From Clostridia bacterium (GTDB taxonomy: Bacteria > Bacillota > Clostridia > Christensenellales > Aristaeellaceae): a DNA stretch of 62,183 nucleotides. The position numbers were made by a program, and so were the translations under genes. Of the stretch, positions 1 to 62,183 are shown one piece after another. The stretch lies in the NCBI GenBank assembly GCA_017431005.1, contig JAFRLY010000058.1, positions 1 through 62,183 of the forward strand, written 5' to 3'. Numbering within the stretch: position 1 is the first letter of the stretch; every line of letters begins with the position of its first letter. The notes under the pieces are model-generated. The model did not search any database. It had not been told where the DNA came from and worked only from the letters and a program-made list of their open reading frames with translations.

Positions 1-118
1 ACTAGCCAGGATAATGGGAGGGAATCCCTCTCTTTCCGGCACTTTTAGACGGTTATTGCAGCTCCTATTTGATTTTCTGGAAAAGCAAAACAAAATGGCT
101 CCAGCGTTTGTACGCTGA
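1..118 (+). CDS. 3' end of an unidentified protein gene (partial)
   Basis: A reading frame starting at base 2 is open from the left edge to a TGA at 116-118 and gives 38 residues rich in Leu and Phe, ending KMAPAFVR. A strong intrinsic terminator on the same strand begins 22 bases after the stop, which fits the end of a real gene. The fragment is too short to assign a family. A non-coding transcript ending at the same terminator is the alternative. Confidence 0.4.
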   Translation, partial: LARIMGGNPSLSGTFRRLLQLLFDFLEKQNKMAPAFVR

Positions 119-140
119 AACCACTTTGTCTACGATCTGA

Positions 141-167
141 CTGCCGCGATTCCGCGGCAGATTTTTT
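141..167 (+). terminator. Intrinsic terminator closing the left-edge transcript
   Basis: A perfect 8-bp stem (CTGCCGCG / CGCGGCAG, loop ATTC) is followed by ATTTTTT. The T run overlaps the last codon of the opposite-strand PHP gene, so the two genes converge tail to tail. Confidence 0.85.
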
Positions 168-951
168 ATGCCTCAAACCACTTTCTTTCAGAAGGAACCG
201 TTTCCTCCCGGTCGTTCACCATCCAGGCGGTGTGCCTTTCATCCGGCTGCCATGCGCTGTCCCACGCAAAGCGCTCCTCCGGCACGGCCAGTCCGATGCT
301 CTCCCGGTTCAGAATGATCCGTACATAATCGTCAATGCAGGTCAGCCGTTTTTCCAGCGTCACACCGTAGGCGGCTTTTGCCGGGGAATGATGGTTATCC
401 GATCCGGCTGTCATCAGAAAGCCAAGCTCCCTGCCGTACCGGATCGCCCGGGCGTCGTCAATCGGATCGTTTCCGGCGTTCGCCGCCTCAATCCCGTCGC
501 AGAAGGATGGCGCAAGCCGGATTTTGTCCATGTATCCCCGGATCCGGAACGGATGCGCCTGAATGACGCAGCCTCCGGCCCGGTGGACCTCCTCCAGCTG
601 CTGCCGGCGGGTCCAGTGCTCCATTTCGGGATGCGCCTTCATATAAGCTTTGTCCAGTCCGTAAACCAGATATTCATCCCCGGCAAAGTTCTGCTCGTAG
701 GCGAAGAACACGTCCAGCCCGATTTTGTCCCCTTCCTCCCGCGCATCCTCATATCCCCGGAAAAACAGGTCAATCCGCTCCTCCCACGGCAGCCGCCTGT
801 CCACCGCGGTGTTGCCGTGAAAAAAGTGATCCGTCATGATGATGCCGGTATAGCCCATATCGCGGTACCAAAGGGCGTGCTCCTTCCCGGTGCTGACGCC
901 GCAGGCGCTTCCCTGGCAGGTGTGCATATGGGTTTCATAAATATAGGCCAT
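166..951 (-). CDS. PHP-domain metal-dependent phosphoesterase
   Basis: The 261-residue product is a compact PHP domain. It shows the expected metal-binding motifs in order: THMHT near residue 8, MTDHFF near 40, IQAHPFR mid-protein, and TAGSDNHH in the C-terminal third. PHP proteins of this size hydrolyse phosphomonoesters such as histidinol phosphate or nucleotide 3',5'-phosphates; the substrate cannot be told here. The ATG at 951 has GGGAG 7 bases upstream; the open frame extends further but that part reads as shadow of the next gene. It lies 14 bp downstream of the beta-CASP nuclease gene, so the two are probably co-transcribed and may both act on nucleic acid ends. Confidence 0.85.
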   Translation of the reverse strand: MAYIYETHMHTCQGSACGVSTGKEHALWYRDMGYTGIIMTDHFFHGNTAVDRRLPWEERIDLFFRGYEDAREEGDKIGLDVFFAYEQNFAGDEYLVYGLDKAYMKAHPEMEHWTRRQQLEEVHRAGGCVIQAHPFRIRGYMDKIRLAPSFCDGIEAANAGNDPIDDARAIRYGRELGFLMTAGSDNHHSPAKAAYGVTLEKRLTCIDDYVRIILNRESIGLAVPEERFAWDSAWQPDERHTAWMVNDREETVPSERKWFEA

Positions 952-965
952 TGCTCTGCTCCCTT

Positions 966-2570
966 TTATCTGATGAGATCCCGGATCCGGTCCGTCAGTT
1001 CCCGCAGCTCCCCGTTGGCATGGTTCCTCAGGCCGGCTGCGTAGGCAGCAAGCTCCCTCACGGCTTCCATCAGCTGGCTGTACAGATCCTTTTCTTTCTT
1101 TGTTTCCGCTTTCCGGGCGGTTTGTTTCTTCCAGTAAACCGGCTCCGTCAGCCGGATCCATTCGCCCTTTGCCAGGTCGTAACAGGAGCCTGCGCAGGGA
1201 GCGTATGCCGGCAGCCCCAGTTCCTCCGTCACTGTGCGGGCAAAGGCAGTACTTGCGTCCTCATCCCCGTGGTTGACGAATACAAATGCGGGCTTTTTCT
1301 CAAATCCCCGCAGCCAGCTCAGCAGTCCGTCCCGGTCCGCATGGCCGGAGATGCCGCTGAGCATGGCAATTTCCGCTCTGGATTCAATGGGCTCTCCCAG
1401 AATCTTCACCGTCTTTGCGCCGTCGTAAATAATGCGTCCCAGCGTACCCGCAGCCTGGTAGCCCGCAAACAGGATCGTGTTTTTCTCGTTCCACAGGTTG
1501 TGCTTCAGATGGTGACGGATCCGTCCGCCCTCGCACATGCCGCCGGAGGCAATGATCACCTTCGGCTCGCTGTTTCCGTTCAGCGCCTTGGACTCCTCCG
1601 CGGAAACCACGGTGTGAAGCCCGTCGAACCAGATGGGGTTTTCACCGCTGCGCATCACTTCCCGCGTCTCATCGTCCAGGCAGTCCATCCCGCACTGCAG
1701 GAAAATCGCCGTGGCTTCATTGGCCAGCGGGCTGTCCACATACACCGGAAAATCCCGCAGCTGTTCCGGAATCAGATGCCGCTGTTTGATTTCCCGGATG
1801 AAGTAGAGCAGCTCCTGAGTTCTGCCGACCGCGAAGGAAGGAATGATCACGGTGCCGCCCCGCTGGAATGTCCGGGTCAGAATGCCTGTCAGCAGCGGAA
1901 TCGGATCCGTGGTCCGCTCATGCAGCCGGTTGCCGTAGGTGGACTCGATCATCAGGTAATCCGCTTCCCGCATCGGCTGCGGATCCCGGATAATCGGCTG
2001 ATCCGTATTGCCAACGTCTCCGCTGAACACCATGGTCTTCTGCGTCTCCCCTTCCCGCAGGAAAACCTCCAGGAAGGCTGATCCGAGCAGATGCCCCGCG
2101 TCCGTAAACCGCAGGCTCAGGCCCTCATCCACCAGGTTGATCTCTCCGTAGCGGCAGGGCTTGAACAGCTTCATAACCCCTGCCGCGTCCTCCGCGGTGT
2201 ACAGCGGTTCCGCCGGCGGCAGCCCGGCCCGCTGGTTCTTTTTCGTCTGCCACTCGGCGTCGGATTCCTGAATAGCGGCGCTGTCAGCCAGCATGATGGT
2301 GCACAGGTTCGTGGTTTCAGCTGTCGCGTAAACCGTTCCCCTGAACCCGTTTTTATAAAGAAGCGGCAGCCTGCCGGAATGGTCGATGTGGGCATGCGTC
2401 AGGAAGACATATTCAATCCGGGCAGGTTCCACGGGCAGCTCGGCCTGCTGAACGTTGTTTTCCCCCTGCTCCATTCCGTAATCCACCAGGCAGTACCGTT
2501 CCGGCAGCCATTCTATCATGGTGCAGCTGCCAGTCACCTGCCGGTCCGCGCCCAGAAACGTAACCTTCAT
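966..2570 (-). CDS. MBL-fold beta-CASP ribonuclease-like protein
   Basis: This 534-residue protein has a metallo-beta-lactamase fold with the zinc motif THAHIDHSG and GDVGN. The beta-CASP insert follows (ESTYGN, PSFAVGRTQELL, ASGGMCEGGRI), then SGHADRDGLL and a closing VNHGDED. This is the CPSF/YsdA-like group, known to act on RNA; classical RNase J is a separate clade with another C-terminal domain. The last roughly 65 residues are a Lys/Glu/Ala-rich tail. The ATG at 2570 follows GGAAAGGAAG. The 5' leader contains a 7-bp hairpin (ATGCCGG / CCGGCAT, 2592-2609). It is transcribed divergently from the alcohol dehydrogenase gene. Confidence 0.88.
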   Translation of the reverse strand: MKVTFLGADRQVTGSCTMIEWLPERYCLVDYGMEQGENNVQQAELPVEPARIEYVFLTHAHIDHSGRLPLLYKNGFRGTVYATAETTNLCTIMLADSAAIQESDAEWQTKKNQRAGLPPAEPLYTAEDAAGVMKLFKPCRYGEINLVDEGLSLRFTDAGHLLGSAFLEVFLREGETQKTMVFSGDVGNTDQPIIRDPQPMREADYLMIESTYGNRLHERTTDPIPLLTGILTRTFQRGGTVIIPSFAVGRTQELLYFIREIKQRHLIPEQLRDFPVYVDSPLANEATAIFLQCGMDCLDDETREVMRSGENPIWFDGLHTVVSAEESKALNGNSEPKVIIASGGMCEGGRIRHHLKHNLWNEKNTILFAGYQAAGTLGRIIYDGAKTVKILGEPIESRAEIAMLSGISGHADRDGLLSWLRGFEKKPAFVFVNHGDEDASTAFARTVTEELGLPAYAPCAGSCYDLAKGEWIRLTEPVYWKKQTARKAETKKEKDLYSQLMEAVRELAAYAAGLRNHANGELRELTDRIRDLIR

Positions 2571-2654
2571 GTTTTTGCGCTTCCTTTCCCGATGCCGGAT
2601 CCCCGGCATGCTTTCCCGATTCGGATAAAATCCTTTTCTTCCCCGGACAAAATA

Positions 2655-2663
2655 TGCTATAAT
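2655..2663 (+). promoter_or_regulatory. Extended -10 promoter for the alcohol dehydrogenase gene
   Basis: TGCTATAAT gives a perfect -10 box with a TGn extension, 38 bases before the start codon. No good -35 hexamer is seen at 16-18 bp, which is typical of extended -10 promoters. Confidence 0.6.
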
Positions 2664-2701
2664 GTTCGTGGTTTCCAATACTATTTTATGGAGGTTTGCT
2701 T

Positions 2702-3847
2702 ATGGCTGTCAATCGTTTTGTTCTCAACGGCGTATCCTACCACGGTCATGGCGCTATCAACGAAATTCCCGGCATCGTTGCTTCCAAAGGATTCAAAAAG
2801 GCCTTCGTTGCCTCTGATCCGGATCTGGTCAAATTCGGCGTTACCGCCAAGGTGACTGAGCTTCTGGAAAAGAACGGCATCGCTTATGAAGTATATTCCA
2901 ATATCAAGCCCAACCCCACCATTGAGAATGTGCAGCAGGGCGTGGATGCTTACCGCGCTTCCGGCGCCGATTTCATGATCACCATCGGCGGCGGTTCCTC
3001 CATGGATACCGGCAAGGGCATCGGCATCATCGTCAACAATCCTGAATACTATGATGTACGCTCCCTGGAAGGCGTTGCCCCCACGAAGCACCGCACCGTC
3101 TTCACCATCGCTGTTCCCACCACCGGCGGCACCGGCGCCGAGTCCACCATCAACTATGTGATCACGGACGTCGAAAAGAAGCGGAAGTTTGTCTGCGTTG
3201 ACCCGAACGACATTCCGGATGTGGCGGTTGTCGACCCGGATATGATGGCCTCCATGCCCAAGGGGCTCACCGCCTCCACCGGTATGGACGCGCTGACCCA
3301 CGCGATTGAAGGCTACACCACCAAGGCTGCCTGGGCCCTGTCCGACTGCCTGGATCTGGAAGCCATCAAACTGATCGCGAAGAATCTCCGCGCCGCTGTG
3401 CAGAATGATCCTGACGGCCGCGAGGGCATGGCCCTGGCTCAGTATGTGACCGCCATGGCGTATTCCAACGTCGGCCTGGGCATCGCCCATTCCATGGCCC
3501 ACACCCTGGGCGCTGTGTATGACACGCCGCACGGCGTTGCCTGCGCCATGATGCTGCCCATCGTCATGGAATTCAACCAGGAATGCACCGGTGAAAAGTT
3601 CAGGGCCATCGCTGAAGCCTTCGGTGTGGATACCGCCGGCATGGAGCCCGCTGCTTACCGCAAGGCTGCCATTGACGCCGTTCGTCAGCTGTCCGTTGAT
3701 GTCGGCATCCCCACCAAACTGGATAAGCTGAAGGAAGAGGATCTGCCCTTCCTCTGCGAGTCCGCTGCCGCTGACGCCTGCGCACCCGGCAACCCGAGGC
3801 CCGCGACCCTGGCTGATTTCGAAGCCATGTTCCGCAAGCTCATGTAA
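2702..3847 (+). CDS. Iron-containing (group III) alcohol dehydrogenase
   Basis: The 381-residue protein matches class III Fe-ADHs (lactaldehyde/propanediol, butanol and 1,3-propanediol dehydrogenases), which reduce short aldehydes with NAD(P)H. Visible motifs are GGGSSMDTGKG for NAD(P) binding, STGMDALTHAIEGY with a metal ligand His, and AHSMAHTLGAVYDTPHG containing the other metal-binding His residues. Length is typical for the family. The ATG at 2702 has GGAGG 7 bases upstream; a TTG two codons earlier is less likely. The gene is monocistronic: its own promoter precedes it and a strong terminator follows. Substrate is not predictable from sequence alone. Confidence 0.93.
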   Translation: MAVNRFVLNGVSYHGHGAINEIPGIVASKGFKKAFVASDPDLVKFGVTAKVTELLEKNGIAYEVYSNIKPNPTIENVQQGVDAYRASGADFMITIGGGSSMDTGKGIGIIVNNPEYYDVRSLEGVAPTKHRTVFTIAVPTTGGTGAESTINYVITDVEKKRKFVCVDPNDIPDVAVVDPDMMASMPKGLTASTGMDALTHAIEGYTTKAAWALSDCLDLEAIKLIAKNLRAAVQNDPDGREGMALAQYVTAMAYSNVGLGIAHSMAHTLGAVYDTPHGVACAMMLPIVMEFNQECTGEKFRAIAEAFGVDTAGMEPAAYRKAAIDAVRQLSVDVGIPTKLDKLKEEDLPFLCESAAADACAPGNPRPATLADFEAMFRKLM

Positions 3848-3848
3848 T

Positions 3849-3943
3849 GGAACGAAGGGACGGTCCTTTCCGTTCCGCTGATTTCCCGGCCCGGCAGAAA
3901 TGCCGGGCTTTTCCTTTAGGAGACAGGGGACGGTTCTCTGTCT
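3849..3943. repeat. Two copies of a GGGACGGT-core palindromic repeat
   Basis: Two short inverted-repeat elements share the core GGGACGGTYC. The first (3849-3876) has arms GGAACG / CGTTCC. The second (3921-3943) has arms AGACAG / CTGTCT. They flank the terminator of the alcohol dehydrogenase gene. A third copy lies inside a coding gene at 24792-24814. Confidence 0.65.
3889..3917 (+). terminator. Intrinsic terminator of the alcohol dehydrogenase gene
   Basis: Perfect 8-bp stem GCCCGGCA / TGCCGGGC with a GAAA tetraloop, followed by TTTTCCTTT. Confidence 0.88.
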
Positions 3944-3952
3944 CCCCGCGTG

Positions 3953-4927
3953 TTATTTCCGAAACACAATCCAGTTGTGGGACCAGGGAACCGGAAGACC
4001 GAACAGTGTCACAACCCTGTTATACGCGTTCCTGTACCAGGAATAATTCCATCCGGCTCCCATATCCATATACAGCGCATTCGTAACTCCAAGCCGCTGA
4101 AGCTCTTCCATGAACGCTTCAAAATGCAGCATATTCACGGAATCAATGATGCACAGGTTGCCGTTCAGCTCTGCCAGTGTCCTGTAGCAGCGCGCCCTGG
4201 GCCGGTTGATATTCATGACGGGTTCCCCGTCCCTGATAAGTCCGAACTGCATAAACCCGCTTCCGCCGGCCTCTGCGGCTTCCCGGATGGCTGAGGAAGC
4301 ATCGTCAAAGGCGAAGGCAAAACTGCCCTTTGAAAATACAAAAGCCGCAAAGCTGTCCTTGTTATACGGGCTTTCATGGAATTCCCCGTCCGCGGCATGA
4401 TCCCCGTCTATGTTCTCATGGGTGAAGCCAAGGCTGATATCGTGCTGAAAAGCAGCTCCGCTGCACCAGGTGATGGTTTCATCTGCTTTTGACGGACGCT
4501 TCCCGCATGCCAGCGTGATATCCGAATATTCCGGAAAAATGACGTAAACCGTGCCCGTGTTGTAAACCACTGTCTGATCCGCAGGAAGGATCTGCGCTGC
4601 AGGCATGGACGCTGCGTCGATACTGTCCGGAATCGTCACGTGATACTGGGAGACCAGTCCCATAAAGATGAACGCAAAGGCAGGAATCACAGCAAACGAG
4701 GAAGCGTACAGCACGCGGTAAAGAATCCTGACGATCCTGGATTTCAGCTTTTCCGGGCCCCAGAGATACAGAATCAGCGCCGCAATCTGTAGTACAGCCA
4801 GCGTCAGATACAAGGCCTGCAGGAGGCTCAGCCACATCTGAGCCACAAAATAGACCGTAAAGGCAAACAGGGCCAGAAGGGTCATCGAGATCAGCCAGAT
4901 TCCGGACAGTCTTTGCCTGAGACTCAT
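3953..4927 (-). CDS. Membrane protein with phosphodiester-glycosidase-like C-terminal domain
   Basis: The 324-residue protein starts with three hydrophobic segments (about residues 12-32, 36-55 and 68-90) and then an extracytoplasmic domain. The C-terminal part contains NRPRARCYRTLAELNG, a stretch like NLCIIDS, and TNALYMDMGAGWNYSWYR. This layout recalls the NAGPA-type phosphodiester glycosidase fold (PF09992), in which a late Asp-containing motif sits in a similar place; the canonical DGGGS is not present, so the assignment is tentative. The start ATG overlaps the stop of the upstream membrane protein gene (ATGA), indicating translational coupling. Function unknown. Confidence 0.6.
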   Translation of the reverse strand: MSLRQRLSGIWLISMTLLALFAFTVYFVAQMWLSLLQALYLTLAVLQIAALILYLWGPEKLKSRIVRILYRVLYASSFAVIPAFAFIFMGLVSQYHVTIPDSIDAASMPAAQILPADQTVVYNTGTVYVIFPEYSDITLACGKRPSKADETITWCSGAAFQHDISLGFTHENIDGDHAADGEFHESPYNKDSFAAFVFSKGSFAFAFDDASSAIREAAEAGGSGFMQFGLIRDGEPVMNINRPRARCYRTLAELNGNLCIIDSVNMLHFEAFMEELQRLGVTNALYMDMGAGWNYSWYRNAYNRVVTLFGLPVPWSHNWIVFRK

Positions 4928-5583
4928 TCCTTCCTGCCTCCTTCCCTTTTCAGCGTCAGCAGCTCCTGACGCAGGACCTTAAAGGAATCAAACTGCGACT
5001 CCACGCTGACCAGCAGAAGCAGCAGGGCGCTGTCTGTGACATACTGAAGCGCGTTCTTCCACAAAGCTGCGGAAGGAAAGCCGAGCCGGCTGTTGGCGGC
5101 AAAAAGCAGGATATATACGGCGAATTTAAAAAGGATGGCCATCCGGTTAAGGATCACGTTTTTCGGATTGCCGCGGAAGTTGTAGTTGATGAAAAAATGG
5201 TTGATTGTGATGATCACGGTCATCAGGAAAGCCATGCCGGCGGCAGCCAGATACAGGCTTCCCTGCACGCCGGCTACAAGATAGGTATCAAAATTCTGCT
5301 CACTCCACAGCACTGCAAGGACAAAATGAGCCTCCTGATACATCAGGCAGAACAGGACGCCGCCCATGAGTCCCTTGGCCACGTCCCATTTGAAAAACTT
5401 AAACGCCAGATACATGGCTGATGCTGTTGCCAGCTTGGCGGAAATCTCAAAAAACCGGAACGAATCCCTCTCCCTGAAACAGAGAAACAGGGAGATAAGG
5501 CTTGTGATGACGACAACCGCACAGGCTGCCGCCATAAAGTATTCACTCAGAAATAAGGATTGCCGCTGTTTCCTGTCTGCCAT
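4924..5583 (-). CDS. Polytopic membrane protein of unknown function
   Basis: The product is 219 residues with about five to six hydrophobic helices, short loops and a charged C-terminal tail (LTLKREGGRKE). No family is recognised. AGGAG lies 7 bases before the ATG at 5583. It is the first gene of a two-gene operon with the glycosidase-like membrane protein, linked by a 4-bp overlap, so the two may work as a pair. Confidence 0.7.
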   Translation of the reverse strand: MADRKQRQSLFLSEYFMAAACAVVVITSLISLFLCFRERDSFRFFEISAKLATASAMYLAFKFFKWDVAKGLMGGVLFCLMYQEAHFVLAVLWSEQNFDTYLVAGVQGSLYLAAAGMAFLMTVIITINHFFINYNFRGNPKNVILNRMAILFKFAVYILLFAANSRLGFPSAALWKNALQYVTDSALLLLLVSVESQFDSFKVLRQELLTLKREGGRKE

Positions 5584-5670
5584 AGTTAAACTCCTGCTGC
5601 TCAGTCGGTTTGTTTTACCGGTCAGACCCGGATCGGTTATTCTTCTGGATTATATCATATAATGCCAGTC

Positions 5671-5713
5671 AAAACGAAAATCCCGGAAGCCTTGATCTGC
5701 AAGAACTTCCGGG
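5671..5713 (-). terminator. Terminator of tRNA-Lys
   Basis: Reading the minus strand, CCCGGAAG and CTTCCGGG form an 8-bp stem around a 16-nt loop and are followed by ATTTTCGTTTT. It begins five bases after the tRNA end. Confidence 0.8.
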
Positions 5714-5717
5714 ACCG

Positions 5718-5790
5718 TACACCATTAGGGACTCGAACCCTAGACACCCTGATTAAGAGTCAGGTGCTCTACCAACTGAGCTAATGGTGC
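5718..5790 (-). tRNA. tRNA-Lys (anticodon CTT)
   Basis: The 73-nt cloverleaf reads on the minus strand. The acceptor arms are GCACCAT / ATGGTGT (first pair G-U), with discriminator A and no encoded CCA. The D arm contains AGCTCAGTTGGTAGAGC. The anticodon stem CCTGA / TCAGG encloses CTCTTAA, giving anticodon CTT for codon AAG. The T loop is GGTTCGAGTCC. It is a single-gene unit with its own promoter and terminator. Confidence 0.96.
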
Positions 5791-5815
5791 TCATGTCGCT
5801 CACGCAACAGTTGGT

Positions 5816-5843
5816 ATTATACCTGTTTTTGCTCCGTTGTCAA
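5816..5843 (-). promoter_or_regulatory. Promoter of tRNA-Lys
   Basis: On the minus strand TTGACA (5838-5843) and TATAAT (5816-5821), both perfect, are separated by 16 bp and lie about 25 bp upstream of the tRNA. Confidence 0.85.
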
Positions 5844-5910
5844 GAATTATTTTAAAAATTTTTCCATATTGCCGGTCCCCGAAAGTAGGGTTCACTGGAT
5901 GGCCTGAACG

Positions 5911-5946
5911 AAAAAAACAGGCGGGAGCTTGCCAGCTCCTGTCTGT
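5911..5946 (-). terminator. Terminator of the coiled-coil protein gene
   Basis: An interrupted GC stem centred on GGAGCT / AGCTCC is followed on the minus strand by seven T residues. It starts 19 bases after the stop codon. Confidence 0.8.
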
Positions 5947-5964
5947 TTTACTTTGTCTGAATGA

Positions 5965-7074
5965 TTATTTATCTTTCTTTATCTCTTCCTTTTCCAGCGT
6001 CAGCTTGTAGCCCAGTTCCTTCAGGGCTTCCGTCAGCTTGTCCGCCAGGCCGGTCAGAGTTTCCTCGTTCAGGCCTTCCAGGCTCAGTTCCTCCAGATTA
6101 AGCTCCGCGGCCTTTTCCTCCGCAGCAGTCTTCAGATCAGTTAGCTCCTTCTGAGCGGCTTCAAACTTGGTCGTCAGATCTGAAACAGTGCCTTCAATAT
6201 CAGTCTTTTCCTTCACTGCTGCCTCAAATTTTGTCTGAAGATCGGTAACTGTGCCTTCCAGATCAACCTTTGCCTTCAGCGCGGACTCCAGTTCGGTCGC
6301 CTTGGCTTCAGCGTCCTTGGTAATCTCTTCAATCTTTGCAATCAGGCCGTCTTTTTCCTTCGTTACAGTTTCAAGCTGTGTGCTCAGCTCCGTATTCGTG
6401 CTGCTGAGTCCCTCAATCTGCGTCGCCATGCTGCCCTTATCAGTCAGATGGCCTTCCGCTTCCGTTGTTTTTTCTGTCAGCTGAGCCGTCAGATCGGTCA
6501 CCTGGGTTTCCAGTTCCGTCTTGGCAGTGGTCAGCTCCGTCACCTGAGTCTCCAGAGCCGTCTTGGCAGTGGTCAGTGTTTCAATTTCCGTAGCTTTTGC
6601 AGCCGCATCAGCCGTCAGCGTTTCAATTTCCGTAGCTTTTGCCGCTGCATCGGCCGTCAGGGTTTCAATCTCGGCGGCTTTTGCGGTCACATCACCCTGC
6701 AGCGCTTCTGCGGCCTTGGCTGCTTCTTCGATCTGTGTGTTGAGACCGGTGATCAGGGTATCCTTTTCAGTGGCTTCCTTCGTCAGCTTCTCCACCGCGG
6801 CAGCCTTTTCTTCCGCATCTGTCGTCAGAGCAGTTATCTGGCCTGCCGTCTCTTCGGCGGCCTTGGTCAGCTCCGCGATCACACCGTCTTTTTCCTCGCC
6901 GGCAGTGGTCAGCTCAGTCACTTTAGCTGTTTGTTCCTCAATCTGAGCCTTCAGAGTGCTCAGCTGGTCCGACAGGCTGCCGTTCTTGTTGTTTCCGGTG
7001 ACAGTCGTCACAATGAAAATGATCGCCAGGATCGCCAGTGCACAGGTCAGAATGGGCAATGCTTTTTTCTTCAT
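5965..7074 (-). CDS. Membrane-anchored long coiled-coil protein
   Basis: This 369-residue protein has one N-terminal hydrophobic helix (residues 6-25) after MKKK. It is followed by about 300 residues of Ala/Glu/Thr/Lys-rich heptad sequence, almost certainly an extended coiled coil outside the membrane. Three near-identical 14-residue units (ADAAAKATEIETLT type) appear about one third in, encoded by 42-bp DNA repeats. The last 50 residues change character (LEELSLEGLNEETLTGL) and may form a small cap. There is GAGGAGG before the ATG, a good promoter and a terminator, so it is monocistronic. Role unknown; a cell-surface spacer or structural protein is possible. Confidence 0.75.
   Translation of the reverse strand: MKKKALPILTCALAILAIIFIVTTVTGNNKNGSLSDQLSTLKAQIEEQTAKVTELTTAGEEKDGVIAELTKAAEETAGQITALTTDAEEKAAAVEKLTKEATEKDTLITGLNTQIEEAAKAAEALQGDVTAKAAEIETLTADAAAKATEIETLTADAAAKATEIETLTTAKTALETQVTELTTAKTELETQVTDLTAQLTEKTTEAEGHLTDKGSMATQIEGLSSTNTELSTQLETVTKEKDGLIAKIEEITKDAEAKATELESALKAKVDLEGTVTDLQTKFEAAVKEKTDIEGTVSDLTTKFEAAQKELTDLKTAAEEKAAELNLEELSLEGLNEETLTGLADKLTEALKELGYKLTLEKEEIKKDK
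6578..6703. repeat. Three 42-bp tandem repeats inside the coiled-coil gene
   Basis: Units start at 6578, 6620 and 6662. The first two are nearly identical and the third is more diverged. The period equals 14 codons (two heptads), so gain or loss of units would keep frame and coiled-coil register. Confidence 0.8.
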
Positions 7075-7131
7075 TGGTGAAACCTCCTCATTCAGTTTTC
7101 GTCCGGAAAACCCGCAGACAAACTTTTTTTA

Positions 7132-7160
7132 ATTATATCATGTTACGGCCTGTTTGAAAA
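7132..7160 (-). promoter_or_regulatory. Promoter of the coiled-coil protein gene
   Basis: A TATAAT box (7132-7137) lies 17 bp from a weaker TTTTCA (7155-7160) on the minus strand, about 58 bp before the start codon. Confidence 0.65.
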
Positions 7161-7188
7161 GGTTAAAATGTTGACATTTTGCTCATTT

Positions 7189-9177
7189 TCATCCTTCCGG
7201 AACCTGATAGATCCGTGCCTCTCCGTTTTCAAAAACCAGAGGATAATGCTCCGTCAGCTTTTCCTCATCCACCTGATAGTTTCCTCTTTCATAGGATGAA
7301 ACCAGAATATAATCCACGTCATACTTGCTCAGCACCCAGGCGTTCTTTTCCGGGTCGTTCATGAAAGCGCTGATATCCGTCTGGCGTTCTGAAGTGTCAA
7401 ACCCATGCCAGTAGAGCCACAGATCAGGCCCGCAGACAATTGTCCTTCCGCCGATGCTCAGCACCGGGTTCAGGTGCTGGGTCCCGGTTAAAAACACCGC
7501 ATCCTCCGGGGTATGATCCCGTGCGAATTCCCCGGCTTCCACCGATTCAGCGGAGAATGCAATATAATCTGATACAGTTTCACGCCACAGGGTCAGACCA
7601 GCGCTGAGGAAAACAGTCACTGCTGTCAGCCCCGCGATCACCGGCCTGGCACGCAGACCCTTCAGCCGCCGCCAGATCACGCCGGTCCATTCGGCAACAA
7701 TCATGCAGCACAGCAGCCATGCCAGATAGAACAGCTTGTTGTTGTCGTATTCATTCGGCTGAAACCGGATGAATTCCGCTGCCAGAATAATGGGAAGCGC
7801 CATCGCGAACAGCCTGCGCCACCTGGGATTTCGTTCCGGCAGTGCCAGCAGAAGCGCCAGAAAGGGCAGCCCGATGTTCTTCATATAGAACCAGCCGTAA
7901 AGATCCCGCATTCCCGCTCCCCTGGGATTGTTGACCCAGTTGAACTGGAATTTGAGAAAGCTGACGCCCTTTTCACCCTGAAAGGCCTGGGCAAAGGTGA
8001 ATCCGAAAAGCTGCGGCAGCGAAAGCGCAGCGGCAATCACGCCGTAAATCAGATAAGGCAGAAAGATTTTCCAACGGCTTCTGCGGCCCGGCGCTTCCCG
8101 GGGATCGCCGTGAATCATGTCATAGGTCAGCGCGCCGAGGGATGCGAGCGCCAGTGCCAGGAAGCTGTGCGTATGAATCAGAGGCAGCGACCCGGCCCAG
8201 ACTCCCAGCAGGCCGACAGCTCGGCCGCCTCCCAGCCGCGTCCTCTGCGCCGGGCGGAAGGCTGCGTCCAGCAGATACAGGCATGGAATGACCATACACC
8301 ATCCGCCAAGCAGCGTACGCTGAGGGATCATCAGATCCGCGATTACATTGGACCAGCGCAGATTGTTCGGATCCGGCTGATTTGTCGGTGTCTGATACCA
8401 GCCTTCCAGTATGTGCTGTATCCGTGCCAGGACTGTCAGCTCTCCGCTTGCCGTCCGGCCTCCTGCCAGATCAAAATCATACAGGAATCCAAGCCCGCCG
8501 TTCAGGAAAAAAAGCAAAGCCGCCAGCAGCATTGTCCGTTTTCCCGCAGTCATCTCTCTCCCCAGAACCAGCACGCCCAGATAGCACAGCGACATCATCA
8601 GCGTTGCAGGGATGACGGTCGCCGCCTGGAGCGGCGCACCCAACAGATAAAAGGAGGTGCTTAGGGAGTCTGTCAGGAAGGGATAGGACAGCCGGGTCCC
8701 GGGATAAAAAGGATAGTCCGCGGGAAAGGCTTTTCCTGCCAGTCCCGTAATAAAGCTCAGATGCATGGGCAGATCCCCGTAGGTACTCTGTCCTACCCGC
8801 CAGTTCCCGGCAAGGTCAATCCGCATTACATGCGTGTACTGCAGCCATCCGCTCAGCACAGTCAGCGGTATCACCAGCAGAAGAGCCTGGCGCAGAAACC
8901 GGCTTTCCGCTTCATCCCACGCAGCGGCGCTGCGCCGGTCCCGCAGCAGCCCGGCGGCTGCGGTCAGCAGCGCTGCGGCTCCCGCCGCTGCCAGATGGGC
9001 AGTTCGTGTAAAGGCGCTCACAAAGGCGGCCAGAGCCGGCAGCCACATTTCCATCAGCAGCCCGAGACACAGTCCAAGCCAGATCCGGTTCACCGGCCGG
9101 TGGCGCGGCAGCAGGAAACGCACGATCAGCAGGCCGCACGCCAGGTGGAAAATCATATATGCCAGGGAAGCGATCAT
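7189..9177 (-). CDS. GT-C-like polytopic membrane protein (ArnT/DUF2298-type)
   Basis: The 662-residue protein has about twelve or more hydrophobic segments spread over its first 500 residues and a soluble C-terminal part. The first large loop holds STYGDLPMHLSFI, with an Asp in the position used by GT-C glycosyltransferases, and FPADYPFYPGTRLSYPF. The tail HYPLVFENGEARIYQV is typical of large GT-C-like proteins. The likely role is transfer of a sugar from a lipid carrier outside the membrane; donor and acceptor are unknown. AAGGAG sits before the ATG. It follows whiA by 37 bp, so it may be the last gene of the murB-rapZ-whiA operon. Confidence 0.65.
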   Translation of the reverse strand: MIASLAYMIFHLACGLLIVRFLLPRHRPVNRIWLGLCLGLLMEMWLPALAAFVSAFTRTAHLAAAGAAALLTAAAGLLRDRRSAAAWDEAESRFLRQALLLVIPLTVLSGWLQYTHVMRIDLAGNWRVGQSTYGDLPMHLSFITGLAGKAFPADYPFYPGTRLSYPFLTDSLSTSFYLLGAPLQAATVIPATLMMSLCYLGVLVLGREMTAGKRTMLLAALLFFLNGGLGFLYDFDLAGGRTASGELTVLARIQHILEGWYQTPTNQPDPNNLRWSNVIADLMIPQRTLLGGWCMVIPCLYLLDAAFRPAQRTRLGGGRAVGLLGVWAGSLPLIHTHSFLALALASLGALTYDMIHGDPREAPGRRSRWKIFLPYLIYGVIAAALSLPQLFGFTFAQAFQGEKGVSFLKFQFNWVNNPRGAGMRDLYGWFYMKNIGLPFLALLLALPERNPRWRRLFAMALPIILAAEFIRFQPNEYDNNKLFYLAWLLCCMIVAEWTGVIWRRLKGLRARPVIAGLTAVTVFLSAGLTLWRETVSDYIAFSAESVEAGEFARDHTPEDAVFLTGTQHLNPVLSIGGRTIVCGPDLWLYWHGFDTSERQTDISAFMNDPEKNAWVLSKYDVDYILVSSYERGNYQVDEEKLTEHYPLVFENGEARIYQVPEG

Positions 9178-9214
9178 GGTTTCCGCTCCTTTCTGCGTCC
9201 GCCGCCGTATTCAG

Positions 9215-10180
9215 TCACTCTTCTTCCAGTCCGGCTGAGATGGCCATCAGCCGCCGCATCCGGTGGTTAATCCCGCTTTTGCCCACCGGAGGATCCATCT
9301 GCTCCCCCAGCTCCTGCAGACTCAGTTCCGGATGCTCCAGCCGCATCCTGGCTACCTGCTGCAGTGCCGGTGGCAGGGTGAACAGCCCGATCTTCAGTGA
9401 AATCCTTTTGATTGCTTCCATCTGTGCCAGGGATGCATCCAGAGCCTTCTCCCCGTTGTGCTCATCGCAGTTGGCAGCCCGGGCCACGCTGGCCCGCAGC
9501 TGTTTCCCGGCACGGATATTTTCCATGGTCAGAACACTCTGCGCCGCGCCCATTGCGGCAAGCATGTCGGAGATCTGCTGTGCCCCCTTCAGATAGACCA
9601 CTGTCTGGCCTTTCCGGGTATAGGTATGCCAGGGCAGCTCCGCCTTCTCCAGCAGCTTCCGCAGCGTATCCGGCAGCTGTTCATCTTCAGCTTTCCATTC
9701 AAAATGATAGCTTTTTTCCGGATTGCTGATGGTCCCGGTGCCGAGAAATGCCCCGCGGAAAAAAGCCTTCCGGCAGCAAAGCCGCGTCATCGGATGCCGG
9801 GGTACAGTTCGTCTGAAATGCATCTGCCCCTCTTCGTCGGTTTCTGTCATGTGCAGGGCATTCAGCAGTATTCCGGCATCCTCTCCTGACAATGTCAGAA
9901 CACAGGTGCGCCGTCCTCCCAGCTGAGGCGTCTGCACAAAGTGCAGCGTCGGACTTACGTTCAGGCGCCGTTTTAACAGCAAAAACAAACGCCGGGCTGC
10001 CCCGGCGTTATCCAGTCGATAGCTGACGGTGAATCCGCCGCGGCCGCGAAAGCCCAGATGTCCGGAGGTCTGGGTGAATGCCGCGATCTCACTGAGCATG
10101 CAGCAGGTTTTTCCCAGGGGCAGCCTGACCAGCTCCTCCTTCACCCTGGCGGAGAAGCTCTGCCCTTCCTCACGGCGCAT
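9215..10180 (-). CDS. whiA: DNA-binding protein WhiA
   Basis: The 321-residue length and content fit WhiA, a conserved Gram-positive protein tied to cell division, chromosome segregation and, in actinomycetes, sporulation. The N-terminal half is the degenerate LAGLIDADG-like domain (KEELVRL, SEIAAFTQTSGHLGF, FFRGAFLGTGTISNPEKSYHFE). The C-terminal helix-turn-helix includes LSLQELGEQMDPPVGKSG and HRMRRL. The ATG overlaps the rapZ stop (TGATG), so translation is coupled. The usual yvcK gene between rapZ and whiA is absent. Confidence 0.93.
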   Translation of the reverse strand: MRREEGQSFSARVKEELVRLPLGKTCCMLSEIAAFTQTSGHLGFRGRGGFTVSYRLDNAGAARRLFLLLKRRLNVSPTLHFVQTPQLGGRRTCVLTLSGEDAGILLNALHMTETDEEGQMHFRRTVPRHPMTRLCCRKAFFRGAFLGTGTISNPEKSYHFEWKAEDEQLPDTLRKLLEKAELPWHTYTRKGQTVVYLKGAQQISDMLAAMGAAQSVLTMENIRAGKQLRASVARAANCDEHNGEKALDASLAQMEAIKRISLKIGLFTLPPALQQVARMRLEHPELSLQELGEQMDPPVGKSGINHRMRRLMAISAGLEEE

Positions 10181-11085
10181 CAGCCCTCATCCTCCACAGG
10201 CGCGTTCCACCGTGCCTGCTCCAGCATCAGATCCCGGTGGTTCACTTCTGTCGGAATCCCCAGTTCACGGAGATATCCGCCGATGGCCTCTGCAATGGCC
10301 ACGCTGCGGTGCGCGCCGCCGGTACACCCCACAGCCACCACAAGCCGGTGTTTTCCTTCCTCCCGGTAATGCGGAATCAGGAAAGCCAGCATTTCCTTAT
10401 ATTTTTCCATGAAGGCAACAGTCGTCGGATGCTCCATCACAAAGGTGCGTACATCTTCATCCAGGCCGCTGTGGCGGCACAGACTGTCAATATAGAAAGG
10501 ATTGGGAAGGAACCGAACGTCCACCACCAGATCCGCCTGCCGCGGCAGCCCTCTTTTGAAGCCGAAGCTCATCACCTCTGCGCGGAAAGGCGGATCAAAG
10601 TCCTCCAGGCTGCCCAGTGTCCTGCTTACCTGTTTCCGCAGGGTTTTAGCATTCATACCCGTGGTGTCGATCACATAATTGGCAATCTCCCGCAGAGGCT
10701 GCAGCCGGTTCCTTTCCTCCGCAATCGCTTCAGTCAGCGTCAGGCCTTCCTGGGCCAGCGGATGCTCCCGGCGCGTTTCCTTATAGCGGCTCAGCAGCGT
10801 GTCCTCTCCGGCTTCCATGAACACGACTTCAATCCGGTTTCCCATTTTCTGCAGTTCCCGGATCATCCTCGCCACAGCCTGCGCATCAAAGAATTCCCCG
10901 CTCCGGATGTCCACACCCAGCGTAACGGTTTTCTGGCGGATCGGCGTGGCGGAAAAGGCTTCCAGCAGTCTGGGAAGCATCATCGGCGGGATATTGTCCA
11001 TGCAGAAGCTTCCCTGGTCTTCCAGGAAACGGACGCACGCGGTTTTTCCCGCCCCGCTTTGACCGGTCACAATCAGATACTTCAT
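10180..11085 (-). CDS. rapZ: RNase adapter / nucleotide-binding protein RapZ (YvcJ)
   Basis: The 301-residue protein begins with a Walker A loop, GQSGAGKT at residues 8-15. Its C-terminal domain has the signature GCTGGAHRSVAIAEAI. In E. coli RapZ targets the sRNA GlmZ to RNase E and senses glucosamine-6-phosphate; in Bacillus YvcJ hydrolyses NTPs and affects competence. A link to cell-wall amino-sugar supply fits its place directly behind murB, with which it overlaps by 4 bp (ATGA). Confidence 0.94.
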   Translation of the reverse strand: MKYLIVTGQSGAGKTACVRFLEDQGSFCMDNIPPMMLPRLLEAFSATPIRQKTVTLGVDIRSGEFFDAQAVARMIRELQKMGNRIEVVFMEAGEDTLLSRYKETRREHPLAQEGLTLTEAIAEERNRLQPLREIANYVIDTTGMNAKTLRKQVSRTLGSLEDFDPPFRAEVMSFGFKRGLPRQADLVVDVRFLPNPFYIDSLCRHSGLDEDVRTFVMEHPTTVAFMEKYKEMLAFLIPHYREEGKHRLVVAVGCTGGAHRSVAIAEAIGGYLRELGIPTEVNHRDLMLEQARWNAPVEDEG

Positions 11086-11963
11086 GCGTTTTCCTCTCCC
11101 ACGATCCGGATCTCAGGCTCCAGAAGGATTCCGGCTCTTTCAGCCACAATCCGCTGAACCTGCCGCATCAGCGTCAGAAAGTCCTCACTGCTGTCTCCTG
11201 TATTGATCAGGAATCCGGCATGTTTTTCACTTACTCTGGCTCCGCCCACACTGTATCCTTTCAGCCCGCACTGATCGATCAGCGCGGCGGCAAACGCGCC
11301 TTCCGGGCGCTTGAAGGTACTGCCTGCGCTGGGCAGATCCAGCGGCTGCTTTTCCGCCCGTCTGGCGTTCAGCTCTGCCATGGTCAGGCGGATTTCTTCT
11401 TCCTTTCCGGGGATCAGGTCAAATGCGGCTTCGGTAACAATCAGTCCCTGATCCATCACGGCGGAATGCCGGTATCCCAGTCCCAGTGCTTCCCTGTCCA
11501 GGCGGATAACCGTTCCGTCCTGACGCAGGCACTCCGCCCAGGCGATGACCTGTGCGATCTCCCCGCCATAGGCGCCGGCGTTCATGGTTACTCCGCCCCC
11601 GACGGTTCCGGGAATTCCGCCGGCAAATTCCAGTCCGCTCAGCCCGGCTGCAGCGGCTGCCTGGGCCGCGCTGATCAGCATGGCTCCTGCCTCTGCTGTC
11701 AGCCGGTTTCCCTCAATCCGGATCTCCCGCATATTTTTTTCCACCCGGATCACCAGTCCCCGGATGCCTCCGTCCAGCACCAGGAGATTGCTCCCGTGGC
11801 CGATAACCGTTACCGGCATACCTGCGGATCCGGCTTCCCGTATCAGGGCGTCAATCTCTCCGCGGTTTCTGGGAAAGGCAAGCCAGTCCGCCGGCCCGCC
11901 CAGTCGAAGGGTGGTATACTCCCGCATCGGGGCATTCCGGAGGACCTCAAAGCCTTCAAACAT
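11082..11963 (-). CDS. murB: UDP-N-acetylenolpyruvoylglucosamine reductase MurB
   Basis: MurB reduces UDP-GlcNAc-enolpyruvate to UDP-MurNAc with NADPH and FAD in the cytoplasm. The 293-residue protein shows the FAD-binding part (TTLRLGGPADWLAFP, VIGHGSNLL), the central GGIPGTVGGGVTMNAGAYG, and SAGSTFKRP with the catalytic Ser. The C-terminal Glu is in LEPEIRIVG. The ATG at 11963 is the only start, since an in-frame TGA lies just upstream; its GGAG is 14 bases away, a long spacing. It heads the murB-rapZ-whiA operon. Confidence 0.95.
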   Translation of the reverse strand: MFEGFEVLRNAPMREYTTLRLGGPADWLAFPRNRGEIDALIREAGSAGMPVTVIGHGSNLLVLDGGIRGLVIRVEKNMREIRIEGNRLTAEAGAMLISAAQAAAAAGLSGLEFAGGIPGTVGGGVTMNAGAYGGEIAQVIAWAECLRQDGTVIRLDREALGLGYRHSAVMDQGLIVTEAAFDLIPGKEEEIRLTMAELNARRAEKQPLDLPSAGSTFKRPEGAFAAALIDQCGLKGYSVGGARVSEKHAGFLINTGDSSEDFLTLMRQVQRIVAERAGILLEPEIRIVGEENA

Positions 11964-11996
11964 GCAGCTGTTTCACGCTCCTTTTCACCTTTGGAT

Positions 11997-12025
11997 ATTT
12001 TACAAACCGCTGCTTTCCTTGTCAA
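11997..12025 (-). promoter_or_regulatory. Promoter of the murB-rapZ-whiA operon
   Basis: TTGACA (12020-12025) and TAAAAT (11997-12002) on the minus strand are separated by 17 bp, about 34 bp upstream of the murB start. Confidence 0.75.
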
Positions 12026-12086
12026 GTTTCCGCCCTTCCGCGGTCTGCGCTCCCTGCTCTCTCAGCCCAGCTGACAGATGGACATA

Positions 12087-12115
12087 TTGACATTATTGTA
12101 TTTTTGCTGTATTTT
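12087..12115 (+). promoter_or_regulatory. Promoter of the GntR-family regulator gene
   Basis: TTGACA (12087-12092), 17-bp spacer, TATTTT (12110-12115). The start codon follows 38 bp later. Confidence 0.7.
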
Positions 12116-12152
12116 CTAAAGGCCTACGGAATGACTGTATGGAGGTGCCTTT

Positions 12153-12839
12153 ATGACTCTTTCTTTTGAGCCTATGAATGAGAGTCGTCCGATTCGGGAA
12201 ATCGCCTATGATGTGCTGAAAAGAGCCATTATCACCGGAGAAATACCCGCCGGAGAACGTATTGTTGAAACGGAATATGCCGACCGGCTTCACATTTCCA
12301 GAACGCCTCTGCGTGAAGCGCTGCGCAAGCTGGAGCGTGACGGCCTGGTTGAATATGTAATCCGCAGGGGCGTTGTCGTCCGTGCCTTCACGCCTGAGGA
12401 TGTTGAGCAGATCTATACCATCCGCAACTCTCTGGAGATGCTCACTCTGCCCTATATCATCGAAAATGCCACGCCGGAGGATATCGCCTCTCTGCGCGGA
12501 AAGCTGGCGGAGATGGATCGGCTGATGGCATCTGATGATGTGGAAGGATTATCACCCCTGGCCCGTGATTTTCATACCAGCCTCACCAGGATTTCCGGAA
12601 AAAACCGTATCCTGCGCGTCATTGAAGGTCAGGATGAATATATCCGGCGTTTCTCAGCTATGGCTATCCGGCAGGAAAACCGCCGCAGCACCGCGCATGA
12701 GGAGCATCACCGCCTTGTGGACTTCGTGGAGCAGAAGGATCTGGAAAACTTCCGCGCGCTGATGGAAAAGCACATCGAGCGCAGCAAGCAGAACTGCCTG
12801 ACAGCCCTGGCCGCCCAGAAGCAGAACCGGGATCTGTAA
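12153..12839 (+). CDS. GntR-family transcriptional regulator with FCD domain
   Basis: The 228-residue protein carries an N-terminal winged helix-turn-helix (residues 12-75, with ISRTPLREALRKLERDGLV) and an FCD effector domain (about 80-210). The FCD metal-site histidines are visible in RDFHTSL, EEHHRLVD and EKHIERS. FCD regulators usually respond to small organic or sugar acids and often control nearby catabolic genes, but no obvious target sits next to it: murB is divergent and secG follows. GGAGG lies 7 bases before the ATG. Confidence 0.9.
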   Translation: MTLSFEPMNESRPIREIAYDVLKRAIITGEIPAGERIVETEYADRLHISRTPLREALRKLERDGLVEYVIRRGVVVRAFTPEDVEQIYTIRNSLEMLTLPYIIENATPEDIASLRGKLAEMDRLMASDDVEGLSPLARDFHTSLTRISGKNRILRVIEGQDEYIRRFSAMAIRQENRRSTAHEEHHRLVDFVEQKDLENFRALMEKHIERSKQNCLTALAAQKQNRDL

Positions 12840-12846
12840 AAAAGGC

Positions 12847-12875
12847 TTGCGTTTTTTATCCGGGTATGCTATCAT
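12847..12875 (+). promoter_or_regulatory. Extended -10 promoter of secG
   Basis: TTGCGT (12847-12852), 17 bp, TATCAT (12870-12875) with TGC directly before it. It lies right after the regulator stop codon. Confidence 0.7.
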
Positions 12876-12907
12876 ATCCCGGCTGATAAAGAGGAGGTTT
12901 TTTCGCT

Positions 12908-13144
12908 ATGGTTACCGTAGTTTCCGTTCTGCTGATTATCGCAGCTTTGTTTATGATCGTTACCGTGCTGCTTCAGTCCTCTGAGGACGGCGGCATCAGC
13001 GCTATTTCCGGTCAGTCTTCCAGCAACAGCTATTTCAGCAAGGCCAAGTCCAAGACAATGGAAGCCCGTCTTGCGCTGGGAACCAAGATTGCCGCCGGCA
13101 TTTTTGTCGCGCTGAGTCTGCTGATGCTGATCATCACCAAGTAA
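12908..13144 (+). CDS. secG: Preprotein translocase subunit SecG
   Basis: The 78-residue protein has the SecG plan: a transmembrane helix (about 2-21), a short loop with LLQSSEDGGISAISG, and a second helix (about 56-76). SecG assists SecYE channel function in protein export. GAGGAGG precedes the ATG at 12908. The gene has its own promoter and terminator; the common downstream partners rnr and smpB are not here. Confidence 0.93.
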   Translation: MVTVVSVLLIIAALFMIVTVLLQSSEDGGISAISGQSSSNSYFSKAKSKTMEARLALGTKIAAGIFVALSLLMLIITK

Positions 13145-13156
13145 AGCCTGTATGCA

Positions 13157-13190
13157 AAGGGCTTCGCCATCCGGCGAAGCCCTTTTTTTA
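13157..13190 (+). terminator. secG terminator, probably shared with the converging gene
   Basis: A 12-bp stem (AAGGGCTTCGCC / GGCGAAGCCCTT, loop ATCC) runs into seven T residues. On the minus strand it is followed by a shorter T run, so it may also end the AlaX operon. Confidence 0.9.
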
Positions 13191-13433
13191 TTCCTCTATT
13201 CCGTTGATTTTAAACCGCAGCCGCTGCGGGGAGATACCCTTCTCCTTTCCCAGCTCGTACATCTGCTGCATCAGTACGGCCTTGGCCCTTCTCTCCGTCA
13301 TGCCGTCCGAGCTTTCCGCGCTCACCTTCAGGTCCGGATAGTCGGGATGCTCGCAGATCAGCATAAACAGCGGTGTTTCGCCGCTGCGGTCAACATGCCA
13401 CCGGATCCGGATCAGATCCTTTTCCTCCGTCAT
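13188..13433 (-). CDS. Small conserved-looking protein downstream of AlaX
   Basis: This 81-residue acidic/basic mixed protein has no signal or membrane segment. Features are RIRWHVDRSGETPLFMLICEH-type beta strands followed by a helix (ERRAKAVLMQQMYELG). The start ATG overlaps the AlaX stop (TGATG), which decides it over a longer frame and implies coupled translation. Its function is unknown; position suggests a role linked to the editing enzyme. Confidence 0.65.
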   Translation of the reverse strand: MTEEKDLIRIRWHVDRSGETPLFMLICEHPDYPDLKVSAESSDGMTERRAKAVLMQQMYELGKEKGISPQRLRFKINGIEE

Positions 13434-14626
13434 CAGCGAACACCCTCCGTCTTCAGGATTTTTACCGCCACCCCGATGCATTCCGGAATTCCCGCTCCGG
13501 AGGCCAGATCCGGTCTTCCGCCGCCCCGGCCGACCCTGCGGATCAGCGCTCCCATATCCAGCGGCACGTCCGCGGACCGGCCGAAGGTCAGCCTTTCACC
13601 CGTAATCAGCAGCAGTATTTTCTTTTTTTGCGCAATATAGCGGGACACGGCCTCCGCCACAGCCCTGGCGTTCATTTCCGGCAGGGTCACAGCGGCCAGA
13701 ATGTATCCTGGCAGTGTGTCATGATCCTCGGCTTTTGCGATGGTCTCCAGCACTTCCCTTGTTTCGAACTGGTTCAGCTTCCGCTCCGCTTCACCCAGCC
13801 GGCTCTTCAGATCACTGGCTGCCCTGGACAGCTTGTCCACCGGGCAGGAAAGCGCCGCTCCTGCCTTGTCTGCGCACCGCATATACCGGCTGAACATCCG
13901 GCAGGCGCGTCCGCCGCAGACAAAGCTGATCCTCGCTTTTCCCCTGGCAGGAATTACGCTCAGTATTTTGATCAGGCCGATTCTGCCCGTGGAAGCCGGA
14001 TGGGTGCCGCCGCAGGCAACCATTTCAAAATCACCCATGGCCACAATCCGCACATGCTCTGCAACTGTGGGCGGCTTGCGGAGCGGCAGCCTGCTCAGCT
14101 CCTCCGCCGGCGGGAACCAGCAGCGGATCGGCGCGTCCATCCGGATCCGGCTGTTCACCGTATCCTCCAGCATGGTGATTTCTTCTTCCGTCAGGTGCGT
14201 CCGTTCCTCCGGCAGAGCAACGTCAATCGTGCTTTCCTCCTGCCCCAGATGCAGTCCGATCGTCGTCCCGCCGAGCTTTTCCCATATAGCGCCTGCGAGC
14301 ATATGTTCTCCGCCGTGCTGCTCCATATGGTCTGTCCTGCGCGCGCCGTCAATTCTGCCCCTCACGGCCGTTCCTGCCGGTATTTCCCGGTCCGTTGTAT
14401 GCCAGACCTCTCCATCCCGGTCTGCCTCCACGTCCGTCACCGGCGTTTCCCCGTCTTCCCAGGAAAGAGTCCCTGTGTCATAGGGCTGTCCGCCGGACGT
14501 CGGGTAAAAAGCGCTGCGGTCCAGGGCGATCTCCCACCGGTCTTCCTGCCGTGCTTTGCGGCAGGCTGTCACCTGTCCTTCAAAGTCCCAGAGGTAAGCA
14601 TCATCATAATACAGCCGTTCCGTCAT
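13433..14626 (-). CDS. Alanyl-tRNA editing protein (AlaX-L type) with DHHA1 domain
   Basis: The 397-residue protein matches the free-standing editing domains that hydrolyse Ser- or Gly-mischarged tRNA-Ala. The N-terminal part has DRSAFYPTSGGQPYDTG. The editing core carries the zinc ligands in EQHGGEHMLAGA and ACGGTHPASTGRIG. The C-terminal 130 residues form a DHHA1-like domain ending GRGGGRPDLASGAG, as in AlaRS. No aminoacylation domain is present, so this is not alaS. GGGAGG lies 4 bases before the ATG. Confidence 0.92.
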   Translation of the reverse strand: MTERLYYDDAYLWDFEGQVTACRKARQEDRWEIALDRSAFYPTSGGQPYDTGTLSWEDGETPVTDVEADRDGEVWHTTDREIPAGTAVRGRIDGARRTDHMEQHGGEHMLAGAIWEKLGGTTIGLHLGQEESTIDVALPEERTHLTEEEITMLEDTVNSRIRMDAPIRCWFPPAEELSRLPLRKPPTVAEHVRIVAMGDFEMVACGGTHPASTGRIGLIKILSVIPARGKARISFVCGGRACRMFSRYMRCADKAGAALSCPVDKLSRAASDLKSRLGEAERKLNQFETREVLETIAKAEDHDTLPGYILAAVTLPEMNARAVAEAVSRYIAQKKKILLLITGERLTFGRSADVPLDMGALIRRVGRGGGRPDLASGAGIPECIGVAVKILKTEGVR

Positions 14627-14656
14627 ACTGCCTCCCGATCTCAGCGTTTTCCGGTC

Positions 14657-14923
14657 TTATCTCCGTTCTCTTTTCTCTGCCCCGGATTCCCGCCACAGGC
14701 TGATGCCCAGGGAAATCACGAACATGGGAATACCGATAACCCCCGCTGGAATCCACCATTCCGCGCATAACCGCAGAATGGATTCCAGCGCATAATCATA
14801 CCGGTGTTTGGGGAGCAGCGCTGCGGGATCCCGGGAGACTGTCAGTCCCACCGCGAATACAGCCGTCAGCAGCAGGCCGATAAAAATCAGGATCGCCGAA
14901 GATTTGCGGTCACTGTTTCGCAT
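14657..14923 (-). CDS. Small two-helix membrane protein
   Basis: The 88-residue product has hydrophobic segments at about residues 10-28 and 56-76 and a charged C terminus. No family is recognised. GAGGAGG sits 7 bases before the ATG, a strong site. It lies 30 bp upstream of AlaX and is probably in the same transcript. Confidence 0.65.
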   Translation of the reverse strand: MRNSDRKSSAILIFIGLLLTAVFAVGLTVSRDPAALLPKHRYDYALESILRLCAEWWIPAGVIGIPMFVISLGISLWRESGAEKRERR

Positions 14924-14971
14924 ATGCGTTCCTCCTCATGGACAGATGTTCCCTGCCCTGTGATAAACACA

Positions 14972-15001
14972 GCAGGCGGATGCCTCCTGGCACCCGCCTG
15001 C
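14972..15001 (-). terminator. Hairpin downstream of the SH3b protein gene
   Basis: A 13-bp stem with one mismatch (GCAGGCGGGTGCC / GGCATCCGCCTGC) lies 18 bases past the stop. The following TGTGTTTATC is a poor T run, so termination may be partial. Confidence 0.55.
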
Positions 15002-15019
15002 CGCAGCCTGCTGAGGCGC

Positions 15020-16252
15020 TTACTTCGTCCGCAGGTATTTGGTCATGATATATCCGGTCTTGCCGTTTACCTCGATCTTGCTCCAGGTTTTATCCACCCA
15101 GGCGGTGACTGTCACTTCGGTGCCCACATTCAGCCTGCCGATATCGGAGTTGGCATAGCCAAGGCCGGCGCCGCGGTGCACGTTCACACCCTTGCCGTCC
15201 GGGCTGGTCACGATTGCCTGATAAGGCGGCGCAATCTGCGTTTTGGGAGTCGCGGAGGACTCAGCCGGAACTCCTTCGGGCTTATGTGTGGTCAGATACT
15301 TGCTCATCATATAGCCGGTTATACCGTCGGTTTCAATCTTGCTCCAGGTCTTGTCCACCCACGCCACAACCTTCACCTGGGAGCCCACGGGCCTGGAACC
15401 TATCACGCCGTACCCCATGCCGGCTCCGTTTCGGATGTTCACCTTCTTGCCGTTGGGGCTCGTCACATAGGCGGTAAAGGGCGGCGCAACGGTGTCCTTT
15501 TTCTCATCCGCTTCTCCTGCAGGCTTCGGCTTGTCAGCTTCAGGTACCGCCGGCTTTGTTGCTGACAGGTATTCGCTCATCATATAGCCTGTCACACCGT
15601 AAATGGAAACCTTGCTCCAGGTGTCGCCCTTCTCCAGCACGGTCACGCCGGTGCCAGGCATGTAGGCGTTGATGACCCCGTAATTCTTGCCGGCGCCTTT
15701 CCGCAGGTTCACTGTGCGGTTTTTCGGATTGACGACATAGGCATCGTAGCTCTCGCCGCTGCCGGCAACGGTTGCGGATGTACTCTTCTTGCCGGAAGCC
15801 TTCACCTTTTTCGTGCTCAGCGCACCGGTCCGCACATAGCCGCGTCCCACCGTGCTGCTGACGTAATCATAGCCGGAGCCATGGGTCAGCACGGTTACCT
15901 TGGCGCCTTTGGCCAGCGTTCCGACAGAGCTGAAGGAATAAGCCGGCCCGCTGCGCAGCGCTGTGTCGTCAGAGGTCACCCAGGCAGCGTAGCTCTTGCC
16001 CTTCTTCAGATATTTGGTCAGGACATAGCCGTCCTTCCCGTTGGTGAAGGTCACGTAGGACCAGTCGTCATATTTCTTCTCGATGGTCAGCGCCCAGTCT
16101 TTCCGGTAGCTGTCCAGAACCTTGGCGTTATCATCCGGCAGGCGGTGCACCTTCAGCCAGTTCGTATTCACCCGGTAATAGGCAGCGGAAGCCATGGCTG
16201 CGGGAACCAGCAGCACAAGCACCAGAAACAGAGCACACAAACGCTTTTTCAT
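15020..16252 (-). CDS. Secreted protein with five bacterial SH3 domains
   Basis: The 410-residue protein starts with a signal peptide (cleavage likely near AMASA, residue 23). Five SH3b-like repeats follow at about residues 24-85, 87-150, 168-235, 255-325 and 340-410. The last three share the pattern VNxRxGAGxxYGVI, then TWSKI, GxTGYxMxxYL, and are joined by Pro/Lys-rich linkers. SH3b domains usually bind peptidoglycan stem peptides. No hydrolase domain is present, so the protein is a binding or scaffolding factor of the cell wall. GGAGGGG precedes the ATG. Confidence 0.88.
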   Translation of the reverse strand: MKKRLCALFLVLVLLVPAAMASAAYYRVNTNWLKVHRLPDDNAKVLDSYRKDWALTIEKKYDDWSYVTFTNGKDGYVLTKYLKKGKSYAAWVTSDDTALRSGPAYSFSSVGTLAKGAKVTVLTHGSGYDYVSSTVGRGYVRTGALSTKKVKASGKKSTSATVAGSGESYDAYVVNPKNRTVNLRKGAGKNYGVINAYMPGTGVTVLEKGDTWSKVSIYGVTGYMMSEYLSATKPAVPEADKPKPAGEADEKKDTVAPPFTAYVTSPNGKKVNIRNGAGMGYGVIGSRPVGSQVKVVAWVDKTWSKIETDGITGYMMSKYLTTHKPEGVPAESSATPKTQIAPPYQAIVTSPDGKGVNVHRGAGLGYANSDIGRLNVGTEVTVTAWVDKTWSKIEVNGKTGYIMTKYLRTK

Positions 16253-16290
16253 AGCGAATCCCCTCCAAAAACTGTTTCTTCCGATCTGTT

Positions 16291-16319
16291 ATTATAGCCG
16301 GAAAACCCTTACTTTGCAA
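16291..16319 (-). promoter_or_regulatory. Promoter of the SH3b protein gene
   Basis: TTGCAA (16314-16319), 17 bp, TATAAT (16291-16296) on the minus strand, just past the pyruvate kinase stop side. Confidence 0.75.
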
Positions 16320-16340
16320 ACCCCCATATCTTGTGGTTAA

Positions 16341-17756
16341 TCACCGGATTTTCTCCACTTTAATGGTATTGGTGTTGCCGGGTTCGCCGCCGATCTGTCC
16401 GCCCGTAAGCACGACATTGTCTCCTCTGTCGAGTCCGAGCAGTTCCTTGGCCAGTTTCAGGTCCTGCCAGAACATAACATCCACGGAGCTGTAGCTTTCT
16501 GTCAGCACCGGCAGTACCCCCCAGCTCAGGTTCAGCTTTCTCCAGGCTTTGGGGTCCGTTGTTGTTCCGATAATGCTTACCGGGCAGCGGAACCGTGACA
16601 CCATGCGTGCCGTCCGGCCGGAAAGGGAGTTGACCACAATTGCCTTGGCTTTCACGTCCACCGCCATGGAGCAGGTTGCGTGGGATACCGCGTCCAGATT
16701 GCTGTGAATGGTGAACTGCATGCTGTGGAACCGCTCCGTATAGTCAATCCTGGCCTCCGTGTATTCCGCTGTCTGCGCCATGGTCCGGACGGCCTGAACC
16801 GGATATTTTCCCGCCGCGGTTTCACCGCTGAGCATGGTGGCGGATGACCCGTCATATACGGCATTGGCCACGTCGGATATTTCCGCCCGTGTAGGCCGCG
16901 GGTTCGTAATCATGCTCTCCAGCATTTCCGTCGCGGTAATCACCCGTTTGCCGAGAATGCGGCATTTGTTGATCAGGTACTTCTGCAGGGCAGGCACCTC
17001 CATGAAGGGAATCTCCACACCCAGATCGCCCCGGGCCACCATGATGCCGTCAGCCACCTCACAGATTTCCTCGATTTTATCCACACCGCTGCGGTTTTCA
17101 ATCTTGGCAATGACGTCAACGTTTTTTCCGCCGTTCTGATCCAGCAGGTCCCGGATCGCCTGCACATCCTCCCTGCACGATACAAAGGAGGCAGCAACAA
17201 AATCAATGTCATGCTCGAGCCCGAACAGAATATCCGCTCTGTCCTGATCGCTCAGGAACTTCTGCTTCAGCACCTTTCCGGGGAAGTTCATACTCTTCCG
17301 GTCAGACAGCACGCCCCCGGCTTTGACCTCACAGATCACGTTGCTGCCGGAAATCTCCTTGACAGACAGAATGACCAGTCCGTTGTTGATCAGTACGGTA
17401 TCCCCGGGAAGCAGCTCCTCTGTCAGTCTGGAATATGTCACGGCCACCCGTGTCTCATCCCCGACGATATCTTCCGTCGTCAGCGTGAAGCAGGCGCCTT
17501 CCTGAAGCGTGATTTTCCCGTCCCGGAAGGTCTTGATCCTGTACTCCGGCCCCTTTGTATCCAGCATGATGGCAATGGGCATATTCAGCTTTTCCCTGAC
17601 TTTTTTGACCAGCTGTATCCGGCGCAGATGTTCCTCATGAGAGCCGTGGGAAAAATTCAGGCGCGCAACATTCATTCCGGCCTTGCACATGGCTGTCAGA
17701 GTTTCTTCATTGTCGCACGCCGGGCCGATCGTGCAGATGATCTTGGTTTTTCTCAT
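16341..17756 (-). CDS. pyk: Pyruvate kinase
   Basis: Pyruvate kinase makes ATP and pyruvate from phosphoenolpyruvate in the last step of glycolysis. The 471-residue length means the short form without the C-terminal PEP-utiliser domain found in Bacillus. Motifs: KIICTIGPA, VARLNFSHG, the metal/phosphate site in IAKIENRSGVDKIEEI, MVARGDLGVEI, and TATEMLESMITNPRPTRAE. The ATG at 17756 follows AAGGAG with 10-base spacing; codons further upstream are not supported. It has its own promoter. Confidence 0.96.
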   Translation of the reverse strand: MRKTKIICTIGPACDNEETLTAMCKAGMNVARLNFSHGSHEEHLRRIQLVKKVREKLNMPIAIMLDTKGPEYRIKTFRDGKITLQEGACFTLTTEDIVGDETRVAVTYSRLTEELLPGDTVLINNGLVILSVKEISGSNVICEVKAGGVLSDRKSMNFPGKVLKQKFLSDQDRADILFGLEHDIDFVAASFVSCREDVQAIRDLLDQNGGKNVDVIAKIENRSGVDKIEEICEVADGIMVARGDLGVEIPFMEVPALQKYLINKCRILGKRVITATEMLESMITNPRPTRAEISDVANAVYDGSSATMLSGETAAGKYPVQAVRTMAQTAEYTEARIDYTERFHSMQFTIHSNLDAVSHATCSMAVDVKAKAIVVNSLSGRTARMVSRFRCPVSIIGTTTDPKAWRKLNLSWGVLPVLTESYSSVDVMFWQDLKLAKELLGLDRGDNVVLTGGQIGGEPGNTNTIKVEKIR

Positions 17757-17802
17757 ACGGCTCTTTCTCCTTTTATACATTTGTCCTGATGAATGTATGG
17801 AC

Positions 17803-17811
17803 ATTATAACA
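17803..17811 (-). promoter_or_regulatory. Extended -10 promoter of pyk
   Basis: The minus strand reads TGTTATAAT about 47 bp before the start codon. No convincing -35 box is seen. Confidence 0.55.
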
Positions 17812-18122
17812 TGAAAACAGCCCAAAATCCACACTTTTCATGGGATGTTCTCCGATTTTTACAACTGATGTTGTATCTTGGAATGATTATTTTTATATAT
17901 TGTTTTATAGCATAAATAAGCCGCATCCGCTGTTTCTTGGCTTAATCCGCGCAATACTGGAACAGGAAGCTTGAATCTCTGGTTAAAGATCCTGCAAGGA
18001 GTCAGAGACAAATCTTTTTATCTTCTGACTTTCATCGGATGCTGCTTATGCATAATTATGAATTTTTTTCTGTGACTGGAGTATATTTATTCCTGTATCA
18101 TCAGTTCACAAATCAATAATAC
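17812..18122. other. AT-rich intergenic stretch with an imperfect inverted repeat
   Basis: About 300 bp without a supportable gene, clearly richer in A and T than its surroundings. It holds a broken inverted repeat: GCATAAATAAGCCGCATCCG near 17910 against CGGATGCTGCTTATGC near 18035. Between the arms is a smaller stem, GTCAGA / TCTGAC (about 18000-18029). This could be a decayed mobile element or a structured transcript; nothing decides it. Confidence 0.4.
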
Positions 18123-19034
18123 TCAATGATTTCTCTTCGGAAGAGCAAACTGCTTGCCCAATTCATATTCAAAGGATTCGGGAACGTGCCGGTTCGGACC
18201 GGTATTCGAAAAGAAAGTCAATTCTCCGAAAATAATTTTCCCGTCCAAATTGTAAAGATCCACTCTCACATGAGGGAAAGGTTCGCTGAGCTTTTCGGCG
18301 ATTTCCACCATTTTTTCATAATTTGGGGGCTTTTCCGGTTGCTCTGTGATCGCGTTAAAGTCTGCATGAGAAACAGGTAACAGGTGAAAATTCCTGTCAA
18401 GTATGCCAAGTTCTCCGTCATGCCGGTTGGTTTTTGTGGAAGAGTTACGTATGAGATAAGAACAATAAACACGTCCGTTAAAACAGAAAAACTTATAGTC
18501 CGGCAGATCATCGTTTTCATTATCAATCAGCAGCTCTTCTATAAGTATTTTTGCTTCTCGGTTTTCAAAAATCCATAAACCTGCGCGGGCTCTTCTTATA
18601 GGACAGGTATCAATCCAATAGTGCAATGTTTTTTTTGTTTTTTCGAGATTCAGAGAGTTTTTATCAAAAACCATGATAATTCCTTTGCCTTCCCCGGAAA
18701 GCGTATGTTTCATTACAAACCGCTGTGGAAGTGAATCCCAGTCAATGTCTTCAAAGCGATCATAAACGCCATAGCATTTGTTCAGCAGATACCCCATCCC
18801 TATGGATTCAATATAATCTCTGACTGAAGCTTTATCTGTGCAAATCCGCATTTTCTCGTCCCGGTAATAAAGAATGTACCAGGCCAGCTTGTCACTGAAT
18901 GTTTGAGGATTTTTCAGATCAGGCTTCCTGCCCAGCTTATCTATGTAATTTCTATTGACGAGAATTCTCCGGGGTGTATATTGCATCGCTGTTTTCAGGA
19001 GATATCTTTTCAGGCGGGAATAAAAGGCTTTCAT
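18123..19034 (-). CDS. TupA-like ATP-grasp protein
   Basis: The 303-residue protein matches the TupA-like ATP-grasp family (PF14305), named after a teichuronopeptide gene and common in surface-polysaccharide loci. Visible are TFSDKLAWYILYYRD, FVMKHTLSGEGKGI for ATP binding, DYKFFCFNGRVY, and the C-terminal RVDLYNLDGKIIFGELTF. Members are thought to ligate an amino acid or similar group onto a glycan; the substrate is unknown. The ATG at 19034 has GGAGG 7 bases upstream. Base composition is AT-rich and codon choice differs from the neighbours, a sign of acquisition by transfer. Confidence 0.83.
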   Translation of the reverse strand: MKAFYSRLKRYLLKTAMQYTPRRILVNRNYIDKLGRKPDLKNPQTFSDKLAWYILYYRDEKMRICTDKASVRDYIESIGMGYLLNKCYGVYDRFEDIDWDSLPQRFVMKHTLSGEGKGIIMVFDKNSLNLEKTKKTLHYWIDTCPIRRARAGLWIFENREAKILIEELLIDNENDDLPDYKFFCFNGRVYCSYLIRNSSTKTNRHDGELGILDRNFHLLPVSHADFNAITEQPEKPPNYEKMVEIAEKLSEPFPHVRVDLYNLDGKIIFGELTFFSNTGPNRHVPESFEYELGKQFALPKRNH

Positions 19035-19189
19035 TTCTTTCCTCCATTTTATAAACCCGGTAAGAATAAATATATGACGATAGACACAATATAGTATATA
19101 TGAAATACTATCATTTTTTTTACAGAACAACAATAGGCAAATGATTTCTGTATTTTTCGAATTTCAAGGGGATGCTCCCTGTTTTTTCA

Positions 19190-19218
19190 TTGCTGCCCAC
19201 TTCTTTTTTTGATATAAT
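19190..19218 (+). promoter_or_regulatory. Promoter of the apt operon
   Basis: TTGCTG (19190-19195), 17 bp, TATAAT (19213-19218). The -35 is weak and the -10 perfect. Confidence 0.6.
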
Positions 19219-19281
19219 TTGAAGGAACAGTAAACGCGGAGTCCGGCGTTGCAGATCCGGCTCGCTGGGGAGGATATGAAT

Positions 19282-19809
19282 ATGGCAAAAAAACTTGAAG
19301 ATTATGTAGTAACTATACCTGATTTTCCGAAGCCCGGTATTATGTTCCGCGATATCACGTCCGTCATTCAGGATGCGGAAGGCCTGCATCTGGCGATTGA
19401 TGGTCTGGCGGATCTGCTGAAGGATGTGGAGTATGATGCCGTCGTCGGGCCGGAATCCAGAGGGTTCATCTTCGGTGTTCCCGTAGCTTATCTGAACCGC
19501 AAGGGGTTCATTCCCGTCCGCAAGAAGGGCAAGCTTCCGCGGGAAGCCATTTCCGTCTCCTATGCGCTTGAGTATGGCACAGCTGAGGTTGAGATTCATA
19601 AGGATGCAATCCGTCCGGGCCAGAAGGTCGTCATTGTGGACGATCTGATTGCCACCGGCGGCTCGGCGCTCGCGGCTGCGCAGCTGGTGGAAGCGCTTGG
19701 CGGCGAAGTGGTGAAGATGGTCTTTGTCATGGAGCTGGCCGGGCTGGAAGGCCGGAAAAAGCTGGAAAAGTATAATGTGGATTCCCTGATTGTCTATCCC
19801 GGAAAATAA
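19282..19809 (+). CDS. apt: Adenine phosphoribosyltransferase
   Basis: This enzyme salvages adenine with PRPP to give AMP. The 175-residue protein has IPDFPKPGIMFRDIT near the N terminus, GPESRGFIFG, and the PRPP loop VVIVDDLIATGGSA. Two ATGs are possible, at 19276 and 19282; the GGGGAGGA site is only 2 bases from the first but 8 from the second, so 19282 is chosen. The HAD phosphatase gene follows after 2 bp. Confidence 0.95.
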   Translation: MAKKLEDYVVTIPDFPKPGIMFRDITSVIQDAEGLHLAIDGLADLLKDVEYDAVVGPESRGFIFGVPVAYLNRKGFIPVRKKGKLPREAISVSYALEYGTAEVEIHKDAIRPGQKVVIVDDLIATGGSALAAAQLVEALGGEVVKMVFVMELAGLEGRKKLEKYNVDSLIVYPGK

Positions 19810-19811
19810 GC

Positions 19812-20465
19812 ATGAGTGAGCCGCGCATAAAGGCCGTTCTGTTTGATCTGGACGGCACTCTGACCAACACGCTGCCGGACATTGCCGGCGCCATGAACCG
19901 TTCTCTCCGCCATTTCGGTCTTCCGGAATGGAACGTCGATGATTACCGTCATCTGGTTGGCAACGGAGCGGTAAAGCTTGCGGAGCGGGCTGTCCGTGAG
20001 CGGCAGGAGCTGATGCCTGCCGTTCTGGATCTGTATATGCGGGATTACCGCGATCACAGCGTGGTTGAAACAGCGCCTTATCCTGGCATTCCGGAGCTGC
20101 TGCTTCAGCTGCGGGATCAGGGCGTTTCTCTCTGCGTTTATTCCAACAAACCGGATCCGGATACACAGTTCATCGTTCGTCATTATTTCCCGGATACGGT
20201 GTTTGCTGTCATCCAGGGTTCGAGGCCGGGTCTGCCGCTGAAGCCTGATCCGGCAGTTCCCCTGTCCATAGCAGCTGAGCTCGGGCTTTCTCCCGCTGAA
20301 TTCGCCTATCTCGGCGATTCAGGGGTGGATATGCGCTGCGCTGCCGCCGCGGGGATGCGCCCGTTCGGTGTTCTCTGGGGATTCCGGGACGCAGCGGAAC
20401 TGACTGCCGGCGGGGCGGAAGCCCTGCTGACCGGTCCGTCTGATCTGCTGGATTTTCTGAACTGA
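19812..20465 (+). CDS. HAD-family phosphatase, phosphoglycolate-phosphatase-like
   Basis: The 217-residue protein has HAD motif I (LFDLDGTLTNT) with the nucleophile Asp, motif II YSNKPD, motif III Lys in LPLKPDP, and motif IV YLGDSGVDM. The helical cap between motifs I and II is of the Gph/PpaX type. Substrates in this group include 2-phosphoglycolate and pyrophosphate. With apt only 2 bp upstream, removal of pyrophosphate made by the transferase is an attractive inference. No clear ribosome site, so translation is probably coupled. Confidence 0.85.
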   Translation: MSEPRIKAVLFDLDGTLTNTLPDIAGAMNRSLRHFGLPEWNVDDYRHLVGNGAVKLAERAVRERQELMPAVLDLYMRDYRDHSVVETAPYPGIPELLLQLRDQGVSLCVYSNKPDPDTQFIVRHYFPDTVFAVIQGSRPGLPLKPDPAVPLSIAAELGLSPAEFAYLGDSGVDMRCAAAAGMRPFGVLWGFRDAAELTAGGAEALLTGPSDLLDFLN

Positions 20466-20483
20466 ACCTGCTGCAAAACAAAT

Positions 20484-20515
20484 AAAGAGGATGGCTTTCG
20501 AAAGTCATCCTCTTT
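20484..20515 (+). terminator. Bidirectional terminator between converging genes
   Basis: A 15-bp stem (AAAGAGGATG and CATCCTCTTT outer arms, CTTT / AAAG inside, one G-U pair) is followed by TT on the plus strand and lies between the HAD gene and the opposing gene at 20526. Confidence 0.85.
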
Positions 20516-20525
20516 TTCATATTTC

Positions 20526-21056
20526 CTACTGCACTGCCGTCAGATTCCGGATTTTCCACTGCCCGCTTTCCCGCACCAGCAGCACCCGGTACCGGCCGTC
20601 CGGCCAGGCCGGCGGGTAAATAGCGCTGTCCCCCTGCTGCGCAATCACCTCATCTGCCTTCAGTCCCTTAACCCGGCCGTCAATCCGCGGAATTTTCTCT
20701 TCAATCGTCACCCGCACGGTGTTATCCCACGGCCAGAGCCAGAAAAAGCTCATATTCAGTCTGTGGTCAATCCCCCGCACATTGTAATCGGCGTAAGGGG
20801 AGTTGCCCTTCAGTGCAGCGCCAAGAACAACATCGCTTTCCAGGCAGGTCTGCTGAAAATAGCGGTTCAGATCCTCCGCGTCGGAGGAGACCCCCATAAT
20901 CACCTTTGCCCGGTTCGCCATCCCGTCCTTCAGGATAATCTGAATATTGCTCAGATTCATGGCATAATAGAAAGCGGTCATCAGCAGCCCCAGGATCAGG
21001 CATACCAGCAGCAGCCGGTTTGCCACAAACCAGATGATCCGTCGCAAATACTTCAC
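20526..21056 (-). CDS. Secreted or membrane-anchored protein of unknown function
   Basis: The 176-residue protein has one N-terminal hydrophobic helix (about 10-31) and an extracytoplasmic part with alternating strands (NTVRVTIEEKIPRID, RYRVLLVRESGQWKIRNL). The end recalls NTF2-like lumazine-type domains that finish with a GQWKI strand, but this is weak. It is 18 bp downstream of the NYN/OST-HTH gene and likely co-transcribed. Confidence 0.6.
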   Translation of the reverse strand: MKYLRRIIWFVANRLLLVCLILGLLMTAFYYAMNLSNIQIILKDGMANRAKVIMGVSSDAEDLNRYFQQTCLESDVVLGAALKGNSPYADYNVRGIDHRLNMSFFWLWPWDNTVRVTIEEKIPRIDGRVKGLKADEVIAQQGDSAIYPPAWPDGRYRVLLVRESGQWKIRNLTAVQ

Positions 21057-21074
21057 TTCCGGATTCCTCCTGTA

Positions 21075-22073
21075 TCAGAGAAGCTGTATCAGCATCGTTT
21101 TCTGCTCATCCATCTCCACAACCACCAGCCCGTCCTTCTCCAGCTGTTTCATGACGTCGGAGAACCTGCGGAAACCGATGGCCTTTTCTGTGAAATTCGG
21201 ATAGGCGGTAATGATATCCGCCTTCAGAATAGAGGGGTTCACCCGGTCGAATCCGCCCTCTTTATAGGCTCTGATCTGCGCCGCGAAGGCTTCCCGCCAG
21301 TTGTCCCTGGTCAGCTGAGGAATCGCTTCCTCGCTGCTGTCCGCCGTGTTGGCCAGGCTGACCATCACATTGTAGTTGTCGTTCTGCACCTTCAGATCCC
21401 CGAACCGGTTGGCCAGCTTGGTAAGCAGCTTGTAGAAGGTGGCACAGCCGTAAGCCTTCTCATTAAAGTCCGGCCGCAGGCGCAGCAGTGTTCCCTTCAG
21501 CTCACTGGCGTACATTTCACCGCGGTCTGTTCTTTCCTCCAGCACCGTGGTCAGCAGCTTGTTCAGCTCGCTCTCATCCGCCAGCTCCTCGCTCCCGCCG
21601 GCATTCTTCTGTTTGCGGGGCTTGTCCACGACATTCTGCTTGTTGACGGTTTCCAGAAACTGGAATTCGTTGCAGGCATTGATGAAAATCGTACTGGCGG
21701 CCTCGCTGCGGCTGATGCCCAGCACAAATTTGCCCATGCTCTTCAGCCGTCCCACCAGCGGCACATAATCGCTGTCGCCGCTGACGATGCAGAAGCTGTC
21801 AATCAGTTCGTTTTTATAGGCCACCTCCAGCGCGTCAATCACCAGCTGGATATCCGCGTTGTTTTTCTGGCTGATGCCGTAACGCAGACTGGGCACCACT
21901 GTAAAGGTGTTGCTCAGCAGCACTTCCTTCAGATCGTCGAACTTATCCGTATAGCCGTATACCTTGCCCAGCAGTATATCTCCCCGGATCTTGACTTTTT
22001 CCAATATACTTTTCAGCGTCGCCACCTTGGCGCCGCAGTTTTCCAGATCAACGAATACCGCAAATTTGCTCAT
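21075..22073 (-). CDS. NYN-domain (LabA/DUF88-like) ribonuclease with OST-HTH domains
   Basis: The first 150 residues form a NYN domain of the PIN-like nuclease fold. Acidic residues sit in FAVFVDLENCG, NADIQLVIDALE and VSGDSDYVPLVGRL, as expected for metal-dependent RNA cleavage. The C-terminal half (about 190-332) looks like two OST-HTH/LOTUS-type winged-helix repeats, each containing a phrase such as NFTEKAIGFRRFSDVM or DFNEKAYGCATFYKLL. The 332-residue architecture is found in many bacteria, with RNA binding presumed and role unknown. The G-rich site AAGGGGGG lies 12 bases before the ATG. Confidence 0.86.
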   Translation of the reverse strand: MSKFAVFVDLENCGAKVATLKSILEKVKIRGDILLGKVYGYTDKFDDLKEVLLSNTFTVVPSLRYGISQKNNADIQLVIDALEVAYKNELIDSFCIVSGDSDYVPLVGRLKSMGKFVLGISRSEAASTIFINACNEFQFLETVNKQNVVDKPRKQKNAGGSEELADESELNKLLTTVLEERTDRGEMYASELKGTLLRLRPDFNEKAYGCATFYKLLTKLANRFGDLKVQNDNYNVMVSLANTADSSEEAIPQLTRDNWREAFAAQIRAYKEGGFDRVNPSILKADIITAYPNFTEKAIGFRRFSDVMKQLEKDGLVVVEMDEQKTMLIQLL

Positions 22074-22151
22074 TTGCCGGATATTCCCCCCTTCAGCAAT
22101 GAATGATTCAGTATATCACTCTCCTGTTATCCCCGTCAAATTTACCCGCAC

Positions 22152-22180
22152 TGGACAAAGACTGCGGAAGCGGATACAAT
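22152..22180 (+). promoter_or_regulatory. Promoter of the two-glycosyltransferase operon
   Basis: TGGACA (22152-22157), 17 bp, TACAAT (22175-22180), divergent from the NYN gene. Confidence 0.75.
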
Positions 22181-22223
22181 AGAGCCGGTTTACGGAACCT
22201 TCCTGTGAAAGGGGCAAGAATAA

Positions 22224-22994
22224 ATGTCTGCTGTTGTGTCCGCCTGTCTCGTTCTTTATCATTGCGGAAAAGAGCTCGATCAGGCGCTTCGCTGTATTCA
22301 GGCATCCGATGTGCCGGTCAGTGTTTATCTTTCTGATAATACTCCCGAGGATCCGACGGCTGACCGGGTACAGTGGGCTTTCCCGGGCATTACAGTCCTG
22401 CCCCAGAAGGGGAACATCGGTTTCGGCCGCGCCAATAATGCGGTGCTTCCCTATCTTCAGAGCAAGTATCATCTCATGATGAATCCCGATGTTTCCTTTG
22501 ATCCCACCCTGCTGCACCGTATGGTGGATTATATGGAAGCGCACCCGAATATCGCCGTGCTGACGCCCCGTGTCCTGAATACTGACGGCACGGAGCAGTT
22601 CCTTCCCAAGCGGCAGATTTCCGTTCACTATCTGCTGGGCGGTCTTCTGGAGGGGCTTGGCAATCCTTTCCGCCGCTGGCGTCAGGAATTCACCATGGCG
22701 GACATGGATGTCAGTCTGCCCATGCCTGTGGAGTTTGCCACCGGCTGCTTCCTTTTCATTCGCACCTCCGTGTTCAAAGAACTGAACGGCTTTGATCCCC
22801 GCTTCTTCCTCTATCAGGAGGACAGCGATCTCAGCCGCCGGGTTCTGACGCAGAACCTCGGCAGCATTGTCTATCATCCGGACATGGTCGTCGTCCATGA
22901 ATGGGCCCGTGAAAACACCCGGACCTTCAAAGGGCGCTCCCGTCAGATTCGTTCCGCGGTCAAATACTTTGCAAAGTGGGGGATCACCTGGTGA
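22224..22994 (+). CDS. Family 2 glycosyltransferase (rhamnosyltransferase-like)
   Basis: The 256-residue protein has a GT-A fold: SDNTPED after the first strand, NIGFGRANN, and LMMNPDVSFDPTLL, where a DxS-type motif binds the nucleotide sugar. FFLYQEDSDLSRR is the acceptor-side acid motif. This pattern fits WbbL-like rhamnosyltransferases of surface polysaccharide assembly. No membrane helix is present. It overlaps the next glycosyltransferase gene by 4 bp (GTGA). Confidence 0.9.
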   Translation: MSAVVSACLVLYHCGKELDQALRCIQASDVPVSVYLSDNTPEDPTADRVQWAFPGITVLPQKGNIGFGRANNAVLPYLQSKYHLMMNPDVSFDPTLLHRMVDYMEAHPNIAVLTPRVLNTDGTEQFLPKRQISVHYLLGGLLEGLGNPFRRWRQEFTMADMDVSLPMPVEFATGCFLFIRTSVFKELNGFDPRFFLYQEDSDLSRRVLTQNLGSIVYHPDMVVVHEWARENTRTFKGRSRQIRSAVKYFAKWGITW

Positions 22995-23923
22995 CAGTCC
23001 AGATTCTGCTGGCGGCCTACAACGGAGCCGCGTGGCTGCCCGCCCAGCTCCAGTCCCTGCGGGACCAGACAGACCGGGATTTTACTGTCCTCTGGCAGGA
23101 TGACGGTTCTTCGGATGATACTCCGGCACAGCTCAGCCGCTGCTCCCTGCAGGATGACCGCTTTCTTCCCGGTGCGCAGCAGGGCTGTCATCTGGGTGCA
23201 AAGGGCAATTTCCTGTCTCTGATCCGTCAGGCCAAAGCAGATGCGGTGCTGCTCTGTGACCAGGATGACATCTGGTTTCCGGAGAAGGTGGCGCGCATGA
23301 AAAAAGCGCTGGCCAAAGCAGAGGTTCAGAACGGCGCCGGCACCCCGCTGCTGGTTCATTCAGACTGCCGGGGCATTGATGAAGCCGGGGCGCAGCTTTT
23401 CCCCAGCTTTTTCCGCCATCAGGGATGGGATCCCGCTGCTGTCACCCTGCCGCGGCTGCTGGTGCAGAACAATGTCACCGGCTGCACCCTGATCATGAAC
23501 CGGGCGCTGCTCCGCCTGATCGCGGCCCACGGAGACGCGGAAAAAATTTTCATGCATGACTGGTTCATTGCCCTGACGGCCGCCTCCTTCGGCCGCGTCG
23601 TTTTTCTGAATGATGTGCTGACCGGTTACCGCCAGCATCTGGATAATGCCATCGGAGCCAGCGGCAAAGACCAGCTGGCCCGCGGCATGGAAGCCCTGAG
23701 CCGGCAGGAAAAGGCAAAGGCCCGCATCCGGCTGACCTACACGCACACCCGCTCCTTCCGGGACCTTTACGGCGATCTGCTGCCGGAGAATGCCCGGAAG
23801 CTTATCGACGCGTATCTGGCCACCGAAGCCCTGCCCAAGGTTCCCCGGCTCTGGCAGGTCCGCCGGCTGGGCTGTGTCATGCAAAGTCCCGTCACCCGGG
23901 CAGGTCAGCTGTTCTTCGGTTAA
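22991..23923 (+). CDS. Family 2 glycosyltransferase
   Basis: The 310-residue protein opens with VQILLAAYNGAAWLPAQLQS and LWQDDGSSDDT, the classic GT2 donor-binding region, then LLCDQDDIWFPEKV. The acceptor-side motif is HDWFIALTAASFG. This type is common in rhamnan and O-antigen-like pathways. The GTG start at 22991 forms a GTGA overlap with the upstream gene; another in-frame GTG lies five codons earlier. Both transferases probably extend the same glycan. Confidence 0.88.
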   Translation: MTVQILLAAYNGAAWLPAQLQSLRDQTDRDFTVLWQDDGSSDDTPAQLSRCSLQDDRFLPGAQQGCHLGAKGNFLSLIRQAKADAVLLCDQDDIWFPEKVARMKKALAKAEVQNGAGTPLLVHSDCRGIDEAGAQLFPSFFRHQGWDPAAVTLPRLLVQNNVTGCTLIMNRALLRLIAAHGDAEKIFMHDWFIALTAASFGRVVFLNDVLTGYRQHLDNAIGASGKDQLARGMEALSRQEKAKARIRLTYTHTRSFRDLYGDLLPENARKLIDAYLATEALPKVPRLWQVRRLGCVMQSPVTRAGQLFFG

Positions 23924-23930
23924 TAAGCAG

Positions 23931-24065
23931 TTTCTTTTTGGAAACCAAAAAAATTGCTTGCAATTTATCACCGTTTGTGAGTATTGGGTTCCCCGCCGGA
24001 GGCGGGGAACCTTTCTCTTAACTTCTTTTCGGAAACCACAAAAAATTGCTTGCATTTTGCTTCCG
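23931..24065. repeat. Direct repeat flanking a terminator upstream of rpmB
   Basis: A roughly 33-nt sequence containing GGAAACCA, an A run and ATTGCTTGCA occurs twice, at about 23931-23965 and 24022-24057, in the same orientation. The terminator hairpin at 23987-24011 sits between the copies. The second copy supplies the -35 region of the rpmB promoter. Confidence 0.7.
23987..24018 (+). terminator. Terminator of the glycosyltransferase operon
   Basis: A perfect 11-bp stem (GGTTCCCCGCC / GGCGGGGAACC, loop GGA) followed by TTTCTCTT. Confidence 0.85.
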
Positions 24066-24078
24066 CTGGTGATAATAT
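24050..24078 (+). promoter_or_regulatory. Promoter of rpmB
   Basis: TTGCAT (24050-24055), 17 bp, TAATAT (24073-24078). An alternative -10, GATAAT, overlaps it. Confidence 0.55.
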
Positions 24079-24122
24079 AGACAGGCTTGATGTGTAACAC
24101 TCCAATGAGGAGGAGGATTTCC

Positions 24123-24335
24123 ATGGGTAAGTTTTGTGAAGTGTGCGAAAAGGGCACGTTGAACGGCAATAACGTCAGCCACTCCAACCGCAAGAGCCAT
24201 CGTATCTGGGCGCCCAATGTGCAGAGCGTTCGTGTTATGGTGAATGGCGCTGCGAAGCGGATGAACGTTTGCACTCGCTGCCTGCGCAGCGGCAATGTGC
24301 AGCGCGCTCTGCCCAAGATTCGCGAAGAGGCCTGA
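24123..24335 (+). CDS. rpmB: 50S ribosomal protein L28
   Basis: The 70-residue protein is L28 of the zinc-binding (C+) type: CEVC at residues 5-8 and CTRC near 48-51 form the ribbon. HSNRKSHRIWAPN is the conserved rRNA-binding stretch. The ATG follows GAGGAGGAGG. It is a single-gene unit with its own promoter and terminator, as usual for rpmB. A C+ form implies that any zinc-independent paralogue lies elsewhere. Confidence 0.96.
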   Translation: MGKFCEVCEKGTLNGNNVSHSNRKSHRIWAPNVQSVRVMVNGAAKRMNVCTRCLRSGNVQRALPKIREEA

Positions 24336-24350
24336 GGCTTTCGGAAATAC

Positions 24351-24383
24351 AAACCCGCCTGTTGTGCAACAGGCGGGTTTTTC
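24351..24383 (+). terminator. Bidirectional terminator after rpmB
   Basis: A perfect 14-bp stem (AAACCCGCCTGTTG / CAACAGGCGGGTTT, loop TG) followed by TT. It also lies at the end of the opposing operon. Confidence 0.88.
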
Positions 24384-24399
24384 CGTATTCGTTTTTCTC

Positions 24400-25452
24400 T
24401 TATAGCAAGTTGTTTTTCAGCCAGTCCATACCCTTCATCCGGATCTCCTCCAGGGAATATTGCTGCGTTTCCCTCAGGAAATGCTCCACCCGGCAGTTCT
24501 TGCTTTCCGGGTCTTCCTCCCGGTAGCGCTTCAGCGGCACCGTCCGGACACAAAAGATCGTCCCGAAAACAAGGCCGTGAAAGCTGTCTGTGCAGAGGCA
24601 AGCCGCATCCCGGATTGCCCGCAGAAAGCCCTCCGGTCCGATTCCGTCCAGCAGCGGATAACCGCTCTCATAGCTTTCCGCCGTCACAGGAATGACCCGC
24701 ACCGGCAGGCCGGTTTCCTTTTCGAGTTCCCGCACCCGCGCCCAGTAGTCCGGGTTCTCCCCGATAAAATAACAGACAAGGCTTTTCTGAGGACAGAGGG
24801 ACGGTTCTTTTGTCTTATCCGCCGCTTCGCTCCAGGCTTCCCGGCTCAGCAGGCAGACCGGATCCGGCAGCACGTCGGCTTCCCGTCCCGTGATTTCCCG
24901 CAGCAGCGCAGCGCCCTCTGCCTCCCGGGCGGAAAGCGCTTCAAAGCCTTCTGTCAGGCTTTTTATTTTTTTTCTTTTTCTTCTGTCCTTCAGCTCCCGT
25001 ACCCCCAGGCTCGGGGCATAGGCCAGCTTTTTCTGTCCCTTCTCCGCAAAATCCAGAAAGTAAGCCGGGTTCAGCCATACAGGGTTCCAGATCTGATCGC
25101 TTCCGCAGACCAGCAGGTCATAGCTTCCGCTGATTTTTTTCAGTTCCTGATGATTCCGGCAGACCGGGCTCAGCTTCATCTCCCGCTCATAAAACGCGGG
25201 AATCGCCCGGTTCTTGGCTCTGGCGCCGGCCTGTCCGGCCTGCACGCTCCGCTTCCGGATGCCTTCCAGAATCAGCTTCGGGCTGTTGCCGCTGATGATC
25301 AGATTCCGGATCTTCTCCGCCCTGTCCGGGCGGTAATCGATATGCTCCGCGTCGTATCCCATTTCCCGGATCACCCGCTGCAGGGCATAGGCCTGGAGGG
25401 AGGAGCCGTAGTTGTCGTTATGCAGAAAAGTCAGAATCCCGACTTTTTTCAT
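24400..25452 (-). CDS. Polysaccharide pyruvyl transferase family protein
   Basis: The 350-residue protein belongs to the PF04230 family (CsaB, WcaK), which adds ketal pyruvate to cell-wall or exopolysaccharide sugars. It begins VGILTFLHNDNYGSSLQAYAL and has VCGSDQIWNP plus CTDSFHGLVFG near the C terminus, all signatures. An in-frame GGGACGGTTC palindromic repeat encodes about eight residues (DKTKEPSLCPQK region, near residue 220). It comes after UDP-GlcNAc 2-epimerase with a 45-bp gap, consistent with a glycan-decoration operon. Confidence 0.9.
   Translation of the reverse strand: MKKVGILTFLHNDNYGSSLQAYALQRVIREMGYDAEHIDYRPDRAEKIRNLIISGNSPKLILEGIRKRSVQAGQAGARAKNRAIPAFYEREMKLSPVCRNHQELKKISGSYDLLVCGSDQIWNPVWLNPAYFLDFAEKGQKKLAYAPSLGVRELKDRRKRKKIKSLTEGFEALSAREAEGAALLREITGREADVLPDPVCLLSREAWSEAADKTKEPSLCPQKSLVCYFIGENPDYWARVRELEKETGLPVRVIPVTAESYESGYPLLDGIGPEGFLRAIRDAACLCTDSFHGLVFGTIFCVRTVPLKRYREEDPESKNCRVEHFLRETQQYSLEEIRMKGMDWLKNNLL
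24792..24814. repeat. GGGACGGTTC palindromic repeat inside a coding gene
   Basis: Arms GACA / TGTC surround the same GGGACGGTTC core found at 3849-3943. It is read in frame by the pyruvyl transferase gene. Confidence 0.65.
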
Positions 25453-25497
25453 CGTCTGTCTTTCCTCTCTCTCAGCTTTCAGTTCCTCTTTTGGATT

Positions 25498-26595
25498 TCA
25501 ATTCTTTTCCAGCAGGATATCCGCGATCCGTTCGCAGGCGTGCCCGTCCCCGTAGGGGTTCTCCGCGTGAGCCATGGCCTTATATGCTTCCGGGTCATCC
25601 AGCAGCCGGGTGAACTCTCCGTAAATGGTTTCCTCCCGGTTTCCGACAAGCTTCAGCGTTCCTGCCTCCACGCCCTCCGGCCTCTCCGTGGTGTTGCGCA
25701 TCACCAGCACCGGTTTCCCCAGGCTGGGCGCTTCCTCCTGAATGCCGCCGCTGTCGGTCAGAATCAGCTCGCTCCGCGCCATGATGTTATGGCAGTCCAG
25801 CACTTCCAGCGGCTCGATCAGCCGGATCCGGTCACAGCCGCTCAGCTCCGCCTCCGCGGCTGCCCGGACGACCGGGTTCATATGGATGGGATAGACGGCT
25901 TTCACGTCCGGATGCTCCTCCATAACCCGCCGGATAGCCCGGAACATGGCGTGCATCGGTTCACCCAGGTTTTCCCGGCGGTGGGCGGTCAGCAGTATCA
26001 GCCGGCTTCCCGCCGCCCAGTCCAGCACCGGATGGGTATAGTCTTCCCGCACCGTCGTCTTCAGTGCGTCAATCACCGTGTTGCCGGTCACGTAGATGGA
26101 CTCGGGCTTTTTCCCCTCCCGGATCAGGTTGTCCCGGCTCATGGCCGTTGGCGCGAAGTTCCAGGCAGCCACGATGGATACCGCCTGCCGGTTGAACTCC
26201 TCCGGGTACGGTGCCGTGATGTCGTAGGTCCGCAGACCGGCCTCCACATGCCCCACCGGAATACCCAGATAGAAGCAGGCCAGCGCGGCGGCGAAGGTGG
26301 TGCTGGTATCTCCGTGCACCAGCACCGCGTCCGGTCTTCTTTCCTCCAGCACGGTCTTCATCCCGGTCAGAACCCGGGTCGTGATATCAAACAGCGTCTG
26401 TCCGCTCTGCATGATATCCAGGTTTACATCGGGCTCCACGCTGAAGGCGTCCAGCACCTGCCGCAGCATATCCCGGTGCTGTCCGGTTACGCAGACGGTG
26501 ATTTCAGCGTCCCCGCGCTTTTTCAGTTCATTCACCAGCGGGCACATTTTGATGGCTTCAGGCCGGGTGCCGAAAACCAGCATGATTTTTTTCAT
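25498..26595 (-). CDS. wecB: UDP-N-acetylglucosamine 2-epimerase, non-hydrolysing
   Basis: This enzyme converts UDP-GlcNAc to UDP-ManNAc for teichoic-acid linkage units and capsules. The 365-residue protein has FGTRPEAIKMCPLV, VTGQHRDML, HVEAGLRTYD, LTAHRRENLG, and LTDSGGIQEEAPSLGKPVLVMR, all hallmarks. The name mnaA is also in use for Gram-positives. AGGGG lies 8 bases before the ATG. It follows pepF with a 27-bp gap, so the promoter may be shared. Confidence 0.96.
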   Translation of the reverse strand: MKKIMLVFGTRPEAIKMCPLVNELKKRGDAEITVCVTGQHRDMLRQVLDAFSVEPDVNLDIMQSGQTLFDITTRVLTGMKTVLEERRPDAVLVHGDTSTTFAAALACFYLGIPVGHVEAGLRTYDITAPYPEEFNRQAVSIVAAWNFAPTAMSRDNLIREGKKPESIYVTGNTVIDALKTTVREDYTHPVLDWAAGSRLILLTAHRRENLGEPMHAMFRAIRRVMEEHPDVKAVYPIHMNPVVRAAAEAELSGCDRIRLIEPLEVLDCHNIMARSELILTDSGGIQEEAPSLGKPVLVMRNTTERPEGVEAGTLKLVGNREETIYGEFTRLLDDPEAYKAMAHAENPYGDGHACERIADILLEKN

Positions 26596-26622
26596 GTTGT
26601 TTCCCCTGTCTGTTCTGCTGTT

Positions 26623-28413
26623 TCAGCAGACTGCTTCCTTCATCTTCTGTACGGTCTCTTTGAACACTTCCATCGCTTTCCGGACCGGTTCCGGAGAGGA
26701 CATGTCAATTCCCGCCAGCTTCAGCGCATCAATCGGCGGTACGCTGCAGCCGGCGCTCAGGAATTTCCGGTAGTTCCTGACGGCTTCCTCACCCTCGTTC
26801 AGGATCTTGTCGCTCAGCGTCACCGCGGCGCACAGGCCTGTAGCGTACACATATACATAGAATGCTCTGTAGAAATGCGGAATGCGCATCCACTCGGAGG
26901 CAATTTCCGGATCCATGAAGCAGGTCTCGCCGTAATAGGTTTCGTTCAGTTTGAAATAGGCTTCGGACAGGCTTTCCTTTGTCAGCGGAATACCCTGCTG
27001 CGCCATATCATGGCTGATCTTTTCAAATTCAGCAAACATCGTCTGGCGGAATACGGTGGTTCTGAACTGTTCCAGGAAGTGGTTCAGCAGGAAGGCCTGC
27101 GCCTTGGGCTCCCGGAAGGTTTCCATCAGATAGCGCTGCATCACGGCTTCGTTGCAGGTGGAAGCCACCTCCGCCACAAACAGGCTGTAGTCGCTCTTGG
27201 GAGCAGGCTGGTTTGTATTGCTGTAGAAGGAATGCATGCTGTGGCCCAGCTCATGCGCGATAGTAAAAGCGCTGTCCAGGTTGTCGTTATGGTTCAGCAG
27301 CACATAGGGATGCACCTTCCGCAGGCCGCCGGAAGAGAAAGCGCCGCTGGACTTCCCTGCGCTGGGATACACGTCGATCCATCCGCCGTCCCGTGCCTCC
27401 CGCAGCTTTGCCAGATAGTCCTCGCCCATGGGCTTCAGGCCCTGCAGCACCAGTTCAAACGCTTCATCATAGGGCAGCTTCATTTCGAAGTCGGATACGA
27501 TCGGCGTATACAGGTCATACAGGTGCAGCTCCTCCAGGTTCAGCAGCTGTTTCCGCAAGCGCAGATAATCCTGCAGCACCGGCAGATACTCATGCACCAC
27601 TTCGATCAGGTTGTCATACACGCTTTCCGGAATCTCCAGGGGCTTCATGGCCGCCTGCCTCGCGCTGTCGAAGTGATGGGCATCCGCCTGGAACTGGTCA
27701 TTCTTCACGCTGGCGCCGTAGGTGGCGGCAATCGTGTTGCCGAACTTTTCATAGGTGGAAAGCAGATTATGGAACGCCTGGCGGCGTACATCCCGGTCCC
27801 TTCCGTGAATGAAGGTGGAATAATTGCCTTCCGTCAGTTCCTGTTCGGACCCGTCCGCAAGGATGATCGGCGGAAGCTTCATGTCCGCCTCGCTCAGGGC
27901 GGTAAAAATGTCGTCCGGCGCTCCGGATACCTCGCCCATCATGGCAATCAGCCGTTCCTGCTCCTTGGGCAGCGTATGCGGCTTGGACAGCAGAATCGTC
28001 CGCAGGAAGGCGTCGTAATCCTTCATGTCCGGATCCGCCTGCAGCGCTTCCAGTTGTTCTGTCGGCATCTCCAGCAGCTCCGGCTGCAGAAATGCGCCGG
28101 CAGTCTGCGCTTTGACGATCAGCTGAATGCTTTTGCCCTTGAGTCCCTGTGCCACAGGATCGGCGTTGTCCGTTTCCTTCCGCAGAAAAGCATATTCGAA
28201 TACCGGCATAATCTCTTCCGAAATCTCAAAGAAGGTCCGGATTGCCCCTTTGGGGTCCTCCGCCACTTTTCCGTCAAAGGCGCTGATCCTGTCAATTTCG
28301 CCCATTGCCTTGTCAAAAGCCTTTTCCCAGGCTGCGTCATTCTGGAAAATGTGGCTCAGATTCCACTTGTACTTCGCGTCGATTTCATTCCGTTTTCTGA
28401 GCTGTTCAGCCAT
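26623..28413 (-). CDS. pepF: Oligoendopeptidase F
   Basis: A cytoplasmic M3B zinc metallopeptidase of 596 residues that cuts oligopeptides of about 7-17 residues. The zinc motif HEXXH is in AHELGHSMHS (about residue 387), with the third ligand Glu in SLFVAEVASTCNEA downstream. The last third, with YVYVYATGLCAA and FLSAGCSVPPIDALKLAGID, is typical. AAGGAG is 9 bases before the ATG. It is 25 bp downstream of topB. Confidence 0.95.
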   Translation of the reverse strand: MAEQLRKRNEIDAKYKWNLSHIFQNDAAWEKAFDKAMGEIDRISAFDGKVAEDPKGAIRTFFEISEEIMPVFEYAFLRKETDNADPVAQGLKGKSIQLIVKAQTAGAFLQPELLEMPTEQLEALQADPDMKDYDAFLRTILLSKPHTLPKEQERLIAMMGEVSGAPDDIFTALSEADMKLPPIILADGSEQELTEGNYSTFIHGRDRDVRRQAFHNLLSTYEKFGNTIAATYGASVKNDQFQADAHHFDSARQAAMKPLEIPESVYDNLIEVVHEYLPVLQDYLRLRKQLLNLEELHLYDLYTPIVSDFEMKLPYDEAFELVLQGLKPMGEDYLAKLREARDGGWIDVYPSAGKSSGAFSSGGLRKVHPYVLLNHNDNLDSAFTIAHELGHSMHSFYSNTNQPAPKSDYSLFVAEVASTCNEAVMQRYLMETFREPKAQAFLLNHFLEQFRTTVFRQTMFAEFEKISHDMAQQGIPLTKESLSEAYFKLNETYYGETCFMDPEIASEWMRIPHFYRAFYVYVYATGLCAAVTLSDKILNEGEEAVRNYRKFLSAGCSVPPIDALKLAGIDMSSPEPVRKAMEVFKETVQKMKEAVC

Positions 28414-28438
28414 CGTCTGTTTCTCCTTTTGTTATTTT

Positions 28439-30613
28439 TTATTTTTTCTGGTAGATCAGCGATCTTTTTACTGACGGAACCTCACTCCCGTTCGGGAAGA
28501 ACAGAATATTGCCTTCCTGAAGCATCAGCGTCCCCGTCGATCCCTTCAGCTGCCGTTTTTCAAGCAGCAGCTTCAGCAGCCTCGCGTCAACGGCCGGGCC
28601 TCCGCCCCGGGTCAGGCAGTCCTTCCACAGGGTGCAGCTGCACTTCTCCTCCGTGCAGTTGAATGCCCTCGGGCTTTCCCGCATCTGACCTTTTCCGCAG
28701 AGGGGACAGACTGTTCCCTCAATGATGCTTCCGCTCCCTGCGGTGTTCCGTCCGCCCCGCTTATAGCTTTTCCGCTTCGGATCCTCCGGAAACTGAATCG
28801 CCTTTGCCTCGTTTCTGGCATAGTCCACCAGGAACGCGCTCATTTTCCGTATTCCCGCCATAAAGCGGGCGGCATCCTGCTTTCCGTCCGTAATCTCGTG
28901 CAGCGCCAGTTCCCATTTCCCGGTCATTTCCGGGCTGGCAATCTCCTGCGGCATGATTTCAATCAGCCCGACGCCCTTGTCCGTTGCCTGCAGGGTCTTT
29001 CCCCTGCGCTGGGCGTATCCTACCTGCAGCAGCCGCTCGATGATGGCCGCACGCGTGGCCGGGGTTCCGATACCGCTGCCCTTCATCTGCCGGGCCAGCT
29101 CCTCGTCGTCCAGATCCCGGCCTGCGGTTTCCATGGAGGCCAGCAGGCTGGCATCCGTGTGCGGTGGCGGCGGTTTGGTCATATCCTCTCTGACCGCGGT
29201 GTCCCGGACAGTCCGGGTGTCCCCAACCTGCAGCGGCGGAAGCGCGCCTTCCTCCTCATCGTCCTTCCGGACGGATTTCCGCGTCCTCGGAGGGTTTTCC
29301 AGCACCGGTACGTCGTGCCAGCCGTTCACCAGCACCTGCCTTCCGGTAGTCCGGAACCTGTGATCACCCGCGCGGGTGATCACCTTTGTCGCGTCATATT
29401 CGCAGGCGGGATAGAACGCCGCCAGCATTCTCCGCGCCACCAGGTCATACAGCTGCCGCTCGTCCTCGCTGAATTCCGCCGGGTTGACCCTCTTGGCCGT
29501 CGGCAGGATTGCGTGATGATCCGTCACCTTACTTGCGTCAATCGTACGCTTCGTCACCGGGATTTTCCCTCCCGGCATGGCGCCGGGCACCAGCTTCTGA
29601 TAGCTTTCCGGCAGCAGCTTCATCGTCTGCGCAACCCGGGGAATCATGTCCGGAGGCAGGTACCGGCTGTCCGTTCTCGGATAGGTCAGCGCCTTGTGTT
29701 TTTCATACAGGCTCTGGGCAAGCTTCAGCGTTTTGTCAGCCGTAAAGCCCAGCAGCTTATTGGCTTCCCGCTGCAGGCTCGTCAGATCGAACAGCTGGGG
29801 CGGCAGCTCCTTCCTGCGGTTCGTTTCCGCCTGTTCCACAACCGCGCTCTTCCCTTTTACCTCCGCCGCGATGCGGTCCGCCTCCTGCTTTTCCTTCAGG
29901 TGGGTATCGGGGTCCAGCTTCTCATCGAACCAGATGCCCTTATAGTCCCCAAAGTCCGCCGTCAGCGTGCAGAAGCCTTCCGGTTTGAAGTTTTCAATTT
30001 CCTTCCGCCGTTTCACCAGGATGGCCAGCGTCGGCGTCTGCACCCGTCCCACGCTCAGCAGCGTGTCGTATTTCAGGGTGAAGGCCCGGCTGGCGTTCAT
30101 GCCGACCAGCCAGTCCGCCTGGCTGCGGCACTGGGCGCTGGCGTACAGTCCCTCGTAATCCGAGCCCGGACGGATGCTCCGGAATCCTTCCGTAATGGCT
30201 TCATCCGTCATGGAGGAAATCCACAGCCTGCTGAACGGCTTTTTACATCCGGCTTTCTCGTAAATATAACGAAAGATCAGCTCACCCTCGCGCCCGGCGT
30301 CCGTGGCACAGATCAGTGAGTCGGTCTCCTTGTCGTTGATCAGTTTTTTAACAATGCTGAATTGCTTTTTGGTGGCTGAAATGACCTTCAGCGGAATGCT
30401 TTCCGGCAGAATCGGCAGCGTTTCAAAACTCCATTTTTTCAGCTTTTCGTCCATTTCATCCGGCTCTGCCAGGGTCACCAGATGTCCCACAGCCCAGGTC
30501 ACGGTATACGGATCCCCGATCAGGCATCCCTCGCCCCGGGTTTTGCAGTTAAGTACGCGGGCAATATCCCGGCCTACGCTGGGTTTTTCCGCCAGCACCA
30601 CAATCCTGCCCAT
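28439..30613 (-). CDS. topB: DNA topoisomerase III
   Basis: A type IA topoisomerase of 724 residues that decatenates and unlinks single-stranded DNA. The TOPRIM domain has LAEKPSVGRDIARVL and ATDAGREGELI. The catalytic tyrosine lies in TYPRTDSRYLP. LSVGRVQTPTLAI is the gate-domain motif. The C-terminal end has a four-cysteine zinc-finger-like module (CPLCGKG, then CTEEKCSC) rather than the multiple fingers of TopA. TopB of this size is often chromosomal but is also carried by integrative elements; no other element genes are nearby. Confidence 0.94.
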   Translation of the reverse strand: MGRIVVLAEKPSVGRDIARVLNCKTRGEGCLIGDPYTVTWAVGHLVTLAEPDEMDEKLKKWSFETLPILPESIPLKVISATKKQFSIVKKLINDKETDSLICATDAGREGELIFRYIYEKAGCKKPFSRLWISSMTDEAITEGFRSIRPGSDYEGLYASAQCRSQADWLVGMNASRAFTLKYDTLLSVGRVQTPTLAILVKRRKEIENFKPEGFCTLTADFGDYKGIWFDEKLDPDTHLKEKQEADRIAAEVKGKSAVVEQAETNRRKELPPQLFDLTSLQREANKLLGFTADKTLKLAQSLYEKHKALTYPRTDSRYLPPDMIPRVAQTMKLLPESYQKLVPGAMPGGKIPVTKRTIDASKVTDHHAILPTAKRVNPAEFSEDERQLYDLVARRMLAAFYPACEYDATKVITRAGDHRFRTTGRQVLVNGWHDVPVLENPPRTRKSVRKDDEEEGALPPLQVGDTRTVRDTAVREDMTKPPPPHTDASLLASMETAGRDLDDEELARQMKGSGIGTPATRAAIIERLLQVGYAQRRGKTLQATDKGVGLIEIMPQEIASPEMTGKWELALHEITDGKQDAARFMAGIRKMSAFLVDYARNEAKAIQFPEDPKRKSYKRGGRNTAGSGSIIEGTVCPLCGKGQMRESPRAFNCTEEKCSCTLWKDCLTRGGGPAVDARLLKLLLEKRQLKGSTGTLMLQEGNILFFPNGSEVPSVKRSLIYQKK

Positions 30614-30627
30614 TCCCGCTCCTTATC

Positions 30628-31398
30628 TCAGATATGATATACCCGCATCGCGTTTGCGGTGGTATAGGCGGCGGTCTCCTCAGGATCCTCGCCCCGCAAT
30701 TCCGCCATTTTCAGGCCCACAAACCGCGCGTTCGCGGGCTCGTTCCGCCGTCCCCGCACCGGTTCCGGCGCCATATACGGGCTGTCCGTCTCGATCAGCA
30801 GGCGGTCCTTCGGCACAAGCTTGACGGCCTCCTGCAGCTTCGGTGCCTTTTTGAAGGTCAGCGGCCCGGCAAAGGAAATATAATAGCCCAGCCGCAGGTA
30901 TTCCTTCGCGGTTTCGGCGCTGCCGCTGAAGCAGTGGATGATGCCGCCTGTCAGCCGGGATTTCATCTCCCGCATGATGTCCAGCATATCCCCGTGCGCG
31001 TCCCGGATATGGAACGCCGCCGGCGCCCCGATTTCCCAGGCCAGCTCCATCTGCCTCCGGCAGACCTCCCGCTGCACCTCCCGCGGGCTCAGGTCATAGT
31101 AGTAGTCCAGCCCGATTTCTCCGATGGCCTTTGCTTTTCCGGAGAGGTACATCTCCTTCAGTTCATCCAGGTCTTCCTCCCGGAAGCCCTTGGCCTCATG
31201 GGGATGAATGCCCACGGCCGCCGCAGCCTCCGGGTGTTCAGCCGCAAAGGCGATCCCCCTCCTGGAGGTCGCCATGTCAGATCCGATCACCGCGAACCGG
31301 GTGACGCCGTTCTCCCGCATCCGGGCCAGCACGTCCTCCCGGTCCGCGTCAAATGCTTCCTCATCCACATGGCAGTGGGAGTCAAACCATTCCATCAT
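30628..31398 (-). CDS. tatD: TatD-family metal-dependent DNase
   Basis: The 256-residue TIM-barrel hydrolase has the full set of metal ligands: DSHCHVD at the N terminus, GIHPHEA, IGEIGLDYYYD, HIRDAH, HCFSGS and ETDSPYMAP. TatD proteins act as 3'-5' exonucleases or tRNA/DNA quality-control enzymes. The ATG overlaps the metG stop by 4 bp, the common metG-tatD order of Firmicutes. Confidence 0.95.
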   Translation of the reverse strand: MMEWFDSHCHVDEEAFDADREDVLARMRENGVTRFAVIGSDMATSRRGIAFAAEHPEAAAAVGIHPHEAKGFREEDLDELKEMYLSGKAKAIGEIGLDYYYDLSPREVQREVCRRQMELAWEIGAPAAFHIRDAHGDMLDIMREMKSRLTGGIIHCFSGSAETAKEYLRLGYYISFAGPLTFKKAPKLQEAVKLVPKDRLLIETDSPYMAPEPVRGRRNEPANARFVGLKMAELRGEDPEETAAYTTANAMRVYHI

Positions 31399-33422
31399 CC
31401 GATGATCGCCCCGTCCGCCACGCCTTCCTCAATGCTGACAAGCCGGAGATTCCCTTCCTTGTCCATCGCGCTGAGAATCATGCCCTGGCTCTCAATGCCC
31501 GCCAGCTTCGCGGTCTTCAGGTTGGTGATCACCGCCACCTGGCGGCCTACCAGCGTAGCCGGATCATAGTACTTCTGAATGCCGCTGACCACGGTGCGCT
31601 CGCCGTCCTCGCCAAGGCTCAGGGTGAACTTCAGCAGCTTGCTGCTCTTTTCCACCTTTTCGCAGGCTGTCACGCGGGCTGCCTGAATCTTGCATTTGAA
31701 GAAGTCGTCAATGCTGATTTCCGCGGGATATTCATCCTCCTGCTTTTCCGCCTTCTTCGCCTGCTTCTCTTCCTTCTTCGCGGCCTTGGCCTGTTCCTTG
31801 TCCGCCTTCTTCTCTTCCTTGTCCGCGCCGCCGCTGAGAGCCTCCAGCTCCTTGTTCACGTCGATCCGGGGGAACAGAGCTTCGCCCTTCTTCACACGGA
31901 TGCCGTCCGGCAGCATGCCGAAGCAGTTCAGGGAATCCCAGCTCTTCAGGTTTTCATCTGTCACGCCCAGCTGCTCAAAGATCCTCGCGGGCGTGGAGGG
32001 CATGAAGGGTCCGATCAGCACCGCCACAAAGCGGACGCACTCCGCCAGCGTCAGCAGCACATTGCCCAGCAGTCCCTTCTTCTCCGGATCCTTGCCCAGA
32101 ACCCAGGGCTGTGTCAGATCAATGTATTTGTTGCATTCGCCGATAACCTTCCAGATCTCCGCCAGCGCCTGCGAGAACTGCAGCTTTTCCATCTGCTCAT
32201 CCACCAGCTTCGGCAGCCCGGCACAGTGCTTCCGCAGGGCTTCGCCGACGGGCTCTGCCGTGTTCGCGTCCCAGGCAGGCACCACGCCGTCGAAATACTT
32301 TTCGATCATCGCCACGGTCCGGCTGACGAGGTTGCCCAGGTCGTTGGCCAGGTCGGCGTTCATCCGGGTCAGGAAGGATTCGTTGGTATAGTTGCCGTCC
32401 GCGCCGAAAGGCATCTCCCGCATCAGGTAATAGCGCAGCGGATCCACACCGTAGCGGGCGACGATGGGCTGCGGATAAACCACATTGCCCTTGGATTTGC
32501 TCATCCGGTCCGCGCCGAACAGCAGCCAGCCGTGGCCGAACACCTGCTTCGGCAGCGGCAGTCCCAGCGCATGCAGCATGATCGGCCAGTAGATCGTGTG
32601 GAACCGCACGATTTCCTTGCCCACCAGATGCACGTCCGCCGGCCAGTATTTCCGGAACAGGGCGTCGTTCTCCGTGCCATAGCCCAGCGCGGTGATATAA
32701 TTGCTCAGCGCGTCAATCCAGACATACACCGTGTGCTTCTCGTCAAAATCCACGGGAATGCCCCATTTCACGCTGGTCCTGCTCACGCACAGATCCTGCA
32801 GGCCCGGCCGCAGGAAGTTGGTCAGCATCTCATTGGCCCGCTTCGCCGGCTGAATGAAATCCGGATGGGTTTCAATATAGTCGATCAGCCAGTCCTGATA
32901 TTTGCTCATCCGGAAGAAATAGCTCTCCTCCCGCATGGGCTGGCAGGGCCGTCCGCAGTCCGGGCAGACCTTGACCCCGTCCTTCTCCACCAGCTGTGTG
33001 GGCGTCCAGAAGCTTTCGCAAGGCGTGCAGTACATGCCTTCGTATTCCGCCTTGTAGATGTCTCCCTGCTCATAGAACTTCCGGAAGATCTTCTGCACAA
33101 CCTTAATATGACGGTCCTGTGTCGTGCGGATGAAATCGTCATATTCGATGTTCATCAGCTTCCACAGATCCTGCGTTTCCGCCACAATCTTATCGACGTA
33201 TTCAATGGGTGTTACGCCGCTCTCCTGGGCCTTTTTCTCAATCTTCTGGCCATGCTCATCCGTGCCTGTCAGGAAATAGGTATCATAGCCCTGCATCTTC
33301 CGGAACCGGGTCATGGTGTCCGCCGCCACGGTGGTATAGGTATGTCCGATGGTCATATTCCCGGACGGATAATAGATCGGTGTGGTAATGTAAAAGGTTT
33401 TCTTTCCGTTGTTCTCACTCAT
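31395..33422 (-). CDS. metG: Methionyl-tRNA synthetase with C-terminal tRNA-binding domain
   Basis: The 675-residue class I synthetase has the HIGH-equivalent TIGHTYT after FYITTPIYYPSG, a zinc knuckle with CTPCESFW and CPDCGRPC, and the KMSKS loop as RMSKSKGN. Residues about 510-560 form a Lys/Glu/Ala-rich linker (KKEEKQAKKAEKQ). It is followed by an EMAP/OB-fold tRNA-binding domain from about 565 that ends EGVADGAIIG. The ATG at 33422 has AAGGAAG 10 bases upstream; the frame extends 23 codons further without a ribosome site. No T-box leader was recognised. Confidence 0.96.
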   Translation of the reverse strand: MSENNGKKTFYITTPIYYPSGNMTIGHTYTTVAADTMTRFRKMQGYDTYFLTGTDEHGQKIEKKAQESGVTPIEYVDKIVAETQDLWKLMNIEYDDFIRTTQDRHIKVVQKIFRKFYEQGDIYKAEYEGMYCTPCESFWTPTQLVEKDGVKVCPDCGRPCQPMREESYFFRMSKYQDWLIDYIETHPDFIQPAKRANEMLTNFLRPGLQDLCVSRTSVKWGIPVDFDEKHTVYVWIDALSNYITALGYGTENDALFRKYWPADVHLVGKEIVRFHTIYWPIMLHALGLPLPKQVFGHGWLLFGADRMSKSKGNVVYPQPIVARYGVDPLRYYLMREMPFGADGNYTNESFLTRMNADLANDLGNLVSRTVAMIEKYFDGVVPAWDANTAEPVGEALRKHCAGLPKLVDEQMEKLQFSQALAEIWKVIGECNKYIDLTQPWVLGKDPEKKGLLGNVLLTLAECVRFVAVLIGPFMPSTPARIFEQLGVTDENLKSWDSLNCFGMLPDGIRVKKGEALFPRIDVNKELEALSGGADKEEKKADKEQAKAAKKEEKQAKKAEKQEDEYPAEISIDDFFKCKIQAARVTACEKVEKSSKLLKFTLSLGEDGERTVVSGIQKYYDPATLVGRQVAVITNLKTAKLAGIESQGMILSAMDKEGNLRLVSIEEGVADGAIIG

Positions 33423-33484
33423 GGCTGCGTTCTTCCTTTCCAGAATATGCTTGATTGGGCTGTGTTCGTTTCCGCCCGAAGGGG

Positions 33485-33529
33485 CGTTCAAATTGCTGCC
33501 GCCAGTGGCGGATTAAGGCAATTTGAACG
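33485..33529. repeat. Nested palindromic hairpin upstream of metG
   Basis: Perfect 12-bp arms CGTTCAAATTGC / GCAATTTGAACG enclose a second stem CCGCC / GGCGG (loop AGT). No T run follows on either strand at the right place, so it is not a normal terminator. It may be a member of a dispersed palindromic repeat family. Confidence 0.6.
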
Positions 33530-33551
33530 TTGAATCTAACTGCCCATTTCT

Positions 33552-33585
33552 AATCAAAATGGGCTGCCGCGCCGCGACAGCCCAT
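33552..33585 (-). terminator. Terminator of the rplU-prp-rpmA operon
   Basis: On the minus strand ATGGGCTG / CAGCCCAT form a stem over a GC-rich loop and are followed by TTTGATTA. It begins 17 bases after the rpmA stop. Confidence 0.75.
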
Positions 33586-33601
33586 GGAATCACCCGTCGA
33601 A

Positions 33602-33901
33602 TTACTGAGCCTCGGCTGCGGTTTCCACAGGATAAACAGAAACCTGCTTCCGATCCCTGCCCAGACGTTCGAACCGGACAATGCCGGTGGTCTTTGCGAA
33701 CAGGGTATCATCCTTGCCGATGCCTACGTTCATGCCGGGATGGATCTTGGTTCCCCGCTGACGTACCAGGATGTTGCCGGCCAGAGCCAGCTGTCCGTCC
33801 GCCCGCTTCGGTCCAAGACGCTTGGATTCGCTGTCACGGCCGTTCCGGGTGGAGCCCATTCCCTTTTTATGAGCGAATTGCTGCAGATTAAGCTTCATCA
33901 T
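33602..33901 (-). CDS. rpmA: 50S ribosomal protein L27 with Prp-cleavable extension
   Basis: L27 reaches the peptidyl-transferase centre. The 99-residue precursor starts [18 protein letters not shown]. In Firmicutes the first nine or so residues are removed by the protease Prp, whose gene is directly upstream; cleavage is expected after FA, exposing HKKG. The S. aureus site is NLQFFA-S, so this site differs at two positions (Q for F, H for S). GGAGG lies 9 bases before the first of two adjacent ATGs (33901, 33898). The gap to prp is 2 bp. Confidence 0.95.
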
Positions 33902-33903
33902 CG

Positions 33904-34239
33904 TTATTTTCCTCCGTTCTGTATGGTCAGTTGTACATATTGCGGATAACTTTCCGCCAGATCGCTCAGCCCCTGTTTCAGTGCTCCCATCAGGATCTGT
34001 GCTTTCGCGTCCTCCTCCGCCGTCCGTTCCGGAAGACGGAAGGAGAGCATCCCTTCCCGGTTCTCCGTCACCCGTGGAACCAGGCCGCACACGCTTTCCA
34101 GCGCGTTCACGCAGGTGCACGTCAGGATGGAAACCGCGGCGCAGATGATATCGCTTCCCGCCTCAGCGTATCCGCTGTGGCCGGAAACACGGCACCGGCT
34201 GAACCCGTTTCCTTCCCTGATCAGGATGGCTGAAATCAT
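33904..34239 (-). CDS. prp: Ribosomal-processing cysteine protease Prp
   Basis: The 111-residue protein (older name YsxB) carries the catalytic pair in [20 protein letters not shown]: His about residue 20 and Cys about 33. Prp cleaves the N-terminal extension of L27 and is essential in Staphylococcus. It is encoded between its ribosome-linked partners, with its ATG overlapping the rplU stop (TAATG). This placement is diagnostic. Confidence 0.94.
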
Positions 34240-34547
34240 TACGCGTTGATCGCGGTGATTTCCACCTTGGTGTAGGGCTGGCGATGGCCGGCCTTACGCG
34301 CGTAGTTCTTCTTGCTCTTGTACTTGTAGACGATGATCTTCTCGCCCTTCACCTGAGCCAGCACCTTGCCTTCAACCTTGGCGCCTTCCAGAACGGGGTT
34401 GCCGACCTTCACATCGCCTTCTCCGCCGATCATCAGAACATCGAATTCAACCTTGGAATCCGCTTCCTGATTCACCTTGTCAATGTAGATCACATCACCC
34501 TGGGAAACCCGGTATTGCCTGCCGCCCGCTGCAATAATCGCGTACAT
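34239..34547 (-). CDS. rplU: 50S ribosomal protein L21
   Basis: The 102-residue protein reads MYAIIAAGGRQYRV at the start and has KYKSKKNYARKAGHRQPYT near the end, both L21 signatures. It is the first gene of rplU-prp-rpmA. AGGAGG precedes the ATG, in the 3' part of a leader with hairpins that may control the operon. Confidence 0.96.
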   Translation of the reverse strand: MYAIIAAGGRQYRVSQGDVIYIDKVNQEADSKVEFDVLMIGGEGDVKVGNPVLEGAKVEGKVLAQVKGEKIIVYKYKSKKNYARKAGHRQPYTKVEITAINA

Positions 34548-34637
34548 GGGACAGCACCTCCTAATTCATACTCGCCGGGAATACTGAGGTTGCGCAGAGC
34601 GCATTGAACAGACCTCTCCCGAGCGGCTTACCGCAAT
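34548..34637 (-). promoter_or_regulatory. Structured 5' leader of rplU (candidate L21 leader)
   Basis: The roughly 85-nt untranslated leader contains two hairpins. One pairs GAGGT with ACCTC and, inside, TGCGC with GCGCA (34586-34616). The other is GCGG / CCGC (34623-34634). Firmicutes rplU leaders are known to bind ribosomal protein for feedback control; whether this is that Rfam family was not tested. Confidence 0.5.
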
Positions 34638-34666
34638 AAGATACCATTCTTTACCGGCCCTGTCAA
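34638..34666 (-). promoter_or_regulatory. Promoter of the rplU-prp-rpmA operon
   Basis: TTGACA (34661-34666), 17 bp, TATCTT (34638-34643) on the minus strand. The -35 box lies only 6 bases beyond the stop of the upstream gene and no terminator separates them. Confidence 0.8.
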
Positions 34667-34672
34667 GGCTTT

Positions 34673-35674
34673 TTATTGAGGTTTAACGCTTTCCGACGTT
34701 CCGAAGGCCAGTACCTCCGTTTCCTTCCGTCCCTTGGGATCGCTCTTGACGACCCGGTTCAGCTGTTTCCCCATGAAAGCCATCACGGCGGTCTGTCCGC
34801 CGTCCAGGTTGACCGCGATCTCGCAGCCGCGGTCGATCATCATCTGGGCCAGGTTTTCCATCATCACTCCGGTGGAGCGCATCATTGTTTTGGACTTTCC
34901 GACCCGGCCCTCGCAGATGACGTCAATGTAGTGTCCGGGCTCCACCATACCGAAGGCATGCCGCGGATTGTTGCTCCGGTTTGCCGTCGCGATGTACTCC
35001 GTCAGCGTTCCGTCCCGCACGATGCAGGGGCCGAAGGTATATACCTGTGAAGCGCCGCCGTCGATGTACTCCTGTGCGCTCCGTTCCTTGCTCTGCAGGC
35101 TTTCCACATGCCCGTCGTCATACAGGGCCAGCGTGTCGTAATTCGGCATCTTCTCCGGCTTTTCCCGGGGCTCGTCGTAAATGATGACGCCGTTCCGCAC
35201 CTCAATGCCGGTGGGATACTTCTGCTTGATCCTGTAGGTGTAATAATCCGTACTCGTGGCAAAAACGACCTGATTGTTTGCCGCGATGTTCGCGATAAAA
35301 TCGTGCTTGGTCTTGGGCTTTTCCGGATCCGTAAACACCGTGTGCGGGAGCTCTCCCGCCGCAGCGTCGCACCAGATTTCCGCCGTAAAGCAGTAGAAAG
35401 CCTGGTCCGGATCCTTTCTCTGAACCTTGTCGAAGGTTTCATAGGTCCGCTCGATCTGAATCCGCAGCGTCGGGCTCACATACATCCAGTGTCCCTCCTC
35501 CGCGTCCTCCAGAATATATTCTCCTTCATCCAGGTATCCCCGTTCGTTCAGCTCCACCGCGGCCCATGCAGGAGCCGCTGCCTTCGCGGCGTAGTCTGTT
35601 CCGCTTTCCGCCGCGGCGCAGCAGCCTGCCAGCATCCAGATCAGCGCGCATCCAAGGGCGATCCATCTTTTCAT
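34673..35674 (-). CDS. Phosphodiester glycosidase family lipoprotein
   Basis: The 333-residue protein has a lipoprotein signal (IWMLAGC, Cys about 18) and a C-terminal NAGPA/DUF2233 domain. Signatures are ATANRSNNPRHAFGM, the central VICEGRVGKS, and the catalytic-region motif AVNLDGGQTAVM with GMMMEN-type helix before it (VMMENLAQMM). This family removes GlcNAc-1-phosphodiester caps or other sugar phosphodiesters, for instance on teichoic acids. AAGGA is 10 bases before the ATG at 35674; an upstream ATG is too close. It follows the PIG-L gene by 29 bp. Confidence 0.85.
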   Translation of the reverse strand: MKRWIALGCALIWMLAGCCAAAESGTDYAAKAAAPAWAAVELNERGYLDEGEYILEDAEEGHWMYVSPTLRIQIERTYETFDKVQRKDPDQAFYCFTAEIWCDAAAGELPHTVFTDPEKPKTKHDFIANIAANNQVVFATSTDYYTYRIKQKYPTGIEVRNGVIIYDEPREKPEKMPNYDTLALYDDGHVESLQSKERSAQEYIDGGASQVYTFGPCIVRDGTLTEYIATANRSNNPRHAFGMVEPGHYIDVICEGRVGKSKTMMRSTGVMMENLAQMMIDRGCEIAVNLDGGQTAVMAFMGKQLNRVVKSDPKGRKETEVLAFGTSESVKPQ

Positions 35675-35703
35675 GCTTATCATCTTCCTTTGATCAGTGT
35701 GAT

Positions 35704-36972
35704 TTACTCATCTGCGGGAATATGCTCCAGGAAGTCCGTATGCTTTTCATCCGGACCTACCTCGCTTCTGCACAGCCCGAACACCGTGTTCGGAAACAGG
35801 ATTCCGCCGGTTTCCCGCACGGAAAAAACATAGCGTTTTCCCCGGATTTTGGTGCCTGCGTTCCGCTGGGTCACGTGCATGGCATAGGCTTCCTCCGCCA
35901 GCTCTGTGCCGGTTTTGCCGCCGAAAGCGCTCAGCGGCTGTTCCCAGTCCATTTCTGTCTGATCCGCCGCTTCTCCCCACAGATGCAGGTAAAGCTTTTT
36001 CACCTGCCAGGTGCCGTACATCGAAGCGCTCTCCGGAAAAGCCTCCGGATCGGCTGCCAGATCATAGCAGGCCTGCGCCGCGTCCGCGACCATTTTATGC
36101 TGGCCGTGGCCGTATTCCCCGTTTTCGTCCTGGGTGACCACGACCTCAGGCTTCACCTGCCGCAGAACACCGGTCAGCCAGCCCTGAACCGCTTCCTTCC
36201 CGTTCCGGCCCGCTTTTTTATAGGCTTCCTCCGCCTTGCCGGAATACACATCCCGGAATCCGCCGAATAACGGGTAATGGCGCACACCCAGATGCCACAG
36301 GCCGTTCAGCAGTTCGCTTCTCCGTGTCGTATTGCTCCAGGTCAGGTAGGCTACCTCCACCCGTTTCTGCAGCTGCCCGGCATAGGTTGGGATCGCGCCG
36401 CCGAAGAAAAGCAGCTCATCGTCCGGATGCGTGGAGAGGAACAGAATATCCGCCTTTTCGGCCGGGGGTTCCCACCGCTGCACCCAGGCCGGCGTCTCCC
36501 CCTGTCCGAACACATAGATCTCATTGAAGCCCAGCACGCATTTTTTCTCTTCCGTGCCGATAATCCTCAGATTTTTCTCTCCGTTCAGCGGTACGTACAC
36601 ATGATAGAACCGTGTGTCGCCCTGCGCGGCTGTCTGCCAGTCGCTGTCCTGCACCTTGCTCCGGGCAGCGTTGTTTTTTCCGCCGGTCTGTATTTCCCAG
36701 CTGTCCGGCATCTCCCGGAAGCACAGATAAAGGCCGTAAACCGGCGTTTCCGAGCTGATGATGACGTAGGGCCTTTTAGACTCCTGGCTGTGCCAGGAAG
36801 TGGTATATTTCCCGTCTGTCATCCGGCCGGCATCGGTGCCGCCGTAGCTCATTTTGAAGAGGCAGCTCTGCGTCAGGTCCGGCGCCTCTTCAGCTCCCGC
36901 AGCCGGAATCAGCACCAGCATGGCAAGGATCAGCGCCGCAGCCGTCAGCCACCGGATCACGTGTTCCCTCAT
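35704..36972 (-). CDS. Secreted PIG-L family deacetylase
   Basis: The 422-residue protein has a signal peptide (cut near AAGAEE, about residue 27). A roughly 130-residue F5/8-type-C-like beta-sandwich follows (TTSWHSQESKRPYVII, GFNEIYVFG), then a PIG-L/LmbE deacetylase domain. The metal/catalytic motif is STHPDDELLFFGGAIP and the later metal His is in EYGHGQHKM. PIG-L enzymes remove N-acetyl groups from GlcNAc conjugates. Being outside the cell, it would act on surface glycans. It overlaps deoB by 4 bp. Confidence 0.87.
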   Translation of the reverse strand: MREHVIRWLTAAALILAMLVLIPAAGAEEAPDLTQSCLFKMSYGGTDAGRMTDGKYTTSWHSQESKRPYVIISSETPVYGLYLCFREMPDSWEIQTGGKNNAARSKVQDSDWQTAAQGDTRFYHVYVPLNGEKNLRIIGTEEKKCVLGFNEIYVFGQGETPAWVQRWEPPAEKADILFLSTHPDDELLFFGGAIPTYAGQLQKRVEVAYLTWSNTTRRSELLNGLWHLGVRHYPLFGGFRDVYSGKAEEAYKKAGRNGKEAVQGWLTGVLRQVKPEVVVTQDENGEYGHGQHKMVADAAQACYDLAADPEAFPESASMYGTWQVKKLYLHLWGEAADQTEMDWEQPLSAFGGKTGTELAEEAYAMHVTQRNAGTKIRGKRYVFSVRETGGILFPNTVFGLCRSEVGPDEKHTDFLEHIPADE

Positions 36973-38147
36973 CTCCGCTCTCCCCGGAAGCCCAGCTCCG
37001 TCGCAAAGGATTTTGCGCCGAACCGTTCCTCAAGCCCCAGCCATTCCGCGCAGGTGGCGGCGATATCCGCGTAGGTATCCCGGTCGCCCAGGTCTGCCGC
37101 CGCTGTCATGCCCGGTGTCCAGGCCAGAATCGGGATATATTCCCGTGTATGGTCCGTGGAGACATCGCAGGGATCGCACCCGTGATCCGCTGTGATGATC
37201 ATCAGGTCACCCTCCCGCATCAGTGCCAGCATCTCCGGCAGCCGCCGGTCAAAAGCTTCCAGTGAGCCTGCGAAGCCTGCCGGATCGTTCCGGTGTCCGT
37301 AAACCGAATCCGTATCCACCAGATTCGTGAAGCACAATCCGTTGAAATCCTCCCGCATGAAACGGATCAGGCTGTCCATGCAGGCGGGATTTCCCGCCGC
37401 GTGATCGCTCACCGTCAGCCCTCTGTGTGCGAAAATATCCTCGATCTTCCCGACGCCGATACTGGCCATGCCGGCTTCCTTCACCGCGTCCGGCAGTGTC
37501 CTTCCGCAGGGCGGCAGCGAGAAGTCCCGGCGGTTGCCGGTTCGGACAAAGCTGCCCGGTTTTCCCACAAACGGACGCGCGATCACGCGGCCGACGCCCA
37601 GCTCTCCCTGCAGCATTTCCCGGGCCGTCCGGCAGAAGTCATACAGCTGGTCCACAGGAAAGATTTCCTCGTGGCAGGCAATCTGGAACACGCTGTCCGC
37701 GCTGGTATATACGATCGGGGTCCGGTCCCGCAGATGCGCTTCCCCCAGCTCCTCCAGAATCACGGTTCCGGATGCCGGTTTGTTTCCGATGCACTTGTGC
37801 CCGATGGCTTGTTCAAACCGGCGGATAAACTCCTCCGGGAATCCGTCCGGGAAGGTCGGAAACGGCTCCTTCACCTGCACTCCGGCGATTTCCCAGTGTC
37901 CGGAGGTGGTGTCCTTCCCTTTACTCTTTTCAACAGCCCGCCCGTAAGCGCCGGCGACGGGAACCTCGTCCGGATATCCTGTAGTCGGAATTCTGGCCAG
38001 TCCCAGCCGGGCCATGTTCGGCAGCTTCGGATGCTGCGAAGCAATCACGTGCCCCAGGGTATTGGCTCCGGTGTCTCCGTAATCCGCGGCATCCGGCGCT
38101 TCACCCGCGCCGACTGCGTCCAGCACTGTCAGGAAAATACGGCTCAT
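36969..38147 (-). CDS. deoB: Phosphopentomutase
   Basis: DeoB interconverts (deoxy)ribose-1- and 5-phosphate in nucleoside salvage. The 392-residue alkaline-phosphatase-fold enzyme has VLDAVGAGEAPDAADYGD with metal ligands and the phosphothreonine-bearing loop KDTTSGHWE. NLVDTDSVYGHRND and ITADHGCDP complete the metal site. The ATG at 38147 follows GGAGG and overlaps the rimI stop (ATGA). The other deo genes are not nearby. Confidence 0.95.
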   Translation of the reverse strand: MSRIFLTVLDAVGAGEAPDAADYGDTGANTLGHVIASQHPKLPNMARLGLARIPTTGYPDEVPVAGAYGRAVEKSKGKDTTSGHWEIAGVQVKEPFPTFPDGFPEEFIRRFEQAIGHKCIGNKPASGTVILEELGEAHLRDRTPIVYTSADSVFQIACHEEIFPVDQLYDFCRTAREMLQGELGVGRVIARPFVGKPGSFVRTGNRRDFSLPPCGRTLPDAVKEAGMASIGVGKIEDIFAHRGLTVSDHAAGNPACMDSLIRFMREDFNGLCFTNLVDTDSVYGHRNDPAGFAGSLEAFDRRLPEMLALMREGDLMIITADHGCDPCDVSTDHTREYIPILAWTPGMTAAADLGDRDTYADIAATCAEWLGLEERFGAKSFATELGFRGERR

Positions 38148-38656
38148 GCTTCTTCCTCCGTCCTTTGTCCCGCCGGCCATTCTGTAAAATCAGCCTCTGC
38201 TTCGGGCAGATGCTCACAGACCATCAGCCAGGCGTCTTCTCCGTTATCCTCGTAATATTTTTTCCGTTTTCCCGCTTTGATGAATCCCAGCTTTGTATAC
38301 ATTGCCTGAGCCCGGCTGTTGCTCACCCGCACCTCCAGCGTCGCATAGGCGGCGCCGAGGTTCGACAGGTACCACAGCAGTTTTTCCATCAGGGCAATGC
38401 CGATGCCCTTGCCGCGCTCCGTTTCGGCAACCGCCACATTGGTGATATGACTCTCGTCCAGCACGATCCAGGCTCCGGCGTAGCCGATCACCTGCCCGTT
38501 CCGCTCCGCCACCAGATACCGGGCCACAGGGTTTCGCTCCATTTCCTGCCGGAAAGCTTCCTCGCTCCAGGGCCGTGCGAAGGTCGCCGCCTCGATGGCC
38601 GCTACAGCCGCCGCGTCCCCGATGCCCATCCGGCGGATGGTCACGCCTTCAACCAT
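38144..38656 (-). CDS. rimI: Ribosomal protein S18 alanine N-acetyltransferase RimI
   Basis: The 170-residue GNAT protein acetylates a protein N terminus, S18 in E. coli. The acetyl-CoA loop is TERGKGIGIALM, preceded by HITNVAVAE, and the C-terminal NSRAQAMYTKLGFIKAGKRKKYY is typical. It sits in the t6A block behind tsaB as in many bacteria. Its start region (TGGAGGCTATGAG and MVEG codons) is a copy of the tsaB end 60 bp upstream. Confidence 0.93.
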   Translation of the reverse strand: MVEGVTIRRMGIGDAAAVAAIEAATFARPWSEEAFRQEMERNPVARYLVAERNGQVIGYAGAWIVLDESHITNVAVAETERGKGIGIALMEKLLWYLSNLGAAYATLEVRVSNSRAQAMYTKLGFIKAGKRKKYYEDNGEDAWLMVCEHLPEAEADFTEWPAGQRTEEEA

Positions 38657-38731
38657 GACTCATAGCCTCCATATCCAAATATTATCATCCCATGGATGAT
38701 AAATCCCCTCAACCATGGCTCATAGCCTCCA
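38646..38731. repeat. 26-bp direct repeat with palindromic insert at the tsaB-rimI junction
   Basis: Copies at 38646-38671 and 38706-38731 differ at only two positions and have a 60-bp period. Between them lies a 34-bp segment containing the inverted repeat TTATCATC / GATGATAA. The upstream copy holds the tsaB stop and a ghost rimI start; the downstream copy holds the working rimI ribosome site and start. Confidence 0.8.
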
Positions 38732-39401
38732 GCAGCTTCTTGTTTTTCTGCGCGTTCGGCGGCCGCAGGTAGAATTCCCGCAGATGCAGTGCGTCCGTTC
38801 TTTCTCCCTTTTCCAGCGCGATCCTGCCCGCGGCGGCCGGCCGCAGGAAGCAGAATGGCTCCTCAGCGAAAAGCGCTTTGTCTCCCAGCAGCACGGTGAT
38901 TTTTTCCCTGTGCACAGGCGCTCCGTCCCCTGTGAAGAGGAACCGGTCGCCAAGCCCCCGGATCTGTGCGATATAGTCCTCCAGAATCATCGGAGCATCC
39001 TCTGTCAGCCGTTTTCCGTCCCGAAAAGCCGCGCCGTAAACCTGTCCGGCTCTCGCGTCCTGAATCGGGCAGACAATCCCGTCAAACCGGCCGGCGCTTA
39101 CGCTCAGCGCTTCCAGGGCGTCCACCGGAATGCATACCAGACCGGCTCCCTGGGCCAGGCCTTTGGCTGTGGCCACTCCGATCCTGACGCCTGTGAAGCT
39201 TCCCGGACCGGTCACCACCGCGATGGCATCCAGATCAGTCATCCTTTTTCCCGCTGCCTGCAATGCGGCTTCCGTCATGGGCATCAGGCTGGCGGAATGG
39301 GTGTTCCGGTTCTGAGCGGTAAATTCACTGTATACACGGGTTTCGTCCATGACCGCCGTTCCGCAGACGGGTCCCGAGGTGTCCAGCACCAGCAGTGTCA
39401 T
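38709..39401 (-). CDS. tsaB: tRNA t6A biosynthesis protein TsaB
   Basis: TsaB partners TsaD and TsaE in making N6-threonylcarbamoyl-adenosine on tRNAs reading ANN codons. The 230-residue ASKHA-fold protein opens LLVLDTSGPVCGTAV and has HSASLMPM and VVTGPGSFTGVRIGVATAKGLA, all diagnostic. Its start overlaps the tsaE stop by 4 bp. tsaD itself is not in this window. Confidence 0.95.
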   Translation of the reverse strand: MTLLVLDTSGPVCGTAVMDETRVYSEFTAQNRNTHSASLMPMTEAALQAAGKRMTDLDAIAVVTGPGSFTGVRIGVATAKGLAQGAGLVCIPVDALEALSVSAGRFDGIVCPIQDARAGQVYGAAFRDGKRLTEDAPMILEDYIAQIRGLGDRFLFTGDGAPVHREKITVLLGDKALFAEEPFCFLRPAAAGRIALEKGERTDALHLREFYLRPPNAQKNKKLLEAMSHG

Positions 39402-39892
39402 GCCTTCTGATCTCCCTTATCGTCCTGTTCATCCGCTGTCAGCCAGTCAGCGTCCGGCTCCCGGAACGCGCCGAGGCTCCGCAGGGTAATCCGGCGTTCC
39501 TCGTCGCCTTCAGGCTCCAGTACAGCCTCCAGGCAGTTATCCGGCACAGCTTCCGGGCATTGCTCCGGCCATTCCACCGCGGCAATCCCGTCTCCGCCGA
39601 GATATTCGTCCATGCCCAGCTCGTACAGCTCCTCTTCGCTTTCCAGCCGGTACCAGTCGAAGTGGTAGAGCGGTATCCTGCCGCTTTCATACACGTTGAG
39701 GATCGAAAAGCTGGGGCTGGTCACGGTTTCAGTGACGCCCAGCCCCTCCGCGATCCCGCGTGTCAGTTCGCTTTTTCCGGCTCCCAGCGGTCCCCGCAGC
39801 AGCAGCACGTCCCCGGCCCGCAGTCTGGCCGCAAGCCTCCGTCCCGCCGCCCGGGTTTCCCCGGGGCCGTGTGTCGTCAGCTGTATCGTCAT
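39398..39892 (-). CDS. tsaE: tRNA t6A ATPase TsaE
   Basis: A small P-loop ATPase of 164 residues with Walker A GPLGAGKSE, SPSFSILNVYE and YHFDWYRLES, the last holding the family DxxR-type motif. WPEQ near residue 110 is also characteristic. TsaE drives turnover of the TsaBD complex. The start overlaps the galK stop (ATGA). Confidence 0.95.
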   Translation of the reverse strand: MTIQLTTHGPGETRAAGRRLAARLRAGDVLLLRGPLGAGKSELTRGIAEGLGVTETVTSPSFSILNVYESGRIPLYHFDWYRLESEEELYELGMDEYLGGDGIAAVEWPEQCPEAVPDNCLEAVLEPEGDEERRITLRSLGAFREPDADWLTADEQDDKGDQKA

Positions 39893-41169
39893 GCCAGCTC
39901 CAGCATCGCGGCGCCTTCAGGCCGGATGTTCAGCACCTGGCAGGAGCCCTCTCCGAAGGTTCTGTTCATGACCTTCACGAATTGCTCCACGTCAGCCAGC
40001 GGCACAAAGTTCAGCGTCGTTCCCGCAAAGCCGCCGCCGTGAATGCGCCAGGCGCCCTTGCCCTTCAGCATCGTCTCGGCCAGGCACAGCGCCAGGCTCA
40101 GACTCTGGTCATGGTTATCCACAAACACATTCTGCAGGTACATGAAGGAACTGCGTCCGCTGTCAATGATCAGCTGCAGGAAATCATCGATCCGGTCCTC
40201 CTTCAGCGCGGCCACCTGCTCCGGAACGCGGTCGTTCTCCTGCACAAAATGGAAGGCCCGCATCACAGCCCGGTCGCTGATCTTCGTTCTCAGCTCGCCG
40301 GCCCTTTCTTCCAGCTGCCCTGTGGTGATGCCCCGCAGGGTTTTCTGGCCGAAGCATTCCGCCACTTCCTTCATTTCCTTCGGAATCGCGGCATAATGAT
40401 CTGTCAGCCCGGCATGGGATCCGCCCGTACCGACAACCACCAGGGCATATCCCTTCTTCGCGAAGTCATACTGCAGCGCCTCCACCTCCGGATGCTGCGT
40501 ATCTCTGAAATCAACCGTCACCAGTCCGCCGGCGGCGCTTGCCATCTGATCCAGCAGGCCCGAGGGCTTTCCGAACCACTGGTTCTCCGCCTTCTGGCTG
40601 ATCTGTGCCCGCAGGGTATAGGGCATATCGAACCGGTTGTACAGTCCGTCCAGCACGCCGGTCAGCATAACCTCCAGCGCTGCGCTGCTGCTCAGTCCGC
40701 TGCCGCCCGCCACCGTGGAGGTCACCGCCGCGTCAAAGCCGCCGATCCGGTATCCGGCTTCCTTCATGCCTGCAGCCACGCCGCGGATCAGGGAGTCCGT
40801 GGTTCCGTAGTCTTCCTCGTGAACGCCCAGATCCTCCAGGTTCACTTCCATAGGAGCATAGCCCTCACTGTGCATCCGGACGATCATGTCATCCCTGGGT
40901 GATACCGCGCACAGGGCATCCAGGTTCACAGAGGCAGCCAGCACGCGGCCATTGTTGTGATCCGTATGGTTGCCGCCGATCTCCGTCCGTCCGGGAGCGC
41001 TGAAAAGCACAACGCGCTCCTTCTCTCCGAAGATCTCCTCATGCTTTTTCAGCAGCGCCGCATACCGTTCCGTCTGGGCCTTCACAGCCTCCTGTCCGTA
41101 CAGCCGCGCCAGCTTTTCCTGCGCTTCTTTTCCCTGCAGCTTTTCTGTTCTTTCGTCGCAGCGGCTCAT
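39889..41169 (-). CDS. galK: Galactokinase
   Basis: The 426-residue GHMP kinase phosphorylates galactose at C1 in the Leloir pathway. Motifs: the galactose-binding APGRTEIGGNHTDHNNG, the ATP loop VAGGSGLSSSAALEV, and the C-terminal HGGGFAGTTLNFV. The ATG at 41169 follows AGGAGG; a longer frame lacks a ribosome site. No galT or galE is adjacent. It is the first gene of a run with tsaE-tsaB-rimI-deoB-PIG-L joined mostly by 4-bp overlaps, so sugar use and tRNA modification share a transcript. Confidence 0.95.
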   Translation of the reverse strand: MSRCDERTEKLQGKEAQEKLARLYGQEAVKAQTERYAALLKKHEEIFGEKERVVLFSAPGRTEIGGNHTDHNNGRVLAASVNLDALCAVSPRDDMIVRMHSEGYAPMEVNLEDLGVHEEDYGTTDSLIRGVAAGMKEAGYRIGGFDAAVTSTVAGGSGLSSSAALEVMLTGVLDGLYNRFDMPYTLRAQISQKAENQWFGKPSGLLDQMASAAGGLVTVDFRDTQHPEVEALQYDFAKKGYALVVVGTGGSHAGLTDHYAAIPKEMKEVAECFGQKTLRGITTGQLEERAGELRTKISDRAVMRAFHFVQENDRVPEQVAALKEDRIDDFLQLIIDSGRSSFMYLQNVFVDNHDQSLSLALCLAETMLKGKGAWRIHGGGFAGTTLNFVPLADVEQFVKVMNRTFGEGSCQVLNIRPEGAAMLELA

Positions 41170-41232
41170 ATTTGTATTCCTCCTATACCTTTCAATCAAT
41201 TAAGCATACAGTAAAAATGCATACCGAATCAT

Positions 41233-41397
41233 GCTGCTTCCGGAGCGCAGAAGTGTTCCGGGAAGGGAGCCTTGGAAGACGTCGGTTCTTAGCGACAAAC
41301 GAGCGTCAGTGAAGTTTGAGCTTAGAACCGTTACGTCTGGAACGGAGCCGAGAGGCGCCTCCCGACCGGAATACTTCTGAGAGCGGAGGTCTGCTTG
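41233..41397. repeat. Roughly 165-nt imperfect inverted-repeat element
   Basis: Nearly the whole interval folds back on itself. Outer arms contain CAGAAGTGTTCCGG (about 41248-41261) against CCGGAATACTTCTG (about 41366-41379). Inner arms are AGACGTCGGTTCTTAGC (41277-41293) against GCTTAGAACCGTTACGTCT (41320-41338). The apical loop has CAAAC / GTTTG. It lies between the stop of a binding-protein gene and the galK start region. It could be a transcribed RNA structure or a MITE-like repeat. Confidence 0.65.
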
Positions 41398-41401
41398 TTG
41401 G

Positions 41402-42901
41402 TTATTTAATATACCCTTGCAGAATGCTGATCATCTCATTCAGTCCCAGCTCCTGCACCTTCTCCGCAAACGCATTCCAGTTCTGATCGTTCATTTCCAG
41501 ATCTCCGGTCACAAACTGTGCCATCGTTTCCTCAGCATACTGCATCAGCGGCTTCTGAATCTGCGCCAGTTTCGCCTCGTCCTCTGCGTTCAGGCAGACC
41601 ATCGGATAAGGCATCACCAGATACTGCCGGTATGCAGCCAGCTGTTCAATATTCTCCCGGGTCAGCCGGTCCGCGTACTTCATCTGGACTTCCGTATCCG
41701 TCCACCCCGGTGCGGAACCGCCTTCCGCGATGGTGCTTTCGGGCAGGATGTAATTGGCCACGGTTTCCATATCCGCATTCCACTCCCAGAACCCTTCTTC
41801 GTTCCAGATGTAGTCTTCCCCTTCCAGACCGAGCTGGGCCAGCCGGGACCCCTCTTCCGTGTACAGGACGTCCACCCAGGCCACCAGCTTTTCCGGTTCC
41901 TTGCAGGCGCTGGTAATGGCAAAGGTTCCCCGGATGATATCCCCGGTCAGATCACGGTAGATCTGTTTACCGTTATAATTCAGCGGTTCCAGTATCCGGT
42001 ACTGCTCCAGCGCAGCGCTGGGGATCACCGTCAGCGGGCTGGGCGACAGGAACATACCGTAGGGAATCGCCGTCTTCTCGTCTGTAATCTGCCGCAGGCT
42101 GTCAGCGGTGCTGAAGCCCCTGTGGTCAATCAGGTTTTCAGCCCACAGCTGATGCAGCCAGGTCAGGAACGCCCGGTTCTCCTCCGAGGTCAGGGACGTC
42201 GTCACCTGCCCGTCCTTCACGGTCACGTAATAATCGTTGTCAATGATGCCAAAGGCATGCGCCAGGAAGCGCAGCTCCCACATACTGATGAAGCTCAGCG
42301 GAATCTCGTCGTCCTTGCCGTTCCGATTCGGATCCCCGGCTTTGAACTGGCGCAGCACTTCCGTCAGTTCATCCGCTGTCGTGGGCTTCTCCATCTTCAC
42401 CCTGCTCAGCCAGTCGGTATTGATCCACATGACGTCGTTGTTCTGCAGCCCGTTGAAGTTGGGCAGCGCCGGAATCGCGCCGTCCTCCATCTGTACAGCC
42501 GTCATCCAGTCTTCCCGGCTCTGCAGCTTGCTCCATAAGTTCGGGGCGTATTCCTCCAGATAAGGGCGCAGATCAATCAGAATGCCGCCGGCATACATAT
42601 CGCGGGTTTCGGCTGTCGTCAGCGCGGCTTTGAACAGCACGTCAGGCAGATCCTCGCCGGCGGCGATCCCCTTCTTCCGTTCTGTCCAGCCCTCAAAATC
42701 CGTGCTCTGGCTGAACTGGAAGCTGATCCCGGTCTTCTCCTGCATCCGGACGAAAAACAGGCTGCTGTCCCATTTATGGTTTGCGGAATCCCCGTCGTAT
42801 CCTTCCATGATAAAATCCGGTGCCTTCTGTACCGTCTCAGCCAGTCCGCAGCCGCATCCCAGCAGTGCCAGGCAAAGGGCCAGCGCGATCCATCTGCGCA
42901 T
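41402..42901 (-). CDS. Extracellular solute-binding lipoprotein (family 1-like)
   Basis: The 499-residue protein has a lipoprotein signal with LALLGC (Cys about 16) and the two-lobe build of carbohydrate-type binding proteins: KTGISFQFSQSTDFEGWTERK, LPDVLFKA, a domain crossover with PYGMFLSPSPL, and a helical C terminus. It resembles the LplA-like binding proteins frequent in gut Clostridia. No permease or ATPase gene is adjacent, so it must use a transporter encoded elsewhere. GAGGAGG is 9 bases before the ATG at 42901. Ligand unknown. Confidence 0.85.
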   Translation of the reverse strand: MRRWIALALCLALLGCGCGLAETVQKAPDFIMEGYDGDSANHKWDSSLFFVRMQEKTGISFQFSQSTDFEGWTERKKGIAAGEDLPDVLFKAALTTAETRDMYAGGILIDLRPYLEEYAPNLWSKLQSREDWMTAVQMEDGAIPALPNFNGLQNNDVMWINTDWLSRVKMEKPTTADELTEVLRQFKAGDPNRNGKDDEIPLSFISMWELRFLAHAFGIIDNDYYVTVKDGQVTTSLTSEENRAFLTWLHQLWAENLIDHRGFSTADSLRQITDEKTAIPYGMFLSPSPLTVIPSAALEQYRILEPLNYNGKQIYRDLTGDIIRGTFAITSACKEPEKLVAWVDVLYTEEGSRLAQLGLEGEDYIWNEEGFWEWNADMETVANYILPESTIAEGGSAPGWTDTEVQMKYADRLTRENIEQLAAYRQYLVMPYPMVCLNAEDEAKLAQIQKPLMQYAEETMAQFVTGDLEMNDQNWNAFAEKVQELGLNEMISILQGYIK

Positions 42902-42951
42902 CTCTGTCAACCTCCTCATTTCCTGTTTCCATCCCGGAAACACTAACTTTT

Positions 42952-42980
42952 ATTATACCTCACCCCATCCGCTTTTACAA
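42952..42980 (-). promoter_or_regulatory. Promoter of the orphan solute-binding protein gene
   Basis: TTGTAA (42975-42980), 17 bp, TATAAT (42952-42957) on the minus strand, about 50 bp before the start. Confidence 0.75.
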
Positions 42981-42987
42981 GGACAAC

Positions 42988-43017
42988 CAAAACGCACAGG
43001 GGTGCATACCCTGTGCG
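42988..43017 (-). terminator. Terminator of the pilus-like operon
   Basis: A 9-bp stem (CGCACAGGG / CCCTGTGCG, 7-nt loop) followed on the minus strand by TTTTGG, 15 bases after the pilT stop. Confidence 0.75.
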
Positions 43018-43032
43018 CGCAATGTGTTTTGT

Positions 43033-44100
43033 TTATCTCGCGAAGCGGCTCGGCCTGTCCATCGTTTCCGGATGCACGGCCAGCAGCTGCGCCTGTTCCT
43101 TCGTAATCCGGTCCTCCCGGACCAGCCTGTTCAGCTCGCTGTCCATGGACAGCATATCCTCCCCGCCGCCGAAGATCGCGTTGTCTATCTGGTGCGTCTT
43201 TCCTTCGCGGATCAGATTCTGAATTGCCGGCGTCACCTTCATGACCTCAAACACCGGATAAAGCTCTCCGCTCTTTGTCAGCACGAGCCGCTGGCTCACC
43301 ACAGCCTTCAGCACCATGCTCAGCTGTGCGCGGATCTGATTCTGCTGGTTCGCCGGAAAGGCGTCCACCACACGGTCAATGGTTTTCGCGGCTCCCAGGG
43401 TGTGCAGGGAGCTCAGCAGCAGATGCCCCGTTTCCGCCGCGGTGATCGCGGTGGAAATAGTTTCGGTGTCCCGCATTTCACCCAGCATGATCACGTCCGG
43501 CGCCTGCCGCAGCGCGGCGCGCAGCGCGCGGGCAAAGGTTCTGGTATCAAGCGGCACCTCCCGCTGGCTCACCAGGCACTGTTTATGGCTGTGCAGGTAT
43601 TCAATCGGGTCTTCAATCGTGATGATATGGCCGCTCCGGCTCTGGTTGATCCGGTCAATCAGGCATGCCAGCGTTGTGCTCTTGCCGTTTCCTGCGGGGC
43701 CGGTCACCAGGATCATGCCGCTTCGCAGATCCGCCAGCTTCAGCACAACCTCGGGAATATGTCTTTCCTTCGGATCCGGCAGCCCAAAGGCTACCACCCG
43801 GCAGGTAAGCGCCAGCGATCCCCGCTGATGGTAGGTGTTGCAGCGGAATCGGCTCAGATGCGCAACCGCAAAGGAGAAATCGTCGTCTCCCTCCTCCTCC
43901 AGGGTTTCCCGGTCCCGCCCGGCCAACTCGTAGGCCCGGCTCACCAGGATCTCCACATCCGGCGGCAGCATCTTCTCCTCACTGATCTGAATCAGTTTGC
44001 CGTTGCTTTTGGTCATAATCGGGGAGCCGGGCACGATGAACACGTCAGATCCGTGGTTATCCAATGCCCTGCGAAGCACCTCGTCCAGCATCAATCCCAT
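43033..44100 (-). CDS. pilT: PilT-type twitching/retraction ATPase
   Basis: The 355-residue hexameric ATPase has the N-terminal PAS-like half (SDVFIVPGSPIMTKSNGKL) and a C-terminal motor: Walker A GPAGNGKSTTLA, the Asp box IEDPIEYLH, Walker B PDVIMLGEMRD, and the His box AAETGHLLLSSLHT. Length and lack of a zinc ribbon fit PilT (retraction) rather than PilB (extension). GGAGGG is 9 bases before the ATG at 44100, favouring it over an ATG three codons later. Last gene of the cluster. Confidence 0.9.
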   Translation of the reverse strand: MGLMLDEVLRRALDNHGSDVFIVPGSPIMTKSNGKLIQISEEKMLPPDVEILVSRAYELAGRDRETLEEEGDDDFSFAVAHLSRFRCNTYHQRGSLALTCRVVAFGLPDPKERHIPEVVLKLADLRSGMILVTGPAGNGKSTTLACLIDRINQSRSGHIITIEDPIEYLHSHKQCLVSQREVPLDTRTFARALRAALRQAPDVIMLGEMRDTETISTAITAAETGHLLLSSLHTLGAAKTIDRVVDAFPANQQNQIRAQLSMVLKAVVSQRLVLTKSGELYPVFEVMKVTPAIQNLIREGKTHQIDNAIFGGGEDMLSMDSELNRLVREDRITKEQAQLLAVHPETMDRPSRFAR

Positions 44101-44534
44101 TCGGTATATCCCTCCGGTTCATCAACGATCAGCCGGTGACTGACCCACTCCACGCGCTTTGCCTCTCCCTGTGGATAAACCCGCACCTGACAGTCCAGCC
44201 GGCGATTTTCACCCGGCTCCGTCCAGCTCACAATGTCCCCGTCCAGCGTCATATCTCCGGGAAGCCTGTCAGAAAGCTCCTCCAGCCAGTCTTCGGTTCC
44301 GTCCGCTTCCGCCCGGATATCAGCCAGCACTGCGTCCAGCTCCGCCAGCCGGCGCTCCGCCCGGTCGTTCAGGGCGTATACGCTTTCGATCATTTCCCTG
44401 GTTCGGTTCCCCAGGTTTACGTCATTCCGGGCTGTCACCAGCGTCAGCATGCTCAGCATGCACAGCGCCAGCACCACCACAATCAGGATCAGTGAGGCCG
44501 CGCCGGGGCCCAGGGCAATTTTCCGGTTATTCAT
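44091..44534 (-). CDS. Single-helix protein of the pilus-like cluster (a)
   Basis: The 147-residue protein has one N-terminal transmembrane helix (about 12-34, GAASLILIVVVLALCMLSML) followed by an acidic helical part (RRLAELDAVLADIRAEADG) and beta strands. The topology is pseudopilin- or PilN/O-like but there is no GFTLxE cleavage motif. It overlaps its neighbours on both sides. Confidence 0.65.
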   Translation of the reverse strand: MNNRKIALGPGAASLILIVVVLALCMLSMLTLVTARNDVNLGNRTREMIESVYALNDRAERRLAELDAVLADIRAEADGTEDWLEELSDRLPGDMTLDGDIVSWTEPGENRRLDCQVRVYPQGEAKRVEWVSHRLIVDEPEGYTEWD

Positions 44535-44932
44535 GGTGCCGCCTCCTTTTCCAGGTATCTGGTAGCCGGCAGCGAAATCACGGTTTTTTCACCGTATACG
44601 GCGTCGACCCGGGTACTGCGCAGCACGCCGGCCTTTGTCTCCTCCAGCATCTCTGTCACCACCAGGGTATATTCGCCGTTTTCCAGCGTCCAGGCTTCCC
44701 CGTTCCGCGTGAAGCCCATTTCTGTCAGAACGCTCTCGGTATCTTCCGCGTCGTAGAGCGTTTCCGCCATGTTCTGAGCTTCAAGCATCGCGTCGTTGGC
44801 CGCCATGGCCTGCCGGCTTCTGCTCTGGCTCATGCCGAAGATCTGTACCAGCGTCATTGCCGCGAACATGAAGAACAGAATCACGATCAGCAGCTCCATC
44901 AGCAGCGCGTTTGCCCGGCTTCCGTTTTTCAT
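44531..44932 (-). CDS. Pilin-like single-helix protein of the pilus-like cluster (b)
   Basis: The 133-residue protein reads NALLMELLIVILFFMFA at its N terminus, with a Glu inside the hydrophobic helix as in type IV pilins. The Gly before the cleavage site is missing, so processing by a prepilin peptidase is uncertain. The globular part has QNMAETLYDAEDTE and a strand-rich end. It is joined to both neighbours by 4-bp overlaps. Confidence 0.65.
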   Translation of the reverse strand: MKNGSRANALLMELLIVILFFMFAAMTLVQIFGMSQSRSRQAMAANDAMLEAQNMAETLYDAEDTESVLTEMGFTRNGEAWTLENGEYTLVVTEMLEETKAGVLRSTRVDAVYGEKTVISLPATRYLEKEAAP

Positions 44933-45420
44933 TCGTCAGCACCTCCCGCGCGCAGCCCGACCCGGATATCGCTTTTCGTCCCGTCCGTTCCTGTCACATG
45001 CACTGTCAGCATCCGTCCGTTCTGCTCCGGTTCAAAAGCGCTCAGCTCACAAAGCGCTTCTCCGTCCTCCGGATCAAATTCCCAGTCATCGGAGGTATAG
45101 CTTTCCCGCAGCCAGCCGTCCGCGCAGAACAACCGTTTCACATAGACTTCGTCATCGTACACGTCCTCGATAGCCAGGGCCGGAATCCCGTCGTGGTCCT
45201 CGATCCGGATCGTGCCGCCGTCCTCCGCCCAGACCGCGCTGCGCACCAGGGCCGCGGTAATCCGGTTCCCGTTGTTGACTTCTGCCCGCTCCACCGTGTT
45301 CCGGTAGACCTGCGCTCCCATCATAACCAGAAAGGTGCTCAGGCATGCGAACAGCGCCAGCAGCAGCAGGACGAATACATTCTGCATCAGCCGTGGGGTT
45401 TGCTGCGTTCTTTTTCTCAC
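44929..45420 (-). CDS. DUF4860-like protein of the pilus-like cluster (c)
   Basis: The 163-residue protein has one helix at about 13-36 (VFVLLLLALFACLSTFLVMM), then AQVYRNTVERAEVNNGNRITAALV and strands with EDGGTIRIEDHDG and LSAFEPEQNGRML. It resembles the DUF4860 proteins found beside PilC/PilT in Clostridia; this assignment is from memory of that context. Function unknown. Confidence 0.6.
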   Translation of the reverse strand: MRKRTQQTPRLMQNVFVLLLLALFACLSTFLVMMGAQVYRNTVERAEVNNGNRITAALVRSAVWAEDGGTIRIEDHDGIPALAIEDVYDDEVYVKRLFCADGWLRESYTSDDWEFDPEDGEALCELSAFEPEQNGRMLTVHVTGTDGTKSDIRVGLRAGGADE

Positions 45421-45728
45421 AGCTCCGTCCGCCCCCTCTCAGCCACCTGAATGCTCGGCATCAGGTTGGAGGCGAAAGCCTCGTAATATACGATGTATTT
45501 TTCCTCGTTGTAGCTCAGCTGATAGTTGTCCCGCAGATACTGCAGATCGGGAGCATATACCCCCTCCACAGCATAGCAGGTCAGCGCCGCGTTTTTCACC
45601 GCGTCGCGGACCATATCCAGCTCCTGGCTGCCGCCCTTGCCGGTAATCCCGTTCACAATCAGCACAAATGCGGCGATCAGCGCCAGGAAAAAAGCGATCG
45701 CCCCGATATCTTTTTTACTGAAACTCAT
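45417..45728 (-). CDS. GspG-like pilin-like protein of the pilus-like cluster (d)
   Basis: The 103-residue protein has one helix (about 9-28) and a soluble part with DMVRDAVKNAALTCYAVEG, then YAPDLQYLRDNYQL and NEEKYIVYYEAFASNLMPSI. The pattern of a helix followed by a residue run ending in short strands recalls major pseudopilins. There is no Gly/Phe-Thr-Leu-Glu cleavage motif. The stop overlaps the next gene. Confidence 0.65.
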   Translation of the reverse strand: MSFSKKDIGAIAFFLALIAAFVLIVNGITGKGGSQELDMVRDAVKNAALTCYAVEGVYAPDLQYLRDNYQLSYNEEKYIVYYEAFASNLMPSIQVAERGRTEL

Positions 45729-45746
45729 GAATCGCCGCCTCCTCCC

Positions 45747-46811
45747 TTACATGGCGCTCAGCACACCCGCCATCGGCAGCATCACGCTCAGCAGAATGGC
45801 GCCGATGACGACGCACAGCAGCGCCACCAGCGTGGGTTCGATGATGGAGATCAGCCGTCCCAGGTCATCCTCCACCTGCTCCTCATAGATCTCCGCGATC
45901 TTGGTCATCACCTGGGGTTCGTGGCCGGACACAGCGCCGACCTTCAGCATCCGGTTGTGGAAGTCCGCGAACAGGCCGCTCTGAGCCAGCGCTTCGGAGA
46001 AGGTCTCGTCCTGCATCATATGATCCCGGATGGTATTTACCTTGGCAATGGCTTCCTCATCCGTCAGGGCCGCCGGCGCCATTTCCAGCGCGTTCTCCAT
46101 CGGGAAGCCGCTGCTCAGCATCAGCCCCAGAATCCCGGCCACCCTGGCTGAGCTCAGCTTCTCCGCCACGCGGCGCACCGGCGGGCACGCTTTCTTCAGG
46201 AAAGCAATGACCTTCGCCCGCTGTTTTGTCTTCATCAGCACAAGGATCACCACAACCGCGATAACCAACATGCCAATCAGGGCCAGCACGATCCAGCCGG
46301 CAGCCGTGCCGATCCGCATCAGCGCGGATCCGCTTCCGCTGCTTCCGACGCCCAAGGACTCCAGCACCCGCTGGAACACGGGCAGCACCCGCCACAGCAG
46401 TATGCCGATGATCACAACCAGCATCACGCCCAGCACAATCGGATAGGTCACGGCGCTGACCGCTGCGCTCCGGATCCGGCCTTCCCGCTGATAGTAGCTG
46501 CTCAGGTTGACCATGATATCCTCAAGGCGGCCGGTTTCCTCGCCGATGCCCACCATCTCAATCATGTACTGCGGCCACTTCTCCTCGTTTTCCTTCAGCG
46601 CGGTATAGAGGGATCCTGTTTCTTCCACCGCCGGCAGCAGATCGTTGTAGGGATGATTCTTCGCTTTTTCCTTGGTTTCATCCTCTGCCAGCATTTCCAC
46701 GCCGTCCCGCAGCGTCATGCCGGATGAGAGCATCAGCGCGATCTGGTCGCAAAAACTGCTCAGCTCTTCCGATGTCATGGTATTTTTCTTCTGTTCAGCG
46801 CCGCTTGCCAT
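45747..46811 (-). CDS. pilC: Type IV pilus/type II secretion inner-membrane protein (PilC/GspF)
   Basis: The 354-residue protein has two GspF domains, each with a soluble helical part and membrane helices. The first (FCDQIALMLSSGMTLRDGVEML, GIGEETGRLEDIMVNLSSYY) ends in a membrane helix near residue 145. The second (LGLMLSSGFPMENALEMAP, KVGAVSGHEPQVMTKIAEIYEEQ) ends with SIIEPTLVALLCVVIGAIL. It is the platform on which the motor ATPase acts. GGAGGAG precedes the ATG at 46811. Confidence 0.88.
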   Translation of the reverse strand: MASGAEQKKNTMTSEELSSFCDQIALMLSSGMTLRDGVEMLAEDETKEKAKNHPYNDLLPAVEETGSLYTALKENEEKWPQYMIEMVGIGEETGRLEDIMVNLSSYYQREGRIRSAAVSAVTYPIVLGVMLVVIIGILLWRVLPVFQRVLESLGVGSSGSGSALMRIGTAAGWIVLALIGMLVIAVVVILVLMKTKQRAKVIAFLKKACPPVRRVAEKLSSARVAGILGLMLSSGFPMENALEMAPAALTDEEAIAKVNTIRDHMMQDETFSEALAQSGLFADFHNRMLKVGAVSGHEPQVMTKIAEIYEEQVEDDLGRLISIIEPTLVALLCVVIGAILLSVMLPMAGVLSAM

Positions 46812-46848
46812 CGTCGTTCTCCTCCGTCTTCTCCTCTTTCGGATCCGC

Positions 46849-47682
46849 TCAGTAGAACCGTTCCGTTGTATAGGTTTCATTTCGCGACCCGGCGTTTACT
46901 TCCACCGTTGGATCGTAGAACTGCTCTTCTCCGTTTACGTAGGCTGTCACCCAGGCATGATAGGTGCCGGAGCCCAGGGTGCCGATTGTCAGTCTGGCAG
47001 GTATACCCTGGCTCCGCAGCATGGCGATCATCATGGCTGAAAGATCCTGGCAGATCCCCATGTTTTTCTCCCAGCAGCCGTCAATATCCGGCAGTGTGCC
47101 CGGCTGAACGGTCACGCTTTTGATGAAGTCATATACGAAATGGCCCTTCACGTAGTCGCAGATGGTCTGATAGATGCGCGTCTGCTCTGTCATTCCCTCG
47201 CACATCTTCATCGCTTCCCGTACGCAGGCGGTATTGGCATCGTAGTTCACATACTGGTTCGGATACAGGAAGCACCGCCGTTCGTCCGCCATGTTCGGCT
47301 TGACGCCTACCTGCCCTTCCTGCGAGTATTTTTTGCCCCCGATGTTCTGATACAGGGTCACCGCATATTTCCGGTTTCCGAACTGCAGCGGGAACACCTC
47401 AAAGTCCCCGTTTCCGTTCAGGTTGTAGTTCAGTACGATCTTTTCCTTGTTCACATCGCAGGATATCCGGACCTTCAGCTTTTTCTTGCTCTTGTTGGCT
47501 CGGACCATGATGTAGCCTTCATCCATATGGCTGCAGTCCACAACCATCTTGCCGCTTTTTTTGACGGTTTTCCCGGTCTCCGGCATCAGCAGCTCCGCCA
47601 GGGACAGGTACGTCAAAACCAGGGCAAAGATCAGCAGCAGGCAAGCCAGACCCTTAAAAACCCAGCCGGCACGATCCTTCAT
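46849..47682 (-). CDS. Membrane-anchored transglutaminase-like protein
   Basis: The 277-residue protein has an N-terminal helix (about 8-30), a beta-rich region, and a transglutaminase-like domain. The triad is visible: Cys in MGICQDLSAMMIAMLRSQG, His in SGTYHAWVTAYV, and Asp in QFYDPTVEV. Such domains in bacteria act as proteases or crosslinkers of surface proteins. It is 37 bp upstream of pilC in the same direction and may be the first gene of that operon, with a possible role in processing or joining pilus-like subunits. Confidence 0.82.
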   Translation of the reverse strand: MKDRAGWVFKGLACLLLIFALVLTYLSLAELLMPETGKTVKKSGKMVVDCSHMDEGYIMVRANKSKKKLKVRISCDVNKEKIVLNYNLNGNGDFEVFPLQFGNRKYAVTLYQNIGGKKYSQEGQVGVKPNMADERRCFLYPNQYVNYDANTACVREAMKMCEGMTEQTRIYQTICDYVKGHFVYDFIKSVTVQPGTLPDIDGCWEKNMGICQDLSAMMIAMLRSQGIPARLTIGTLGSGTYHAWVTAYVNGEEQFYDPTVEVNAGSRNETYTTERFY

Positions 47683-47723
47683 CTTTGCCCCACCTTCCGG
47701 AATGTTCAAATTGAATCATATGC

Positions 47724-47774
47724 ATATACCCGAATTTTGGGTATATTTTACCATAAGACATGCAGACTGCGCAA
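47724..47774 (-). promoter_or_regulatory. Promoter with overlapping inverted repeat before the transglutaminase gene
   Basis: TTGCGC (47769-47774), 18 bp, TAAAAT (47745-47750) on the minus strand. An 8-bp inverted repeat ATATACCC / GGGTATAT (47724-47746) starts at the -10 box and covers the start-site region, so it may be an operator. Confidence 0.5.
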
Positions 47775-47804
47775 CTTGTTTCTCTTTATCCCTGCGCTTT
47801 TCCA

Positions 47805-48407
47805 TTACTCGTAGATGCCGATTTCCGCTGCCTGAGCCCCGCCCGTGCGGGAGGAGGAATTCATAGTAAAGATGACCCGCACGTAGGCTGCCTCCGCCGG
47901 TGCGAAGTCAATACGGATCCGGTTTCCTGTGGCTGAATCAAACTGGTATTTCTCCGCCGGTGCGGCTTCAGTGAAGTTTTCCCCGTCCGTGCTGACTGCC
48001 ACGGCAATTTCCTGAATCCGCGGTTCCCAGATGGAGGAGGGATTCAGGCATACCGCTACTGTGGAAACCGTGTAGGTCCCCTGCAGGTCAAAGGTCACCT
48101 CCGCCGGAAAGCCCTTGCTCTCCCAGTAGGTGTCCGTCTTTCCGTCATTGATGTTCTTCCCGACATAGACGTCAGTATGCGCGCCGGTCTCTGCCGGCTT
48201 CCCCTCCGCGAGATTCTCCGTCTCCGGCAGCGGGATATAGTCATCCGCGGGATCCGGAAAGCACGGGGGTCTTTCCGCCCGGGTCTGTTCCGGCGCCGGA
48301 ACAACGGTCACGATGGTTTTGATATTCTCTTCTCCCCGTGAGCATCCCGGGAGCGCAAGTCCGGCCAACAGTGTCAGAACAGCCAGCAAACATGTCATTT
48401 TTTTCAT
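47805..48407 (-). CDS. Lipoprotein with F5/8 type C (discoidin-like) domain
   Basis: The 200-residue protein has a lipobox LALPGC (Cys about 22) and one discoidin-like beta-sandwich: NLAEGKPAETGAHTDVYV, NINDGKTDTYWESKG, FPAEVTFDLQGTYTVSTVAV, and a strand RVIFTMNSS near the end. Such domains bind glycans or other surface ligands. It is 14 bp downstream of the beta-helix gene and likely in the same LacI-controlled transcript. Confidence 0.82.
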   Translation of the reverse strand: MKKMTCLLAVLTLLAGLALPGCSRGEENIKTIVTVVPAPEQTRAERPPCFPDPADDYIPLPETENLAEGKPAETGAHTDVYVGKNINDGKTDTYWESKGFPAEVTFDLQGTYTVSTVAVCLNPSSIWEPRIQEIAVAVSTDGENFTEAAPAEKYQFDSATGNRIRIDFAPAEAAYVRVIFTMNSSSRTGGAQAAEIGIYE

Positions 48408-48421
48408 ATCTCTTGCCCCCT

Positions 48422-49882
48422 TCACTCCACTGTAATTCCCTCGCAGTAGTCATCGGTGGAAAGCTTCATTTCCTTCAGCGTTGTCATTTTCTGCCCCAGA
48501 ATGTTCACATTCCGCAGCGTCACGTTGGATATCATGTTGTCTTCGCTTACGCCGCTCATCCTGGACGCCGGGATTTTTCCGGTTTCCGTGTTGATCACCG
48601 TCAGTCCGTCAATCAGCACATCGCTGGTCTTTCCGAACTCATCCCGTACGGTGCTCCAGGAGGAGTTCTGCAGCGTCATCTCAATCAGTTCCTTGTTGAA
48701 CCCGTTGTCCCCCTGCATGAAGGCGTTCTCCACCGTAATGTTCCGGTAGGTGATATCATGCACCCAGGCGTCGTCGCTGTTGTGGATGCTGATCACCGGC
48801 TTGTGGAAGTTGTACAGTACGGTGACGTTTTCAAACAGCACATCGCTGATCTCCGGATCCAGCGTCAGTCCCTTGTCTGTCTCATATCCGATCTCCATGC
48901 TCTGGGCCAGATCCGTCCATACCTGCATGTCTCGGAAAGTGATGCCTTTTGTGCTGCCGGAATAGTTCTTGATCACCAGGCTGTCGTCCCAGGTCCGGGC
49001 GAAACAGTTGGTCACCAGATGGTCTGTGCAACTCTGGAAGGTAAATCCGTCTCCGTTCTGCCGTCCGGAGATTACCTTCACATTGTCTATCGTCACGTTC
49101 TTCGAGGAATAGGAGTTCACGTTCCAGCAGTTGCTGTTGACAATGCTGATGCCTTCAACACGTACGTTTTTCGAGTGGTTCAGGTCAATGGGCACCCGGG
49201 CATAGGATCCGGCCTGGTTCCAGGCCGGGTAATCACTTCCGTCAATCATCCCCCGGCCGCAGATCCGGACGCCGTCCGCATTGGCCACGGATATGATGGA
49301 ATGCAGCACCGCTCCTCCGGAAAGGTACAGCGTCTGGTGGTCCTGCAGGGCGATCGCGTCCATCACCCATTCTCCGGGCCCGATCCAGAACACGTCCGGA
49401 TCCTCCGGATCAGGCACGTCCGTCTCCAGAGGATTGGCAAAGATATGCAGCGCCTTGTTCACGTTTCCGTTGAATACGACCGTATACTGCCCCGGGTCTG
49501 AAATCAGGAAGCTGACTGTCCCGTCCTTCACTTCCGGTTCAATGCCCAGGCTATAAGGCTGAACCGCAGCGCTCTCAACCTTCTCCGTCAGTCCCGGCAT
49601 CCGGATTTCAATCCGCGCCTTCCCCTCAAAGTCGAAGTAAGTCATCGGTGTGCTCGTCGGCTGCACGTTTGCGTCCCAGATATGCTTGTGATTCACCATC
49701 ACATCATAGACAAACAGCTCGTATCCGTTCACGCTTACCTCTGCCGTTTCAGAGGATGTCATGGTTTTCGGTCCTTCATAAATGACCAGCTGTGTCGGTG
49801 CTGCTTCCGCCGTCCCCCGTCCGGGCAGGATCAGGACCGTCAGAAGCATCAGCGCTGTCAGAATCAGGGTGCCTTTCTTCAT
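48422..49882 (-). CDS. Secreted right-handed beta-helix protein (GH28-like)
   Basis: The 486-residue protein has a signal peptide (cut near TAEAA, about 27), an N-terminal beta-sandwich (about 30-165), and a parallel beta-helix from about 170. Repeating strands such as NVRVEGISIVNSN, NVTIDNVKVISG and DGFTFQSCTDHLVTNC stack as in polygalacturonases and dextranases. NGDGFTFQSC and DDSLVIKNYSG hold the acidic residues expected at a GH28-type active site. The substrate is probably a plant or host glycan. GGGGGAAG precedes the ATG. Confidence 0.8.
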   Translation of the reverse strand: MKKGTLILTALMLLTVLILPGRGTAEAAPTQLVIYEGPKTMTSSETAEVSVNGYELFVYDVMVNHKHIWDANVQPTSTPMTYFDFEGKARIEIRMPGLTEKVESAAVQPYSLGIEPEVKDGTVSFLISDPGQYTVVFNGNVNKALHIFANPLETDVPDPEDPDVFWIGPGEWVMDAIALQDHQTLYLSGGAVLHSIISVANADGVRICGRGMIDGSDYPAWNQAGSYARVPIDLNHSKNVRVEGISIVNSNCWNVNSYSSKNVTIDNVKVISGRQNGDGFTFQSCTDHLVTNCFARTWDDSLVIKNYSGSTKGITFRDMQVWTDLAQSMEIGYETDKGLTLDPEISDVLFENVTVLYNFHKPVISIHNSDDAWVHDITYRNITVENAFMQGDNGFNKELIEMTLQNSSWSTVRDEFGKTSDVLIDGLTVINTETGKIPASRMSGVSEDNMISNVTLRNVNILGQKMTTLKEMKLSTDDYCEGITVE

Positions 49883-49902
49883 TCTTCTTCCCCCTGTCGT
49901 AT

Positions 49903-49957
49903 GTTTAACGTTAAACTTTTCCGGCCATATTATACGTTCAAATCAGGCGTCATTCAA
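49903..49957 (-). promoter_or_regulatory. Promoter and LacI-type operator of the beta-helix gene
   Basis: TTGAAT (49952-49957), 17 bp, TATAAT (49929-49934) on the minus strand. The perfect 14-bp palindrome GTTTAACGTTAAAC (49903-49916) starts 12 bases downstream of the -10 box, in a position to block transcription initiation. Confidence 0.8.
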
Positions 49958-50018
49958 TAAGCTTTTTAAAAAACTTTTCAATCCGGTAAAATTATGCCCA
50001 TATTTTTTATTTTTCTTG

Positions 50019-50078
50019 TTGACATCCAAAAATCACCATGCTATAATCATGGCAACGAATAGGTTTAACGTTAAACCT
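50019..50078 (+). promoter_or_regulatory. Consensus promoter and LacI-type operator of the small secreted protein gene
   Basis: TTGACA (50019-50024), 17 bp, TATAAT (50042-50047), both perfect, with a TGC extension. The 18-bp palindrome AGGTTTAACGTTAAACCT (50061-50078) begins 13 bases after the -10, so the operator covers the early transcribed region. Confidence 0.88.
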
Positions 50079-50099
50079 ATATTGAAAAAGGAGGATAAC

Positions 50100-50825
50100 A
50101 TGAAAAAGTTTGTAGCGCTGATTCTGGCCGCCATGATGCTGCTGGCCGTGGCCGTCTCTGCCCTGGCCGAGGGCGAAGTCTTCCCCTGGGACAACTTTGA
50201 TGACAGGGATCCCAATGCGAAGCCGGAGCTGGCTCCCAACGGCGCCAACATCTGGTGGGACAACTGGGCAAATCTCCGCGCCAAGAATGAGGACGGCGCC
50301 ATCAAGATCGACTTCCGTCCCAAGGAATACGACGCTGAAGACTTTGACAGCGAAGAAGATTACTTCGCCCATGCTGCCGACTGGATGGCCAACTGGGGCG
50401 AAGCCATCAATATGTGGGCGTTGGACGGCATTTCCTGGTGCAAGTATGTGACCATCCGCATCAAGGGCCAGGAGGGCGGCGAAGAGAAGAAAATGATCAT
50501 GGACTGGCATCCGGAAGATTCCAAGTTCTATGCAGCTCGCTTCTCTGACCTGGTGCTGGCCGACGGTTCTCATCCTGTCATCACCACTGACTGGCAGGAT
50601 CTGGTCATCGATCTGGAAGCCTCCGGTTTCCCGGGCATGACCAATGCCTTCCATCTCCGCGCCTTTGCCAAGTGCGTTGTCTGGCTGGATGACATCTCCT
50701 TCTGCGAAGCGGTTGCTCCCATCGATGCCACTACCCAGGAAACCATTCTGGCCGGCATGACTGCGGAAGAAACCGGCAAGCCCGGCGATCTGCCGATTAA
50801 GGATTATCTGGCTGAACTGGAATAA
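50100..50825 (+). CDS. Small secreted beta-sandwich (CBM-like) protein
   Basis: The 241-residue protein has a signal peptide (cut near SALAEG, residue 22) and a single beta-rich domain: FPWDNFDD, ANIWWDNWANL, GAIKIDFRPKEYD, SWCKYVTIRIKG and CVVWLDDISF. Aromatic-rich strands and a final DDISF strand are usual in carbohydrate-binding jelly-roll modules such as CBM11 or CIA30-like domains. No catalytic domain is present. It has the strongest promoter in the window and AAAGGAGG before the ATG at 50100, so it is probably abundant when induced. Ligand unknown. Confidence 0.75.
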   Translation: MKKFVALILAAMMLLAVAVSALAEGEVFPWDNFDDRDPNAKPELAPNGANIWWDNWANLRAKNEDGAIKIDFRPKEYDAEDFDSEEDYFAHAADWMANWGEAINMWALDGISWCKYVTIRIKGQEGGEEKKMIMDWHPEDSKFYAARFSDLVLADGSHPVITTDWQDLVIDLEASGFPGMTNAFHLRAFAKCVVWLDDISFCEAVAPIDATTQETILAGMTAEETGKPGDLPIKDYLAELE

Positions 50826-50843
50826 TCACTCTCCTTCTTTCCT

Positions 50844-50876
50844 GCAGCGGGCGGCTTTGCCGCCCCTGCTTTTTTC
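50844..50876 (+). terminator. Terminator of the small secreted protein gene
   Basis: GCAG plus GGGCGGC pairs with GCCGCCC plus CTGC around a TTT loop and is followed by six T residues. Confidence 0.85.
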
Positions 50877-50888
50877 TTGCCTCCTTAC

Positions 50889-50917
50889 TTGCGATCGTCG
50901 TGAATTCCGGTTATACT
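50889..50917 (+). promoter_or_regulatory. Promoter of the LacI-family regulator gene
   Basis: TTGCGA (50889-50894), 17 bp, TATACT (50912-50917). The GTTTAAC palindrome is absent here, so the regulator does not seem to repress itself through that site. Confidence 0.65.
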
Positions 50918-50979
50918 GAGTTCGACACATATAACTGACTGGTCTTTAGCCGGTCTGCTGTTCTCTGGAGTATTGTGCT

Positions 50980-51996
50980 ATGGCAACTTTGAAGGATATT
51001 GCCCGGGAAGCCGGCGTCAGCATCACGACCGTTTCCAACGTGGTGCATGACCGCCAGAGCCGTGTTTCTCCCGAGCTCATTGAAAAAATCCGGACGATCC
51101 TGGATCGTGAACACTATGTGCCCAGCATGTCTGCCCGTTCCCTGACCAATGAGCATTCCTCAATCATCGGGGTCATCACCCACCTCACGCCTCAGAATAC
51201 CGGCAGCACCATGAGCGATCCGTTCCTCTCCTCCTTTGTGGACTCCATTGAGCGCCACACCCGGAAGGAAGGGTATTACATTATGATCCGCTCCGTTGAA
51301 ACCGCAGCGGAGCTGGATGCTCTGACCCGCAGCTGGAGTCTCGCCGGTCTGGTACTTACCGGTATGTTCCAGGACGATTTCTTCGAAGCGACCCGGAACC
51401 TCGGCATTCCCTTCGTGCTCATCGACAGCTATGTAGATCAGCCGGACGTCTGCAGCGTCGGTCTGGAGGATGAAGAGGGCGGTTATCTTGCTGCCCGCCA
51501 TCTGCTGGAAAACGGACACCGCGTTGTCGCCTTCGCCTCCCCCTCCATCCGTCCCGGCGGAGTCATTGATCAGCGCCTGCGGGGCTACCGGCGGGCACTG
51601 GCTGAGTATGGTGTTCCCTTTGATCCCTCTCTGGTCTTTACCCAGGAAATCACGCCGGAGGAGGGCATAGCCCTGGGCCGCCGCCTGGCTGCCCGTCCGG
51701 AAATCACCGGTATTTTCGCCTCTGCGGATCTGCTGGCCGCCGGCATCATGGCCGGCCTGAGCGCATGCGGCGTCCGTGTTCCGCAGGATAAATCCGTCAT
51801 CGGCTTTGATGACAATTATCTTGCCCGCCTCACGGTTCCGCCGCTGACCACAATTCACCAGGATGCGGATCAGAAAGGCCGGCTGGCCACGGAAATGATC
51901 CTGGCCCAGCTGCGTCATGAGCAGATGGAGCATCCGCGCATCGTGCTCCCGGTTCAGCTGGTTGCCCGCGGCACCGTACGCAATCTTGCCGAATAA
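50980..51996 (+). CDS. LacI-family transcriptional regulator
   Basis: The 338-residue protein has an N-terminal LacI helix-turn-helix (TLKDIAREAGVSITTVSNVVHD, read here as two helices, then a hinge helix near PSMSARSLTN) and a periplasmic-binding-like effector domain (IIGVITHL, RPGGVIDQRLRGYRRAL, FASADLLAAGIMAGL, DKSVIGFDDNYLARL). It is flanked by genes with matching palindromic operators and is the best candidate to bind GTTTAACGTTAAAC. The effector is probably a sugar from the pathway. GGAG is 9 bases before the ATG. Confidence 0.93.
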   Translation: MATLKDIAREAGVSITTVSNVVHDRQSRVSPELIEKIRTILDREHYVPSMSARSLTNEHSSIIGVITHLTPQNTGSTMSDPFLSSFVDSIERHTRKEGYYIMIRSVETAAELDALTRSWSLAGLVLTGMFQDDFFEATRNLGIPFVLIDSYVDQPDVCSVGLEDEEGGYLAARHLLENGHRVVAFASPSIRPGGVIDQRLRGYRRALAEYGVPFDPSLVFTQEITPEEGIALGRRLAARPEITGIFASADLLAAGIMAGLSACGVRVPQDKSVIGFDDNYLARLTVPPLTTIHQDADQKGRLATEMILAQLRHEQMEHPRIVLPVQLVARGTVRNLAE

Positions 51997-52010
51997 CCTG
52001 TATAGGGATA

Positions 52011-52044
52011 GCAAAGGCCCGCCTTGTTTCAGGCGGGCCTTTGC
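52011..52044. terminator. Hairpin between converging lacI and GH65 genes
   Basis: A 14-bp stem (GCAAAGGCCCGCCT / AGGCGGGCCTTTGC, 6-nt loop). T runs are poor on both sides, so it may act as a weak bidirectional terminator. Confidence 0.65.
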
Positions 52045-52055
52045 CGTCCCTTTCC

Positions 52056-54350
52056 TTATTCCCTTTCGACCGTTGTCTCCCTGCCGCTCAGCAGGTAATC
52101 CTTTCCGTAAATCTGCACCTTCAGCTGCTCCCCGTCTGTCAGCCGGAAAGCGGTCCGGTCCTTCTCCATCCGGATCCGGATCACCTTCCCGCGGTAGAGC
52201 ACGGAAAACCGCAGCTCCCGCCATCTTTCCGGCAGCCGCGGGGCAAACCGCAGCCCCTCCCCGTCGCTGCGCAGCCCGGCAAAGCCGTAAACGATGTTGC
52301 ACCAGGCCATGGCGATGCTCGTAATGTGCAGTCCCTCCCGGGTGTTACGGTTGTAATTGTCCAGGTCCAGACGCGTGGCGTATCCGAAAAACTGCACCGC
52401 CTGCTCCATCTTACCCAGCTCCGCCGCCAGCACTGAATGGATGGCAGGGCTCAGGGAGGATTCATGGATCGTCCGCGGCTCATAAAAATCATAGTTCAGC
52501 CGCTTGACCTCTTCCGTAAAGGAGGAATTGTAAAGATACATCATCATCAGCACGTCCGGCTGCTTGATCATGTCGCTCCGGTAAATCCGGTCATAGCTCC
52601 AGTGGTCGTACAGCGGAAACTCGCTGATAGGAATCGTGTGAATGTCCGTGTGCGGCAGGTTGAAGTATCCGTCATGCTGTTCAATCAGGCCCTCTGCTGT
52701 CTGCGGTATTGCCATTTCTGCCGCGATCTTTTCCCAGTCTGCGGTTTCCTCCGGTTTCAGGCCGGTTTTTTCGACCAGTTTTGCGTAAATCCCGGGTTTT
52801 TCCTGCCGCAGTTTGTCAAGTACCAGTGCGGCGTAATCCAGCGTCCGCTTCCCCATATAATTGGTATAGGCATTGTTGTTGACCATCATATGGAACTCAT
52901 CCGGACCCATGACGCCGAAGAAGCCGTATTTTCCCGTTCCCTGCCCCTTTTCCGCCCGGCTGGCCAGGAACCGTGCAATCTCCAGCAGCATTTCCGCGCC
53001 GTAGTCTTCCAGGAACGCTTCATCCCCTGTCACCCGTACATAGTGCCAGATACCGTACGCCACCGCCGTGCCTGGCTGCAGCTGCAGGCTGGCATGCTGC
53101 CACAGGGAGCAGGCCTCGTCTCCGTTCAGCGTGGCAATCGGATAGCAGGCGCCCCTGCAGTCCAGCATACCCGCCCGCAGCTTTGCCCGTTCCAGAGTGT
53201 TGTACCGGAACAGCAGCAGATCCCGCGCCGCTTCCGGATTCGTGAACAGATAGAAAGGCAGGCAGCAGGCCTCCGTGTCCCAGAAGGCGTGCCCGTTGTA
53301 AGCCTCACCGGTCAGTCCCTTGGCGCCGATATTGTGGCGCATGCTGCCGCCGTTATAGGTCTGGGCCAGCTGAAAGCTGCAGAAGCGGATTCCCTGCTGT
53401 TCCGCTGCAGCCGCTGCCGCGTCCGCGCCTTCCGCCGCTGTAATCTGAATATCGGAGGTACGCCACCAGGCATCCCAGTAGTCCGCCTGCGCGGCTGCAG
53501 CCTCTGCGGCGGTAAGCTTTTCTGTCTCCTCCAGCGCGCTGATTCCCGCCTGCCGGAGGGCATCTCCTTCTTCTCCGTCAAAGAGGATAACCACCCGTTT
53601 TTCAATACAGATTGTTTCCCCCTGCAGCACAGGAATTTCCATCCGGATTTTTGCAGCTCTGTCCTGCATCTCATATGCTGCTTCTCCCAGTGCCTGCACC
53701 CGGGCTCCGGCAAACACTTCCTGTCCGGAGGCTTTCGTGCGTCCCTGCAGCATCAGCCGTTGCGCGTCCGCTTCTCCGCGCACGTTTTCCCAATAGCAGG
53801 TCTGTGTGCCCTCGTGCACCGTATCAAAGCTGATGCCGCAGCTGACCCGGATACTCCCGGAAAAATTCAGCGCTTCCATGGAGATGCACTGATAAGCCCG
53901 TTCCCGGTGCACCATATCCATAAATCTCCGGAAGCAAAGCTTCAGCTCCTTTCCCGCTGCTGTTCTCCAGACAAAACTGCGTGTCAGCACGCCGGTCCGC
54001 AGGTCCAGCTCCCGCCGGAAATCCCTGAAGGACACCTTCCCCAGGTCCAGCTTTTCACCCTCCAGCACAATCTCGGTCTGCAGCCAGTCTGCCGCCGGCA
54101 CCATGAAGTGAGTCCGGTCAATGATGCCCTTATAGGATTTCGCCAGGGGTACCTCGTCGTATACGCCGTTCACATAGGCGCCCCGCAGGGAATCCACGCT
54201 CCCGCCTTCATCAAAGCTGCCCCGCACGCCCATGCTCTCATTAGCCAGGCTGAAAACCGATTCGCTCACCCGGGAGTAGGAAGGGTCAAACCCCTCCTCT
54301 GTCACTTTCCAGGGGTCCACGGAAAAATATACGTCCGCCGCCTTTGCCAT
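52056..54350 (-). CDS. Glycoside hydrolase family 65 (disaccharide phosphorylase-like)
   Basis: The 764-residue protein matches GH65 enzymes, which phosphorolyse alpha-linked disaccharides such as maltose, kojibiose, nigerose or trehalose. The N-terminal beta domain starts SRVSESVFSLANESMGVRG. The (alpha/alpha)6 barrel has YNGHAFWDTE and the general-acid Glu in VMGPDEFHMMVNN (about residue 480). Phosphate-site residues lie in KQPDVLMMMYL and YEPRTIHESSLSPAIHS. No signal peptide, so it acts inside after uptake by the adjacent ABC transporter. Exact substrate is not predictable. Confidence 0.93.
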   Translation of the reverse strand: MAKAADVYFSVDPWKVTEEGFDPSYSRVSESVFSLANESMGVRGSFDEGGSVDSLRGAYVNGVYDEVPLAKSYKGIIDRTHFMVPAADWLQTEIVLEGEKLDLGKVSFRDFRRELDLRTGVLTRSFVWRTAAGKELKLCFRRFMDMVHRERAYQCISMEALNFSGSIRVSCGISFDTVHEGTQTCYWENVRGEADAQRLMLQGRTKASGQEVFAGARVQALGEAAYEMQDRAAKIRMEIPVLQGETICIEKRVVILFDGEEGDALRQAGISALEETEKLTAAEAAAAQADYWDAWWRTSDIQITAAEGADAAAAAAEQQGIRFCSFQLAQTYNGGSMRHNIGAKGLTGEAYNGHAFWDTEACCLPFYLFTNPEAARDLLLFRYNTLERAKLRAGMLDCRGACYPIATLNGDEACSLWQHASLQLQPGTAVAYGIWHYVRVTGDEAFLEDYGAEMLLEIARFLASRAEKGQGTGKYGFFGVMGPDEFHMMVNNNAYTNYMGKRTLDYAALVLDKLRQEKPGIYAKLVEKTGLKPEETADWEKIAAEMAIPQTAEGLIEQHDGYFNLPHTDIHTIPISEFPLYDHWSYDRIYRSDMIKQPDVLMMMYLYNSSFTEEVKRLNYDFYEPRTIHESSLSPAIHSVLAAELGKMEQAVQFFGYATRLDLDNYNRNTREGLHITSIAMAWCNIVYGFAGLRSDGEGLRFAPRLPERWRELRFSVLYRGKVIRIRMEKDRTAFRLTDGEQLKVQIYGKDYLLSGRETTVERE

Positions 54351-54365
54351 ACAGGGGCTCCCCCT

Positions 54366-54531
54366 TCATCCTTTAATACCGACAGATACCGCATTCTCGG
54401 TTAATTGCTCATTCCATCTTCTGGTTTTGCCGCGCAGCGGCAAAAACATTATTCCTTGATTACAACAGAAACAGCATTCTCAGTCAGCTGCTCATTTCTT
54501 CTTCTGTTTTTGCCGCGCAGCGGCAAAAACA
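54366..54531 (-). repeat. Two 83-bp hairpin-plus-tail units repeating the permease C terminus
   Basis: Units at 54366-54448 and 54449-54531 each contain, on the minus strand, a hairpin (TTTTTGCCGC / GCGGCAAAAA, 3-nt loop) and then a frame encoding EQLTENAVSV(G/V)IK(G/E) and a stop. The working permease, which starts right after them, ends KQLTENAVSVGIKG. Compared with the permease, the unit nearest the GH65 gene keeps 13 residues from Gln to Gly identical while 10 of 13 codons differ synonymously. No start codon or ribosome site serves the units. Confidence 0.85.
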
Positions 54532-55401
54532 TTATCCCTTTATTCCTACGGAAACAGCATTCTCAGTCAGCTGCTTCTGGAAGATAAAGAACAGCACGAT
54601 CGGCGGAATCATGGAAAACACCACCGACCGCATCATCGTATCCGCATTGACTGTCTGTTCCGTGCTGAACACGAACAGTCTGACCATAACGGTCTGCAGC
54701 TGCCCGCCCCGCAGCACCAGGTACGGCAGCAGAAAGTCGGACCATGCCGCGTTGACCGCGAAAATCGCGATAACCGCACAGATCGGTTTGCTCAGCGGCA
54801 GCACAATCCGGAAGAAGATCTGCAGCTGGCTGCACCCGTCAATCCGGCTGGCCTCAATAATGGATCCCGGCAGCGATTCAAAAAACTGCACAAACAGGAT
54901 CACGTACATCGCGTTCGCCCCGTAGCTCAGCCACAGCGGCAAAAAGGAATTCCCCAGATGCAGGTTCTGAATATTCATGAACAGCGGCACAATGCTGATC
55001 GTCGTCGGCATCAGCAGGGAGATCATCACCAGCCGCTTTACCGCCAGATGCCCCTTCGGCTTCAGAATCCCGATCCCGTATCCCAGCAGGCCGTTGAAAA
55101 TCAGCGCGCAGATCACGCTGCCCACCACAAAAATCAGGGAATTCAGGTAGTTCTGGGAGATACCCAGCTGGTTCCAGGTAGTGATGAACGGTTCCGCGCT
55201 GAAGGATTCGGGCAGCAGCGAGGTGCTGGACATGAATTCCTTCAGATCCTTGAAACCTGCCAGCACCACCCAGATCAGCGGGAACACCGCCAGCACCACC
55301 ATCAGTGCGCAGCACAGCAGAATAAACCCGTATCCGGCCTTTACCGAAGCGGAGTGCATATCGTATTCCCGGATGACACCGGTGCGCTGAACGCTTTTCA
55401 T
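54532..55401 (-). CDS. Carbohydrate ABC transporter permease (MalG-like)
   Basis: The 289-residue protein has six membrane helices and the EAA loop EASRIDGCSQLQIFFRIVLP that docks with the ATPase. NAAWSDFLLPYLVL and the tail FQKQLTENAVSVGIKG are typical for the MalG/LplC group. GAGAGGAGAG precedes the ATG. It is 15 bp downstream of the MalF-like gene. The ATPase (MsmX-type) is not in the window and is presumably shared, as usual in Firmicutes. Confidence 0.93.
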   Translation of the reverse strand: MKSVQRTGVIREYDMHSASVKAGYGFILLCCALMVVLAVFPLIWVVLAGFKDLKEFMSSTSLLPESFSAEPFITTWNQLGISQNYLNSLIFVVGSVICALIFNGLLGYGIGILKPKGHLAVKRLVMISLLMPTTISIVPLFMNIQNLHLGNSFLPLWLSYGANAMYVILFVQFFESLPGSIIEASRIDGCSQLQIFFRIVLPLSKPICAVIAIFAVNAAWSDFLLPYLVLRGGQLQTVMVRLFVFSTEQTVNADTMMRSVVFSMIPPIVLFFIFQKQLTENAVSVGIKG

Positions 55402-55416
55402 CTGCCTCTCCTCCTC

Positions 55417-56325
55417 TCAGTCCCAGTCGGATTCCCTGCGGTTGAAGTAGGAATAGATTGCCGTCATCACCAGCAGGATCAGCGTCACGATGACGGCTAC
55501 CGCGGAAGCCTTGCCGTAATTCATGGATCCGCCGAAGGCGTATTGCCACATCAGCTGCATCAGGGACAGGCTGGCATTGTCCGGTCCGCCCTTGGTCAGT
55601 ACCATCGGCTCATACATGATCTGGAACACGCTGATAATCTGCAGAATCAACAGCGTTCCCGCCAACTTCCGGATCGCAGGCAGCAGAATATGGATAATCC
55701 GCTTCCAGACTGTTGCGCCGTCGATAGCCGCAGCTTCATACAGCTCGGGGCTCACCCCGGCCATGCCTGCCATGTAAATCAGGGCGGTGGCGCCTGCTCC
55801 CTTCCAGGTGGCGATCAGAATGATAATGGGAATCACCCATTCCGTCCGGGTCAGGTAGGTTTGCTGCGGCATGCCCAGCCGTCCCAGCAGGATATTCAGC
55901 ACACCGCTCTTTTCTCCGCTGAAGAAGGCAGACCACAGGATGATAACCGCAAGTCCCGGCAGCATGTTCGGCAGGTACACCGCCGTCCGGAAGAAACCCT
56001 TTCCGCGTCGTGTCTCGCCGATCAGCAGGGCCAGAATCATCGGCAGCAGAAATCCCAGCACCAGGGACCAGAAGGTATAGGAGAAGGTGTTCATCAGCGC
56101 CTGCATGAAGTCATCCTTGCCAACAACGCTGATGAAGTTGTCCAGTCCGATGAACCGCACCAGCTCCACGTTCCGGGTTTTGTACAGGCTCATGCGCACG
56201 CTTTCAATCAGCGGTTCCCATACAAAGAAGGTCATCAGAATCAGTCCCGGCAGCATGATCAACCAGGATTTGATCTGTTCCCCTGTTCTGCCCCGGATCC
56301 GCTTTTTCCTTGCCTGTCCGCTCAT
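55417..56325 (-). CDS. Sugar ABC transporter permease (MalF/UgpA-like)
   Basis: The 302-residue protein has six membrane helices and the EAA loop EAAAIDGATVWKRIIHILLP. FVWEPLIESVRMSLYK and TKGGPDNASLSLMQLMW are family signatures. It pairs with the MalG-like protein. A strong hairpin with a T run lies between the binding-protein gene and this gene, so permease levels are probably set below those of the binding protein. Confidence 0.94.
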   Translation of the reverse strand: MSGQARKKRIRGRTGEQIKSWLIMLPGLILMTFFVWEPLIESVRMSLYKTRNVELVRFIGLDNFISVVGKDDFMQALMNTFSYTFWSLVLGFLLPMILALLIGETRRGKGFFRTAVYLPNMLPGLAVIILWSAFFSGEKSGVLNILLGRLGMPQQTYLTRTEWVIPIIILIATWKGAGATALIYMAGMAGVSPELYEAAAIDGATVWKRIIHILLPAIRKLAGTLLILQIISVFQIMYEPMVLTKGGPDNASLSLMQLMWQYAFGGSMNYGKASAVAVIVTLILLVMTAIYSYFNRRESDWD

Positions 56326-56341
56326 AGGGTTCTCTCTCCTT

Positions 56342-56384
56342 TAAAAGAAAACATGCCGGCATGGCAATATCCTTGCCGGCATGT
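56342..56384 (-). terminator. Attenuating terminator inside the sugar transporter operon
   Basis: A perfect 11-bp stem (ACATGCCGGCA / TGCCGGCATGT) followed on the minus strand by TTTCTTTTA, between the stop of the binding-protein gene and the MalF-like start. Confidence 0.85.
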
Positions 56385-56403
56385 CCGTCCTCACTGCTCA
56401 GTC

Positions 56404-57834
56404 TCAGTAGTCGTTGATCTCGTCATCCAGGTATTCCTGGAAGCTTTCCTCCGCCTTGCGCAGCGCTTTCTCAACGTCGGCGCCTTCCTTGGTGATCATC
56501 CGCTGGATCACGGCGGTCAGCTCCCGGTACAGCTGCTGCGCAAACACCGGCTCCTCGGATTTCAGGCTGATGGTTCCCTGGCTGATCGAATCAAAGAAGT
56601 CGCTGTACAGCCGCATATCCACGTTGCAGAACTCGTCGACGATTTCCTGCTTCGCGTTGTTGTACGCCTCGTCCGTCCATGCGCTGATCGCGGGCAGCAC
56701 CGGAGCGCCCCGGTCCCGCTTGGCGGCGTAGTCCGCCCGCATGCCCGCAATGATGTCATCATCCAGGAAGGGCAGCTTGCCGATCACCTTCAGGTAAGCC
56801 ATCAGAGCGATGCCCTGGTCCGCGGTAATATCCGGCGCGAACATGTAGCAGGTGCCTCCCGCCAGGGCGTACCGTCCGGCATCTCCCGCCGGGAAGGGAA
56901 TCAGCGCGAAGTCCTCCACCGGCAACCCCTTGTTGGAGGTCGGCTGGTCCACAGAGTCGTCCGCCGCGAAATTCATGGCAGCTTCTCCCGTGCCCAGCAG
57001 CGAATGGGCGCTGGCCCAGTCGGTGGTTGTGGCGTCCGCGTTCAGAATGTCGTACTTCCATTTCAGATCCCGCATGTATTCCATTGCGGCGATGCATTCC
57101 GGCGAGGTGAAGTTGCAGATCCACCGGCCGTCCTCATCCTGGTATTCCAGTGCGTTTTCGCCCACGCAGCCGAAGTTCCATGCGATGTTCGTGAACAGCC
57201 ATCCGCCGTAGGTCTCGCTGGCCGGGAAAACCAGACCGGCCTTGCCGGTCTTCTCCCGGATTATCTGACCGTATTCCGCCAGCTCCTGCAGCGTCTTCGG
57301 ATACATCGGCAGCCCGTCTTCATTCATCAGTCCGGCTTCCCGGAACAGCGCAAGATTGATGTGCATGCCCAGCACGTATCCGTCCCGGGGCAGCCCGTAG
57401 ATCCGGCCGTTCTCATCTGCCAGCATCTCCACATAGGAGGGGCTGAACTTATCCAGCACACCGAAGGCTTCCAGAGCGTCCGTCACATCCCCGACCAGGT
57501 GCTGGCTGATCAGCAGCTGCGGATCGGTGAACGGTGGCTGGAAAATGCTCGGAGCAGTGCCGCCCTTGGCCATGGGTACATAATTGCTCAGGGAATAGGA
57601 ATAGTAATCCGGCACCAGTGTCACGTTGGGATACTGCTTCGCCATAGTGTCCCTGTATCCCTCAAACAGTGCCTTCTCCGCCTCTGCCGCGGTGTCCGGC
57701 GGCCAGTTTCCCAGGGTAATAGTGCAGGTCAGATCTCCGTCGATCACACCGCTCTCCTCTGCAAATCCCGCCATGGTCGTCATGATCAGGCACAGCGCCA
57801 GCAGTATGGAAATCACGCTCGTCCGCTTTTTCAT
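56404..57834 (-). CDS. Sugar ABC transporter substrate-binding protein
   Basis: The 476-residue protein is a MalE/family-1 type binding protein: TITLGNWPPDTAAEAEKAL after the signal, YVEMLADENGRIYGLPRDGYVLGMHINLALF reduced here to its parts IYGLPRD and INLALFREAGL, and GEAAMNFAADDSV near the hinge. The signal peptide (cut near AGFAEE) has no lipobox Cys, so membrane anchoring is unclear. AAGGAGG precedes the ATG. The promoter has perfect -35 and -10 boxes and a LacI-type operator. It opens the binding protein-permease-permease-GH65 operon. Confidence 0.92.
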   Translation of the reverse strand: MKKRTSVISILLALCLIMTTMAGFAEESGVIDGDLTCTITLGNWPPDTAAEAEKALFEGYRDTMAKQYPNVTLVPDYYSYSLSNYVPMAKGGTAPSIFQPPFTDPQLLISQHLVGDVTDALEAFGVLDKFSPSYVEMLADENGRIYGLPRDGYVLGMHINLALFREAGLMNEDGLPMYPKTLQELAEYGQIIREKTGKAGLVFPASETYGGWLFTNIAWNFGCVGENALEYQDEDGRWICNFTSPECIAAMEYMRDLKWKYDILNADATTTDWASAHSLLGTGEAAMNFAADDSVDQPTSNKGLPVEDFALIPFPAGDAGRYALAGGTCYMFAPDITADQGIALMAYLKVIGKLPFLDDDIIAGMRADYAAKRDRGAPVLPAISAWTDEAYNNAKQEIVDEFCNVDMRLYSDFFDSISQGTISLKSEEPVFAQQLYRELTAVIQRMITKEGADVEKALRKAEESFQEYLDDEINDY

Positions 57835-57855
57835 AAGTAAACCTCCTTATGTAAG

Positions 57856-57907
57856 GTTTAACGTTCAACTTTGTTATGATTATATGCTGTTTATCCCATT
57901 TTGTCAA
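57856..57907 (-). promoter_or_regulatory. Consensus promoter and LacI-type operator of the sugar-transport operon
   Basis: TTGACA (57902-57907), 17 bp, TATAAT (57879-57884) on the minus strand. The operator GTTTAACGTTCAAC (57856-57869) differs from the other two by one base and starts 9 bases past the -10. Confidence 0.85.
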
Positions 57908-57938
57908 TGATTTGATTTACTCTTTTTTATATCATATG

Positions 57939-57967
57939 GAAAAGCGCCGCGGCATTTGCCGCGGCGC
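57939..57967 (-). terminator. Terminator of the family-5 binding protein gene
   Basis: A perfect 11-bp stem (GCGCCGCGGCA / TGCCGCGGCGC) followed by TTTTCC on the minus strand. Confidence 0.8.
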
Positions 57968-57990
57968 AGGTTTGTTTATTTTTCGGGAAA

Positions 57991-59928
57991 TCATTCTCCG
58001 ATTTCTTCCGCTTCCCCTTCAAGTTCCGGTTCCACGTCACTCATGTAAGCGGCCACGATGGCCTGACCCCAGGTCGTATTCGAAGCAATATTGTAGTTTC
58101 TCAGTACGCTGGTATAGAAATCGAAGTAGATATTGGAGTAAACCGGGATCATCGGCAGCACTTCATTGAACCGTTCCTGGAAAGCGATCCAGTTCTGCAT
58201 GTAGGTCAGTGCATCTCCGGGCTCTGTCATCCGCATGTCCACAGCTGCCTGATACAGCTGTTTGTCAAACAGATTCGTGTATGCCCAGTTGTGCAGTCCT
58301 TCCTCATTTTCCTTAAAGTTTACAGAAGGATCAAACACGATATCAAAGTTGGTAGCCAGATAGATCATATCTTCTTCCCGGTCGCCCTGTTTATACCACC
58401 GGCTCAGCAGTTCGCCCATGGGAACGGCTTCCATCTCCAGATTGATACCAATTTCGTTCAGGTTCGGGATCAGGTTCTTTTCAAAGCTTTCATTGATGTT
58501 GTTGCCTTCCGGATAGATCATCTTCAGGTCCAGAACTACGCCGTCCTTTTCCCGGACACCATCGTCATTCAGTACCCAACCGTCTTTGTCCAGCAGTTTC
58601 GCAGCCCGTTCCGTATCTACGGTATAGGCTGTCAGATTATCCAGGTTCAGCTCCTCAAAAGCCTTGAGCATGGCTTCGTATTCTGCCTGTGCTTTTTTGT
58701 CCTTGGCATCCTCCGGTTCCTGAACAGGCGGCGGGAATGTCCCCGCTACGATGCCGTACATCCACTGACCGATGCCGTACCAGCCGTCAACCCGAAGGCC
58801 GAAGTTTCCGGTATAATCCAGGGTCAGCTGATCCCGGTCCACGCACCATGCGATCGCCTGACGTACAGCCTGGCTCTTCACAGTATCCTTTTCACAGGCA
58901 AAACTGATGTAGCTCAGTCCGATACGCGGATAGTTGCTGAAAGCAAACTCACCGTCCGTGATCATCTCGATACCGGCCATGATCTGATCCTGCCTCATCA
59001 CCTTGTTCAGCAGACCGAACTCGCCATTCGCAAGTTTTTCAAGCATGGTATCGTTTTCCGCCAGCGTATAGGTCAGGGTCGGAATAGTGGGCTTATCACC
59101 GTAAGCATCACCCTTGAAATAGGGATTGATCGCCATTTCAGCTGTTGTCCCGTCCCAGGAGGTCAGGGTATACGGGCCGCTGACTACTGTCGGATGGCTC
59201 ATATATCCGGTTTCCGGATTCAGCACAGTTTCCTTCAGCAGCTCTGCGGTAAATACGGGTTCAGTCACATCTGCGTCTTCATTTGCCAGGTACACGCCCT
59301 CCCCGTCATCCTTCACAACGACGCCGGGGGCGATCACGCTGATCGGATAGGGATTTGCAAGCATCATACCCATCTCATAGAAGAACGGCAGAAAATGATG
59401 GTCAATAATCACCTGCAGGGTGTTGTCCGCTGTCACGCGAACACCCGCGAGGTAATCCCGGCTTCCGTCAATATATTCCTGGTATCCCAGGATGTGTTCC
59501 TTCCGGATGGAGGTTCCGCCGGCCCCGTCCACTTCCGGAGCGATGCTCAGAAGCAGGGAGAAGGCGTAATCCCATGCTGTGATTTTGGACCCGTCCGAAT
59601 AGAACAGGTCATCCGCAAGGGTGAGGGTATAGGTCCGGTTCCCGGCTGCGTCATCCTCGGTAGCCACTTCCGTCACCACGGAAGGATCCGCAATAAACAT
59701 GCCCTGTTCCCCGTTCCAGAAAATCAGGTTATAGCCGTGCAGCAGCGCCCGTACGTCAATGTCGCTGGTAGCGTTGCCCCACATTTCAGTGAAGAATTCA
59801 CCCCGCATCGGGGTAGGATTGCCTACTGTCAGATTCTCGTATACTGTGCCTTCGGCTTCCTCAGCCAAGGCAAGGCATTGGGTCGCCAGCAGGACGATTG
59901 TCAGCAGCAGTGCGCAGATTTTTTTCAT
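57991..59928 (-). CDS. ABC transporter substrate-binding protein, family 5 (peptide/nickel type)
   Basis: The 645-residue protein is of the OppA/DppA class: TYTLTLADDLFYSDGSKITAWD near residue 95 is the usual DG..tA.D motif, VSGPYTLTSWDG and SYISFACEK follow, and AVRQAIAWCVDRD is the helix before the second lobe. The signal peptide ends CLALAEE with no proper lipobox. At 645 residues it is longer than typical (about 520-600). No permease or ATPase genes are adjacent in the window. GGAAG lies 9 bases before the ATG at 59928. Ligand could be peptide or oligosaccharide. Confidence 0.88.
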   Translation of the reverse strand: MKKICALLLTIVLLATQCLALAEEAEGTVYENLTVGNPTPMRGEFFTEMWGNATSDIDVRALLHGYNLIFWNGEQGMFIADPSVVTEVATEDDAAGNRTYTLTLADDLFYSDGSKITAWDYAFSLLLSIAPEVDGAGGTSIRKEHILGYQEYIDGSRDYLAGVRVTADNTLQVIIDHHFLPFFYEMGMMLANPYPISVIAPGVVVKDDGEGVYLANEDADVTEPVFTAELLKETVLNPETGYMSHPTVVSGPYTLTSWDGTTAEMAINPYFKGDAYGDKPTIPTLTYTLAENDTMLEKLANGEFGLLNKVMRQDQIMAGIEMITDGEFAFSNYPRIGLSYISFACEKDTVKSQAVRQAIAWCVDRDQLTLDYTGNFGLRVDGWYGIGQWMYGIVAGTFPPPVQEPEDAKDKKAQAEYEAMLKAFEELNLDNLTAYTVDTERAAKLLDKDGWVLNDDGVREKDGVVLDLKMIYPEGNNINESFEKNLIPNLNEIGINLEMEAVPMGELLSRWYKQGDREEDMIYLATNFDIVFDPSVNFKENEEGLHNWAYTNLFDKQLYQAAVDMRMTEPGDALTYMQNWIAFQERFNEVLPMIPVYSNIYFDFYTSVLRNYNIASNTTWGQAIVAAYMSDVEPELEGEAEEIGE

Positions 59929-59968
59929 GTTCACTCTCTTCCTTTCCGGTATCCTGTCCGCGGGAGGT

Positions 59969-59993
59969 CCCGCCGGCGCCGATCGCCGGCGGG
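59969..59993. other. GC-rich hairpin between surface-protein and binding-protein genes
   Basis: A perfect 10-bp stem (CCCGCCGGCG / CGCCGGCGGG, 5-nt loop). No T run follows on the minus strand, so it is not a clear terminator; it may stabilise a 3' end. Confidence 0.5.
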
Positions 59994-60011
59994 TTTGTCT
60001 CTCCGGTAGGT

Positions 60012-62183
60012 TTACTCAAGGCAATCGCCCACGTTGATGTACACGATGCCGAGGCCCAGAGGCGTCTCCTCCTCTTCAATGATGGGGTTCCGCGGCGGTA
60101 CATTGTTACGGGTGTTTGTAATGGTGGTCGTGTTTCCGTTGGTCACAATGCTGGTCTGTGTATATCCGGCGATGGCCGGCTCACTCCAGGTGTAGGTGAT
60201 CACGCGTCCGTTGGGATCAGTCTTCGGCAGGTTCGGAACAGATGCTGTCCAGTTGTTGGCTGCTGTCAGAGTGATGAACCGGGCCTGTCCGCCGCCTGTC
60301 AGGGTGACAATCAGGCTTGCGGGACGTCCGCCGACTCTGTTGCCATCCGCCCACACCTTCACGACTGTCAGCGTGATACCGGCTTCAGTGGGATCTTCCA
60401 CCTCATCGTCATCTTCCACAGGATCTTCATTCGGATCCTTGGCTGTGACCGTAGCCTTGTTGGTAACCTTTCCTGCCAGTGTGTCAGCTTCCTTCACGAT
60501 GTAGCTTGTGGTGAACACTTCCAGGGTGACACCGGCATCCAGTTTGCTGATTGTCCAGTGTCCTCCGGTCAGCGGGTCATCCACAACGATATCATGCAGC
60601 GTCACGTTACCGGTATTGGTTACCGTCAGGTCATAGGTGATTTCCTCACCCAGCACATAGGCTGTTCCATTGGCAGGTGTGCTGGTTGTGGTCTTGATAA
60701 TTTCGATAGCAGGCTCGCCTACATACTCGTTGGTGAAGTTGACATCCGTTACATCCGCTACCAGTTTACCTTCACGATTGTCAGTAATGACAACTGTTAC
60801 AATCTTACCGGTCAAAGCTTCAGCATCCATCTGCCAGCCGTCGCCAAACTCAGCGGTCGTTGTCTCAATTACCTTGTAGTAGTGTGTTCCGGGCTCCTTG
60901 TAGGTGATCTTGCCGAAGTCGATGTTCTTGACACCCGCTTCAGTGAAGTTCAGCGTCCCGTAGACGAGTACTGCGTCTTCCAGTGCCGTGCCCTTCTCAT
61001 CCGCCACTTCAGTCATGGTGAAATCGAAGGTCTTTGCCGGGAAGGCGGTCTTGCTGACAACGGTCTTTGTGGAGAACTTCACTGAAGTATCCAGTTTCAG
61101 TTCTTCCACGGAGTAGGTGTTCGTGAAGGTCAGCGGATTCTCGTTTGTGCTTGTTACAGTGTAGGTCAGCGTGCCATCCTTGGCATCCTTAACCTCTACG
61201 GTAACGGTCTTGCCGCTGGTTGCTTCTCCATCGTTGGTCACGCCGGCGATGGTACCGGTCTCTGTCACCGTATAGGTGTAGGTTCCGGGTACTGTGTAGC
61301 TGAACGGTCCGAAGGTTGCAGTATCTGCGGTATTATCCACAGACCCGGTCATGGTTTCAGCTGCAGGAGCACCATCCATTGCCTCAACGGTAATGTCATA
61401 GGTCCAGGTGGCCGGCCCTTCCAGGTTCTCAGGTACACTCAGGATCTTCTTCACCGGGAAGTTTGCTTCCGTAGGCTCAACACTGTAGGTGTTGGTGAAG
61501 GTTACAGGATTCTCTTCACTGTATTCTGTTACCGTCGCTTCCAGTTTGCCTTCTTTGTTGTCGATGACTGTGACATACACTACCTTGCCGTCCTCTGCGG
61601 CCGGATCATTCTCGACACCGCTGATATCGCCGGTCTCTTTTACCGTGTATGTGTACTGTCCGGGCATCGTGAAGGTGAACGGTCCGAAGCTCGTCGCCGG
61701 AGTATCATTATTGATTTCCTTCGCCATCTCATCGGCTGCCGGTGATCCATTCTCCGCGGTAACGCCGATTGTGTAGCTCCAGCTCTCCGGTCCTGTCAGA
61801 CCCTGCGGTACTACCATCGTCTTCTCTACCGGGAAGCTGGCTCCTGCAGGTTCTGCGCTGTAAGTGTTTGTGAAGGTTACAGGATTCTCTTCACTGTATT
61901 CTGTCACCGTCGCTTCCAGTTTGCCTTCTTTGTTGTCGATGACTGTGACATACACTACCTTGCCGTCCTTTGCGGCCGGATCATTCTCGACACCGCTGAT
62001 ATCACCGGTCTCTTTTACCGTGTATGTGTACTGTCCGGGCATCGTGAAGGTGAACGGTCCGAAGCTCGTCGCCGGAGTATCATTATTGATTTCCTTCGCC
62101 ATCTCATCGGCTGCCGGTGATCCATCCTCCGCGGTAACGCCGATTGTGTAGCTCCAGCTCTCCGGTCCTGTCAGACCCTGCGG
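60012..62183 (-). CDS. Repeat-containing surface protein (FctA/Spy0128-like and Cna-B domains), 5' end outside window
   Basis: The frame is open to the right edge, giving 723 residues of C-terminal part. Four isopeptide-forming pilin-like domains come first (about 1-105, 106-230, 231-340, 341-465). The first three show PVEK or PVKK-type Lys, a KETGD or TETGT Glu, and a final FTNTYS Asn; the fourth is diverged. A DUF11/DUF7507-like domain (about 470-585, ITYDLTVTNTGNVTLHDIVV) and a Cna-B-like domain (about 590-690, LTVVKVWADGN) follow. The end, PLGLGIVYINVGDCLE, has no LPXTG motif or membrane helix, so anchoring is unexplained. Confidence 0.85.
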   Translation of the reverse strand, partial: PQGLTGPESWSYTIGVTAEDGSPAADEMAKEINNDTPATSFGPFTFTMPGQYTYTVKETGDISGVENDPAAKDGKVVYVTVIDNKEGKLEATVTEYSEENPVTFTNTYSAEPAGASFPVEKTMVVPQGLTGPESWSYTIGVTAENGSPAADEMAKEINNDTPATSFGPFTFTMPGQYTYTVKETGDISGVENDPAAEDGKVVYVTVIDNKEGKLEATVTEYSEENPVTFTNTYSVEPTEANFPVKKILSVPENLEGPATWTYDITVEAMDGAPAAETMTGSVDNTADTATFGPFSYTVPGTYTYTVTETGTIAGVTNDGEATSGKTVTVEVKDAKDGTLTYTVTSTNENPLTFTNTYSVEELKLDTSVKFSTKTVVSKTAFPAKTFDFTMTEVADEKGTALEDAVLVYGTLNFTEAGVKNIDFGKITYKEPGTHYYKVIETTTAEFGDGWQMDAEALTGKIVTVVITDNREGKLVADVTDVNFTNEYVGEPAIEIIKTTTSTPANGTAYVLGEEITYDLTVTNTGNVTLHDIVVDDPLTGGHWTISKLDAGVTLEVFTTSYIVKEADTLAGKVTNKATVTAKDPNEDPVEDDDEVEDPTEAGITLTVVKVWADGNRVGGRPASLIVTLTGGGQARFITLTAANNWTASVPNLPKTDPNGRVITYTWSEPAIAGYTQTSIVTNGNTTTITNTRNNVPPRNPIIEEEETPLGLGIVYINVGDCLE
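61486..62183. repeat. 375-bp near-identical tandem repeats in the surface-protein gene
   Basis: 61486-61808 and 61861-62183 differ at about seven positions over 323 bp and have a 375-bp (125-codon) period. The array continues past the right edge. Such repeats allow length change by recombination and are prone to assembly collapse. Confidence 0.88.

Follow-up and report, generated by a model that had tools for sequence, protein, structure and literature searches.

Why should a permease gene be followed by further copies of its own end, spelled in other codons? This question is raised by a sugar ABC import operon in the stretch of 62,183 nucleotides analysed here (the window; contig JAFRLY010000058.1 of the Clostridia bacterium assembly GCA_017431005.1). 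On its minus strand, a MalG-like permease gene is followed by two 83-bp units and then by a GH65 family gene (Table 1), just as a first-pass annotation of the same DNA had placed the units. The frames of the permease and of the GH65 protein are both unbroken on either side of the array, and the GH65 spacer with the Shine-Dalgarno-like sequence AGGGGGAG lies directly 3' of the last tail copy.

Table 1. Operon setting and parts of the tail array (positions are those of the window)
Feature	Position	Strand	Basis
Sugar ABC import operon		-	Pfam search
Solute-binding protein	57834-56404	-	Pfam
First permease of the operon	56325-55417	-	Pfam
MalG-like sugar ABC permease, 289 aa, end ...FIFQKQLTENAVSVGIKG + TAA	54532..55401	-	ORF; PF00528, E 3.4e-13; 51 orthologous loci
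83-bp unit 1: tail copy 1, stop, hairpin, 16-nt joint	54491..54573	-	
Tail copy 1 (the permease's own end)	54573-54532	-	
Proximal hairpin, perfect, 12-bp stem, 3-nt loop	54505..54531	-	
ORF1, 27 codons, MFLPLRGKNRRRNEQLTENAVSVVIKE, start overlapping the permease stop (TAATG)	54449..54532	-	
83-bp unit 2: tail copy 2 (QLTENAVSVVIKE), stop, hairpin, 16-nt joint	54408..54490	-	
Tail copy 2	54490-54449	-	
Distal hairpin, 11 of 12 pairs	54422..54448	-	
ORF2, 27 codons, MFLPLRGKTRRWNEQLTENAVSVGIKG, start overlapping the ORF1 stop (TAATG)	54366..54449	-	
Tail copy 3, QLTENAVSVGIKG + TGA	54366..54407	-	
GH65 family gene, 764 aa	52056..54350	-	PF03632, E 2.3e-116
LacI-type regulator	50980-51996	opposite strand to the operon	Pfam

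Elsewhere, the window contains two Pfam-negative ORFs of coding-like base composition (1400 residues at 24460-28662 and 473 residues at 28898-30319, both on the plus strand) and a surface-protein-like ORF of 696 residues (60012-62102, minus strand) with four FctA (Spy0128-like isopeptide) stretches and a Cna_B domain.

The units had been described as a perfect hairpin each, followed by a frame for the tail. Hairpin and tail frame are both present, but only the proximal hairpin is perfect, one pair being mismatched in the distal one (92% paired), and each unit turns out to be a complete 27-codon ORF with an ATG of its own, which reads through the hairpin. The hairpin DNA thereby encodes a leader, MFLPLRGK. 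Both ORFs are linked to the preceding frame by TAATG, which accounts for the period of 83 bp, since 28 codons (84 bp) lose the one base common to stop and start; the view that the units are no in-frame extension of the gene is supported. ORF1 and ORF2 are the only ORFs on the coding strand of the insert.

The C terminus of the permease reads FIFQK-QLTENAVSVGIKG, and these last 13 residues are encoded by copy 1 as well as by copy 3. As the annotation had noticed, 10 of the 13 codons differ between the two; this amounts to 11 of 39 nucleotides, all of them changed synonymously. The peptide was preserved in none of 400,000 simulated sets of 11 random changes, so that the identity of copies 1 and 3 is not due to chance. 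Synonymous divergence under protein constraint implies a minimum of two permease-like coding histories, and the earlier idea of a tail kept by selection on protein in a separate gene holds in this sense. Copy 2 ends in ...VIKE instead of GIKG: two changes have hit the conserved end, both glycines are gone, and the first of the changed sites is occupied by glycine in 50 of the 51 orthologue tails. Between units 1 and 2 there are differences at 8 of 83 sites, the first 23 nucleotides of copies 1 and 2 being identical.

We give about an even chance to the explanation that the array is the scar of a gene-end replacement, a foreign gene end having been joined by one-sided or illegitimate recombination. 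The foreign DNA would have comprised the 3' end of the orthologous permease gene of a divergent relative together with the start of the donor's next sequence (TAATG and 14 hairpin-forming codons). It would have been joined into the permease gene between the K and the Q codon, where the incoming, synonymously different tail would keep the protein intact, and the native tail (copy 3) would have been pushed downstream, to a place beside the GH65 gene. The 83-bp unit may later have been duplicated, the two copies drifting thereafter. The anatomy, the synonymous identity of the tails and the lack of the insert in the relatives examined are observed; donor, direction of replacement, type of recombination, later duplication and functionless extra copies are what we infer in this scheme.

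One indication comes from the junction. In copy 1 and in the orthologues inspected the tail is preceded by Q-K (or Q-R) codons, whereas copies 2 and 3 are preceded by ...AATGAG, which puts the upstream junction at the K|Q boundary. On the simplest reading of this junction and of the GH65 spacer that abuts copy 3, copy 3 is probably the displaced native gene end and copy 1 with its leader came from outside. The replacement is further supported by comparison with 210 pairs of orthologue tails that share one peptide: these show 5.8 nucleotide differences on average and at most 9 differing codons, a maximum that the 10 codons between copies 1 and 3 exceed. The loss of both glycines from copy 2 is as expected for a later duplicate that was free to drift.

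Several observations do not fit as well. Two units with the same boundaries require an extra duplication. In addition, third positions are unusually AT-rich in both tails, with G or C in 5 of 13 (copy 1) and 4 of 13 (copy 3), as compared with 6-13 in the 40 orthologues whose gene body has a GC3 of at least 0.7; by the same measure, a count of at most 5 is seen in 3.3% of 307 long ORFs of the same genome, and a count of at most 4 in 1.0%. Along the permease gene, GC3 starts at 0.65 in the first 20 codons, runs at 0.75-0.90 thereafter and falls to 0.20 over the final 9 codons and the stop. The third positions of copy 3, if it is native, should resemble the gene body (GC3 0.81), and their AT-richness is unexplained. 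The tail of the nearest relative differs at 8 nucleotides from copy 3 and at 6 from copy 1. As copy 3 is AT-rich and no closer to the relatives, we infer rather than observe which tail is native. The joint itself has about 2-4 nucleotides possibly in common at ..AG|CA.., depending on the donor sequence, where homology-facilitated illegitimate recombination (HFIR) calls for 3-10 bp. No donor was identified in the family, order, phage, plasmid or viral sets searched, and a donor boundary was not seen within the permease body, where the best orthologue identity was 0.81, 0.84, 0.83 and 0.90 in four segments, followed by 0.86 in the tail.

A single scan of species genomes yielded 51 orthologous permease loci, none of which carries a second tail, although the downstream DNA amounts to only about 50 nt in one (L022) and about 400 nt in another (L015). 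The array is thus, as far as seen, an insertion private to its source genome; the annotation had named units identical in all relatives as a refutation, and the units were not found in relatives. The GH65 start, for which the in-frame start codon closest to an N-terminal motif on its upstream side was used, was located in 48 of the 51 loci. Its distance from the permease stop is 3-68 nt in 43 of them and 124-296 nt in five (L021, L029, L030, L059 and L063), some of whose spacers contain inverted or locally repeated stretches. These long and unlike spacers suggest that the spot after the permease tolerates insertions. When the long spacers, including that of L015, were compared, none matched another of them or any other locus, and four of the six had weak matches inside their own locus.

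What such insertions must spare is indicated by work on the tail itself. The tail of MalG is inserted along the interface of the MalK dimer, where its four terminal residues touch the Q loops; AraQ without its last four residues increased the doubling time almost 5-fold, a destabilisation of the protein not being excluded by the authors (PMC5730181). Given that a MalG-type tail docks into the ATPase, only insertions that restore the tail survive: an insertion in the last codons without such restoration would probably be lost, and a surviving insertion that brings its own tail is what selection would naturally produce.

The annotation had also considered recombination between paralogous transporter operons with a common hairpin. 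This origin found no support, as the hairpin, with up to 2 mismatches allowed, matched nowhere else in the genome, the other permeases of the genome were only 24-31% identical among the matches listed, and the 20-nt tail pattern, although found at 10 places with at most 1 mismatch (control 1), was exact only at the three copies, the seven 1-mismatch places not being permease ends. As far as the genome was searched for the hairpin and for EQLTENAVSV tails, neither a tail in a paralogue nor a further hairpin was thus obtained, two outcomes that the annotation had counted as refuting. A store of exchangeable permease tails likewise found no support, since the copies encode the same tail and the one that differs, copy 2, is altered from GIKG to VIKE.

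In the family, BLAST with the whole insert recovered orthologue permease tails, present in all of the 19 best non-own loci (L095-L113), besides many short low-scoring matches. No credible match to the hairpin or to the 14-codon leader was found in 307 other family genomes, where the hairpin gave two weak 2-mismatch matches and the leader a best E value of 0.17. In an order-level sample of 396 genomes, 27 including the own one match the insert at E 0.01 or better, all matches except the own one being short, and no credible hairpin or leader match was found in this sample, from which 7 loci were inspected. Five genomes of another family gave matches to copy 2 (query 53-79), which were taken as a coincidence, the three that were inspected (L140, L147 and L149) being one and the same stretch without a permease end. 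Plasmid sets gave no match, viral contigs none by exact pattern (tail and joint patterns included), and phages one weak DNA match (E 0.7) and none by protein.

To look for other re-encoded gene tails, ORFs were called mechanically on both strands and the similarity of tails was expressed as a fraction of the self-score, with reversed tails as control. In the window and loci L006-L116, where 1154 of 1160 ORFs were scored and L064, L094 and L114 are repeats of the window, the window reached 0.94, followed by 0.56, the control maximum being 0.47. In detail, for 400 kb of the own genome 896 ORFs gave a best value of 0.52 against 0.57 in the control, and for a further 525,668 bases 1112 ORFs gave 0.78 and then 0.60, with a control of 0.65. 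The case at 0.78, on contig C20, is not a re-encoded tail but a tandem array of whole precursor-like genes, which shows that the scan is able to detect duplications. Apart from this whole-gene family, no further re-encoded tail was found in the 925,668 bases scanned outside the window (about 31% of the genome); the remainder was covered by pattern or peptide search only. The C20 array (L171, G000:C20:1-20000, reverse strand, about 9038-9950 of the reverse complement) consists of three small genes in tandem whose N-terminal leaders are nearly identical and end in a GG motif and whose tails differ; a further frame starting MKYEHISLVLTDRCN lies downstream of them. Presumably it is of the kind of a RiPP precursor array with a radical-SAM-like maturase.

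Known classes of such structures were considered for the hairpins. As RNA the fold is stable, at -17.4 kcal/mol (z -4.37) for the proximal and -13.1 kcal/mol (z -2.47) for the distal hairpin. An intrinsic terminator was rejected, as the T run is on the 5' side and the A run 3' of the loop, GAAG comes after the stem, and a terminator scan did not report the hairpin. Rfam gave a single match, to a snoRNA model from eukaryotes, with an E of 0.59 and 21.1 bits where the gathering score is 37; it was judged to be due to chance. A dispersed REP- or MITE-like repeat was rejected too, the genome containing the two local copies only at up to 2 mismatches. The core of integron attC sites is GTTRRRY, which the hairpin ends GTTTTTG/CAAAAAC do not fit, and no integrase was found in the window; no feature supported a cassette array.

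There are, however, several known systems in which a gene receives a new end and the old one is left behind. HFIR is proposed for arrays of orphan immunity genes and Rhs tips (PMC5361080), where, as in the present scheme, a new gene end is joined by means of upstream homology, the old end is left downstream, and repetition of the process can build an array. One-sided recombination and duplications of gene parts are likewise described for E. coli conjugation, with HFIR inserts of about 1 kb (PMC3240628). In contrast, the copies studied here carry the same tail peptide, hence no new specificity, measure 2 x 83 bp and have a donor that was not found. A further parallel is given by the hybrid genes of fungal mitochondria (atp6, atp9, cox2 and nad3 of Glomus, atp6 of Allomyces), where a foreign C-terminus stands in frame and the native one is displaced downstream; the two ends of Glomus atp6 are alike in 63.5% of their DNA but 91% of their protein letters, the differences being mostly silent (PMC3630166). 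The present case is bacterial, has no endonuclease ORF and carries a 41-nt hairpin/leader in place of the mobile ORF. Two features of that type, an in-frame tail and silent differences, are present; the junction would make copy 1 the foreign and copy 3 the native tail. Prophage e14 in icd, finally, supplies a substitute 3' end while the displaced duplicate remains (PMC6379469); here no prophage, integrase or common attachment core was demonstrated, and the copies lie 83 bp apart. With endonuclease or integrase and donor missing, the scar would work like these parallels and be a member of none. Our literature searches found nothing on short-patch double illegitimate recombination or on bacterial gene hybrids.

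The array is a singleton from one assembly that is incomplete and probably metagenomic (85% complete, 63 contigs; most relatives are labelled MAG or uncultured, from which the same status is deduced for this genome). An assembly artefact, in which co-occurring strains with one unit or none were concatenated, has to be considered for this reason, the more so as the first 23 nucleotides of copies 1 and 2 are identical and palindromes trouble assemblers. We think it unlikely, as hairpin and chimeric joints would still have to come from real DNA, the assembly separates three distinct tails as well as two distinct hairpins, and the permease and GH65 frames are intact on both sides.

A tiny mobile element might instead have inserted into the 3' end of the permease gene, healing it with its own recoded tail, and have done so twice at one site. 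Both units have the same boundaries, the hairpin position is constant, the recoded tail restores the permease, and the layout of new tail, insert and old tail is that of the fungal hybrids and of e14 mentioned above. On the other hand, none of the 48 predicted ORFs of the window, 10 of which are Pfam-negative, matches an integrase or transposase family at E 0.001, a second copy was found neither in the own genome, by hairpin search and by tail scans of 0.93 Mb, nor credibly in the family, the exact tail and joint patterns are unmatched in viral contigs, and 83 bp is far below the size of known elements. We consider such an element unlikely. A site-specific integrative element fares no better: recombinase families are absent from the same 48 ORFs at that threshold, the insert is too small to encode one, and no att core was demonstrated.

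The open frames suggest a different kind of explanation, namely that they are translated. Ribosomes leaving the permease gene would re-initiate at TAATG and make ORF1 and ORF2, which we regard as improbable. On the same terms, and with equally little confidence, ORF2, whose short basic leader is followed by the ATPase-docking tail in its intact form (...GIKG), would compete with permeases for a shared MalK/MsmX-type ATPase and so tune transport. The overlap of both starts with the preceding stops is what this requires, as in translational coupling at TAATG, from which the locus would differ in that the products are putative 27-residue peptides repeating the tail of the upstream protein. Copy 3 has retained 13 of 13 residues despite 10 changed codons, as expected if it is still coding, and the permease tail is the ATPase-docking part, as PMC5730181 indicates. 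An ATPase gene is absent among the identified proteins of the operon, and the genome contains 132 matches to BPD_transp_1 (all ABC importer types, not only sugars) against three to the MalK-type OB domain, so that sharing of ATPases is likely; the counts suggest that it is heavy among the sugar importers.

Several points argue against it, however. ORF1 has lost the docking motif (VIKE), the differences between the two leaders are all replacements and none is silent, and the spacing from the Shine-Dalgarno-like AAGGG/AAGGA to the ORF starts is short. In the window and the sampled part of the genome, 35 of 829 long coding-like ORFs have a stop that overlaps an ATG, and in 14 of the 829, the present locus included, the overlapping start opens a frame of 20-99 codons. 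The overlap alone is thus modest evidence for translation of the ORFs, and TAATG linkage with open 27-codon frames is only mildly unexpected for a blind scar. In addition, no combination of leader and tail was found outside the locus. A search with the 27-residue peptide gave matches in 64 of 308 family genomes at E values of up to 10, the best of those elsewhere covering residues 13-27 and thus permease tails, and those touching the leader being no better than E 0.17; a full-length homologue was not found in the 307 other family genomes. ORF1 had no NCBIfam match, and ORF2 matched only permease tails and chance-level sequences outside the locus, with nothing in NCBIfam or in phage protein and plasmid searches. 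The bolder version, in which the operon has evolved a self-encoded tail mimic from its own gene end and the ORF2 microprotein competes for or primes the few MalK/MsmX-type ATPases common to many sugar importers, we consider very unlikely. Neither the tail mimic nor the tail-restoring mini-element has any independent support yet.

Least probable is a long-lived array whose copies swap places by repeat recombination, all under protein selection, since copy 2 is damaged at conserved residues, no array occurs among the relatives examined and exchange would homogenise rather than diversify the copies, even though every copy is near the peptide while silent sites differ.

If the array is the scar of a gene-end replacement, it would be a clean and small bacterial example of a gene end exchanged for a foreign, synonymous one while the old end stays where it was, as is already on record for fungal mitochondria and for the targets of prophages. 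Such a scar would also illustrate how a short docking tail filters which insertions survive. Should the mini-ORFs be made after all, they would represent a new mode of regulating transporters with a common ATPase.
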